Assembly (NCBI GenBank): GCA_902386135.1
Contig: CABMIB010000041.1
Span: 1 to 41,027 of the forward strand
Length of the DNA stretch: 41,027 bases
DNA from: an uncultured archaeon
GTDB lineage: Archaea; Halobacteriota; Methanosarcinia; Methanosarcinales; Methanoperedenaceae
Reading direction: 5' to 3'
A program made the translations under genes and the position numbers. Under the pieces are notes generated by a model. That model searched no databases and had not been told where the DNA came from. It worked only from the letters and a program-made list of their open reading frames with translations. Shown one piece after another: positions 1 through 41,027 of the stretch; positions within the stretch are counted from its first letter, which is position 1; the number at the start of each line of letters is the position of its first letter.

Positions 1-157
1 ACTCTGCTTTGATATCTTTTATATCCTGTTTAAGCTGTGTTACATCCTCTATAACATGATCAAGCTTTTGTAATATCCTGCCAGCTTTAAGGCTAATACC
101 TGCAATCGTTATCACTACACCAAAAATCGGGATTAAATCAAAAACAGTTAAGGTCAA
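1..157 (-). CDS. Small membrane/coiled-coil protein, C-terminus outside window
   Basis: The reading frame runs off the left edge of the window. The likely start is TTG at 157, which overlaps the TGA stop of the 36-residue gene upstream in a TTGA arrangement, implying translational coupling. The visible 52 residues have a hydrophobic stretch (about 3-20, including LIPIFGVVITIAGI) and then a charged helix (KLDHVIEDVTQLKQDIKDIKAE) with heptad-like spacing, so it is probably a membrane-anchored coiled coil. The charged half recurs as a broken copy at 1006-1167. I do not recognise the family. The TTG start and membrane topology are inferred. Confidence 0.5.
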   Translation of the reverse strand, partial: MTLTVFDLIPIFGVVITIAGISLKAGRILQKLDHVIEDVTQLKQDIKDIKAE

Positions 158-264
158 GGTATTAATCCAACAATTTTACCAATCATCCACAACACAATAA
201 TTGCTATACCCAGCCATATTAAAACGTCTGTATAATCAAATTTATATGTCTTTTCTGTGGTCAT
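154..264 (-). CDS. 36-residue single-span membrane peptide
   Basis: A short complete frame of 36 codons plus stop starting with MTTEKTYKF. Residues 14-35 form one hydrophobic helix (VLIWLGIAIIVLWMIGKIVGL), with a polar N-terminus. Its TGA overlaps the TTG start of the downstream coiled-coil frame by four bases, typical of a real two-gene unit. The ribosome-binding site is weak (an AAGATAG-like stretch). Function unknown. The case rests on the coupling and on the clean membrane segment. Confidence 0.45.
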   Translation of the reverse strand: MTTEKTYKFDYTDVLIWLGIAIIVLWMIGKIVGLIP

Positions 265-317
265 AATCTATCTTTATCATGTTTTTTCTATTTAATCTTA
301 TCTTTCACTCTCTACGC

Positions 318-463
318 CGCGCCGCGGATTGCTGGAACCCGGAATCACCGAAGCCCGCGCGGTTCCTGATATGGACAGCGCCTGGGAATTCCCGTCAAGG
401 CTTGCTTGAACCTGCCGATAGACTCTTTTCGGGCTGCGCGTTCGCGCAGTTTTATGACGGCGC
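318..463 (+). repeat. 146-bp structured direct repeat, copy A (possible ncRNA)
   Basis: A GC-rich block in AT-rich surroundings, repeated at 818-963 with 13 differences in 146 positions by my count and identical over the first 53 bases. Read on the plus strand it ends in a hairpin, CTGCGC (434-439) with GCGCAG (444-449), followed by TTTT, like a Rho-independent terminator. A long-range stem AGCGCC (377-382) with GGCGCT (459-464) could close the 3' half. GGAACC and GGTTCC near positions 332 and 361 could pair in the 5' half. No convincing protein is encoded on either strand. It could be a small structured RNA gene or a MITE-like repeat. Confidence 0.6.
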
Positions 464-576
464 TATTTCGCAAGAAATAAATCAAAATTTCAGATACTGA
501 GAAACATACCTCTCCGGACACATATAACATTCTATAAACTGTTTTTCTTGATGTATAGGAAAGTATAAACGCATTT

Positions 577-759
577 TCACATCCCTATAAATTTAAGCAA
601 ACCGTAAACTAGCACCGCTGGCCAAACAATTGCTTTCAAAACTCCTAAAACACCCATCCAAAAACTATTTGCTGTCGAGATATAATAGATTGCAGCACCT
701 ATAAGACCAAGACCGTAAACCGCATCTCCTGAATGGCAATAATTCTTAAATTTTTCCAT
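577..759 (-). CDS. 60-residue membrane protein with strong Shine-Dalgarno
   Basis: Starts with ATG at 759, with a near-perfect AGGAGGTG ribosome-binding site a few bases upstream, which makes this small gene convincing. The protein has a short charged N-terminus (MEKFKNYCHSGDAVYGLG) and two hydrophobic stretches, about 15-32 and 34-56, with aromatic residues and the sequence GVLGVLKAIVWPAVLVY. I believe this type of ~60-residue hypothetical protein recurs in methanogenic archaea, but its function is not known to me. It lies exactly between the two copies of the 146-bp repeat. Confidence 0.75.
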   Translation of the reverse strand: MEKFKNYCHSGDAVYGLGLIGAAIYYISTANSFWMGVLGVLKAIVWPAVLVYGLLKFIGM

Positions 760-817
760 GTTGCACCTCCTTAGTAAAATTGGATTAGGAGTTTATAATC
801 TTTTTTAAAAACTATAA

Positions 818-963
818 CGCGCCGCGGATTGCTGGAACCCGGAATCACCGAAGCCCGCGCGGTTCCTGATCAGGATAGCGTCTGGAAATTCCCGTCAAGG
901 TTTGCTGGAACCTGCCGATAGATTCTTTTCGGGCTGCTCTGTCGAGCAGTTTTATGACAGCGC
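818..963 (+). repeat. 146-bp structured direct repeat, copy B (possible ncRNA)
   Basis: Second copy of the block at 318-463, offset by exactly 500 bp. The terminal hairpin is CTGCTC (934-939) with GAGCAG (944-949), then TTTT. Relative to copy A the fifth base pair changes from G-C to T-A with both partners altered, so pairing is kept; the remaining hairpin differences are in the loop. The possible closing stem is weaker here, with one G-T wobble and a mismatch at each end. The covariation favours selection for an RNA structure over a neutral repeat. Confidence 0.6.
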
Positions 964-1005
964 AAATTATTTCACAAAAAATAATTTTATCTTTTATTAA
1001 CTGCA

Positions 1006-1167
1006 CTATTTCCCACGAATCATAGAACTCATTTCCAGGCTCATCAGCCGTTCGCCATGGTCTTGCAGTTCAGCTTTGATATCTCTTATATCCTGTTTGA
1101 GTTCTGTTACATCTTCTATAACATGATCCAACTTTTGAAGGATCCTGCCTGCTTTCAAGCTTTTATC
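1006..1167 (-). pseudogene. Truncated copy of the coiled-coil gene
   Basis: In frame, this stretch encodes LKAGRILQKLDHVIEDV followed by a helix ending in SSMIRGK and a TAG at 1006. It is clearly homologous to the charged half of the protein at 1-157, at roughly 80% DNA identity over about 90 bases. An in-frame TAA lies at 1168-1170 and there is no good start codon, so the membrane half and start are lost. Together with the duplicated 146-bp repeat this points to a local duplication followed by decay. Confidence 0.6.
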
Positions 1168-1209
1168 TTAATACAGGGTTATGGTTAATTGCAGTTACAT
1201 TAATACGAG

Positions 1210-2580
1210 TTAGGTATTTTGTATCTCGTTTTCCAATTCATTTCTAAGTTTTTCATTTAAGGATTCGATTGATTCTATCTCTTGATTAAGAACCTTGATA
1301 TCTGGTTCCATCAATTTATACATTTTTTTATCACTAATAATTTCATTAAATTTCATATGTATTTTATATTGATTTACATAATAACTTGCGACCTGGTCGT
1401 ATAACTTCCTATCTATATATTGAAAACCACCTAGATTTCTAAAGGTATTAAAGCCATCATCTCTAAAACCGAGAAATATAAAATTTGGGAATTTTTCAAC
1501 CAATTCACTTGAATTTTTGGTCATATCGTCTATTGAATTTTTAAAGTCATCTAAAAATGCTTTATTTGATCTAAATTCTGCTAATAGAACATTTAACATT
1601 CTTTGCTTCTTCTCTTTATCTTTTATTATTTCCTTTCTAATAGAAAGAATTATAGAAAATAATGCTAAAAATGTAGCAGGTAATACACCAAATCCGCCTT
1701 TAAACTTGACCCAATAAAAAAAATCACTCATTATTAAATCCTCATCATTACCTAGTTTAGAATAATTCGTAATACCATTGAAATTTATTTCTTTATCCTG
1801 AAACCTCAAGCGTCTTGGGCTATCCGGCTGTACCTTTATTTCAATTTCATCGACATCACTAATATCAAAATGATGATTTCCTAATGTTAACTTACCATTA
1901 CTTTGAGAAATATAAAAATCAGATAAATAGTGTTCAGAAAGATGGTACTCACTATCGCTGTCGATTAACACATCAGAAAATTTATAAGAATTTACTATAG
2001 CTCCGCTATTGCCAAAGTAGATTAAACTAGTATTATCCAGCTCAAAGGAAATTTGTGGAAACCTCTCCGAAATATTTCCATTTATAGAAACATTACACTC
2101 ACCATTTATGTTGACTTTACCACCATTTGGTGTAACTGAAGAACTATCCCACATATAACCGATGATGTATAATCTACTACCATTCTTAAATACAGCAGCA
2201 TCATAATTTAAGCTCAGATTCTTAAATATGAAACTAAAATCAGTTCCAGGAGCTGATATTAATATTGGGGCATGTTCAATATTACAAGATTCTATCCTTA
2301 TAGTACCATTATTTAGTTTTACCAACCCTCCACTATGGTTTACGAAAGCAATGTTTTTCACAGAGTTGAATAAAGCATTATTTGTTCCTACATTAATAAC
2401 GTCTGATTTAAATTGTAGATATGTCCATTCTCCACTAAATTTAAATGCATCGGAGCTTCCTGAAAAACTGAAATGTTGATTTGATTCTGTATAAAAATAA
2501 GGATAAATATAAGGAATCGTGAAGAGAAATGCGAAAATTAAAACAATAATTATTATCTTGTTGGACATAATCAACTTCAA
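1210..2580 (-). CDS. Two-span membrane protein with large beta-rich extracytoplasmic domain
   Basis: 456 residues from TTG at 2580, which has GGAG about 10 bases upstream; an ATG four codons later is too far from it. Residues 6-25 form a hydrophobic anchor. Residues ~35-285 are rich in Asn, Ser, Gly and aromatics, with many short strands, and are probably outside the cell. A second span follows (~295-313). The last ~140 residues are charged and helical, ending in a coiled coil ([20 protein letters not shown]), probably cytoplasmic. The layout suggests a sensor or adhesin-like protein, but I recognise no catalytic domain. AT-rich compared with the housekeeping genes, consistent with an accessory origin. 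Confidence 0.75.
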
Positions 2581-2752
2581 GATGGCAACTCTCCTTACAT
2601 TTTTAGACTAAAAATAATTTTATCACGAACTTTTTCTATAACACTGTTTTGATTGATTAACTTTTTTGTCAATTTCGTTATTATAAAAACTGCATATAAT
2701 TTTTGTTTTACGCGTTTAAAACCTGGGATCGTAGTTTGTCGTGGCCACTTTA

Positions 2753-3307
2753 TTATAAATATTTTTTCTTTTTTATCTCTTTTTCTATGGCTTCTATTTT
2801 AATGCTTACATTTTTTTCGAGATCATCTATTCTTGGATTTATCACTTCAACTTTAGAAATAATTTCGTTCAATTTTGAAATAACATCTGCTTCAATTTTT
2901 ATATTGTTTTGCATATTGATATCCTCGATTCTAATAATAATTTGTTCGAATTTATTATTTCCAATAGATGAAATAATAAACTTATACAGTACATAGAAAT
3001 ATAATACAATGAGTATTAACACTAAAATAGCATATATAAAACCATATAAATTTTTATAATCTTTCCAATTTTCTGGAAAAAAATATAATCCTATAGTTAG
3101 GATTACTGTAAAGATTGTTGTCAATATCGCAAACCAATAAGCCTTAACTCCAACAAATGCTATTTTTGTTTCAGCATATTTCTGAATAAAATCTCTCTCT
3201 GGTTTTTCGTGATATTTTTGCAATAATGAATCTAGATCTATATCTATCTTTTTTTCGAGAACATTATCGATGTCTTTTATAATCTTGTTCGCATGTGCTG
3301 ATGGCAT
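2753..3307 (-). CDS. Two-span membrane protein with coiled-coil tail
   Basis: 184 residues. Residues 1-50 are charged (MPSAHANKIIKDIDNVLEKKIDID). Two hydrophobic helices follow at ~56-76 and ~85-112 with a short loop containing PENW. The C-terminal third is a predicted coiled coil (KIEADVISKLNEIISKVEVIN, then ISIKIEAIEKEIKKKK). No enzymatic motif is visible. It lies upstream of the gene at 1210-2580 on the same strand, but the 172-base gap contains AT-rich TATA-like stretches, so the two may be separately transcribed. Family unknown to me. Confidence 0.65.
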   Translation of the reverse strand: MPSAHANKIIKDIDNVLEKKIDIDLDSLLQKYHEKPERDFIQKYAETKIAFVGVKAYWFAILTTIFTVILTIGLYFFPENWKDYKNLYGFIYAILVLILIVLYFYVLYKFIISSIGNNKFEQIIIRIEDINMQNNIKIEADVISKLNEIISKVEVINPRIDDLEKNVSIKIEAIEKEIKKKKYL

Positions 3308-3654
3308 TGGAATCTTTCTATCATGTATTTATCACTTAATATATTTTACCACTCCATCTCTCTATATCAGCGGTCAATTATTGTATATGAGCCAAGACGG
3401 GGCGCACCGTACGCGCAGCCAAAGATTTGGTTCATAATATAAAACATTCTATTCTGCTATTACTTCAGGATATTCACGTTTGTATGGTTGATCTCACCAG
3501 CCTCTCGGAGGGCATTAATAAAGGCAATGCTCACAGGGCTTGATGTGCTGAGGCGCAGATGAACAGAGCAAAGCCATTATCATGCCCATCCTGCGATGCG
3601 TTCGCACGAAGAACCGGCGCGGCATACACCGCGCTTTCAAGGTTTGAGATACAA
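3308..3654. other. Gene-poor spacer, possible transposon remnant
   Basis: About 350 bases without a convincing gene. The right part (3560-3654) is more GC-rich than its left flank and leads into the hairpin at 3655-3689. The composition shift and hairpin resemble the 3' end of an IS605-type orfB (tnpB) element, but I could not find a continuous TnpB C-terminus in any frame, so this is only a suspicion. Confidence 0.25.
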
Positions 3655-3689
3655 GCTGATGCCCCGCAAGCGGGGTGAAGGGCATCAGC
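3655..3689 (+). promoter_or_regulatory. Strong hairpin next to ribosome-binding site
   Basis: GCTGATGCCC (3655-3664) pairs perfectly with GGGCATCAGC (3680-3689). An alternative inner stem, CCCCG with CGGGG around a CAAG loop, lies inside. The hairpin ends two bases before the GGGAG (3692-3696) that would serve the gene starting at 3706, so it could affect translation. It could equally be the end structure of a decayed transposon. Confidence 0.5.
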
Positions 3690-3705
3690 CCGGGAGTTGA
3701 TCTAA

Positions 3706-3858
3706 ATGGTAACTGTTAGAATGAATGTTGAAATTCCAGACGACGCATACGAAGAATTTCTCGAAGAACTTGAAACTGATTCCTTTGTCCAGGTTACGTA
3801 TTATGCCGCCAGGCTCGGAGAGAACCGTGATATATCGCTATCTAAAATAGATAGCTAA
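3706..3858 (+). CDS. 50-residue hypothetical protein
   Basis: ATG at 3706 with GGGAG nine bases upstream. The sequence begins MVTVRMNVEIPDDAYEEFLE and is followed by an acidic helix and a short polar tail (ISLSKIDS). The strand-turn-helix look of the N-terminus (RMNVEIPDDAYEEFLEEL) resembles small ribbon-helix-helix or antitoxin-type proteins, but it is too short to assign. It is followed after 15 bases by another tiny gene with its own ribosome-binding site, so the two probably form a unit. Confidence 0.5.
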   Translation: MVTVRMNVEIPDDAYEEFLEELETDSFVQVTYYAARLGENRDISLSKIDS

Positions 3859-3873
3859 TTTTTTGAGGTTATT

Positions 3874-4002
3874 ATGGACATAGTAGAACTATACCATAGA
3901 GGCATCACCCAGCATCATATTGATAATCTCATGAATGCAAAAAACATAGAAGAAGATTTTTTAGATATTGTAAAGGAATACAAGAGAACTTTAACAAGTT
4001 AA
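3874..4002 (+). CDS. 42-residue hypothetical protein
   Basis: ATG at 3874, preceded by a GAGGTT ribosome-binding site at the proper distance. The protein (MDIVELYHRGITQHHIDNLM, then a helical acidic-basic tail ending KRTLTS) is predicted to be wholly helical. It probably forms a two-gene unit with 3706-3858, as small toxin-antitoxin pairs do, but no family signature supports that. Function unknown. Confidence 0.45.
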   Translation: MDIVELYHRGITQHHIDNLMNAKNIEEDFLDIVKEYKRTLTS

Positions 4003-4061
4003 TGGATATATCGCAGGCTGAGATATGAAAATTAAGCAGCTAATATCCATTCATATACCTC

Positions 4062-4355
4062 TCACTTAACATTCGCCAGCAAGTCCAGCCCCTTCTCATT
4101 CAGCCTGCAGTCCTCCCCTTCCACCTCTGCATAGCACATCTTCACAAGGTAATCAAGCTGGAACTTCAACTGCGGTTCGGAAAGCCCGAGTTCTTTCATT
4201 ATCTCCTTCTTCGTCTTCCCGAAAGCGCCGATGGATTTGATTATCTTCCTCCGCAGCGGGTTCTCAAGCGTTTTGAACATCAACTGGTGCTCGTGCGGCG
4301 TTCGTGTCTCGCAGGCTTCAGGTTCAGGCGGTAATGATTCAATATCATCCTTCAT
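4062..4355 (-). CDS. Winged-helix DNA-binding protein (ArsR-like)
   Basis: 97 residues with a disordered acidic N-terminus and a winged-helix domain from ~25 to the end. LMFKTLENPLRRKIIKSIG is the first helix pair, TKKEIMKELGLSEPQLKFQLDYL the helix-turn-helix, and CYAEVEGEDCRLNEKG the wing with the usual LNEKGLDLL ending. It follows rpe by five bases on the same strand and probably belongs to the rpa operon, so it may act on that operon or on DNA-damage genes. The specific target is unknown. Confidence 0.75.
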   Translation of the reverse strand: MKDDIESLPPEPEACETRTPHEHQLMFKTLENPLRRKIIKSIGAFGKTKKEIMKELGLSEPQLKFQLDYLVKMCYAEVEGEDCRLNEKGLDLLANVK

Positions 4356-4360
4356 TTATC

Positions 4361-5182
4361 TCACCCATTCTTCATTTTCACCGGTCTTGACTTATACCTT
4401 TTGCGCGCCCTCGTTATCCCCAGCTTCTTGATCCCACCGATAGTGCCAAGGTCGGTGCCATCAAGCAGGAACGCCCTGGCTTTCTCAAGCTCAATTGCAT
4501 GGCTCGCAAAAACAGGACCGAGAAGCTCTTCATGCACGGATTCATTAAAAGGTATCCCACCGCTCAATTCATTGAACGCTGGCATTATTATAACCTCGGG
4601 GTCAACCCATTTTATATCGCCGTAATGCTCCAGGATGGCTTTTTCTATAAGATGCGTGCGAATCCATACAGGCTCGGAGAAAGCGTGACCCAGCGAATCC
4701 GTGAACCTTATCGCGGGGTGGTTGTGGGACATCACGACATAGGGTGCTGCAAGCAATTCCTTGTTCGGCCATGTGTGGCCGTGGAAATAACCTACGCCGT
4801 CGAGTACAAAGCCCCTCATATCGTGTACCGTCACATTGCCGGGAACAAGGTATTCTATGTCGCCGTCATGGTTCCCGGGCACGATATCGACAGGCGCGCA
4901 GGCAGCCAGGTCTTTCAGGAACCCCGGGACTTCTTGTCTCTCCTGCCATGAGGTCCTGGGGATGTTATGTTTTATATCTCCAAGAAGTACTATCCTCCCG
5001 GGATTTACTTTCTTTATATAATCGCAGATGCGCCTTTTTCGTTTCTCAATCTGGCTCGGTATGCTGATGCCGCTTGAATAAAGGTCCCATTCGATACCCA
5101 GATGGATATCCGCGATTACAAGTGCCTTGATGGTGTTTTCAACCACAAGGGCAGGCTCATTTAATAGAGGGTTTAATATCAT
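4361..5182 (-). CDS. rpe: RPA-associated calcineurin-like phosphoesterase
   Basis: 273 residues. The metallophosphoesterase signature is complete: D25-x-H27 in VIADIHLGIEWD, GD at 68-69 (LLGDIKH), GNHD at 103-106, GHTW near 135 and SHNH at 152-155, which would bind two metal ions. It belongs to the ICC-like phosphoesterases (COG1407 type). In haloarchaea the order rpa - rpap - rpe is an established operon, and the same order occurs here on the minus strand, which supports the name. The exact substrate (nucleic acid or nucleotide) is not known. A 231-base palindrome-rich spacer separates it from rpap, so it may also have its own promoter. Confidence 0.85.
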   Translation of the reverse strand: MILNPLLNEPALVVENTIKALVIADIHLGIEWDLYSSGISIPSQIEKRKRRICDYIKKVNPGRIVLLGDIKHNIPRTSWQERQEVPGFLKDLAACAPVDIVPGNHDGDIEYLVPGNVTVHDMRGFVLDGVGYFHGHTWPNKELLAAPYVVMSHNHPAIRFTDSLGHAFSEPVWIRTHLIEKAILEHYGDIKWVDPEVIIMPAFNELSGGIPFNESVHEELLGPVFASHAIELEKARAFLLDGTDLGTIGGIKKLGITRARKRYKSRPVKMKNG

Positions 5183-5413
5183 CTTTAACCGACGTCCCGG
5201 TTAACGTGGCATAGGGGTATGCTTCGCATACCCTTAATTTGATAAACTTTTCTTAAAGGTTTACCGACACCTCGCTTTATCCGGTATCCACGTATGCCCG
5301 CAGGCATACGTGTGTGCGAAGTAAAGCGGCGCGACGGTTTTTGATAAACCTTTCTTAAAGGTTTACCGACGCCCCAGTTAACGTGGCGTGCACCTCCGGT
5401 AGCACAAGACATA
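5183..5413. repeat. Palindrome-rich intergenic repeat block
   Basis: Four hairpins in 231 bases. GGGTATGC pairs with GCATACCC (5215-5233). TAAACTTTT with AAAGGTTTA (5243-5263) and its cleaner copy TAAACCTTT with AAAGGTTTA (5345-5365) form a direct repeat that extends into ACCGAC. CGTATGCC pairs with GGCATACG (5291-5310). The outer ends carry ACCGACGTCCCGGTTAACGTGGC and a near copy ending in GTTAACGTGGCGT. An open frame crosses it on the minus strand (giving GVGKPLRKVYQ twice), but this reads as translated repeat. It sits between rpap and rpe and could act as a processing or attenuation site in the operon mRNA. Confidence 0.7.
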
Positions 5414-6604
5414 TCAGACTTTCCGCAGCACCCCGATCTTTGGCTCATAGCATCTGCCTTCATCCATAAGGTCTTTAATACTTGCTTCTACCGAATCGGC
5501 ATCAATTCCGGCTGATATCGCAGTTTCAACTACCACAGCATAAGGAATACCTTTGCCTGTATCCAGTTTATCGATTATACCTGCGAGTACCTCTTTTGGT
5601 TCTATTTGGGCTGGCGCCTCTTCGGCAGCATGCTCCGGTGCTGTTTCCTGCCCGGCTTTTATTTCTGTTATATTTTGTTCTATTTTTTCATCGATCGGCT
5701 CATATGTGCTGCGTTCATCTGCCGGCTGTACATACGTTGATTCACTCGATGACGAGCTTGATATTGCTACGTTCACCTGCGGAACTTCCGATTTTTCAAT
5801 CGGCTGCTTCTGGAATCCGCTTCCACTGGCATTATGCTCACCGTGATTCACAGTCGCGTCTGCTTGTTGTGCATACGTGGATGCGCCTGATTGCAGGTTC
5901 GATATAGCTACGCTCGCTTTCGGTTCCTGCTTTTTCTCCTTTTCAGGAGTTCCGGTTTTAACCCTCTCGGATAAAACCGTCTCTATAGCCCGTACCAGAG
6001 AATTTTTAAGCTCCGATAAAAGCCTGTCCAGGTTCTTATAATGCCCGATAGCCCTCACAGCGCCGTCAGCAAGTGCAGTATTTGTTCCCTTTTTAAGTAG
6101 ATAATCTTTCAGCTCATTTCCCGACAGCCCTGCACTTAATGCGTCCTCCATCATCTTGATGCGCTCAAGCGTCCTTTCGGCAGTGTCCAGCACCCACCTG
6201 TCCCTTAATTTCTCATCGGCATGGTTTATTTCTTCAGGTCTTATCGATGTATAAACACTACCGTCCCCGGGCTCGTATTTTCTTGCTTTACCCACGACCG
6301 AAACATAGGCGGGCACGTTTAGCTCGGATAAGAAAATAGCAGCTTCGGGCTGGTATTGTCCTGCGTACACTGTGAATACGCCTGTCGGGTCGGCTATGCG
6401 CGCACGCCAGAGGTTGTTCTCTGCGCCGATGTTCTCTATCTCGGTAACAACGCCAACTACAAAAAGACGATTGCATCTGACACCGGTCGGGGTGATGATA
6501 TAGTTCGGCGCCCTCTCATCGCCTTCGCTGTAGTACAGGTTCGACCTGTTAAACTCAAAGGCAAAAATGCGCCATGCGACTTCCCTGTCGATTATGTTTT
6601 CCAT
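5414..6604 (-). CDS. rpap: RPA-associated protein (OB-fold, COG3390 type)
   Basis: 396 residues. The N-terminal ~140 residues form an OB-fold-like domain (REVAWRIFAFEFNRSN, then VVGVVTEIENIGAENNLWRARIADPTGVF), as in the partner subunits of archaeal replication protein A. A helical segment (~150-220) follows, then a low-complexity Ser/Gln/Glu linker (~225-310), then a C-terminal winged-helix-like region (~325-396). Its start overlaps the end of rpa by 13 bases, so the two are translationally coupled and probably form one complex on single-stranded DNA. The linker is poorly conserved in this family, and here it contains two partly repeated stretches (VAISNLQSGASTY and VAISSSSSSESTY). Confidence 0.88.
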   Translation of the reverse strand: MENIIDREVAWRIFAFEFNRSNLYYSEGDERAPNYIITPTGVRCNRLFVVGVVTEIENIGAENNLWRARIADPTGVFTVYAGQYQPEAAIFLSELNVPAYVSVVGKARKYEPGDGSVYTSIRPEEINHADEKLRDRWVLDTAERTLERIKMMEDALSAGLSGNELKDYLLKKGTNTALADGAVRAIGHYKNLDRLLSELKNSLVRAIETVLSERVKTGTPEKEKKQEPKASVAISNLQSGASTYAQQADATVNHGEHNASGSGFQKQPIEKSEVPQVNVAISSSSSSESTYVQPADERSTYEPIDEKIEQNITEIKAGQETAPEHAAEEAPAQIEPKEVLAGIIDKLDTGKGIPYAVVVETAISAGIDADSVEASIKDLMDEGRCYEPKIGVLRKV

Positions 6605-7863
6605 GGCATGCTCCCGAGCAGTTCTTTTGCTTTATCTTTAGTGGTATCGGGTGTTTCCCATACTTTACTTGCCACAAGCGTTACACCGAACTCGCCCTTT
6701 GACATATTGCCTCTCACGGTCAGCATTTTCCCGAGAAGCTTCTTTTTGATCTCTTCTTCAACAGCACCCGGTGACATTGCGGCCTTTGCCATCTCCTTTG
6801 CTTCTTCAATTGTAAATCCGCAAATCTGCTGCGTAAGTCCTGCATCAAGAACGAGCGTCAGCGCGCCGGTACCGTCGTCGATTATGGCCTTTATCCGCAT
6901 ATCCGCTTTTTCAATTACCTTCCCATGTACGCGGCATATGCCTTTCTGGATGACCCGTGAACATTCAGGACAGCGGGATATCAACCCTGAACCCGGTCTG
7001 ATAGAAAGGATATTACCTTCGATCACTACATCAAACGCCCCTTCTTTTTCAATAAGGTCTCCTATCATGACCCTCTGCTGCTCTTTATACTGGAGCTTCT
7101 TTTCAAGCTTTATTACCTTGCTGTTCTCATTTATATGCAGTGTGGGAACCCCTCGGAATGAGCGCACATAAGCGTTTTTTACCTCAATAGTATTCCCGGC
7201 TTCAAGTTCAGGCAGTATCACCCACGCTGTAAAAGGAACTTTTGTGTTATCATCGGCACCGATGCCGTTCAGGATTTTCCTGACACCGTCTTTTATGTTT
7301 ATCTCGCGGGGCTCGACGCTCAAAATTGTGAAAACTGTATGGACGCTGACATCCCCATCCTTTAACTCTGATAGTTTCTTCTGCACGCTCTCCTGTGCCA
7401 TCACAGCTCCGCTGTTGAGTTTTGTGACTTTTGCTTTGGTTCCGATATTTATCTCGGGCCTGTCCTGCCAGTTCCTCACGTAAGCCTGTTTGATATTGAT
7501 GGTATCTCCGGCACTCAGACTGAAGTCCTGCCATGCTGTAAAACCTCTGGCTGCTGTCTCATCCCTTACGACCCCTGAAAAAATCACTTTTTCAACGTTT
7601 TTTATGTTAATCGTTTTTTTGTTTATTTCCAGGACCTGCACGTTCACTTCGATATTACGGTCTCCTATCTCCATATCCTGGAGTTTACGTAATATACTTT
7701 TCTCTGCCCCGCCATATTTCTTTATCAGGCTGCGCTTCGCTTCTTCTATAGGTACCCTGTACTCAAGCAGTTTTTTTAAGTCCGCTATAATGCTGCCTTC
7801 GTCTATTTCGTTATCAAGCGCCCTTTTTATATCTTCGACGTGGGGCGCAAATTCACCTTCCAT
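6592..7863 (-). CDS. rpa: Replication protein A, single-stranded DNA-binding subunit
   Basis: 423 residues from ATG at 7863 with GGAGG five bases upstream. After a helical N-terminus (~1-60) come three OB folds at about 70-165, 175-270 and 280-365. The first two share the pattern VNVQVLEINKKTINIKNV / VHTVFTILSVEPREINIKDG and ITIKQAYVRNW-type strands. The third carries a zinc finger (C-P-E-C, eight residues, C-R-V-H, near residue 296). This is the methanosarcinal multi-OB RPA architecture. It coats single-stranded DNA in replication and repair and is encoded first in the rpa-rpap-rpe operon. Confidence 0.92.
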   Translation of the reverse strand: MEGEFAPHVEDIKRALDNEIDEGSIIADLKKLLEYRVPIEEAKRSLIKKYGGAEKSILRKLQDMEIGDRNIEVNVQVLEINKKTINIKNVEKVIFSGVVRDETAARGFTAWQDFSLSAGDTINIKQAYVRNWQDRPEINIGTKAKVTKLNSGAVMAQESVQKKLSELKDGDVSVHTVFTILSVEPREINIKDGVRKILNGIGADDNTKVPFTAWVILPELEAGNTIEVKNAYVRSFRGVPTLHINENSKVIKLEKKLQYKEQQRVMIGDLIEKEGAFDVVIEGNILSIRPGSGLISRCPECSRVIQKGICRVHGKVIEKADMRIKAIIDDGTGALTLVLDAGLTQQICGFTIEEAKEMAKAAMSPGAVEEEIKKKLLGKMLTVRGNMSKGEFGVTLVASKVWETPDTTKDKAKELLGSMPWKT

Positions 7864-7966
7864 AATGCCTCCATGCGACCAGTGGAATAGGCGTTATATG
7901 GTAATTAATAGGTGAAAAATCCATCGGCCAATAATTTGTTTTGAACAAACCAATTTAGCTATTATT

Positions 7967-8326
7967 TCATATTAATGTATTTTTAATATAAAGCTTATTA
8001 TTCTCTGTTTGAACATCGTTAAAATTGCTTAAAATGCCCCAAACGTATGCAGGATTTGCCTCACTAAAACCAAGCTCACGAATAGACGCTTTTCCACTCC
8101 CTATCCCTTCTATTACATTACCTCCATGTAGATAACGATATGTTGGGACAATTTCCCTTTTTATATCAATATGCCTTGATTTACCCGTACTTTGAATAAC
8201 CACAAATAGTTCACAACCACGTATCGATACTCTAAATTCTTCTCCTCGGAATGTTCTCAACTTCTTCCCATCCAAACTTTTGAGTTTATTTAGGATATCT
8301 TGCAATGATTGATCTAATGAGCTCAT
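7967..8326 (-). CDS. Hypothetical 119-residue protein
   Basis: A soluble protein with a helical N-terminus (SLDQSLQDILNKLKSLDGKKL), a beta-rich middle (TFRGEEFRVSIRGCELFVV) and a C-terminal region with EANPAYVWGILSNF. No catalytic motif or membrane segment. It lies alone between rpa and the toxin-antitoxin pair, and its AT-richness suggests accessory DNA. I do not recognise it. Confidence 0.55.
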   Translation of the reverse strand: MSSLDQSLQDILNKLKSLDGKKLRTFRGEEFRVSIRGCELFVVIQSTGKSRHIDIKREIVPTYRYLHGGNVIEGIGSGKASIRELGFSEANPAYVWGILSNFNDVQTENNKLYIKNTLI

Positions 8327-8410
8327 GTTATTCTAAAACAAACTCGATTCAGTTATATAATTTTCGTACAGTATTCAAGAAATGAGCCTGATTCTACATT
8401 CGTAAAGTAG

Positions 8411-8677
8411 CTACTTTATTCTTTTTAGCATCTCTCTATAGACCCGTTTTCGTTTATCTACGATTATGAGCCAGATAATTTCGCCTTCGAGCGCATACAC
8501 GAGCCTGAAGTTGCTAAACCTTACACGAAATAATCCAGTATAACCTCTGAGAGGCTTAAACCTGTTTGGATCTTCTTTTATTCTAAAAATCAGTTCCTTG
8601 AGCCGTTCCTTTACAGGTTTATCAAGCTTCTTTAAGTCCTTCTCAAAGAGCGGGTGAGCCTTTAATACCCATGTCAT
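8411..8677 (-). CDS. RelE/ParE-family toxin
   Basis: 88 residues: WVLKAHPLFEKDLKKLDKP, KERLKELIFRIKEDP, then PLRGYTGLFRVRFSNFRLVY and a final strand LIIVDKRKRVYREM. This is the compact RelE fold: two helices, a four-stranded sheet, and basic residues R-V-R and R-L-V-Y in the expected places for ribosome-dependent mRNA cleavage. It starts five bases after the end of the upstream antitoxin gene, the usual antitoxin-first order. Whether it is an active ribonuclease cannot be told from sequence. Confidence 0.85.
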   Translation of the reverse strand: MTWVLKAHPLFEKDLKKLDKPVKERLKELIFRIKEDPNRFKPLRGYTGLFRVRFSNFRLVYALEGEIIWLIIVDKRKRVYREMLKRIK

Positions 8678-8682
8678 ATTTG

Positions 8683-8928
8683 TTATTCGAGAAGTTCAAG
8701 AATCTTTTTCTCGTCCAGTCCCACGACTTTTCCACTCTCTATGTCATTGAACCTTGACGAGACTTCTTTCATAAACTCAGGGTCAGTTATCATCTCAAGT
8801 TCATCCAGCTTGTCCTCTATTTCATCAATCAAACCCTGCAATAAACTTCTATCAACTAATACAAGATCTTTCCCGACTGGCTGGGGAATTTTATTAAATC
8901 CTTTTTTTATACTTGCTGTGTTAGTCAT
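8683..8928 (-). CDS. Antitoxin of RelE-type module
   Basis: I place the start at ATG 8928 (81 residues, MTNTASIKKGFNKIPQPVGK). A longer in-frame extension to 9042 exists, but its sequence (MSQFPAERKKNTLHSAEIPN) looks like translated promoter. A TATA-like CTTAAATATT at 8955-8964 lies inside that extension, about 32 bases before ATG 8928. The C-terminal half is an acidic helix (DEIEDKLDELEMI) and a tail typical of antitoxins that wrap their toxin, ending in GLDEKKILELLE. DNA-binding autoregulation is expected for the family. Confidence 0.75.
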   Translation of the reverse strand: MTNTASIKKGFNKIPQPVGKDLVLVDRSLLQGLIDEIEDKLDELEMITDPEFMKEVSSRFNDIESGKVVGLDEKKILELLE

Positions 8929-8954
8929 CCTTTTCAAATTTATTAATAGTATGC

Positions 8955-8964
8955 AATATTTAAG
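8955..8964 (-). promoter_or_regulatory. TATA box of RelE-type module
   Basis: CTTAAATATT on the minus strand, centred about 32 bases before the antitoxin ATG, which predicts a very short leader. It supports the shorter antitoxin start. Confidence 0.45.
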
Positions 8965-9115
8965 TAGTTTTCTAACTGTAAGATTTGGTATTTCGGCGGA
9001 ATGTAAAGTATTTTTCTTCCTCTCGGCGGGAAACTGTGACATTTTTGTTACGATTGTTACAATATAGTGGCGGATACAGAAGTGATATTAGAGCGTGTCG
9101 CAGCTCCTGGCACTG

Positions 9116-9892
9116 CTATTTACCCAAATCCACAACCTCATAGTTCAACCCCTCATCCTCAAGCCTGTTGAGCAGCGGAGGGACTTCCTCATCCACTGAT
9201 ACCACAAGAGAAGAAAGACCATGAAATGCAGCCTCCACAACTGATTCTTTTGCGCCAAAGAGAATATTGGGTTTGATATTTATCTTCCGGAGAGCTGTCA
9301 GTGCCTCTACACCTATAGCAGCGATATAAGGCTTATCTTGCGAGTATTTTTTCAGCATCTCGTAATCCACGCTGCGGGAACCGCCCCTCTCTACCCTGGG
9401 TACTTTACAGATGGTTATATTTACCTCAGGCAGGCGAATGATCCCTTTTAAGTCCGTCACCCCGACATCTTCCCCTGCCTTTGCATCCGATATTGTAATA
9501 CCTGTAACATCGCCGTCCCCGGAGCCGGCATACAGAAGCCCCTCATCCATTCTAAGAGAGACACGCTGCCCCTTGTCAAATCCTTTTTCGGCAATCGCAG
9601 TAGCCACTGAGATGTGGCTCACGATATCCTCCATGACGAAACGCGCGTACTTTTTAAGCTCCATCGCCCGCTCAAGTACCCATTCCACCCCTTTTTTGGT
9701 AACGCGGTAGCGGACGCGTCCATCAGAGAATAAAAGCCCTTCCATGACCAGGTCTTTGATATACTCCGAAACCGCCTGCGGGGTTATGCCTATCTTATCC
9801 GCAATCTCTTTCTGCCGTACATCAGGCTGGTGTGCGGCTATTTCGACAAGTATCTGGAATCTGGTGCTGTTTTTCTTGCTCCGCAATATCAT
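9116..9892 (-). CDS. Archaeal winged-helix transcriptional regulator (COG1497-like)
   Basis: 258 residues. The N-terminal winged helix is clear: RFQILVEIAAHQPDVRQKEIADKIG, ITPQAVSEYIKDLVMEGLL (recognition helix) and GRVRYRVTKKGVEWVL (wing). The C-terminal ~180 residues form an alpha/beta domain with Gly-rich turns (YAGSGDGDVTGITISDAKAGEDVG) that probably senses a ligand. It overlaps the upstream regulator gene by four bases (ATGA), so the two are co-translated. This family is found in euryarchaea next to a second regulator, as here. Target genes are unknown. Confidence 0.8.
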   Translation of the reverse strand: MILRSKKNSTRFQILVEIAAHQPDVRQKEIADKIGITPQAVSEYIKDLVMEGLLFSDGRVRYRVTKKGVEWVLERAMELKKYARFVMEDIVSHISVATAIAEKGFDKGQRVSLRMDEGLLYAGSGDGDVTGITISDAKAGEDVGVTDLKGIIRLPEVNITICKVPRVERGGSRSVDYEMLKKYSQDKPYIAAIGVEALTALRKINIKPNILFGAKESVVEAAFHGLSSLVVSVDEEVPPLLNRLEDEGLNYEVVDLGK

Positions 9893-10410
9893 TCGGTTTC
9901 TCCGACCAGCTCAATCCTCTGACCTTTTACTGTCAGGATTGGTGATCGTTTCGCCACCCCGCGGATAAACATAATACTCCTGTCCACTACACGCTGGAGG
10001 CCGTTCATCGACTGGTTGCCTCCCACCACTTCTTTCTCGATAACATCAAGGTACTTTCTTATTTCGTTATCACTCTTGAAAGTGATCATTATAAGGTCGC
10101 TCAAATCTTCAACCGTACACTGGAAGTTGACGCTCACCCTGGCATATGACGAATGGTATTCCTTTTCAGGCTTTTTTCCCGGTTGCGGCATCCGCCATTT
10201 GCTCTCGACCATGCCGCTTTTTTTCAGTACATCGAGGCTGTCTGCTACTTTAAGTCCTACTTCTTTCTCCAGTTCCTCTTCGGTTTTCCAGTCTTTTTGT
10301 AAAGCATCGAAAACTTTCTTGTGGGTTTCGGAGCCAAAAGCGCGGAGGAGCGGGACGATATCCGAAGGTTCATTAATAATACGTGTTCTCTTACCCATGG
10401 ATGACATCAC
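9889..10410 (-). CDS. ArsR-like transcriptional regulator (COG4738-like)
   Basis: 173 residues with an N-terminal winged helix (IVPLLRAFGSETHKKVFDALQKDW, KTEEELEKEVGLKVADSLDVLKKSGMVESKW) and a C-terminal domain with FQCTVEDLSDLIMITF, which in this family probably mediates dimerisation or sensing. It is the first gene of a two-regulator unit and overlaps the next by four bases. The upstream 90 bases are very AT-rich (10480-10525, several TTTAAATA-like boxes), giving a clear promoter zone. Confidence 0.8.
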   Translation of the reverse strand: MMSSMGKRTRIINEPSDIVPLLRAFGSETHKKVFDALQKDWKTEEELEKEVGLKVADSLDVLKKSGMVESKWRMPQPGKKPEKEYHSSYARVSVNFQCTVEDLSDLIMITFKSDNEIRKYLDVIEKEVVGGNQSMNGLQRVVDRSIMFIRGVAKRSPILTVKGQRIELVGETE

Positions 10411-10577
10411 TCACTTAACAGGTTCTAATTTCTCAATTCAAATCCTTATATTGTGTTCTAAAGGGATAAACGTTTTGAAGAGAACTATTTAAATTAATTA
10501 TATTTATTTAAATATATTTATATCGCCGACAATCGCTATAGTCATTGTTATTCCAACTGGCGTAGCATCTGCAATAT

Positions 10578-11171
10578 TTAGTCTTTGATTTTCCAGTAAT
10601 ATAAAACAACCAGAACTATTGCAGCAACCACAATAATATCAAGCCCATTAAAAAACCCGATAATATTTTTCCAGAAAGGTCCGAGGGAGAAGCCGATGTA
10701 TGCCAGGGCAAAACACCAGGGCAATGAGCCTATAAAACTGAACGTAACAAGCTTTTTTATGTCATATCTCCCTATCCCTGCCGGCAGCGAGATGAAGGTG
10801 CGGACTACTGGAAGCAGCCTGGAAAAGAAAACAGCCCTGTCGCCATATTTTTTGAACCATGTTTCAGCAAGCTCCATGTGGCTGGTTTTAATAAAAAGAT
10901 ATTTACCGTATATCTCTATGAAAGGTCTTCCACCTTTGTATCCTACATAATATGATAGAACCGAGCCTGCGGTGCAGCCAACAGCCCCGATAATGCTGAT
11001 CAAAAACAAATTAAATGTCCCCTGGTATGCCAGGTAGCCGGCGAACGGCATCACGACCTCGGAGGGCACAGGAAGCGCCGCGCTCTCAAGAGTCATTAAA
11101 ATAAAAACCCCTGCATACCCGATGGCGGAAATAAATTGTGTTATGTAACCCGATAATAGTTCAGCGATCAT
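10578..11171 (-). CDS. DedA-family (VTT-domain) membrane protein
   Basis: 197 residues with the DedA/SNARE-associated pattern: ETLESAALPVPSEVVMPFAGYLA near the N-terminus, then YYVGYKGGRPFIEIYGKYLF, and FSRLLPVVRTFISLPAGIGRY with the conserved arginines, followed by membrane spans to the end. Members are lipid-carrier flippases or scramblases of the cytoplasmic membrane; the substrate here is unknown. A TATA box 27 bases before the ATG implies a leaderless transcript. It is transcribed in the same direction as the regulators downstream but has its own promoter. Confidence 0.88.
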   Translation of the reverse strand: MIAELLSGYITQFISAIGYAGVFILMTLESAALPVPSEVVMPFAGYLAYQGTFNLFLISIIGAVGCTAGSVLSYYVGYKGGRPFIEIYGKYLFIKTSHMELAETWFKKYGDRAVFFSRLLPVVRTFISLPAGIGRYDIKKLVTFSFIGSLPWCFALAYIGFSLGPFWKNIIGFFNGLDIIVVAAIVLVVLYYWKIKD

Positions 11172-11192
11172 TACTTAAGAATAGAAAAGGGC

Positions 11193-11202
11193 ATTATTTA
11201 AA
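11193..11202 (-). promoter_or_regulatory. TATA box of dedA-like gene
   Basis: TTTAAATAAT on the minus strand, centred about 27 bases from the start codon at 11171. This is the spacing expected from TATA box to transcription start, so the message is probably leaderless. Confidence 0.5.
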
Positions 11203-11238
11203 GGTTGTTAAACATTTCAACAGCAGTGGCTCCAGGTA

Positions 11239-12204
11239 TCATTTCTTACCGGCTCCGCACAATATAAAATGAGCAATCAGAGCCTCAAGCTGGATACGTT
11301 CGTTCGCGCCTTCAGCCATCCTGAAATCCACCTCTCCTATGCGGTCGATGAGGTCTACTTTCAACCTGTCCGGGATCGTCATATCAAGCATAGCGCGGAA
11401 TATCTGCCCTATGATATCTTCACCGGAAAGCCCCTGTTCTATCAGCAGGTAGTCCAGTTTTGCCCTGGCTTTCATGAAACTGCCCTCAAGAGACAGTTTG
11501 ATCAGCTCTATAACCTCTTCCGGCTTTGCAGTGGCTGTGGTCTTGTAAATAGCGTCCATGTTCACTGTTTTATCCAGCATCGCAGCCGCCTGGAGGGCAT
11601 TGATTGCCCGCCTCATATCCCCGGCAGCCACGTACCTTATAGCCTCCATACCATCATCGGTAAGAGTTACACCTTCAGTTTTGGCGATGTATTTCACCCT
11701 CTCCTCTACCGCTGCGCTGGAAATGGGTTTGAACCTGTAAACCGCACACCGCGATTGGATGGGTTCGATTATTTTTGAAGAATAATTGCAGGAGAGGATA
11801 AAACGGCATGAACTTGTGTATTTCTCCATCGTCCTTCGCAATGCTGATTGCGCATCCGAGGTAAGAGCATCAGCCTCATCAAGGAAGATTATCTTGAATT
11901 CCGCTTCGCCCAGGGGCGCAGTCCTGGCAAAGTTCTTTATCTTGTTCCGTACCACGTCGATTCCGCGCTCGTCGCTGGCATTAAGCTCCGTGAAATTGTT
12001 AGCCCATGATTCACCGAAAAGTTCGCGTGCAACGCAGATAGCAGCGGCCGTCTTTCCAACGCCCGGAGGTCCTGAGAAAAGAAGATGCGGTAGGTTACGT
12101 GACTGGATATAGGATTTAAGGCGCTTTATGACTTCAACCTGTCCCACTATGTCGTCCAGTTTTTTCGGGCGGTACTTCTCGATCCAGATTTCTTCTTTGA
12201 GCAT
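11239..12204 (-). CDS. rfcS: Replication factor C small subunit (clamp loader)
   Basis: 321 residues, the usual length. AAA+ signatures are present: RPKKLDDIVGQ (RFC box II), Walker A GPPGVGKT at ~45-52, Walker B IIFLDEADAL near 105-114, and the SRC motif (IQSRCAVYRF) at ~150. The C-terminal helical collar follows from ~230. It loads the PCNA sliding clamp together with the large subunit, which is not in this window. A TATA box 30 bases before the ATG suggests a leaderless message. Confidence 0.97.
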   Translation of the reverse strand: MLKEEIWIEKYRPKKLDDIVGQVEVIKRLKSYIQSRNLPHLLFSGPPGVGKTAAAICVARELFGESWANNFTELNASDERGIDVVRNKIKNFARTAPLGEAEFKIIFLDEADALTSDAQSALRRTMEKYTSSCRFILSCNYSSKIIEPIQSRCAVYRFKPISSAAVEERVKYIAKTEGVTLTDDGMEAIRYVAAGDMRRAINALQAAAMLDKTVNMDAIYKTTATAKPEEVIELIKLSLEGSFMKARAKLDYLLIEQGLSGEDIIGQIFRAMLDMTIPDRLKVDLIDRIGEVDFRMAEGANERIQLEALIAHFILCGAGKK

Positions 12205-12228
12205 TCAAGTTCTTAATAAGAAGGAGGT

Positions 12229-12238
12229 ATTATTTAAG
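12229..12238 (-). promoter_or_regulatory. TATA box of rfcS
   Basis: CTTAAATAAT on the minus strand, centred about 30 bases upstream of the rfcS start codon. It nearly matches the box in front of the dedA-like gene and predicts a leaderless or nearly leaderless transcript. Confidence 0.5.
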
Positions 12239-12357
12239 TTTCCTCCCGGAGTGAGACCATCCACTAATTAGACGGGAAGATAGTATCGACTGGATGGTAA
12301 AAACCTCCTGCTAATCCGGGTAGTGCCCTAAATTTCACGATCTATATAAAAACAACC

Positions 12358-12424
12358 GCCACAGAGTCACGAAGATGCAGAGAAATATTTCAAAAAGCTC
12401 TCCGTGCCTCTGCGTCTCTGTGGC
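12358..12424. repeat. CACAGAG-type palindromic repeat, first element
   Basis: The arms begin GCCACAGAG (12358-12366) and end CTCTGTGGC (12416-12424), with further partly complementary stretches inside (CACGAAGATGCAGAG against CTCTCCGTGCCTCTGCG). The loop is AT-rich. It belongs to a family of imperfect hairpins built from short CACAGAG-like words that also occurs at 12492-12584 and 16184-16231. Confidence 0.65.
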
Positions 12425-12491
12425 TTTTAATTATTTCGCCACGGAAACACGAAGGTCACAGAGGTTATAATCAGGGCTTAAGAAACACATT

Positions 12492-12584
12492 GCCACTGAG
12501 GCACAGAGAACACAGAGATTCAATTTAAGGAGTCAGCTTTTGATGCTTATCGCAATAGTCTTTGTACCTCAGCGCCTCTGTGGC
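12492..12584. repeat. CACAGAG-type palindromic repeat, second element
   Basis: GCCACTGAGGCACAGAG (12492-12508) faces CTCAGCGCCTCTGTGGC (12568-12584), matching at 14 of 17 positions when one arm is reversed and complemented. It lies head-to-tail with the element at 12358-12424, and a half-copy (GCCACGGAAACACGAAGG) lies between them. The rest of 12205-12716 holds no gene. It carries a block like GGATGGTCTC near both ends in inverted orientation and CCGGGTAGTGC twice in direct orientation (near 12317 and 12687). Confidence 0.6.
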
Positions 12585-12782
12585 TCATTTATGCTCAAGT
12601 CTATATGTTGGAATTATTGGATGGTCTCTCCCGGAGTATCCGGTAGTCACCATTGGTTCCATGCACCTGCTGGTGCCACCCAAAAGCCGGGTAGTGCGAA
12701 AGTATTATCATACTAAGTGCATATAGGTAAAAACCACGATTTTAATAGCCCCCGTATCTGGGGTCTCTATCCGGAGAGAAAA

Positions 12783-13901
12783 ATGCCTGTAAAAGAGAAA
12801 GAACCGCTTATAATGCACCCGCGCCCAAGCTCGATTGTGGCTGCGCTGTACACCTTGCGAGACCTTGATACCGATGTCGTTATACTGCACGGACCACCCG
12901 GATGCAGTTTCAAGCATGCCAGGCTGCTTGAGGAGGACGGGATGAGGGTCGTTACCACTTCCCTTGATGAGTCGGGTTTTGTTTTTGGGGGGCACGATTC
13001 GCTGGTCGAGGTGCTTGAAAAGGTCATCAAACGCTTTAACCCGAAACGCATAGGCATAGTCGGAACATGCGCAAGCATGATAATCGGGGAAGAGCTTCAT
13101 GAGGCTGTGACCGAAGTCCAGCCCGATGTGCCTGTTATCGAAGTTGAAGTCCATGCCGGCTACAGGGACAATACAAAAGGAGTTATCATCGCGCTTGAGT
13201 CGGCGCTTGCAGCCGGGATCATCAGTGAGGCTGAGTTCGAGAGGCAAAAATCGCTCCTGAAGGAAGCCACGATGGTCGAGAAACGCCACGGTGCTGCCAG
13301 CAAGGAGTACCTGGAACCCAATCGCGGGGATTTGAAATTCAGGGTTGCGGAGAGATTGCTTGAACTTATGAAACAGGGGAAAAAGGGGCTTAACATACTC
13401 AATGCCAAGAAAGAAACAGCATTCATGTTCGCCGATATCAATCTTGCAGTAACCCAGACGGCCGAAAAGCTGGGTGTCAGCTCCAATATAGTAAACATGG
13501 TAAACCTGGACGTGAACGTGGGTCTCCCCAAGAACAGGAGGAATGCCCGTGAGGTCAGGGATGAGCTGACGCAGAAAGGGATGGAGATACACCACATCAT
13601 AGGAGGACTGGATGAGTATCCCATAGCCGGGAATAACGCAAGCCAGATAATCGGTGAAAAATATTCGGATTTCGATTTTGCTGTAATAACAGGCGTACCG
13701 CATGCGCTTCCCATGGATAACATAAAGCATATGGAGTTGTTCTCTATCACGAACGGCCCGCGCCAGGTAGTGCCGTTAAAAGAAATGGGGCACAAGCATG
13801 TTGTTGTGGAGATAGACCTGCATCCAAAGACTCTGGGAGTAAATCATATCGTTGAATCAGAGTTCGGGGCAACGCTGAGGGAGCTGGCAAAGGATGCCTA
13901 A
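12783..13901 (+). CDS. cfbD: Ni-sirohydrochlorin a,c-diamide reductive cyclase, NifD-like subunit
   Basis: 372 residues from ATG 12783, chosen because GGAGAG lies just upstream and the family begins near [19 protein letters not shown]; an in-frame ATG at 12717 adds 22 atypical residues. The NifD-like features are [14 protein letters not shown] with a conserved Cys, [15 protein letters not shown], and [13 protein letters not shown]. CfbD with CfbC reductively cyclises Ni-sirohydrochlorin a,c-diamide on the way to coenzyme F430. It overlaps cfbC by eight bases. Its presence means the organism makes F430 and so almost certainly has methyl-coenzyme M reductase. Confidence 0.93.
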
Positions 13902-14685
13902 GCAGATAGCGATATACGGGAAAGGCGGCATCGGTAAATCGAGCACGGCGTCCAATGTAGCTGCGGCATGTGCAGACGAGGGCTATCGAGTCACGATAAT
14001 AGGATGCGACCCCAAGAGCGACTCCTCAATCACATTATTGCGCGGAAGGCGCATCCCCACAATCATGGACCTGATGCGGCAGGGCATGGACATAAGGGAA
14101 GAGGACATAATCTTCAGCGGGTACAAAGGGGTAAAATGCGTTGAGATAGGCGGTCCTGAGCCCGGCATAGGCTGTGCCGGAAGGGGCATCATAGTTGCGA
14201 TAAGCCTGCTTAAGAAGATATCAAAGGCCATCGAGGATACCGACCTTGTGATATACGACGTACCCGGCGACATCGTGTGCGGCGGCTTTGTTGCGCCTGT
14301 CAAGAAAGGGCTTGTGAACGAGGCATACGTGCTTACATCGGGTGAGTACATGCCGTTATATGCAGCCAATAATATCTGCAAAGGACTTTCCCGGCTGGAG
14401 ATGACGCTTAACGGTGTTATCTGCAACTCGCGGGGCGCGCCGAACGAAGAGGTCATAGTCGGCGAATTCGCAAAGGAGATAGGGAGCAGGTTGCTTGCAT
14501 TTATCCCTAAGGATGTTTTAGTGCAGACGTGTGAGAGAGAGGGGCTTTCTGTTATAGAAAAGGCGCCGGATTCCGCGATCGCTGGCGTTTACAGGAAGCT
14601 TGCGCAGGCTATAATGGCGGAAAAAGAGGCGCAAATCCCGAAGCCGCTGGATGATAAACGGTTGAGGGAGCTTACAAGGATATAG
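13894..14685 (+). CDS. cfbC: Ni-sirohydrochlorin a,c-diamide reductive cyclase, NifH-like subunit
   Basis: 263 residues. P-loop GKGGIGKS at 9-16, switch region CDPKSDSS, and the two cysteines that bridge a [4Fe-4S] cluster in the NifH dimer, C94 (GIGCAGRG) and C129 (VPGDIVCGG). It is the ATP-driven electron donor to CfbD. It overlaps cfbD upstream and is followed four bases later by cfbB, so the three are one operon. Separation from nitrogenase NifH rests on the adjacent CfbD-type partner and CfbB and on the absence of other nif genes. Confidence 0.93.
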
Positions 14686-14689
14686 AAAC

Positions 14690-16126
14690 ATGACTGACAT
14701 GCTGGACATCCCCCGGATCCTTATCGCAGGAGACCGTTCCTCGGCAGGGAAGACCACAATTTCCATCGGTATAATGTCCGTACTGCGGGATATGGGCTAT
14801 AAAGTCCAGCCCTTCAAGGTCGGGCTTGATTTCATAGACCCAAGCTACCATACAGAAGTAACAGGCAGGCATTCCCGCAACCTCGACGGCTACCTGATGA
14901 CCGAGGATGCCGTCCGCGAAGTTTTTTCCCATGCAGTGAAGGGCGCGGATATGGCCATTATCGAGGGGGTTCGCGGGCTTTTCGAGGGACTTGAAGCGAC
15001 AAGCGACATCGGAAGCACGGCTCAGATAGCGAAGATACTGGAATGCCCCGTAATCCTTGCGATCAATGCAAGAAGCATTACACGGAGCACGGCTGCTCTT
15101 GTTTCCGGATACAAATCATTCGACCCTGAAGTAAATGTCGTAGGAGTAATCCTGAATAACATAGGAAGTTCAAGGCACGGTGAAAAGGCGACAAAAGCGA
15201 TAGAGACTTACACAGGTACGCCTGTTATCGGTGAAATCCCGCGCAACGACTCCATGAAGATATCAATGCGCCACCTGGGTCTTATCCCGGCGCTTGAAGG
15301 AAGGCGGCGGCTGGCTGATTTTGATGAGAACATGGGGAGGATAAAGAACATTATTAAAGAAGGGATTGATATTGACAGGTTCATATCCCTGGCCCGGTCG
15401 GCACAGCCACTTATAAAGCCTGAAGAGGACATTTTTAAACAACAGTCGAACGGAAACAAGATACAGATCGGGGTAGCACTGGATGAGGCGTTCAATTTCT
15501 ATTACCGTGATAACCTGGAATTGCTTGAGCTTGCAGGCGCAGAGCTTGTTTATTTCAGCCCCGTGAACGACAGCGCTCTTCCGAAGGTTGATGGGCTGTA
15601 TATCGGCGGCGGCTACCCTGAACTGTTCGCCCGGGAACTTGAAGATAATACTTCAATGCGGGAGTCCATTAAACAGGCATCGGCAGAAGGAATGCCTATA
15701 TATGCGGAATGCGGCGGGCTTATGTACCTTACGCAGGAGATCAAGACCGATGTATCAGGAAGCGGGAATTACCATATAGCAGAAATGAAGGGAGGGACGT
15801 TCCGGATGGCAGGGGCGGTCCCGGGAAGGACTTTGATGGGACACAAGCGAGTCGTTAGCTATAACGTCGGCGGTTTTGTAAAAGACAATGTGATCGGCAA
15901 AGCCGGGGCGACGTTCATTGGACATGAGTTCCATCATTCCGAGATAGTGGATATTCCGGAAGATACCGAGTTTGCTATCAAACTTGAACGTGGGACTGGA
16001 ATAAAGGGCGAACTCGATGGCATACTCGTCGGGAACACTATGGCAGCATATGCGCACCTTCACGCAGCCTCGTATACTGGTTTTGCGAGGGCTTTTGTGG
16101 ATTTTTGCAGGGCTAATAGTCGGTAG
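14690..16126 (+). CDS. cfbB: Ni-sirohydrochlorin a,c-diamide synthase
   Basis: 478 residues with CbiA-type architecture: an N-terminal ATP-binding domain with a P-loop (GDRSSAGKTT at ~14-23) and a C-terminal class I glutamine amidotransferase domain with the nucleophile cysteine in YAECGGLMYL (~341) and the histidine motif GHEFHHSE (~410). It amidates the a and c side chains of Ni-sirohydrochlorin using glutamine. CbiA of the cobalamin pathway is a close homologue; location directly behind cfbDC decides for cfbB. The chelatase (cfbA) and final ligase (cfbE) genes are not in the window. Confidence 0.9.
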   Translation: MTDMLDIPRILIAGDRSSAGKTTISIGIMSVLRDMGYKVQPFKVGLDFIDPSYHTEVTGRHSRNLDGYLMTEDAVREVFSHAVKGADMAIIEGVRGLFEGLEATSDIGSTAQIAKILECPVILAINARSITRSTAALVSGYKSFDPEVNVVGVILNNIGSSRHGEKATKAIETYTGTPVIGEIPRNDSMKISMRHLGLIPALEGRRRLADFDENMGRIKNIIKEGIDIDRFISLARSAQPLIKPEEDIFKQQSNGNKIQIGVALDEAFNFYYRDNLELLELAGAELVYFSPVNDSALPKVDGLYIGGGYPELFARELEDNTSMRESIKQASAEGMPIYAECGGLMYLTQEIKTDVSGSGNYHIAEMKGGTFRMAGAVPGRTLMGHKRVVSYNVGGFVKDNVIGKAGATFIGHEFHHSEIVDIPEDTEFAIKLERGTGIKGELDGILVGNTMAAYAHLHAASYTGFARAFVDFCRANSR

Positions 16127-16183
16127 TAGAAATTATAGTGATTAATCCCAAGTTTAGCCTTAGCACCTATCAGAAAAGATAAA

Positions 16184-16231
16184 ACACAGAGAGCACAGAG
16201 ACATGTTTAGAAACCTCCGTGCTCTCTGTGT
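16184..16231. repeat. CACAGAG-type palindrome in shared ~210-bp spacer element
   Basis: ACACAGAGAGCACAGAG (16184-16200) faces CTCCGTGCTCTCTGTGT (16215-16231), complementary at 16 of 17 positions with a 14-base loop. It lies in a spacer (16127-16353) whose left part, TATAGTGATTAATCCCAAG then TTTAGC, closely matches the spacer at 37054-37085. It belongs to the same repeat family as 12358-12584, so cfbDCB is bracketed by it on both sides. No gene is evident in the spacer. Confidence 0.65.
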
Positions 16232-16353
16232 CCTGGTATGAAAAACTCCGTTACCGATGCTTTTTCAGGTTCATTTATGAACCGCAGTTCATAGCCGACT
16301 TCGTAGTTCATTCGGTAAATATATATTATTGATTTTCCGGACAGGTTCTTAGC

Positions 16354-16983
16354 TTAGTTTCTAGATATTTGAGAGCGAGTAATTATTTCTGTCCAAGGAC
16401 CGTTTGGTACATCCTTAAAATCAACAAATTGCCAATCTATAATGTCTATATCTTTCATTCCTAAATAATCTCGGACCGCGGGTGACACATCCAATCCAGC
16501 ATTATTATTAATCTTGTTTTTTGGTTTGCTTTTACCAAAAACATAGTCGACATCGTTTTCTTCAAATGGACCCACATCTTCCCATTGTGCATAAGCAATT
16601 TTATTTCCCTTAATTATCCTTATCCACGTGTTCTTACAAACCGTTACACACATTGATTCATTCGATTTTATACCATCTTCATCAAAATCATTATAAGGCA
16701 ATGCAAAATAAAAGGGGTTTTCTTTAGGAGTAAAATCTTTCGGGTAAAAACCGTTTCTATTATAGGGGTCATCTATTCCACCGTAATGACCTTTCCAATT
16801 ATCGTCCCATGCACTTTGACTGTTTGGAATGTAACCATTTTCGTCAGTTCCTTCTTCCCCTATCCAAAAAATGGTTACAGTAATATCTTTATGTAAGGAA
16901 TATTGATTACTTTTATCCACGCATCCAGATAGAACTAGAACTGCCAACAGGAAAAAGAATAGACTGATATGCTGTGTTCTCAT
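16354..16983 (-). CDS. Lipoprotein with possible RlpA-like (double-psi barrel) domain
   Basis: 209 residues. The signal is short and hydrophobic and ends in a lipobox LVLSGC (Cys21), so the protein is predicted to be lipid-anchored outside the membrane. The mature part is rich in Asp, Asn, Trp and Tyr. Toward the C-terminus, QWEDVGPF and GLDVSPAVRDYLG recall the RlpA-like double-psi beta-barrel (conserved D-x-S and a following helix), which in bacteria binds glycans. The middle has two close cysteines (CVTVCKNTW). Ligand and role are unknown, and the fold assignment is tentative. Confidence 0.7.
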   Translation of the reverse strand: MRTQHISLFFFLLAVLVLSGCVDKSNQYSLHKDITVTIFWIGEEGTDENGYIPNSQSAWDDNWKGHYGGIDDPYNRNGFYPKDFTPKENPFYFALPYNDFDEDGIKSNESMCVTVCKNTWIRIIKGNKIAYAQWEDVGPFEENDVDYVFGKSKPKNKINNNAGLDVSPAVRDYLGMKDIDIIDWQFVDFKDVPNGPWTEIITRSQISRN

Positions 16984-17139
16984 TGATATCCCTCAGACTT
17001 TGACGCTTTTGTAATTCATTATAACCTAGGAAATTTAGCTCTTTTTTCCTCCTTCATTGTATGTTTTGGATTAGAAAGGAAGAGCTATATTGGCTGAAAT
17101 CTGTAGCTGGTTACTATAAAAGACGTCCAGCTTATATGG

Positions 17140-18180
17140 CTATGCCACCGTGCAGCCGGCAACGAATCTCTGCTTCGGGTTGTTCAGTTGCGCGATTAAC
17201 AACCTGTCATTTTTGCTGTATGCAATATCCTTTTGCGTCGTAAGAACGACATCACACTCCGAGCCCGGTGATGCCTGTGTCGCATCCTTGCCCCCTGCTG
17301 CAATACTGCTGATGGTCGCAGGCATATCCTGTAACCCTGCGAACACATGGACTGCATCGCCTACTCCAAGCGGCAGTGTGAATTTGGAGAGGCGGCATTT
17401 CAGATTGAACTTTGATGCTATCTCTTCCTTTTGCGATATTATGTATCCCCGGTCGAATTCCTTTGACTGCACACCTTTTAGAGCAAGACCAACCCTTGTG
17501 CCTGCGGATGCGGTTTTCATATCCACGTCGTTGCTCTGGATAGAACGTATCTCAGCCGGGCGGCTTATCGGAAAAACGGTAAAGCTGTCATGCATCTTGA
17601 TGGTGCCCTGGGTAACGACTCCGAGCACTACGCATCCTATGCCAGTCACGTTGAAGAAATGGTCAACCATTACGCGGGGAGGGAGGTCGTTCAGGGCTGC
17701 GTTGGCTTTCTTTACCTCATCTCCGAGCGTGAATATTTTCTCCTTGAGCGTTTCGATCCCTTCAAATGTGGTAGTGGAAACAGCGATAGATTCCCATTTC
17801 TCAAGGTTCGTGCCTTTTGTGATGGCTTTGATCTTCTCAGCAAGTTCGGAGAGCGCCATCGGGTTTGATTTATCGGACATCGTTATTACGAACAAACCCC
17901 TCTTATTGCCAAGCAGGTCAAGAGCCACGATGCATTCTCCCGCCTGGGCATTGAGCCCGCCTGAGGGTACGCAGACAAGTGCGATATCCGAGAGGTTTAT
18001 CGCGTTGATGAGCGACTTCAATGAGCCGGGATAGCCGTTCGCATCCACGAAAGCGTATACGTTGTCTCCCTTTACAAAATTGTATAGCGTAATATCGGAC
18101 TCGGTACCCTTCTTCCCAAGTTTCCCTGCAAGGGTTGTCCTTCCCGATTTCTCACTGCCTATTATCGATATGTTTGCCAT
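17140..18180 (-). CDS. SelB/EF-Tu-like GTPase with degenerate G domain
   Basis: 346 residues from ATG 18180, with GGAG upstream. It has the EF-Tu layout: G domain (~1-165), then beta-barrel domains II and III (MVDHFFNVTGIGCVVLGVVTQGTIKMHD, then VGLALKGVQSKEFDRGYII). The nucleotide motifs are worn: the P-loop is GSEKSGRTT, the G3 motif reads DANGYPGS, and the NKxD motif is replaced by TMSDKS. Archaeal genomes encode such SelB-related EF paralogues even where selenocysteine is absent; their role is unclear. Whether it still binds GTP cannot be read from sequence. Confidence 0.75.
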   Translation of the reverse strand: MANISIIGSEKSGRTTLAGKLGKKGTESDITLYNFVKGDNVYAFVDANGYPGSLKSLINAINLSDIALVCVPSGGLNAQAGECIVALDLLGNKRGLFVITMSDKSNPMALSELAEKIKAITKGTNLEKWESIAVSTTTFEGIETLKEKIFTLGDEVKKANAALNDLPPRVMVDHFFNVTGIGCVVLGVVTQGTIKMHDSFTVFPISRPAEIRSIQSNDVDMKTASAGTRVGLALKGVQSKEFDRGYIISQKEEIASKFNLKCRLSKFTLPLGVGDAVHVFAGLQDMPATISSIAAGGKDATQASPGSECDVVLTTQKDIAYSKNDRLLIAQLNNPKQRFVAGCTVA

Positions 18181-18358
18181 TATGGAACTCCGGATTATAA
18201 TATGTTTTAACCTATATGAAACTGGCGTTTTTCTAAATCATCCTGAATGGTTTTTGTGAGGATTTATGAGGATATCAGTCTGTAATTATCTCTCCCGGCG
18301 GGATTAATTCGATCCCATCGCATCCAGTCCCATTTATAATCTACAGCGAACAACTCCA

Positions 18359-18841
18359 CTAACCCTGGCCAAAAGTTGTCCCGATCCATTCCCCTGCGTA
18401 GTGCGTGGCACCAATGACCATCAGAGCGATGAGCAGGTGTTCCCCTATCACCTTCCATGGTTCTGCTCTTTGCTGTTTCGCAAGGTAGAAGCTGACGATT
18501 CCAAGCAGCGACAGCCCCCAGATTATGCTGGCGATTAAAGCTGTCGCCAGTGGAAGCAGGAGGACGGGAACTACGAAGGTCAATGTAAAAATGAATTTAG
18601 CCAGAAAAGTAGAGACTGTCGAGAGCCAAATCTCCTTTGCAGTATGCTTGTTTTCGGATTCTTCAGAAACATGGATGCCCAGAGCGTCAGAAAAAGCATC
18701 CGCTATCGCTATGGTCAGTATGCCGCCAATGACCACGGTTTTTGAATGGGTACCGGCATCCAGGCCAGTGATCAATCCGAGAGTCGTGATTATGCCCGAG
18801 GTTATACCAAAGCTGAACCCTGTTCGCAGCGAGTCTTTCAC
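18359..18841 (-). CDS. VIT1/CCC1-like membrane protein
   Basis: 160 residues from GTG 18841. FGITSGIITTLGLITGLDAG is followed by IADAFSDALGIHVSEESE, the pattern of the VIT/CCC1 family (first helix, then Asp/Glu-rich metal-binding helix end), with three more hydrophobic helices after it. The family exports or stores Fe(II) or Mn(II) across membranes. A TATA-like TTATTTAAT at 18862-18870 lies about 25 bases upstream, consistent with a leaderless GTG start. The family match is by pattern, and the metal is inferred. Confidence 0.7.
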   Translation of the reverse strand: MKDSLRTGFSFGITSGIITTLGLITGLDAGTHSKTVVIGGILTIAIADAFSDALGIHVSEESENKHTAKEIWLSTVSTFLAKFIFTLTFVVPVLLLPLATALIASIIWGLSLLGIVSFYLAKQQRAEPWKVIGEHLLIALMVIGATHYAGEWIGTTFGQG

Positions 18842-18983
18842 TATAATATGTAGTACCTGCGATTAAATAATCTATGGTACTTGGCAGCGGTACAGCATTT
18901 GTAGCAACCATCATATAGCATCCTCTGTTTTTAAGTGCGACACGGGAAGTATGCAAAACTTTTGCTTCTAGCCTCAGAGAGAA

Positions 18984-18992
18984 TTTATAAAA
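18984..18992 (+). promoter_or_regulatory. TATA box of second RelE-type module
   Basis: TTTATAAAA centred about 25 bases before the ATG at 19013, giving a probable leaderless transcript for the antitoxin-toxin pair. Confidence 0.5.
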
Positions 18993-19012
18993 CATGAACA
19001 CTTACTAAACAG

Positions 19013-19243
19013 ATGATAAGTATGCTGGATTTAATAAAAGTTGAAGAAATAGATAATAAAGTTATCATTCCAAAAGAAGATTTTGAAAAGATTATCGCTG
19101 ATGTGGAGAGCCTCATGGAAACTGTAGAAATTCTTTCAGACAAAGATTTAATGGAGCAGATTAAGGGAAGCGAGAGAAATATCAAAGAAGGCAAAGTAAA
19201 GGAGATTAAGTCGAAAAAAGATATTGATGGGCTCTTTGATTGA
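19013..19243 (+). CDS. Antitoxin of second RelE-type module
   Basis: 76 residues from ATG 19013; an ATG three codons later is also possible. It is a small, strongly charged, helical protein: LIKVEEIDNKVIIPKEDFEK, a long helix (IIADVESLMETVEILSDKDL) and an acidic-basic tail ending DIDGLFD. IIPKEDFEKI is the familiar short strand-helix start of Phd/RelB-like antitoxins. It ends six bases before the toxin gene. It is unrelated in sequence to the antitoxin at 8683-8928, so the two modules were acquired independently. Confidence 0.75.
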   Translation: MISMLDLIKVEEIDNKVIIPKEDFEKIIADVESLMETVEILSDKDLMEQIKGSERNIKEGKVKEIKSKKDIDGLFD

Positions 19244-19249
19244 TTTTTT

Positions 19250-19546
19250 ATGTATCGTGTAATTTATACACATGTTTTTGAGAAGACTATAAAAAAATTC
19301 AAAAAAGATAAAGGACTTGTTGTAGAGTTAAAGAAGAAAATCGAAAAACTATTTTCTAATCCGTTAATCGGGAAACCACTTGAGTCGCCGTTAGGAAATT
19401 TCCGGTCTATCCGGGTGAAAGGGAAGTATCGGTTAGTCTATAAGCTGAATGAAAATGACAAAGAACTGTTTCTTGTGGCATTCGGGCATCGAAAGAATAT
19501 TTATGAGCTTCTTGTACTTGCTTCCAGGAAAGGCGAACTTCGATAA
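19250..19546 (+). CDS. RelE/ParE-family toxin
   Basis: 98 residues with the RelE core: YRVIYTHVFEKTIKKFKKD, a second helix (LKKKIEKLFSNP), PLESPLGNFRSIRVKGKYRLVYKL, and a final strand (LFLVAFGHRKNIYELL). The RSIRVKGKYRLVY segment holds the basic residues expected for ribosome-dependent mRNA cleavage. It follows its antitoxin on the plus strand. Toxicity is inferred from the family only. Confidence 0.85.
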   Translation: MYRVIYTHVFEKTIKKFKKDKGLVVELKKKIEKLFSNPLIGKPLESPLGNFRSIRVKGKYRLVYKLNENDKELFLVAFGHRKNIYELLVLASRKGELR

Positions 19547-19652
19547 GGAATACGGGCCGGGTTATATGAATGTTTGGAAAAAGGCAGTTAAAAGGGATTA
19601 ACTGAGACAGCTAAATGCAAGAAAAAACAACTGCAATTATACCTATAGCAGA

Positions 19653-20993
19653 TTACATTCTCCCGCTTAACCTTGAAACGCCCTGCCTTACTTTAAGCAT
19701 TAGCTTATCAGGCACAAGTTCAAGCATATCGCGATCAAGGCACGCCGCCCTTACCAGCGCCTGTATCGCCCTCTCGTAGCTTCCAAGGTTATAATACGCT
19801 AACCCTGCAGCACAATAAGCTTCCGGGAATTCGGGAGCGAGCCTGAGGGCTTCCAGGAATTCCCTGAGCGCATCTTCATACTTCCCCTGTTCAGCATAGA
19901 TGTTCCCGAGGTTGTTGTGTGCAAGAGCATGGTCCGGAGAAAGCCTCACTGCTTCCCGGAACTCCCTGAGCGCATCCTCATACATCCCCTGCTCAGCGTA
20001 GATATTCCCGAGAGCATTATGAGCGCCTGCGTACCCCGGATTACACCGCAGAGCAGTTTCAAGTTCCCCGACTGCCTCCCCGTACCTGCCCAGTGCTGCA
20101 TAGATATTGCCCAGGTTGCTATGAGCTTCTGCATATTCCGGCTTAAGCCTGATAGCCACCTCAAGTTCATTAATCGCTTCCTCGACCAGTTCCATCTTAC
20201 TGCAGGCGACCGCAACGTTATTATGGACTTCGATATATTCCGGGTCAAGCCTGAGGGCTTCCCGGAACTCCTCAACAGCCTCGGGGTACCTTCCGATCTT
20301 ATCATATGCTATACCGAGGTTGTTATGGATGTTGTGGCCAAGACCGATGCCGGAGGTTACATGGAAAAAAGAGTAGTACTCCGCCAGAAGCCCGCTTGTC
20401 TCCTCATCAAGTCCGGATACAGGGGTTTTTAGAGAATAATAATCCTCGTTTCTGCTGAATAGCCGGGCATCAACCTCTTTTATTGAATCTATGCTGAAAT
20501 CCACGAATACCATTGAATTATGAGAGAGACCATCTATAACCAGGAAGACATGAGGTCCCGAACTTGCAGCATTTACTCCGGATACAAGGCGGCTTAAGAA
20601 TATATAGCCAAGCTGGGTGATAGCGGCGCAGGACGCAAGGAACTCCTGCTCTTTCCTTTTTTCTTCTTCCGGGACATCTGATATTTCCAGCAGGGCAAAG
20701 ATATCTCCATTCCTGAGATCCAGACCGTTTACAAGAAGCCGTATCAGCTTTGTGGGAGCATCGGGGCGGTAGTAGCCCCTGTTTTCCAGGGAAAACATCA
20801 GGTCTTTCAGGGTGTTTATTAATCCTGCCGTATCTTTTGCTTCTATGGCAGCCTTCGCCGATCTTTCAATATTATCAAAACCAATCTCTTTGAGCAAAAT
20901 ATCCAGCTCACTCAGGATAGCCTCTGCGCTTGATTCTTTATAACCCAGGCGCGAAAGCAGGTCTTTTGTACCGGGAATGTATGCATCTGTCAT
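19653..20993 (-). CDS. Tetratricopeptide-repeat protein
   Basis: 446 residues. The first ~215 form a helical and mixed domain (GTKDLLSRLGYKESSAEAIL, FLVIDGLSHNSMVFVDFSID) that I do not recognise. From ~215 to ~425 there are six TPR units of 34 residues (for example AHNNLGNIYAEQGKYEDAL and AHNALGNIYAEQGMYEDAL). At DNA level the units are near-copies of ~102 bases, suggesting recent internal duplication. TPRs mediate protein-protein contacts; the partner is unknown. A TATA-like TTTATAAAA near 21013 lies ~20 bases before the ATG. Confidence 0.85.
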   Translation of the reverse strand: MTDAYIPGTKDLLSRLGYKESSAEAILSELDILLKEIGFDNIERSAKAAIEAKDTAGLINTLKDLMFSLENRGYYRPDAPTKLIRLLVNGLDLRNGDIFALLEISDVPEEEKRKEQEFLASCAAITQLGYIFLSRLVSGVNAASSGPHVFLVIDGLSHNSMVFVDFSIDSIKEVDARLFSRNEDYYSLKTPVSGLDEETSGLLAEYYSFFHVTSGIGLGHNIHNNLGIAYDKIGRYPEAVEEFREALRLDPEYIEVHNNVAVACSKMELVEEAINELEVAIRLKPEYAEAHSNLGNIYAALGRYGEAVGELETALRCNPGYAGAHNALGNIYAEQGMYEDALREFREAVRLSPDHALAHNNLGNIYAEQGKYEDALREFLEALRLAPEFPEAYCAAGLAYYNLGSYERAIQALVRAACLDRDMLELVPDKLMLKVRQGVSRLSGRM

Positions 20994-21124
20994 TTTCGGA
21001 TTTTTGAGAGGTTTTATAAACTAACTGCCCGGTTTTATCTTAATCTGTTATAAAACCACCGGGTATCTCGCTTCAGATATCTATTTAATCACAGACCGCT
21101 TAGCTTATCTGGGAGGTGAATGGT

Positions 21125-21532
21125 TTGAAGAAGAAATCCATATTCCTTAAGGATATTATGACGAAAAGGGTGGTGACAGTAGCCTCAACGCTCTCAATAA
21201 GGGAAATCGCAAAAGTTATGGAGCGAGAGGGGGTGTCGGGGGTGGCGGTAACAAGTCCGGAGCGCGGGGTAGTTGGGATAGTCACAGAATGCGACGTACT
21301 ACACCACTTCGGTAAAAAGAACTGGGAGCTTTTAACAGCCGAGGAGATAATGACACCGAACATAGAAGCCATAATGCCGGATACTACCCTTGAGCAGGCA
21401 GCGGACCTGATGCAAAAGAAGAATATCCACAGGTTGCTTGTGATGGACAGGGATCTGAGCGAACCACAGATGCCCGCAGGAATAGTCAGCGCATGCGACA
21501 TTGTTAAGGAGATCGGTAAAGGGGTCGCCTGA
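21125..21532 (+). CDS. Two-CBS-domain protein
   Basis: I choose TTG 21125 (135 residues) because GGAGG sits eight bases upstream of it; a GTG at 21116 would overlap the ribosome-binding site. Two CBS motifs are visible: KDIMTKRVVTVASTLSIREIAKVM with VSGVAVTSPERGVVGIVTECDVL, and EEIMTPNIEAIMPDTTLEQAADLM with IHRLLVMD and GIVSACDIV. Such pairs bind adenine nucleotides or SAM and regulate a partner. The gene ends 20 bases before cysS, so the two probably share a transcript. The partner is not evident. Confidence 0.85.
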   Translation: MKKKSIFLKDIMTKRVVTVASTLSIREIAKVMEREGVSGVAVTSPERGVVGIVTECDVLHHFGKKNWELLTAEEIMTPNIEAIMPDTTLEQAADLMQKKNIHRLLVMDRDLSEPQMPAGIVSACDIVKEIGKGVA

Positions 21533-21551
21533 AGTTTTCCGGGTCTTTAAG

Positions 21552-22946
21552 ATGGTCCTGAAGTTTTACAACACCTTATCCGGGGAAAAAGAGGTTTTTG
21601 TTCCTCTTAACGATGGACATGTAGGTATGTATTCCTGCGGCCCGACAGTCTATGGTTTTGCCCATATCGGGAATCTGCGCGCCTACGTTTTTGCGGATGT
21701 TCTCAGGCGATATCTTGAATTTAAGGGCTACACTGCCAGGCAGGTCATGAACATCACCGACCTTGATGATAAAACAATCAGGGCATCAAAAGAGCAGAGC
21801 GTAAGCCTCAGGGAATACACTGATAAGTATATCAGGTTCTTTTTTGAGGATATCGACCTTCTCAGGATCAAGAAGGCTGATGTTTATCCCAGGGTCACCG
21901 ACCACATAAATGAAATGGCCGATATGGTCAAGATACTGCTTGATAAGGGCTACGCTTATCGGAAAGATGGCTCTGTTTATTTTAAGGTGAGCGAATTTCC
22001 TGATTACGGGAAACTGGCAAAGATAGCCCTCTCCCGGATAAATCCCGGGGCTACGGTTGCGGCGGATGAATACGAGAAGGAAGACGTGCGCGACTTTGCG
22101 TTATGCAAGGAAAAGAAAGAGGGTGACCCTTTCTGGGTGCCCGTGATAGGCGTAGGGAGGCCGGCCTGGCATATCGAGTGCTCTGCCATGTCAATTAAAT
22201 ATCTCGGTGCGACCATAGATATCCATACAGGCGGCATAGATAACATATTTCCCCATCACCAGAACGAGATAGCCCAGAGCGAGGCTGCCACAGGGCAGAA
22301 ATTCGTGAGATACTGGATGCACTGCGAACACCTGCTCGTCGATAACAAGAAGATGTCCAAGAGCCTGGGGAACTTTATTACGCTGAGGGGCGTGATGGAC
22401 AGAGGCTACAGGCCGGAGGCTTTGCGGTATTTGTTCGTCTTCTCGCACTACAGGTCAAGGCTTAACTTTACCTGGGAATCTATCGGGCATACCTCGAATA
22501 CCCTCGACAGGCTAAACCAGTTCGTTGAACGGCTTGGGGGTTATAATTCAAGCTCCCGAAGTAACGAGGAAATAACCATGCTAATTGGCAGGACTGCAGA
22601 GCGGTTCGAGAGCGAGATGGATAACGACCTCAATACGCCCGGGGCCTTTGCTGCCATTTTCGACATGGTCGGGGAGGTTAATACCGCCATAGAGAAAGAG
22701 GAGCTGAGCACTGAGAATGCAAAGGCTTTTTATGAGCTTATGCTCAAATTCGATTCGGTTCTGGGCATCCTGACGCTTAAAGAAAAAGAAGAACTCCCGG
22801 GTGAGATAGAGGAGCTTATCGGGGAGAGGGAAAAAGCCAGGAAAATAAAGGATTTCAAGCAGGCTGATGAAATAAGAAAAAGGCTTGAGGAGATGGGTAT
22901 TGTACTTGAGGATACAAAAGAGGGGGTGAGGTGGAGGAAGAAATAG
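21552..22946 (+). CDS. cysS: Cysteinyl-tRNA synthetase
   Basis: 464 residues from ATG 21552 (MVLKFYNTLSGEKEVFVPL), the conserved start of the family; an upstream in-frame TTG overlaps the CBS gene. The class I signatures are present: HIGN at ~37-40 in GFAHIGNLRAY, and KMSKS at ~266 in NKKMSKSLGNF. Zinc ligands are visible in YSCGPTVYG, WHIECSAMS and FPHHQNEIAQSE. The C-terminal anticodon-binding helical domain ends KEGVRWRKK. It charges tRNA-Cys; its presence means direct cysteinylation is available in this organism. Confidence 0.95.
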   Translation: MVLKFYNTLSGEKEVFVPLNDGHVGMYSCGPTVYGFAHIGNLRAYVFADVLRRYLEFKGYTARQVMNITDLDDKTIRASKEQSVSLREYTDKYIRFFFEDIDLLRIKKADVYPRVTDHINEMADMVKILLDKGYAYRKDGSVYFKVSEFPDYGKLAKIALSRINPGATVAADEYEKEDVRDFALCKEKKEGDPFWVPVIGVGRPAWHIECSAMSIKYLGATIDIHTGGIDNIFPHHQNEIAQSEAATGQKFVRYWMHCEHLLVDNKKMSKSLGNFITLRGVMDRGYRPEALRYLFVFSHYRSRLNFTWESIGHTSNTLDRLNQFVERLGGYNSSSRSNEEITMLIGRTAERFESEMDNDLNTPGAFAAIFDMVGEVNTAIEKEELSTENAKAFYELMLKFDSVLGILTLKEKEELPGEIEELIGEREKARKIKDFKQADEIRKRLEEMGIVLEDTKEGVRWRKK

Positions 22947-22961
22947 CCTCTTTTTATGCTC

Positions 22962-24245
22962 TCATCCCTGCCTGAACCTTTTCTCCACTGAAGCCACATG
23001 CCCCTGGAAACCTTCAGCGCCTGCCAGCCTGGTAATAGTATCTTTCAAATTCCGAAGCCCGAGTTCATTTATTATCTGCACGCAGGACCTCGTTATAAAA
23101 TGGTTCACATTCAGACCTGAGACCATTCTTATATATCCCCCTGTGGGAAGCACATGGTTGGTGCCGGATGCGTAATCACCAGCCGCTGCCGGAGCATATT
23201 TTCCCACGGATATGGAGCCTGCGTGCTGCACCTTTTCAAGGACATCCAGCGGGTCTGATACCATGATTTGCAGATGCTCTGGTGCAAGCCTGTCCGATGT
23301 GATGATGCCTTCATCCATGCTGTCCGCTATCAGGATGGCCGCATGCTCCAGGGATTTTTCAATAATATCCTTCCTCGGCAGGGCTTTAGCCTGAGTCCCG
23401 AGCTCTTTTTCGACCTTTTCCGCAAGCTCTGCGGAGGTCGTTATCAGGATAGCAGTGGCTTTTGAGTCATGCTCCACCTGGGCTATCATATCAGCCGCTA
23501 TCCATTCAGCCTCCCCGGACTCATCTGCAAGGACAACAATCTCTGAAGGGCCGGAGGGGAAATCTATCTCCACCGTGCTCCTGACGAGCATTTTCGCAGC
23601 GGTGACGTGCACGCTGCCGGGCCCGACTATTTTATCCACAGGCGGTATGGTCTCAGTCCCAAAAGCCATGGCTGCTATTGCATGAGCGCCGCCGACCTTG
23701 AATATCCTATCCGCCCCTGCCATGTCGGCAGCCACCAGGGTAAGCGGGTTGACCTTTCCCTCCTTATCCGGCGGCGTACAGACCGTCACTTCAAACACGC
23801 CTGCTATCTTTGCAGGGATCACTGTCATCAGGGCAGTGGAGGGATACGCGATAGCTCCGCCGGAAACGTAGGCGCCCACACTCGCTATAGGAGTTGATTT
23901 GTATCCCAGTGTCAGGCCGGGCTCGACCTCGGTGAGTGAAAGCCCGGGCTCTATAAGGCTGCCGTGATAGGCTGCTATATTGAGCGCGGCATTTTCCAGC
24001 GCTTCAATAAGCTCCGGCGCTACAGCTTCGTACGCGTTCTCTATCTCGATATCCTCCACTTCGATTTGCAGTATGTCGGCCCCATCGAACTTCTTTGTAA
24101 GTCTTCGTAAAGCATCATCGCCTTCCCTCTTGACTTCTTCTATTATTTTGCTCACATCGCTCAGGACATTAAAAAATTCCATTTCTCTTGGCATAACCCG
24201 CTCGATATCGTCCTGGGTAAGCTCAGAGATCCGTTTGTAAAGCAT
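22962..24245 (-). CDS. hisD: Histidinol dehydrogenase
   Basis: 427 residues from ATG 24245, six bases after a GGGGTG ribosome-binding site; an in-frame GTG at 24254 overlaps that site. HisD landmarks are present: ARY-type VGAYVSGGAIAYPSTALMTVIPA, GGAHAIAAMAFGTETIPPVDKIVGPG, DFPSGPSEIVVLAD, EHDSKA, and LAPEHLQ with ASGTNHVLPTGG near the C-terminus. It carries out the last two oxidations of histidine synthesis with NAD and zinc. No other his gene is adjacent, as is usual in archaea. It is convergent with cysS, with a 15-base gap. Confidence 0.96.
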   Translation of the reverse strand: MLYKRISELTQDDIERVMPREMEFFNVLSDVSKIIEEVKREGDDALRRLTKKFDGADILQIEVEDIEIENAYEAVAPELIEALENAALNIAAYHGSLIEPGLSLTEVEPGLTLGYKSTPIASVGAYVSGGAIAYPSTALMTVIPAKIAGVFEVTVCTPPDKEGKVNPLTLVAADMAGADRIFKVGGAHAIAAMAFGTETIPPVDKIVGPGSVHVTAAKMLVRSTVEIDFPSGPSEIVVLADESGEAEWIAADMIAQVEHDSKATAILITTSAELAEKVEKELGTQAKALPRKDIIEKSLEHAAILIADSMDEGIITSDRLAPEHLQIMVSDPLDVLEKVQHAGSISVGKYAPAAAGDYASGTNHVLPTGGYIRMVSGLNVNHFITRSCVQIINELGLRNLKDTITRLAGAEGFQGHVASVEKRFRQG

Positions 24246-24714
24246 GCATAACACCCCAATAACAATAATAATCCTTTATGATGATAATCTTAATGTCAGT
24301 TCTTCGGTAAGGTCAGGCTCTTAGTATCTAGCGACCTGCCGGGGTTTTTCCGGGATACAAATCAATTCTAAACTAAAATACGGAAAGTTCTTACGGAAAT
24401 AGAGCTTGAAAAATATCCTCAAATTCTTGATTCAGATCTTATTAAAGCAACCTAGAATCCAATAAGAAAGACATAGTAAAACCCCTCGATAAAGCTGGGA
24501 AATTTAAGTTTACAGAGATTAAAATTTTGCTTAAAATGAATATAAACACAACCATTCTCATTAATTGATAGCGGTCGAAAAAACTATTATACATACCGAT
24601 ATTCTTATTCCAATGCCCTTGGTTATATCCATTAACTTGCATTAGGTAGTAAAAAATTTCAGTAATATAAATCTCTAATATATTTGCTGGTTTGATACCC
24701 ATACAAAAACAGTT
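24246..24714. other. AT-rich spacer between hisD and regulator
   Basis: No convincing gene. A minus-strand frame (24442-24702) has poor composition and no ribosome-binding site. A short plus-strand stretch (about 24460-24570) reads as KKDIVKPLDKAGKFKFTEI before a stop and could be the worn end of a lost gene. AATATATTT near 24676-24684 is a TATA candidate for the regulator at 24715. Confidence 0.4.
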
Positions 24715-25167
24715 ATGAATGAATATTCAGATGCAATATCAAATTTCGGACAACCTCCAAGAACAAATAATATAAAAGTAATCACAACCAGCCATAACCC
24801 TCCTGAGATAAACCCGAAAACGAACAACAAAAACGAGTTTATTAAACTTTTCGCGGAAGAGTCACTAAGGGCAATAATGTCCATAACCAGCAAAGAAGAA
24901 TACTCAGCACTGGAGATAAGTCGTGAGCTTAATATACCTCTTACAACGGTATACAGGAAAATGAAGATTCTGGAGAATGCTTCGCTCATACAGCACGTCA
25001 AAACGGTTATAGATTTCTCGGGTAATGAGGAGAAGTATTATCGCTGTACGATACGTGAAGCTACAGTAAAGTTCTATGATGGCGAATTTTCAATCCATAT
25101 TGAGAAATTGGATTACAAAGATAAACTTATAAGGCTCTGGAAGAGGCTCGCCAATCCTGAAGGGTAA
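24715..25167 (+). CDS. Winged-helix transcriptional regulator
   Basis: 150 residues. An unstructured Asn/Pro-rich N-terminus (~1-40) precedes a winged helix: EFIKLFAEESLRAIMSITSKEEY, SALEISRELNIPLTTVYRKMKILENASLI (helix-turn-helix) and TVIDFSGNEEKYYRCTIREATVKFYDGEF (wing), followed by a charged helix. It resembles ArsR/TrmB-type archaeal regulators. It lies 555 bases upstream of the pentaheme cytochrome in the same direction, with repeat-type operator candidates in between, so it is the obvious candidate regulator of that gene. That link is inference. Confidence 0.75.
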   Translation: MNEYSDAISNFGQPPRTNNIKVITTSHNPPEINPKTNNKNEFIKLFAEESLRAIMSITSKEEYSALEISRELNIPLTTVYRKMKILENASLIQHVKTVIDFSGNEEKYYRCTIREATVKFYDGEFSIHIEKLDYKDKLIRLWKRLANPEG

Positions 25168-25291
25168 ATATTGGCTGCCGAAAAACAGAGATTCTTTATC
25201 TGCTATTCTTTTACTTAATTTTTATGCGATGATCTATTTGAGAATGTTCCTGATAGAGATGGCGAAGGGTGGATTTCAAATTTATAGACAG

Positions 25292-25314
25292 ATGCTATGA
25301 TGATGTCATAGCAT
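25292..25314. promoter_or_regulatory. Perfect 9-bp dyad, candidate operator or hairpin
   Basis: ATGCTATGA (25292-25300) and TCATAGCAT (25306-25314) are exact inverted copies around five bases. It could be a dimeric regulator site, or a hairpin in the 3' end of the upstream regulator mRNA. A second nested inverted pair, GTAGAGGA near 25337 and TCCTCTAC near 25393, with AAGATT/AATCTT inside, follows it. Confidence 0.5.
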
Positions 25315-25467
25315 TATAGAATTAATAAATTGGATAGGTAGAGGATTAAACAAGCAAGATTGGAGAAAAACCATAATCTTGAAAACATTATTTTCCTCTA
25401 CAAAAGTAATCATGTGCATATCGGTATATAAAACGTAATGACGATGACCATAAAGGGATTTCCAAAT

Positions 25468-25537
25468 ATGGTTATCGTTTAATAATCATCGTCTCATGGC
25501 CATCATTTAATGGTCATCACCTAATGGTTATCATCTT
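25468..25537 (+). repeat. Five tandem 14-bp repeats upstream of cytochrome promoter
   Basis: Five consecutive 14-base units: ATGGTTATCGTTTA, ATAATCATCGTCTC, ATGGCCATCATTTA, ATGGTCATCACCTA and ATGGTTATCATCTT. The shared core is close to ATGGTCATCRTYTA. One further unit in opposite orientation lies at 25438-25451. The array ends four bases before the TATA box of the pentaheme cytochrome gene. This placement, repetition and degeneracy are those of a regulator-binding array. A CRISPR is excluded because there are no spacers. Confidence 0.75.
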
Positions 25538-25540
25538 AAC

Positions 25541-25550
25541 TTTATATATA
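25541..25550 (+). promoter_or_regulatory. TATA box of pentaheme cytochrome gene
   Basis: TTTATATATA directly after the 14-bp repeats. Transcription would begin near 25575, leaving a leader of about 145 bases before the ATG at 25722, long compared with the leaderless genes elsewhere in the window. Confidence 0.6.
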
Positions 25551-25721
25551 CAGATATGATGCTAGATATTCATTGATAGGAATAGGAATGTTTGGATAAA
25601 TCTTCAACCATTCTCTTACGTAAGCTACTGGCACGAAAATAATTCAGCGTGAGCTGTAGCTACGGATGTCCTATTTGAAAAATGGATAGGAGATTAAAAA
25701 GAAATAAGGAAGTGAATCTAA

Positions 25722-27068
25722 ATGAACTCAAAATTTACTTTAGCCTTGGTTGCCCTTGTTGGCGTAGGAGTGTTCGCTCTGCCATCAACGATGGCATTGT
25801 TCTCAGGGCAGCACTCTTTCTACAACATAGATGCAACAGGTAACCAGATACCGTGTGTTAAATGCCACGGTGATGTAAAAGCAGAACTGAATAGTGGGTA
25901 CTCGTCAACTACAGGAACTCCTGGACCACACGCAAATTTCAAATGCGAATACTGTCACAGGGCTGAGAGCGGATTCGCAAGCGGTGACGATGCGTATACA
26001 AAGATAACCTACTCAAGCACTACATTGTCAGGTAGGGTTTATCTCGTAACTACTATACAGAATTTCGAGAGAGGTAACTTCCCGAAGTCGATTCGTTATT
26101 CGACCGCTCCTTTAACGACAGTAGATAACTGGAATGGGAATGTTTATAATGACGATGGCACACCATTCGTAAATCAGACAGATTACTTAGATGTAAACGG
26201 TAATTACTCTGGCACCTTGTCTGCTAACGGCAACAACAGTGAAACGTATAACTACTCGTATGCAAGCGAAATAGCTACCGAATCCGCTGGAGCGCCAAAA
26301 GATACTAACAACGCTACAGCATCAACAGCCTTTAATCCAAGAGCAGTTACATGGGGCGGCGCGACTGGCACGACTGAAAGCCTCGTAGGTGCAGGTTCCA
26401 GAGAAATCACGCCTGGTACAAAGTACCATGCGGCATCATTGGTCTCATGCCTTGAGTGCCATGGCGGAGATCAAGAAAAAGGTGAACCTGGATACACAGT
26501 CAATACACCGGAACCATATAACCATGCAGGCTGGTTAATAGATCCAACGGATAACACCAGCAAGTGCGAGAACTGCCACTACGGTACCCCGCATACCGCG
26601 ACCGCTGTCACCGACCAGATTCAGGCAGGTGGATTCGGCTTGACAAGTGGTGTCAACGATACAGGTTCGACAGAAGCCCACAATGATTTCGTAAGAGCAA
26701 GCGGTGGAGTCCTGAGAAAGGGCTATGGCGCAGCTAACGATGCATGTGTTGCATGCCACACGCACGTCGCAGTGGACATCAACTTCCAGAAGAAGTATGC
26801 GCTGACATTCGCTGCCACCGCGCTACACGATTCACCTGGTGACAATAAAACTTGGAGTGTCGGCGGCTTCTCTGCTAAGGGCACTGTAGATGTCGAGGAA
26901 TATGGCAATGGTACTGGTGGTGCATTTGCAACAGGCGCCCATAACTATGCCAACTGGGCACCGGGCACAACTATGTATCTTGTAAATAGTAACGGCACGC
27001 AGGGTGCACAGGTACTTGGACTCAATAACAAGACCACTGACAACTCTACAGCATTAACAACGCCGTAA
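25722..27068 (+). CDS. Secreted pentaheme c-type cytochrome
   Basis: 448 residues. The signal peptide is MNSKFTLALVALVGVGVFAL and is probably cleaved near residue 25. Five CXXCH haem sites lie at about residues 45 (CVKCH), 75 (CEYCH), 243 (CLECH), 282 (CENCH) and 342 (CVACH), with extra histidines for bis-His ligation (GQHSFYNID, YNHAGW, TPHTA, ALHDSP). Between haems 2 and 3 is a ~165-residue Thr/Asn/Ser/Gly-rich insert. There is no C-terminal anchor. The N-terminal pattern (QHSF, then CVKCH with a Lys-rich helix) is reminiscent of archaeal extracellular cytochromes that polymerise into filaments, but this is not proven. Likely role: extracellular electron transfer. Confidence 0.88.
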   Translation: MNSKFTLALVALVGVGVFALPSTMALFSGQHSFYNIDATGNQIPCVKCHGDVKAELNSGYSSTTGTPGPHANFKCEYCHRAESGFASGDDAYTKITYSSTTLSGRVYLVTTIQNFERGNFPKSIRYSTAPLTTVDNWNGNVYNDDGTPFVNQTDYLDVNGNYSGTLSANGNNSETYNYSYASEIATESAGAPKDTNNATASTAFNPRAVTWGGATGTTESLVGAGSREITPGTKYHAASLVSCLECHGGDQEKGEPGYTVNTPEPYNHAGWLIDPTDNTSKCENCHYGTPHTATAVTDQIQAGGFGLTSGVNDTGSTEAHNDFVRASGGVLRKGYGAANDACVACHTHVAVDINFQKKYALTFAATALHDSPGDNKTWSVGGFSAKGTVDVEEYGNGTGGAFATGAHNYANWAPGTTMYLVNSNGTQGAQVLGLNNKTTDNSTALTTP

Positions 27069-27070
27069 AT

Positions 27071-27100
27071 GAAATGGGATTTTCCCCATTTCTTTTTTTT
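27071..27100 (+). terminator. Hairpin/T-tract terminator between two cytochrome genes
   Basis: GAAATGGG (27071-27078) pairs with CCCATTTC (27085-27092) around a six-base loop, followed at once by eight T residues and then ATTTAAAAA. It sits just behind the stop codon of the first cytochrome and 10 bases before the start of the next, so it probably ends most transcripts and lets only part read through. Confidence 0.75.
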
Positions 27101-27110
27101 ATTTAAAAAC

Positions 27111-27737
27111 ATGAAAGCTTTTAAAACCACGGTATTTCTATCTCTTCTCTTTATATTCATTTTACTGAGTACTACATTCGCAAAAGCTGATATGCCGGAT
27201 GGGCATAAACCCGTTCCCTGTATCGGGTGCCATCAAGAAACATTAGATGCTTGGAATGGAGGTGGAGACTGTGGAGATTGTCATAAATACAGAACCAGCG
27301 GCGGAATGGGTACAAGTATCGACGTGCCTAAAATGGAAGCGGAACACAATCCCAACATCTGCCGGGCATGCCACATAGGGAACACAGATATCAATGGAAG
27401 CGAAAGGGACATTTACCATAATGCCCACAACACTATACAATGCTCTGTCTGTCATGTTGATAGCAGCAGCAGTGACAACTCTGATGTTCGAGGAATCAAA
27501 GAAGGAATAGCATTCCAGTGCGTCTCCTGTCACGGCAGCAAAATCCATAGTATCCATGCAGGAAACCTGAGTAAAGCCTGCCCTGTGTGCCATGGCTCAT
27601 GGGCAGCAGGAAAGACTTATAATCCAGAAAGCGTTTCCCTTCAGTCGGCTCAGGAGAAAACAGCTCTTGAGCAGTTTACTATACTTGATATAATAAAAAA
27701 CATATTTAACTCCATATTAAAAATTTTTGGGTCTTAA
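27111..27737 (+). CDS. Secreted hexaheme c-type cytochrome
   Basis: 208 residues from ATG 27111, which begins a proper signal peptide (MKAFKTTVFLSLLFIFILLS); an in-frame ATG at 27069 lies inside the terminator hairpin. Six CXXCH sites are at residues 37 (CIGCH), 54 (CGDCH), 84 (CRACH), 111 (CSVCH), 137 (CVSCH) and 157 (CPVCH), with added histidines such as GHKPVPC, YHNAHN and SIHAGN. It ends in an amphipathic helix (FTILDIIKNIFNSILKIF) that may bind a membrane or partner. It follows the pentaheme cytochrome across a terminator, suggesting lower expression as an accessory subunit or electron donor. Confidence 0.88.
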   Translation: MKAFKTTVFLSLLFIFILLSTTFAKADMPDGHKPVPCIGCHQETLDAWNGGGDCGDCHKYRTSGGMGTSIDVPKMEAEHNPNICRACHIGNTDINGSERDIYHNAHNTIQCSVCHVDSSSSDNSDVRGIKEGIAFQCVSCHGSKIHSIHAGNLSKACPVCHGSWAAGKTYNPESVSLQSAQEKTALEQFTILDIIKNIFNSILKIFGS

Positions 27738-27842
27738 TTGAGGGCTGCAACTTAAGATGACGCTGGATTGTTGGTTGGTTTTATCGGCATGACTCTTGTG
27801 ATTCTTGCGCTGTTCGCTCCGATTTCAACGATGCTCTTTGCT
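27738..27842 (+). other. Spacer with possible membrane-gene remnant
   Basis: A plus-strand frame reads DDAGLLVGFIGMTLVILALF and then APISTMLFALVMKLL, a believable membrane segment. It has no ATG or ribosome-binding site and its continuation overlaps the gene on the other strand. It may be a worn fragment of a lost gene. Confidence 0.3.
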
Positions 27843-28145
27843 TTAGTTATGAAGCTTCTCTTTGTTCGCAAGAAGGTACAGTACGAGCTCACTGCTGTTA
27901 AAAAGAATACGATATATCCGGGGAGACTGTTTATAGACCTCTTTTATTCTTGCATTTGCGCTAAAAAATTTCTTGAAATCCCCGGCCCTGCCAATCATTA
28001 ATATATCGATGAACCCTTCCTTGACCTTGCATTTATTTGCCTTCACCACATAGCCGGCGGATTCGATATTTTCCAGATACGCCGCTAACTTGCTATCTCT
28101 TATTGCTATCTTTGTTTTACCATCGATGAAGGGAATCTCTTTCAT
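27843..28145 (-). CDS. Hypothetical 100-residue protein
   Basis: A soluble alpha/beta protein (MKEIPFIDGKTKIAIRDSKL, AYLENIESAGYVVKANKC, KEGFIDILMIGRAG). It starts 24 bases after the end of the gene at 28170-28382 on the same strand, so they are probably co-transcribed. The ribosome-binding site is weak. I do not recognise the fold, and its coding status rests on composition and context. Confidence 0.5.
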   Translation of the reverse strand: MKEIPFIDGKTKIAIRDSKLAAYLENIESAGYVVKANKCKVKEGFIDILMIGRAGDFKKFFSANARIKEVYKQSPRIYRILFNSSELVLYLLANKEKLHN

Positions 28146-28169
28146 CGCGTTCGGATTCGAGGTATTCTG

Positions 28170-28382
28170 TTACTCTTTCTCTGTGAGTACATCAACCCGT
28201 TGATGAAGTTCAGACACGCTCTCGGCAAGGTTTTTTATCAGTTGGGCGCACTTGTCTGCATAATTCGCTGCCATTGTAACATCAACTATTCCTTCAGATG
28301 CGATATCCTTTGTCGAATCCGCAATATCTTTCATCAATTTGTCTGCCATTTCCACGATTTCTTCCGGGGTATATTCAGTCAT
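28170..28382 (-). CDS. Small helical hypothetical protein
   Basis: 70 residues from ATG 28382, which has GAGGAGTG five bases upstream; a GTG five codons earlier is part of that ribosome-binding site. The sequence MTEYTPEEIVEMADKLMKDI continues as nearly continuous helix (YADKCAQLIKNLAESVSELH) and ends in a short coiled coil. It probably forms a dimer or binds a partner. First gene of a two-gene unit. No family recognised. Confidence 0.6.
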   Translation of the reverse strand: MTEYTPEEIVEMADKLMKDIADSTKDIASEGIVDVTMAANYADKCAQLIKNLAESVSELHQRVDVLTEKE

Positions 28383-28534
28383 TTTAACACTCCTCACTCG
28401 TTAAGGATTAAATATCCTCAATGCATCATTAATATTTTGATTGGAATCCCCGGAAACTGTCCAAAAAAGGCTGTAATATAATAAATCGACATATTTATTA
28501 TGATAGAAGGTATCTTGGAGGAAGGAGAATTGCA

Positions 28535-28921
28535 ATGAAGGAACAAGTTGAAGTACGCTCATTAAAAGAAGGAAAGTACGTCCTGATAGATGAAGAGCCC
28601 TGTGTCATTAAGAGCATGACCCACTCAAAAACGGGAAAACACGGTTCTGCAAAATCAAGGATCGATGCTATCGGCATATTTGATGGCACTAAGCGGTCGA
28701 TCATAGCCCCGGTAACTGATAAGATATATGTCCCTATCGTAGAAAGAAAATCAGGACAGGTAATCTCAGTTTCAGGTGGTGTTGCCCAGATAATGGACAT
28801 GGCGGATTATTCCACACTGGAACTAAAGATTCCGGAAGACCTTAAGGGAAAGATAGAGGCAGGTAAAGAGATTTCCTACCTGATCTCGATGGGTAAAATG
28901 AAAATAGACATACGAACATAG
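28535..28921 (+). CDS. eif5a: Translation initiation factor aIF5A
   Basis: 128 residues from ATG 28535, with a rich AGGAAGGAGAA stretch upstream. It has the KOW-like N-terminal domain with the hypusine loop MTHSKTGKHGSAK, the modified lysine being K35, and the C-terminal OB fold (SVSGGVAQIMDMADYSTLEL). It relieves ribosome stalling once its lysine is converted to deoxyhypusine/hypusine. The next gene, of the agmatinase family, starts directly at its stop codon, linking it to polyamine supply. Confidence 0.96.
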   Translation: MKEQVEVRSLKEGKYVLIDEEPCVIKSMTHSKTGKHGSAKSRIDAIGIFDGTKRSIIAPVTDKIYVPIVERKSGQVISVSGGVAQIMDMADYSTLELKIPEDLKGKIEAGKEISYLISMGKMKIDIRT

Positions 28922-29782
28922 ATGCATAGAACTGTTTTTGCTGATGCAAACTCCGATTATAAGGACGCACGATATGTAATCTGCGGGGTGCCTTTTGACG
29001 GCACCTCGTGTTTCAGGCGCGGGAGCAGGCTCGCACCTCAGGAGATAAGGAATAACTCGTATAATTTTGAGACATATAACCACTTATTTGACATTGACCT
29101 GAAAGATGTTGAGATACACGACGCAGGAGACCTTGAAGTAGCGCAGTATGTGGATGATACGCTGGAAATGCTATCAGTTCATGCTGATAAGTATGTCCGC
29201 GACGGGAAAATCCCGGTAATGTTAGGCGGTGAGCATTCACTCACGCTGCCTTTCATCAGGGCATGCAAAACAAAATACCCGGACCTTGCGTGCGTGGTAC
29301 TCGATGCACACCTCGATATGCGTGAGGAGTACGAAGGCGAGCGGAACAGCCATGCGTGCATCTCAAGGCATATAATCGAGGATGTGACTGGAAAATACGT
29401 CTCCATTGGCATACGGAGCGGGGCGCGTGTGGAATATGAGTATGTTGAAGAGAACAAAATTAGAATGTTCTCTGCGGACGATGTTTTTTCGATGGGCATC
29501 GAGAGCGTGGTCAGCGAGCTCCGCAGGTATATTGATGGTCCTGTATATTTATCAATCGACATGGACGCTATCGACCCGGCCTACGCCCCGGCGCTCGGGA
29601 CACCTGAGCCTTACGGATTGATGCCGCGCGATGTGAGATCGGTGATAGCCTGTCTTGCGCCGCATATTGTAGGTTTTGACCTGATCGAGATAGCGCCTGC
29701 TTATGATTCAGGCAATACTGCGCTGCTTGGCGCGAAACTTGTCAGGGATTTTATAGCGGCGAACGCTAAAGCTACCTTATAA
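28922..29782 (+). CDS. speB: Agmatinase (ureohydrolase family)
   Basis: 286 residues. The binuclear manganese site of the arginase/agmatinase family is intact: GGEHS (first His ligand), DAHLDMR, and SIDMDAIDPAYAP near the C-terminus, with GTPEPYG closing the active site. The ATG follows the TAG of aIF5A with no gap, so the two are translationally coupled. Agmatinase releases putrescine, the precursor of spermidine used to build the deoxyhypusine on aIF5A, which explains the pairing. Arginase cannot be fully excluded from sequence alone. Confidence 0.9.
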   Translation: MHRTVFADANSDYKDARYVICGVPFDGTSCFRRGSRLAPQEIRNNSYNFETYNHLFDIDLKDVEIHDAGDLEVAQYVDDTLEMLSVHADKYVRDGKIPVMLGGEHSLTLPFIRACKTKYPDLACVVLDAHLDMREEYEGERNSHACISRHIIEDVTGKYVSIGIRSGARVEYEYVEENKIRMFSADDVFSMGIESVVSELRRYIDGPVYLSIDMDAIDPAYAPALGTPEPYGLMPRDVRSVIACLAPHIVGFDLIEIAPAYDSGNTALLGAKLVRDFIAANAKATL

Positions 29783-29873
29783 GTTGTTGCATAACCATCA
29801 AACCTTTATTTTGCCTTAATCCCGGATAAAACGATATTTTTTCGGTTTATATTGGTTTATTCACTTTGAAAAA

Positions 29874-29883
29874 CTATATATAC
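29874..29883 (+). promoter_or_regulatory. TATA box of histone gene
   Basis: CTATATATAC, about 57 bases before the ATG at 29936. It predicts a leader of about 30 bases that contains a GAGGTG ribosome-binding site at 29923-29928. Confidence 0.55.
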
Positions 29884-29935
29884 TTTTATTTTCCTATAAA
29901 AACAAACGTAAATTTTAATTAAGAGGTGAAAATAA

Positions 29936-30166
29936 ATGACACAACAGGTACCACCGGTACTTCCACTGGCGCCAGTTGAGCGAATCATCAGGAAGGCTGG
30001 GGCTGACAGGGTCAGCGAGGGAGCAGGTATTGAGCTTGCTAAAGTTCTTGAGGATTATGGGTTGGAGGTTTCCCGCGAAGCCATAACTCTGGCAAAGCAC
30101 GCAGGCAGGACAACTGTCAAGGAAGAGGATATCAGGCTTGCGGTTACAAGAATTAAGAAGGCGTAA
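29936..30166 (+). CDS. Archaeal histone (HMf type)
   Basis: 76 residues containing one histone fold: PLAPVERIIRKAGADRVSEG (helix 1), AGIELAKVLEDYGLEVSREA with ITLAKHAGRT (long helix 2), then TVKEEDIRLAVTRIK (helix 3). The RT and KEEDI residues at the third loop and helix are those that contact DNA in HMfB. The N-terminus is extended by about six residues (MTQQVPPV) relative to HMf. It wraps DNA as dimers and longer stacks. It is a single gene with its own promoter. Confidence 0.95.
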   Translation: MTQQVPPVLPLAPVERIIRKAGADRVSEGAGIELAKVLEDYGLEVSREAITLAKHAGRTTVKEEDIRLAVTRIKKA

Positions 30167-30172
30167 ATACGC

Positions 30173-31453
30173 CTATCTTTCAAAATTGAAGCTCTGCTTC
30201 ACGATCTTCAGCGCGCAGTAATTCCCGCACATGGTGCACGCCTCTTCATCAGCAGGCGAGCGGCTGTCACGAACTGATTTCGCATGAGCGGGGTCAATAG
30301 CCAGCTCGAACATCCTGCCCCACTGCAGATCACGCCTGGCGCGCCCCATGTTAAGGTCGCGCTCCCTGTCGTTATTTTTTACCATGTCCCCTATGTGTGC
30401 GGCAATCCTTGCAGTTATTACGCCCTGTTTCACATCCTCGATATTGGGGAGAGCAAGGTGCTCGGCAGGCGTTACGTAGCAGATAAAATCCGCGCCGCTT
30501 GCACTTGAGATGGATGCACCTATGGCAGCAACTATGTGGTCATATCCGGGCGCGATATCCGTGACCAGGGGTCCCAGCATATAGAACGGCTTCTCGCCGC
30601 TCAGGCGCTTCATCAGCTTCACGTTCGCATCTATTTCATCGATCGGTATGTGCCCCGGTCCTTCCACGATGGTCTGCACGCCGGCTTCATGCGCCCTGTC
30701 CGACAACTCGGAGTTCATGATAAGCTCCTGTATCTGCGCCCGGTCCGTTGAATCATGTATCGCCCCGGCACGCATCCCGTTACCCATGCTCAGTGTGACC
30801 TCATGTTCTTTCATTATCTCAAGCAGGTAATCGAACTCGCTGTACAGCGGGTTCTCTTTCTCGTTGTGCAGCATCCATGCAGTCATGAAAGCCCCGCCGC
30901 GCGAGCAAAGGCCCCCGAACCGTCCCTGTCTTTTAAGGCGCTCGACAGTGAGGAGGTTAATGCCTGTGTGGATTGCCATGAAATTTGTCCCAAGCTTTGC
31001 CTGCTCAGCTGTAATCCTGAACAGTTCATCCTCTTTCATATCAACAGCGCTGCCGTATTTGCGGATAGACTCGATGAAAGCCTGGTACAGGGGCACACTT
31101 CCCACGGAGAGCGTCGTGGAGTCAATCACCTTTTTCCTGATATCATAAAAATCCCCGCCTGTTGAAAGCTCCATGAGCGTGTCCGCGCCTGTCGCTTCGG
31201 CAACCTTCGCCTTTTCTATTTCCATATCGATATCCACGATATCAGATGATGTGCCGATGGACGCGTTCACTTTTGTGCGAAGCCCTTTCCCGATGCCGCA
31301 GGGCTTTGTATAGCGGTACGGGCTCACGGGGATGACTATCCTGCCGTTCGCAAGTCCGCGGCGCACGAACTCGGGCTCGACGCGTTCATCCGCTGCGACC
31401 AGTTTCATCTCTTCTGTCAGATTGCCTTTTTTTGCTTCGGTGATAAGACTCAT
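30173..31453 (-). CDS. thiC: Phosphomethylpyrimidine synthase
   Basis: 426 residues, the archaeal size. The radical SAM cluster motif C-T-M-C-G-N-Y-C lies at ~408-415, the non-canonical C-terminal CX2CX4C of ThiC. Other landmarks are [46 protein letters not shown] and [10 protein letters not shown]. It converts aminoimidazole ribotide to the thiamine pyrimidine phosphate. It is convergent with the histone gene, seven bases apart. I found no TPP-riboswitch-like element upstream, and no other thi gene is nearby. Confidence 0.96.
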
Positions 31454-31539
31454 AAATATTACCGGCTTTCGGAAGGACGCAAATATAGATAAATGTGTTT
31501 AATCAACTTAGTTGAACTGAACGCAAGTGGGGTTGATTT

Positions 31540-31959
31540 TCAGTTCCCGTTCGTCAGCAGGTATATGCTCGTCACCGCAAGAACAATGCCAGCCGCGATC
31601 CGCAGGTTCATCGCATCCTTCAGAAGGATCACGCCAAGAAGCACCCCGATGACTAGGTTCATATTCACAACTGGCGCAACTTTTGATATCGGCGCTTGCT
31701 GGAGCGCCAGGAAATAGAGGATTGTCCCTCCTGCTGCGGAGATGCCCCCGATTATACCGTATTTGATGCTGCTGTAGTCGATATCCAGATTGTTCTTCGA
31801 GATAAAATACGCCCCGAGGATTATCTGCGCCAGGAACTGGGCTGAAATAAAGAACATGGACGATGCGATGGGATTACCGCTACCTGAAGCCACCTTAATG
31901 AAAAAAACCATAATCCCATAAAGGAATATGCACGCAAAGGCATATATTATCCAGCTCAT
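31540..31959 (-). CDS. Half-size EamA/DMT-type transporter
   Basis: 139 residues with four to five hydrophobic helices: IIYAFACIFLYGIMVFFIKV, then SMFFISAQFLAQIILGAYFI, GGISAAGGTILYFLALQQAP and LRIAAGIVLAVTSIYLL. This is one EamA domain (full-length members have two), so it must work as a dimer, as in small multidrug or undecaprenyl-phosphate-type transporters of the DMT superfamily. The substrate is unknown. The start (MSWIIYAF) is the only good one. Confidence 0.8.
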   Translation of the reverse strand: MSWIIYAFACIFLYGIMVFFIKVASGSGNPIASSMFFISAQFLAQIILGAYFISKNNLDIDYSSIKYGIIGGISAAGGTILYFLALQQAPISKVAPVVNMNLVIGVLLGVILLKDAMNLRIAAGIVLAVTSIYLLTNGN

Positions 31960-31998
31960 AGAACTGTTAGTAGAGCGCCTGGATGGATAAATATTACT

Positions 31999-32670
31999 TC
32001 AGGACATCGCGCGGCTTGAGTCCCTTATATTCCGGGCGAGCTCATCGAATGAAGGCGGACGTATCATGAAAACATCCGTGTCCTGCGGATACTCGACCGG
32101 CCTTTCGTCGGTTATAATAAGGACGCCACTTGCATCATCAGGCATTTCCCCGATAAGTTTCGAGGCAAGCCTGCTCATTTCATCCTGTGTTTCCTGGATT
32201 TTTTTTACGAGGTAATTTCTCCATCCCTCAAAATCGATATTCTTTCCAAAGAACTCTTCGTAGAGCTTTTTTATCTCGGGCAGGAACGACTTGGAGTACT
32301 CGTCAAAAAGCAGTCTTGACCGTCCGATTAGTTCTTCTTTATCGATTCCCTTAATCTTTGCCCCTTTCTCGATCAGTGTTTTGGCCAGTTTATAATGGCT
32401 GCTGTCTTTCCCGTACTTTTCAAAAAATTCAAGACCCGCGCTCTCATCCTCGCTAATACCTTCAACATACATGATGCCGATATTCCCGTAGGTCGATGCG
32501 AAGTACTCAATTTTTTCATTTACTTCGCCCCAGAACCTTTCGATCTTCGCGTTATCGATATTGAATTGCAAAGCCAGTTCCTCAAACGGAAGCGTTGGCA
32601 CTACATACAGTTTTCGCTTCGATTTGAAACTCTTCACTTCTGGTTTTTCTATTTTTCCAAGTTCTGCCAT
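31999..32670 (-). CDS. Conserved-looking hypothetical protein, 223 residues
   Basis: A soluble, helix-rich protein: VVPTLPFEELALQFNIDNAK, FASTYGNIGIMYVEGI (strand), DEYSKSFLPEIKKLYEEFFG, and a C-terminal strand and turn (GVLIITDERPVEYPQDTDVF). The pattern of an alpha/beta core with a long helical insert suggests a real, compact fold, but I cannot assign it. No membrane segment. It stands alone between the transporter and a cytochrome gene. Confidence 0.7.
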   Translation of the reverse strand: MAELGKIEKPEVKSFKSKRKLYVVPTLPFEELALQFNIDNAKIERFWGEVNEKIEYFASTYGNIGIMYVEGISEDESAGLEFFEKYGKDSSHYKLAKTLIEKGAKIKGIDKEELIGRSRLLFDEYSKSFLPEIKKLYEEFFGKNIDFEGWRNYLVKKIQETQDEMSRLASKLIGEMPDDASGVLIITDERPVEYPQDTDVFMIRPPSFDELARNIRDSSRAMS

Positions 32671-32719
32671 GGTTTAAGTGTTAATATCGAAGAAATATAA
32701 ACATTACCAATGCGCACGC

Positions 32720-32748
32720 AAAAATAAAAAAAGGGCAGGTTTCCTGCC
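32720..32748 (-). terminator. Hairpin/T-tract terminator of monoheme cytochrome gene
   Basis: Read on the minus strand, GGCAGG pairs with CCTGCC around AAA (32734-32748), then CTTTTTTTATTTTT. A textbook intrinsic-terminator shape, just after the stop codon of the gene at 32749-33291. Confidence 0.8.
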
Positions 32749-33291
32749 TCAGTTGTTATGCCGCTTCAGTATGAAGTAGCATGCCAGTAACCCGGCTATG
32801 AAAACCCCCAGTCCGAAACCGGGCGTTGATGGGGTCGGGGTAGGTGCCGGGGTTGTAATTACTTGAGTTACTATAGGCATTTGAGTTTCCGTAGATACCG
32901 GAGTTGCAATTAAAGGAGGTGCTGTAGCGGCTGAAGTCGCGGTCGATGTTGCTGTTACCATCGAGGTAGCAGTCGATGTTGTTGTCACCATTGAGGTAGC
33001 TGTTGTCGTTGCTGTTGAAGTAATAGCAGGGGCTTGTCCTATTGCTGTTAATGCCGCTTTGGTGCCGCCTCCAGCAACGTCGGAATGGTTTGGTTGGTTC
33101 GAAAAATTCATGCCATAAGAATTAAGTGTTCCTCCACCCGCAGGATTAACGTGACAGATGCTGCAAGTTCCATTTGTGCTAAAAGTCGTATTGTAGGTAT
33201 CCAGATATTGCTGCATTGCAAAAGCTCCTGATATCCAAATCGAAGCTATTGATACTATCAAAAATAATTCAAGTACTATGTTCCTATTCAT
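32749..33291 (-). CDS. PGF-CTERM-anchored monoheme cytochrome
   Basis: 180 residues from ATG 33291 with AGGAGG upstream. Signal peptide at 1-26. One haem site, CSICH at 43-47, in the context NGTCSICHVNPAGGGTLNSY, is followed by YGMNF. Residues ~85-150 are a Thr/Ser/Ala/Pro linker with repeated TATSMVTT-type units, probably glycosylated. The tail is TPGFGLGVFIAGLLACYFIL then KRHNN, a PGF-CTERM signal that archaeosortase would process to fix the protein to the S-layer side. It is divergent from the octaheme cytochrome at 33639. Probably a small surface electron carrier. Confidence 0.85.
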   Translation of the reverse strand: MNRNIVLELFLIVSIASIWISGAFAMQQYLDTYNTTFSTNGTCSICHVNPAGGGTLNSYGMNFSNQPNHSDVAGGGTKAALTAIGQAPAITSTATTTATSMVTTTSTATSMVTATSTATSAATAPPLIATPVSTETQMPIVTQVITTPAPTPTPSTPGFGLGVFIAGLLACYFILKRHNN

Positions 33292-33638
33292 TTATTCTTC
33301 CTCCTATTCTCTCTTCTTAAGAGTACATGTTGCATGTCGATGGAGGGATTTTAACGACCAGCCGGAACCGTATCACAAGATTGGTACGGTATTCGCACCA
33401 CGAGATAATAATCCCCCGTGTTATCAACACGAACTGAACATCCCTATCTTTGTGTTATAGTTATTTTGTATTAATAAGTCTTGCGGTGGTCTTCGGAGAA
33501 CGAAACGCACATCTTCTATTCCTGTATTCTTTCATCCATATATTTTTCACCAGAGCATCAAAACAACATCATCCAAAAAATATATATTATGATAAGTATA
33601 ATGTTATAGCCGAACAGTATAATAAAGGAGGAGACTAT
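33292..33638. promoter_or_regulatory. Divergent promoter region of two cytochrome genes
   Basis: 347 bases with no gene. For the plus-strand octaheme gene, AATATATATT near 33583-33592 is a TATA candidate and AAAGGAGGAG (33624-33633) the ribosome-binding site. For the minus-strand gene a strong AGGAGG lies next to 33300. Shared regulation is possible. The 14-bp repeats of 25468-25537 are not found here. Confidence 0.4.
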
Positions 33639-34901
33639 TTGAAAAATGTAAAAAAGGTTTGTTTTTTGCTGGTATTCGCTATGCTGTTCTCCGTAGCGGC
33701 ACAGCAGGTGTATGCTAAAGATTACGTAATAGGGGAACACAAAGTCCCGGTAACGAAACCTGATCCCGCATCAACGTATGTCGGGTCTGAGAAATGCAAG
33801 ATGTGCCACCCTGATAAATATGACGACTGGAAGACATCAGGACATCCGTATAAGTTGCTGACCCCGGCTGAGGCCCAGGCATTCGGGATACCATTCCCGG
33901 ATGGATATACGGATAAGGATATTTATCGTGTAATAGGCGGGTGGGGATGGAAGTCAAGATTCATAGACAGCAACGGCTATATAATCACAAAGACAGGGGC
34001 AAAAAAGAACGTAAACGGCTCAAACCAGTATAATATTGCAACAAAGCAATGGGTCGATTATAAACCGGGTGTGACTCTAAAATATGACTGCGGCAACTGC
34101 CACACAACAGGCTATTCCCTTACCGGCAGCCAGGATAACAAACCGGGCATAGTCGGAACATGGGAAGAGAAATCCATAACCTGCGAAGCGTGCCACGGAC
34201 CGGGCAGCGTGCATGTCTCCAAGGGCGGAGGAAAAGGTGTTGGCATATTGAAGACCGATTCTGCCTCGCTTTGTGGAAATTGTCATACAAGAGGTGCTGA
34301 TGATACGAAGATAATTGCAAAAGACGGCACGTTCATAGATCATCATGAGCAGTACCCTGAGTTCCTTAACAGTCCTCATAAAGACCTCTCCTGCGTTTCA
34401 TGCCATGACCCGCATAAAGGAACCCATGTTGGGCAGACGAACCCGACAGAAGGCGCCGGCATAAAAACACAGTGCATAACATGCCATGCCAAGCAGAACA
34501 CGGATTTCACCGGCAGCACGATGCAGAAGGCCGGCGTTAAGTGTATCGACTGCCATATGCCTGCCATAGGCGAATCTGCAACAGGAGATGCAGCCAAGTT
34601 CAAAGCTGACGTAAAGACACATCTGTTCAAGATAAATACAGATGTGAACGCCAAGATGTTCGACGATGCTGGAAACTTCGCTAACGGCTATGTAACACTG
34701 GAATGGTCATGCCTGAACTGCCATAACGATAAGGATAAGGCATGGGCAGGACAATACGCAAAAGGCATCCATAAATATGTAAAAGGCCAGGCTTCTGCAG
34801 AAGCAGCGGCTGCAACACCGGCACCCCAGAAGTCACCCGGTTTTGAAGTGTTCTTCGCGGTCGGGGCCCTGCTGGTAGCCCTACTGGTCAGAAGAAGGTA
34901 A
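33639..34901 (+). CDS. PGF-CTERM-anchored octaheme c-type cytochrome
   Basis: 420 residues from TTG 33639, chosen because GGAGGAG lies seven bases upstream and the signal peptide (KKVCFLLVFAMLFSVAAQQV) follows. A longer frame upstream is non-coding in character. Eight CXXCH sites lie at about 53 (CKMCH), 151, 182, 212, 252, 279, 302 and 358. The first is in a cytochrome-c554-like context, YVGSEKCKMCHPDKYDDW with GHP after it. The C-terminus is SPGFEVFFAVGALLVALLVRRR in parts: PGF, hydrophobic stretch, basic end, i.e. a PGF-CTERM sorting signal. Likely an S-layer-associated electron-transfer protein; an enzymatic role such as hydroxylamine or nitrite chemistry is possible but unsupported. Confidence 0.88.
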   Translation: MKNVKKVCFLLVFAMLFSVAAQQVYAKDYVIGEHKVPVTKPDPASTYVGSEKCKMCHPDKYDDWKTSGHPYKLLTPAEAQAFGIPFPDGYTDKDIYRVIGGWGWKSRFIDSNGYIITKTGAKKNVNGSNQYNIATKQWVDYKPGVTLKYDCGNCHTTGYSLTGSQDNKPGIVGTWEEKSITCEACHGPGSVHVSKGGGKGVGILKTDSASLCGNCHTRGADDTKIIAKDGTFIDHHEQYPEFLNSPHKDLSCVSCHDPHKGTHVGQTNPTEGAGIKTQCITCHAKQNTDFTGSTMQKAGVKCIDCHMPAIGESATGDAAKFKADVKTHLFKINTDVNAKMFDDAGNFANGYVTLEWSCLNCHNDKDKAWAGQYAKGIHKYVKGQASAEAAAATPAPQKSPGFEVFFAVGALLVALLVRRR

Positions 34902-34916
34902 CAATACCTTCTTTTT
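34892..34916 (+). terminator. Hairpin/T-tract terminator of octaheme cytochrome gene
   Basis: AAGAAGGTA (34892-34900) pairs perfectly with TACCTTCTT (34905-34913) around ACAA, then further T residues. The stop codon TAA lies within the stem and loop, so the terminator begins inside the last codons of the gene. Confidence 0.75.
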
Positions 34917-34965
34917 AACTTTTTTGGTTGTATCTGCTTTCGCACGATATATAGCAGCCTCTTTT

Positions 34966-35535
34966 TCACGCTTTACCTGCCGATTCACCCAGCACAACAC
35001 CCGTAGCTATAAGATGCGCAACCCTGAGCGGCTCGGGGATATTGCTGTGCGTTGAGGTGATGCGGACGATCTCGATTGCGCTTTCTTTATCGATGCCGCA
35101 GAACTGGATATATACCGGGTTCTCCTGTATTATCTCGTGGATTTTCCCTGCACGCCGGATTATCTCCCATCTCTCTTCCGACCCTGCAAGATGCTTGAGG
35201 GCGAGCCTGATGCTTTCAAAATCAGGGCATGAACGCATGAAAACGATGACCGGGATCTTTGTCTCATTAAAAAGTTTAATTATATCAACAGGATTGAATC
35301 CTGCATAAGTCACGCCATCAAGCATGATGATTCTTATCTGGCCGTAATACTTTGAATTTCTGACCATCCGTATGATTGTGTCTGTAGCATCTGTGCCGTC
35401 CTTTGTTATTTCCGAGCGAAGAATGCCATCAAGCTGCCCGCCTCCCCTGAAAAAAGCACCTATTATTGTGACCTCTTCGTTTATTAAAGGCGAATCATCA
35501 ATAGCAAGGATACGTATCTGTGGTTTTATGTGCAC
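34966..35535 (-). CDS. DUF99/UPF0215 family protein (endonuclease V-like)
   Basis: 189 residues: RILAIDDSPL near the start, then IIGAFFRGGGQLDGILRSEI, DATDTIIRMV, IRIIMLDGVTYAGFNPVDI and PVIVFMRSCPDF. These are the marks of the archaeal DUF99 family, which is related in fold to endonuclease V (RNase H-like), with acidic residues D14/D15 and D near LDG in metal-binding positions. A role in nucleic-acid repair is inferred from fold alone. It is convergent with the octaheme cytochrome gene. Confidence 0.85.
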   Translation of the reverse strand: MHIKPQIRILAIDDSPLINEEVTIIGAFFRGGGQLDGILRSEITKDGTDATDTIIRMVRNSKYYGQIRIIMLDGVTYAGFNPVDIIKLFNETKIPVIVFMRSCPDFESIRLALKHLAGSEERWEIIRRAGKIHEIIQENPVYIQFCGIDKESAIEIVRITSTHSNIPEPLRVAHLIATGVVLGESAGKA

Positions 35536-35610
35536 TATTTTTGCTAAGTTTTAAAGTTTTATATAGATTTCCGTTAATCTTAATATTGCCTGCATTAATA
35601 TATACGGCCT

Positions 35611-36363
35611 ATGAAGTTTGCTGAAAGATGTCCTAAATGCGGAGGCGAAGTTCAGACAAAAAGTGTAAAGAAATCCATCGGGCTTGGATTTGTAGATATT
35701 CCCACAGCACAATTCTGCCTGAACCCGCAGTGCGACTGGTACCAGGATTTTTCCGAAAATAAAAAACCTGACGAGATAAAAGAGGATGTTCTTCAAATTA
35801 AGCTCCCTTCGATCAAGGATAAGATACCTGATATCAAACAACCCCGAACGAGCGCTGAAGTAACCCAAAAAACATTTTCCCCGAAAGGAAACTTGAGAAA
35901 TGTCATTGTACTGGGGGGGATTATCGTATTTATCGTTATTCTATCTTTTTATCTGATACCGCAGTTTAAGCATCCCCGGGATACTCCCAATATTAATGCG
36001 TCTGTGACGACCACACCTGCGGCAGATACCGCGCAGGGACCTGTTCTGGTGCAGGCACAAGCTCCAGCTATTGCGCCCGGGCAAAGCGAATCATATCCGG
36101 TTAAAATGGATGTGGGGCATGGTTTTAATCCTGAAGTTATAAGCATAAACAGGTCAGACACTGTTGTATGGAGTAATGAGGAACTGCAGCGCACACGCAT
36201 TGTCCTGGTCAGTAAAGAGGGTTTATTTGAAAATAAGATCACGGAGTACGCAAAAAAAACCTCATATCAGTTTAACCAGTCCGGGACTTATAATTTTGTC
36301 CTGGCAGCGTATCCTTCGCTTAAAGAATACCCGAATGCCACAGGCAAAGTGATCGTAAAATAA
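35611..36363 (+). CDS. Zinc-ribbon, one-span protein with copper-less cupredoxin-like domain
   Basis: 250 residues. The N-terminal zinc ribbon has CPKCGG (7-10) and FCLNPQCDW as two cysteine pairs. A hydrophobic span follows at ~99-117 (VIVLGGIIVFIVILSFYLI), then a Thr/Ala/Pro linker, then a cupredoxin-like domain at ~160-250 (VGHGFNPEVISINRSDTVVW, TYNFVLAAYPSLKEYPNATG, KVIVK). Where cupredoxins have His after VWxN and Cys/His/Met near the end, this protein has ELQRTRI and VLAAYPSLKEY, so no copper site. The topology implies an intracellular ribbon and an outside beta-domain. Role unknown. Confidence 0.75.
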   Translation: MKFAERCPKCGGEVQTKSVKKSIGLGFVDIPTAQFCLNPQCDWYQDFSENKKPDEIKEDVLQIKLPSIKDKIPDIKQPRTSAEVTQKTFSPKGNLRNVIVLGGIIVFIVILSFYLIPQFKHPRDTPNINASVTTTPAADTAQGPVLVQAQAPAIAPGQSESYPVKMDVGHGFNPEVISINRSDTVVWSNEELQRTRIVLVSKEGLFENKITEYAKKTSYQFNQSGTYNFVLAAYPSLKEYPNATGKVIVK

Positions 36364-36392
36364 AAATAACGTTTATCTTTTTCTCGTCCCGC

Positions 36393-36800
36393 TCACATTC
36401 TTTCGGACAACAGGGTTTTTTCAGGTACGTCTGTTGCTTCCCTGTCAACAGAATGAACCTCAAAGCAAGAGACCATTCTTGTTCCAACCTTTTTTCGCGT
36501 GTACATGAGCTGTCCTCCGCTTTTAAGGAACGTGTTGTAGACTTCATCGAATTGCTGTCTCTCTTCATCTGTAAGCTCAATAGACGATACCTTCCCGGAT
36601 AGATGATTAATCGCGATCATCACATTCACTTCCCTGATCCTTTTTAACTTTGAGCTGTCCTCGCCATTCTCGATGTACACGCTTCTTTTAAGTTCTGGCG
36701 ACCAGCCTACAAGCTTTCGTTTGAACTCAACAAAGGTTATGGGTACATATTCCCCTTCTTCGGGTTTGGGAAACGGTCCGATTAAATGATACTCGTTCAT
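36393..36800 (-). CDS. Hypothetical 135-residue protein
   Basis: A soluble mixed protein (MNEYHLIGPFPKPEEGEYVP, ITFVEFKRKLVGWSPELKRS) with VMIAINHLSGKVSSIELTDE and a C-terminal strand-rich end. It follows the HicB-like gene by 23 bases on the same strand. It is much longer than a HicA toxin and lacks the HicA motif (dsRBD-like with a G-H-x2 histidine), so it is not its toxin by sequence. Unknown family. Confidence 0.55.
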   Translation of the reverse strand: MNEYHLIGPFPKPEEGEYVPITFVEFKRKLVGWSPELKRSVYIENGEDSSKLKRIREVNVMIAINHLSGKVSSIELTDEERQQFDEVYNTFLKSGGQLMYTRKKVGTRMVSCFEVHSVDREATDVPEKTLLSERM

Positions 36801-36823
36801 CTGATTAAATCTCGCGAAAGTTC

Positions 36824-37009
36824 TTAGAAAAATGTGTCGATCTGCTTATCGGGATTTTTAGAATCGTCAAGGTGCAAAGCCACAGCTTCTTTTAAATTAT
36901 CTATTGTTTCATCAAGTGTCTTACCCTGGGTAAATACATCTATACCTAAGGTTTTGGCGCAGTAGTATTCGCCATCGAAATAAATTTCAGCTTTAATTAT
37001 CTCATGCAT
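36824..37009 (-). CDS. HicB-like (UPF0150) protein without adjacent HicA
   Basis: 61 residues. AEIYFDGEYYCAKTLGIDVF, TQGKTLDETIDNLKEAVALH is the partial RNase H-like fold of HicB antitoxins (strand, strand, GKTxxEAxxNxxEA helix). HicB usually sits next to a HicA mRNA interferase; none is found within a kilobase. It is probably an orphan HicB, or an independent regulator as many archaeal UPF0150 proteins are. Confidence 0.8.
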   Translation of the reverse strand: MHEIIKAEIYFDGEYYCAKTLGIDVFTQGKTLDETIDNLKEAVALHLDDSKNPDKQIDTFF

Positions 37010-37053
37010 TACTTAATAGTAAACTCATCCAACGCTTATATTATTTCCGATAG

Positions 37054-37275
37054 CTATAGTAATTAACCCCAAAGTTTAGCTTCAGTATGCGTTATCAGTA
37101 GCAGCATATAGTGAACTCACCGCAAAGAACGCAAAGTTCGCAAAGATTTTTGCTGCTAAGCTTTGCGTTCTTTGCGATGTTTAATCCCATCAATTCGTGA
37201 AATATTTAAGAAGACTGCCGGATATACGGACTTTCCGTAATGGCTATAATTTACGGCCAGTCACTATAACATTCG
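37054..37275. repeat. MITE-like spacer element with perfect 16-bp palindrome
   Basis: The left end, GCTATAGTAATTAACCCCAAAG, then TTTAGC, closely matches the start of the spacer at 16134-16165. Inside, CGCAAAGAACGCAAAG (37121-37136) and CTTTGCGTTCTTTGCG (37161-37176) are exact inverted copies around 24 bases. Short terminal inverted repeats (GCTATAGTAATTAAC at the left and GTTATAGTGACTGGC reading inward from the right) suggest a small non-autonomous element. The central palindrome differs in sequence from that at 16184 while the end is shared. No gene is present. Confidence 0.55.
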
Positions 37276-37292
37276 TTAAATATAATAAAAAA

Positions 37293-37404
37293 TCCCGCCT
37301 CCCAGACTCGAACCGGGGACTTCGCGGTGCCTGCGCGTTAATGTGTGCATATCGCACATGAATCATACTACAGCCGCGCACTCTGGCCACTGAGTTAAGG
37401 CGGG
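37293..37404 (-). tRNA. tRNA-Tyr(GTA) with 39-nt intron
   Basis: On the minus strand the acceptor CCCGCCT pairs fully with AGGCGGG, discriminator A, CCA not encoded. D stem ACTC/GAGT, anticodon stem CGCGG/CCGCG, loop CTGTAGA when the intron is removed, T stem CCCGG/CTGGG with TTCGAGT loop, and a five-base variable loop. Anticodon GTA at 34-36 decodes tyrosine, and the C1-G72 pair is the archaeal tyrosine identity element. A 39-base intron lies between 37 and 38, the commonest archaeal site, and contains an inner GTGC/GCAC stem. It should be cut by the splicing endonuclease; I did not work out the exact bulge-helix-bulge. Confidence 0.93.
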
Positions 37405-37425
37405 GTGGACTGTCAATATGCACGA

Positions 37426-37435
37426 TTATACTTAA
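37426..37435 (-). promoter_or_regulatory. TATA box of tRNA-Tyr
   Basis: TTAAGTATAA on the minus strand, centred about 26 bases before the mature 5' end of the tRNA, so transcription probably starts at or next to the mature end. Confidence 0.5.
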
Positions 37436-37447
37436 TCCTTTTCTTTC

Positions 37448-40400
37448 TTAGCCGGGCGTTACTTTACCTCTCAGGTAATCGATCATCGGCTGCGTGACCA
37501 GCGGCACCACGTCATCGATCATGTGCGGCATCAGGTTATCCATCACCTTCGGCATAAGCTCTGGCATCTGTTCTGCCATGTAATCCGGCATGGGAATCCT
37601 CTGCTTCACTCTCTCAAGCATTGCGGGCATGACCTTTGGCATCATCTTTGGCAGCAGGATGGGGAACAGCACAGGGAACATCGGCTTCATGAGCGAAAGC
37701 GCGCCCGGGACCCTGCCCATCGCACGCATCATCTTTCCCATCCCGAAAGGCATGGCATCGATAAGCTCCGGGAACATCGTGCCCATCAGGTCTGCAAAGC
37801 CCCGTGGTGTCATGAGAGCTATCATTGCCTCAAAGACAGTCCACTGTGCCTGGACTTCGGGGTTCGGGTCCGGGAATTCGTAGCCGATGGCAGCACTCGC
37901 GAACCTCGCAAGGTCCACGACTTCAACCGGGACTTTCTTCTTATCTGCGCTCACCCTTAGCTGGAACTGGCAGCATGGGCACAGAGCAAGCACCTTTTCA
38001 GCGCCAGCCTCTACAGCCTCATCCAGGCGTATCTTTCCAATATCAGCGGCTACAGGCGGCTCTTTGATAAGGGTTAGCACCGAGCCGCAGCAATGGGCGT
38101 TCTCCCTGTTGTGGCTCATTTCCACAAATTTCACGTTTGGGATAGCTTTTATAACATCACGCGGAGGTTCGTATATACCAGAAGCCCTGCCGATGTGGCA
38201 GGAGTCATGCCATGTGACCGTAACCGGTTTCGTGGCTTGAGCCGGGAACCTGAACTCTCCCGCTTTAATCTTCTCTGATACAATCTGGCTGTAATGCCTG
38301 GTCGAAATCCCATACTCTATGCCCAGTTTCTTGGCCCACTCCGGGTAAACCTGGCGCCACATCAGGTCGCATGCAGGGCAGGAGGTAATGACAGTATCAG
38401 CGCCGGCAGCCCTAACCGCAGCAATATTCCGTTTCATTGTCTCTGCGAACAGGTCCCATCTGCCAGCAACAAGCATTGGTGTTGCGCAGCAGCTTTCCTT
38501 TTCGCCAAGGTATGTGAAGTCCACGCCTGCCTTATCAAGCAGCCGTACGCTTGCCATGCCGATATCCTTCTCGACGTAGCTGGCTGTGCAGCCGGCGAAG
38601 TACACGTTCTTTGATCTATAATGCGGGCCGTGTTTCTCCTTTAAGTCAGCCGGGAACCAGGCAGAGCGGTCTTTTCTATATCCTGCCCAGATATCGCCTT
38701 GCGCATGCAGGGCTTCAGCCATCATCACAAACGGCGGGAAGGTCATCTGTTTATCTTCATCTATGAGTTTGCCCCTGAGTTTCATCCACGATGGCTCGAC
38801 AGGCAGGGAGGCGGAGCAGCGCCGATTACAAAGCTCGCAGGTCGTACAAACAAGGAATGTATCAACCATCTTCTGGTCCCATTGAGCGCGACCTTCCATA
38901 TATTCGCGCAGCCAGTACCATTTGCCCCTCGGGCTCTGGCTTTCCCAGCCTCGCCCGTAGAACTGGGCGCACTCATCCATGCAATATCCGCATTGTGAGC
39001 AGCTATAGGCATACCAGGCTACATCGGCAGGAATATCGCGGATATTGCCATCAGGTCTCTCACCAATGCGTGTAGTTACCACGTTCCCCAGGGGGCGGAT
39101 AAGCGGCTCAAAGCTCCCGGCTACATGCAGCGCAATACCCAGGAGCCCGTTGCCGATAACCTTGTCGGGATTCATCAATCCCCGTGGGTCCGTTTGTTTC
39201 TTGAAATCACGAAGTTTTCCTGCCCGTTCTTTGCCCAGCACCCTGTCGGCTTTCTTTGAGAAATACAATCCGGTCGCATACGGTCTTCCGCCGTTCTTTT
39301 CGGCGATCTTCATGATCGTGAGGACAAGACCAAATACCAGGTTGTAACTGAACTTTCTCTGGTCACTCGGGATAAAGCCAAGGATAACAGCTTCAGGCTC
39401 GCCTTTTGAGCCGTTCCGGATAATGACACCTTCCTTAACTATGGGCTGGTCTACCTTGCGTTCGATCTCCCCCATCATGCTGCCCAGATTGGATAAAGGC
39501 ACAATGACCTCGGCAGGCACAAGAGAAGGACCGAGGCGCTTCACGACCATGAGCTTGAAGCGGTGCTCCCACTCATGCCGTGCTATGCGGTCTTCTAATA
39601 TTTCAGCCTCGCAGGGTTTGATCAATTCCGGCAGGGCGGAGCGAATCATTCCGCTATCCTTTAAGCGAAAAGCCAGCGTCAGCACATAAGCAGCAGGCAG
39701 CAGCACTCTCTCCTCAGCCGGGTGCCCGTAGTGCTCCATCACCGGTGCGCGGTTCTTCATTTCAGCCATGCGCGGGTTGATGAATACCATTGACCAGACA
39801 GGCAGTTTTGTTTCAATGATAGATTTCACAAGCTTCTGGAGGTCGCGGGCATCCGGACAGGCTATAGCAACTACATCCATGTCTTCCTTTGGCTGGACGC
39901 CAAGAGTTACACGGCTGATCAATCCCGTAATTCCTTCAGCCTCTGAAACCAGGTCAAGTTCTTCGCCTGAGAATTCATGAACCCCGCCTGCAGGTAATAC
40001 AACCCTTGCTGAGACCACGTTCTCGCGGAAATAGCCGTACTCGTAGCTTCCGATACCGGCTCCGCCCTGCGCAAGCCAGCCTCCCACTGTTGAGGAGGGG
40101 TAGCTGGTAGGATAGAGCCTCAGGGTCAGATCAGAAGACGCAAGCTTATTGTCCAGTTGCTCCCAAGAGAGACCGGGCTGCACGGTCACAGTCAGGTTAT
40201 CCGTATCAACAGCCTGCACATCTTTCATCCGGTAAAAATCACCAACTATTCCTTTCTTGACCGGGATCGCTCCCCCGTAACCCGATGTGGCTTTGCCCCT
40301 CGGTGTGAGTGGAATCTTACGCTCGTTAGCCCACCTGACAAGCTCGATAAGTTCTTCCTCGCTTTTAGGCTGGACTACAGCATCAGGCGTTGTATCTCCG

Positions 40401-40540
40401 ATAAGAGGCTTAATAAGGGCAGGAATAGCGGCGATGTCGTGCCCGTAAAGTTTGCGTTCTACAGGGTCAAAAGTCACACGGTCTTTGAATTTTTCTTCAA
40501 GATATGATTGCTGGCTCGTATTCAGGGTCATTATGATCAT
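37448..40540 (-). CDS. FAD-linked oxidase / iron-sulfur / CCG-domain fusion oxidoreductase
   Basis: 1,030 residues from ATG 40540 (or ATG 40531). The FAD-binding-4 domain (~40-220: TPRGKATSGYGGAIPV, SSTVGGWLAQGGAGIGSYEY) and FAD oxidase C-terminal domain (~220-475) are those of glycolate/D-lactate oxidase GlcD. Two 4Fe-4S motifs follow (CSQCGYCMDEC and CTTCELCNRRC), then two CCG-type cysteine domains of the GlpC/HdrD kind (AGCTASYVEKDIG ... ESCCATP, and DSCHIGRASGIY ... AHCCGS). The last ~130 residues are rich in Met and Pro with repeated MPxxMPKVM-like turns. It probably oxidises a 2-hydroxyacid and passes electrons to a heterodisulfide or quinone-type acceptor. Substrate unproven. Confidence 0.88.
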   Translation of the reverse strand: MIIMTLNTSQQSYLEEKFKDRVTFDPVERKLYGHDIAAIPALIKPLIGDTTPDAVVQPKSEEELIELVRWANERKIPLTPRGKATSGYGGAIPVKKGIVGDFYRMKDVQAVDTDNLTVTVQPGLSWEQLDNKLASSDLTLRLYPTSYPSSTVGGWLAQGGAGIGSYEYGYFRENVVSARVVLPAGGVHEFSGEELDLVSEAEGITGLISRVTLGVQPKEDMDVVAIACPDARDLQKLVKSIIETKLPVWSMVFINPRMAEMKNRAPVMEHYGHPAEERVLLPAAYVLTLAFRLKDSGMIRSALPELIKPCEAEILEDRIARHEWEHRFKLMVVKRLGPSLVPAEVIVPLSNLGSMMGEIERKVDQPIVKEGVIIRNGSKGEPEAVILGFIPSDQRKFSYNLVFGLVLTIMKIAEKNGGRPYATGLYFSKKADRVLGKERAGKLRDFKKQTDPRGLMNPDKVIGNGLLGIALHVAGSFEPLIRPLGNVVTTRIGERPDGNIRDIPADVAWYAYSCSQCGYCMDECAQFYGRGWESQSPRGKWYWLREYMEGRAQWDQKMVDTFLVCTTCELCNRRCSASLPVEPSWMKLRGKLIDEDKQMTFPPFVMMAEALHAQGDIWAGYRKDRSAWFPADLKEKHGPHYRSKNVYFAGCTASYVEKDIGMASVRLLDKAGVDFTYLGEKESCCATPMLVAGRWDLFAETMKRNIAAVRAAGADTVITSCPACDLMWRQVYPEWAKKLGIEYGISTRHYSQIVSEKIKAGEFRFPAQATKPVTVTWHDSCHIGRASGIYEPPRDVIKAIPNVKFVEMSHNRENAHCCGSVLTLIKEPPVAADIGKIRLDEAVEAGAEKVLALCPCCQFQLRVSADKKKVPVEVVDLARFASAAIGYEFPDPNPEVQAQWTVFEAMIALMTPRGFADLMGTMFPELIDAMPFGMGKMMRAMGRVPGALSLMKPMFPVLFPILLPKMMPKVMPAMLERVKQRIPMPDYMAEQMPELMPKVMDNLMPHMIDDVVPLVTQPMIDYLRGKVTPG

Positions 40541-40720
40541 CTTTTTATGGTTTTGACAATACTATACATAACCTATGGAAATATATAGTTTATGCAAGGT
40601 TTTTAATCGACCGTACAAAACAGGTTGCGATGTGATATTTATAAAGGGTCATGCCAATATTATATAGTTAAAAAGACAAACTTCAAATGAGTACATGAAA
40701 ACCAAGGTGGTGCAGAAACA
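40541..40720. promoter_or_regulatory. Divergent promoter region
   Basis: 180 bases between the oxidoreductase (minus) and the nucleotidyltransferase (plus). TATA-like stretches include AATATTATATAG near 40655-40666 for the plus-strand gene. A ten-codon frame from ATG 40695 ends in TGA overlapping the next start, but nothing else supports it. No other feature is visible. Confidence 0.35.
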
Positions 40721-41027
40721 TTGTTGAAATCTACAGACCTGAAACAAGATTTTGAGATATTCAAGGATAAAACCCTCGGAATACTTCTGTTCGGGTCATA
40801 CGCCACCGGCGAAGAGACCGGGGCATCCGATATGGATGTGTGCCTCGTAAAATCACAAAACGATACGGTTTTAAGGGATGTTAGTAGATTGCTGGGGGGG
40901 AAGTATGATATTAAGGTCTTTGAACAGTTGCCTCTCTACATACAGATAGATATAATTCATAATCATGTAATCATTTACGGTGATAAAACCGAGCTTTCAG
41001 CTTATTTCTATAAATTCAGAAGGCTCT
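40721..41027 (+). CDS. MNT-type nucleotidyltransferase, truncated by window end
   Basis: The frame starts at TTG 40721 (or TTG 40724), with GGTGG about 10 bases upstream, and runs off the right edge; 102 codons are visible. The polymerase-beta-like signature GSYATGEETGASDMDV (G-S ... S-D-x-D) lies at ~28-43, and a third acidic residue, IDI in YIQIDIIHNHV, follows at the expected place. Such minimal nucleotidyltransferases are the antitoxin half of MNT-HEPN modules, AMPylating the HEPN partner. The partner, if present, would lie just beyond the window. Confidence 0.8.
   Translation, partial: MLKSTDLKQDFEIFKDKTLGILLFGSYATGEETGASDMDVCLVKSQNDTVLRDVSRLLGGKYDIKVFEQLPLYIQIDIIHNHVIIYGDKTELSAYFYKFRRL

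Follow-up and report, generated by a model that had tools for sequence, protein, structure and literature searches.

A lineage-restricted intergenic repeat with a covarying hairpin among the small genes of an archaeal cassette-like array

The window analysed here (the whole stretch of 41,027 nucleotides) is the entire contig C41. The genome to which it belongs (G000; 3.24 Mb in 120 contigs) is from an uncultured archaeon of the Methanoperedenaceae, probably of Methanoperedens type as judged by a gene content that includes coenzyme F430-type genes, multihaem cytochromes, an archaeal aIF5A and replication factor C. Positions 1-127 of the window match C64:1-127 exactly in reverse complement, as for an assembly-graph k-mer overlap, so the contigs C41 and C64 most likely abut. 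The joined locus carries an array of genes that are all co-directional, on the minus strand of the window (Table 1), in the order truncated coiled-coil gene, repeat B, 60-aa membrane-protein gene, repeat A, TM gene with the coiled-coil gene cc1, short core, second coiled-coil gene cc2, short core and ParE-type toxin pair. Up to the toxin pair, each array gene is followed by the full element or by its core. Most copies begin 8-108 nt behind a stop codon and leave about 54-73 nt to the next start codon; in the joined locus, about 54-66 nt separate each core from the start codon that follows. The four cores of the joined locus fall within ~1.5 kb, between co-oriented genes, and each array copy lies downstream of a minus-strand gene, as expected of an intergenic punctuating element. 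The link to small membrane-protein genes put forward in the original prediction is real and stronger than had been seen, the neighbours being small membrane and coiled-coil genes.

Table 1. Position of the repeats, their parts and the neighbouring genes on the window and on the adjoining contig C64.
Feature	Position	Strand	Context	Support
Repeat A, full-length element	318..468	- (gene-sense)	between 60-aa gene and TM + coiled-coil pair	repeat search, covariance model
Repeat B, full-length element	818..968	-	between truncated coiled-coil gene and 60-aa gene	repeat search, covariance model
Core of repeat A, GGGTTCCAGCAATCCGCGGCGCG	318..340	-	3' end common with short C64 copies	
Core of repeat B, GGGTTCCAGCAATCCGCGGCGCG	818..840	-		
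Hairpin of copy A, CTGCGC-GTTC-GCGCAG	434..449	plus-strand reading		
Hairpin of copy B, CTGCTC-TGTC-GAGCAG	934..949	plus-strand reading		
5'-truncated second coiled-coil gene copy	1006..1158	-	directly before repeat B	
60-aa small membrane protein gene	577..759	-	between repeats B and A	
36-aa single-TM protein, first gene of TM + coiled-coil pair	154..264	-		
Coiled-coil gene cc1, 5' part	1..148	-	gene end at C64:195	
Short copy 1, element core only	C64:205-227		after cc1 end	
Second coiled-coil gene cc2	C64:290-607			
Short copy 2, element core only	C64:645-667		after cc2 end	
Antitoxin / ParE-type toxin pair	C64:730-1208			ParE_toxin, E 1.4e-8

The nearest relatives of the 60-aa protein are found in DPANN archaea, Bacteroidota and Patescibacteria, with about 60-80% identity over the best segment; among the best 80 listed, no entry bears the name of this archaeal group, and no viral relatives of the gene were found. 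The coiled-coil gene copies are themselves visible in the window as a direct repeat of 83% identity (3-101 and 1070-1168). Positions 1210-2580 of the minus strand encode a 456-aa protein of the same island, with a possible membrane segment, a coiled-coil-like C-terminal part and no confident family. An inverted, degraded second TM + coiled-coil pair is present at C64 1460-1900, split by a palindromic repeat of ~70 bp (AACCACAGAGTTCACAGAG...), and a further palindrome (CACCGCAAAGAACGCAAAGG...) lies near it.

Repeats A and B form one direct-repeat family in the repeat search (151 nt, 90% identity) with starts 500 bp apart, exactly the spacing that had been predicted. Over the 146 bp originally delimited (318-463 and 818-963), for which ~91% identity had been given, we count 13 differences, i.e. 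133/146 or 91%, at positions 371, 372, 376, 381, 386, 401, 407, 423, 438, 440, 441, 445 and 459 of copy A. The element they represent is ~150 bp long, GC-rich and non-coding, and has a 3' core of 23-32 nt that also occurs alone. It contains GTTCCAGCAA twice as an internal repeat, and its ends show 6 bp of complementarity, GCGCCG/CGGCGC in A, with a wobble in B, and GCGCCC/GGGCGC in the copy of another genome of the genus (G016). Also as predicted, both copies carry a 6-bp hairpin followed by TTTT on the plus strand. The stem of copy A is formed by 434-439 and 444-449, and G438-C445 of A is replaced by T938-A945 in B. The changes at 440 and 441 fall within the loop.

No reading frame of the copies looks coding, in line with the original view that neither encodes a believable protein. 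In each of the six frames, most differences between A and B would be non-synonymous, and the minus-strand ORFs of the element have no match in Pfam. Two minus frames recur (...RAARKESIGRFQQTL... and ...KSLSAGSSKP followed by a stop), but indels between species shift the frame, and a protein-coding origin was rejected. An origin from a tRNA or its T-arm was also discarded, as ARAGORN finds none.

A covariance model built from the element copies was run over 31 genus genomes and over 186 genomes of the order. A and B, both members of the training set, score 174.5 and 172.7 bits, and full-length relatives were found only in two other species of the genus, G008 (contig C120, 143.8 bits) and G016 (contig C6, 142.3 bits). 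A partial relative on contig C95 of the genome studied here (93.6 bits) is well conserved only in its middle. BLAST found the two full-length relatives and the C95 copy independently (E 2e-22, 8e-16 and 3e-23). Three genomes hold the element, in four copies of full length and a partial one. The collection of homologues and the model that had been proposed as a check did yield relatives, and the likeness of A and B is far beyond chance, as judged by the model scores and by the further copies in G008, in G016 and on C95. The A/B pair stands as described, while its confinement to two copies does not, given these further copies and the ~25-nt end that is present twice on C64. No relative was found outside the genus in the 186 genomes of the order, among known phage and plasmid sequences, or in the surroundings of 80 relatives of the 60-aa gene. 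Two IMG/VR contigs with the core pattern appear to be chance matches, the model giving nothing convincing in the matched viral contigs, and pattern matches with three mismatches in the genus genomes G017 and G006 were judged by eye to be chance as well.

The settings of these relatives differ. In G008, the terminal part of a cc2-like gene precedes the full element, which stands before a TM + coiled-coil pair, and a core follows directly after the pair. No array surrounds the copies of G016 and C95, the latter beside an IS630 remnant, indicating that the element can exist alone. The TM + coiled-coil family itself is present in 15 of the 31 genus genomes, with similar TM genes preceding the coiled-coil gene in many, and none of the flanks read outside G000 and G008 holds the element. 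Since the pair occurs without the element in many genomes and is duplicated in another way in G016, the element does not belong to the gene itself. On contig C34 of G016 (1070-2630) the pair stands in tandem as a 634-bp unit, flanked by an apparent surface-protein gene 3' end on the other strand and the region downstream of it, not by the element.

The hairpin is present in A, B and the full-length G008 and G016 copies as a 6-bp Watson-Crick stem in which two pairs have changed on both sides across the three species. A stem with that many compensatory pairs was obtained in 3 of 300 column permutations, a figure for four copies in an alignment hand-edited at the hairpin, which favours the stem; as only three genomes carry the element, all such statistics rest on 4-5 copies. 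Given this covariation, the hairpin appears to be constrained. A compensatory change is no proof of RNA, because templated DNA repair can produce the same in a perfect palindrome. Apart from this strand-symmetric hairpin, stems kept in all four copies are in excess on the minus (gene-sense) strand, with 21 against 7.9 expected from column shuffles (reached in 0 of 100), and are not in excess on the plus strand, with 22 against 16 expected (16 of 100), with many of these stems overlapping owing to the internal repeat of the element. Compared with dinucleotide shuffles, the folding energy of the four copies shows no excess on either strand (z 0.0 to -1.3). Behind the hairpin the T-tract varies between species, reading TTCTTG in G008, TTCTC in G016 and TTTT in A and B only, and no intrinsic terminator was called on the plus strand at a scan threshold of 5 T in 8. 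Of the selected RNA structure with a terminator that had been proposed, the compensatory hairpin holds, and the terminator, whose T-tract is lost in the other species and which the scan does not call, does not. The comparison with Rfam, also part of the proposed checks, gave no match at gathering or relaxed thresholds apart from one chance match (E 2.6).

Self-comparison of the joined locus shows marks of duplication. The core and leader of the TM gene are homologous to the core and leader of cc2 (101 bp, 74%), and the 3' end of cc1 together with its core recurs after cc2 (49 bp, 90%). Furthermore, cores are alike within a genome, with AATCCG in 4/4 of the genome studied here and AAATGCG in 2/2 of G008. 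Taken together, these marks and the likeness of cores within genomes fit a history in which the sites duplicated or recombined repeatedly. On contig C25 of G008, the ortholog of the window gene at 4062-4355 is followed by unrelated DNA, without the island, and pieces of the island lie instead on a small G008 contig carrying a ParB gene, so that the island behaves like a variable and probably mobile segment. A 256-bp block of the window (3454-3709) travels with the same island, being 90% identical to G008 C120:6709-6964; otherwise it is found nowhere in the genus except for a 42-bp piece in G003, looks non-coding and has no Rfam match.

We believe that A and B are best explained as copies of a lineage-restricted intergenic element that punctuates a cassette-like array, the array having grown by recombination or duplication in a variable island, and we give this reading a probability of about one half. 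Judged from the sequence comparisons, the array may have grown and been shuffled by recombination between element copies, which could have proceeded by unequal crossing-over or by Campbell-type integration of a circle carrying the element and a gene. The hairpin would then more likely act on the gene-sense strand, as an end-of-transcript structure or as a structure of a recombination site. Several observations count against this explanation: the 60-aa gene lies 108 bp before repeat A, which is not tight, the G016 and C95 copies stand alone, only three genomes have the element, and the covariation of the hairpin is a constraint beyond what plain duplicated spacer DNA needs.

The element could also be a cis-acting control element of the co-oriented genes in minus-strand RNA or DNA, serving the 3' end or termination of the upstream gene or lying upstream of the next promoter. 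The regular spacing from stop and to start codons, the compensatory hairpin and the minus-strand excess of conserved stems would agree with such a role, which we nevertheless hold to be improbable, because the gene pair does without the element in other genomes of the genus, the folding energy is not below that of shuffles and the short copies have no hairpin. An undescribed structured RNA of the plus strand, ending in an intrinsic terminator, was the original suggestion. It could draw on the hairpin and TTTT of A and B and on a plus-strand stem that grows to 9 pairs in 4/4 copies once G-U is allowed, against which stand the unconserved T-tract, the lack of a terminator call and of an Rfam match, MFE z-scores of 0 to -1.3, and a plus strand with neither a conserved flank nor an excess of conserved stems. 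An independent plus-strand RNA gene is therefore not supported, and we regard this reading as highly improbable. It is unlikely, in our view, that the element is a non-autonomous, MITE-like transposable element or its relic, inserted several times in intergenic DNA. Copies in unrelated contexts (C95, beside the IS630 remnant, and G016) and the terminal complementarity of A, B (with wobble) and G016 would be in keeping with an insertion, but the terminal inverted repeat GCGCCG/CGGCGC is only 6 bp long, against about 10 bp or more required, and no target duplications were seen, the flanks of A and B sharing no direct repeat by eye. The original prediction had named a known IS or MITE end as the outcome that would speak against it, and neither adequate inverted repeats nor target duplications were found. 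Copy number is also very low, no copy stands beside an intact transposase in the 31 genus genomes, none was found in the order, in phages or in plasmids, and the copies follow the array genes more regularly than random insertion would allow.

The arrangement of the array also recalls integrons, whose attC sites carry the boxes R'' (RYYYAAC) and R' (GTTRRRY) at their ends. If the element were a non-canonical attC-like site, a tyrosine recombinase could insert, excise and shuffle cassettes at its core, which would suit small genes on one strand that are each followed by a site of variable length with a conserved 3' end, as well as contents such as a toxin of ParE type and a 60-aa gene that has its relatives in other phyla. 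The core continues GCG-TTATAR in three of the four sites of this genome (3' ends are GTTATAR in B and in the two short sites, and GGCGTAG in A), and sites resemble each other more within a genome than across genomes, which has also been reported for attC sites of archaea (Ghaly et al. 2022, PMC9668308). We still consider such a system quite unlikely here: no site of the joined locus has a RYYYAAC...GTTRRRY pair, A and the long G008 copy lack the GTT start, and a complementary left half is missing from the short sites. Pairing of the two ends amounts to 6 bp in A, B and the G016 copy, to 3 bp in G008 and to none in the short copies. A CALIN would have two or more attC sites spaced by less than 4 kb among co-oriented ORFs; the four cores lie within ~1.5 kb but are not recognisable as attC sites. 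In this genome the best score against the integron integrase model TIGR02249 is 110.7 bits, with a cut-off of 265, and in the genus only two incomplete MAGs exceed the cut-off, on contigs of 3.4-3.9 kb. These two genes (G029 C157 and G027 C5) could be bacterial contamination or stem from true archaeal integrons. The specific proposal that the ~25-nt core (GTTCCAGCAAtCCGCGGCGCG/TTATAR) is a recombination site where cassettes of small genes would be taken up and shuffled in Methanoperedens-type genomes and their extrachromosomal elements, integron-like and non-canonical, is in our opinion very doubtful.

If the array is truly shuffled at its sites, it would represent a route, distinct from the canonical integron, by which an archaeon gains small genes such as those for toxins and membrane proteins. 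Otherwise, the locus is a clear case of a lineage-specific intergenic repeat that mimics a structured RNA gene when a single contig is viewed.

Among known systems, the tandem duplication on G016 C34 (634-bp unit) involves the same gene family, likewise duplicated with flanking DNA, and differs in that its flank resembles a surface-protein gene 3' end instead of this element. MITEs and other short intergenic repeats are similarly short, non-coding and hairpin-bearing, and occur at unrelated places in related genomes, whereas the element described here has no terminal inverted repeats or target duplications and is mostly tied to one array. Compared with the integron arrays and CALINs of archaea (Ghaly et al. 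2022, PMC9668308), canonical attC boxes are absent, the short sites lack complementary halves and no integron integrase of this genome exceeds the cut-off, while short co-oriented ORFs with related non-coding sites between them, a patchy distribution, toxin genes and the likeness of sites within a genome are common to both.
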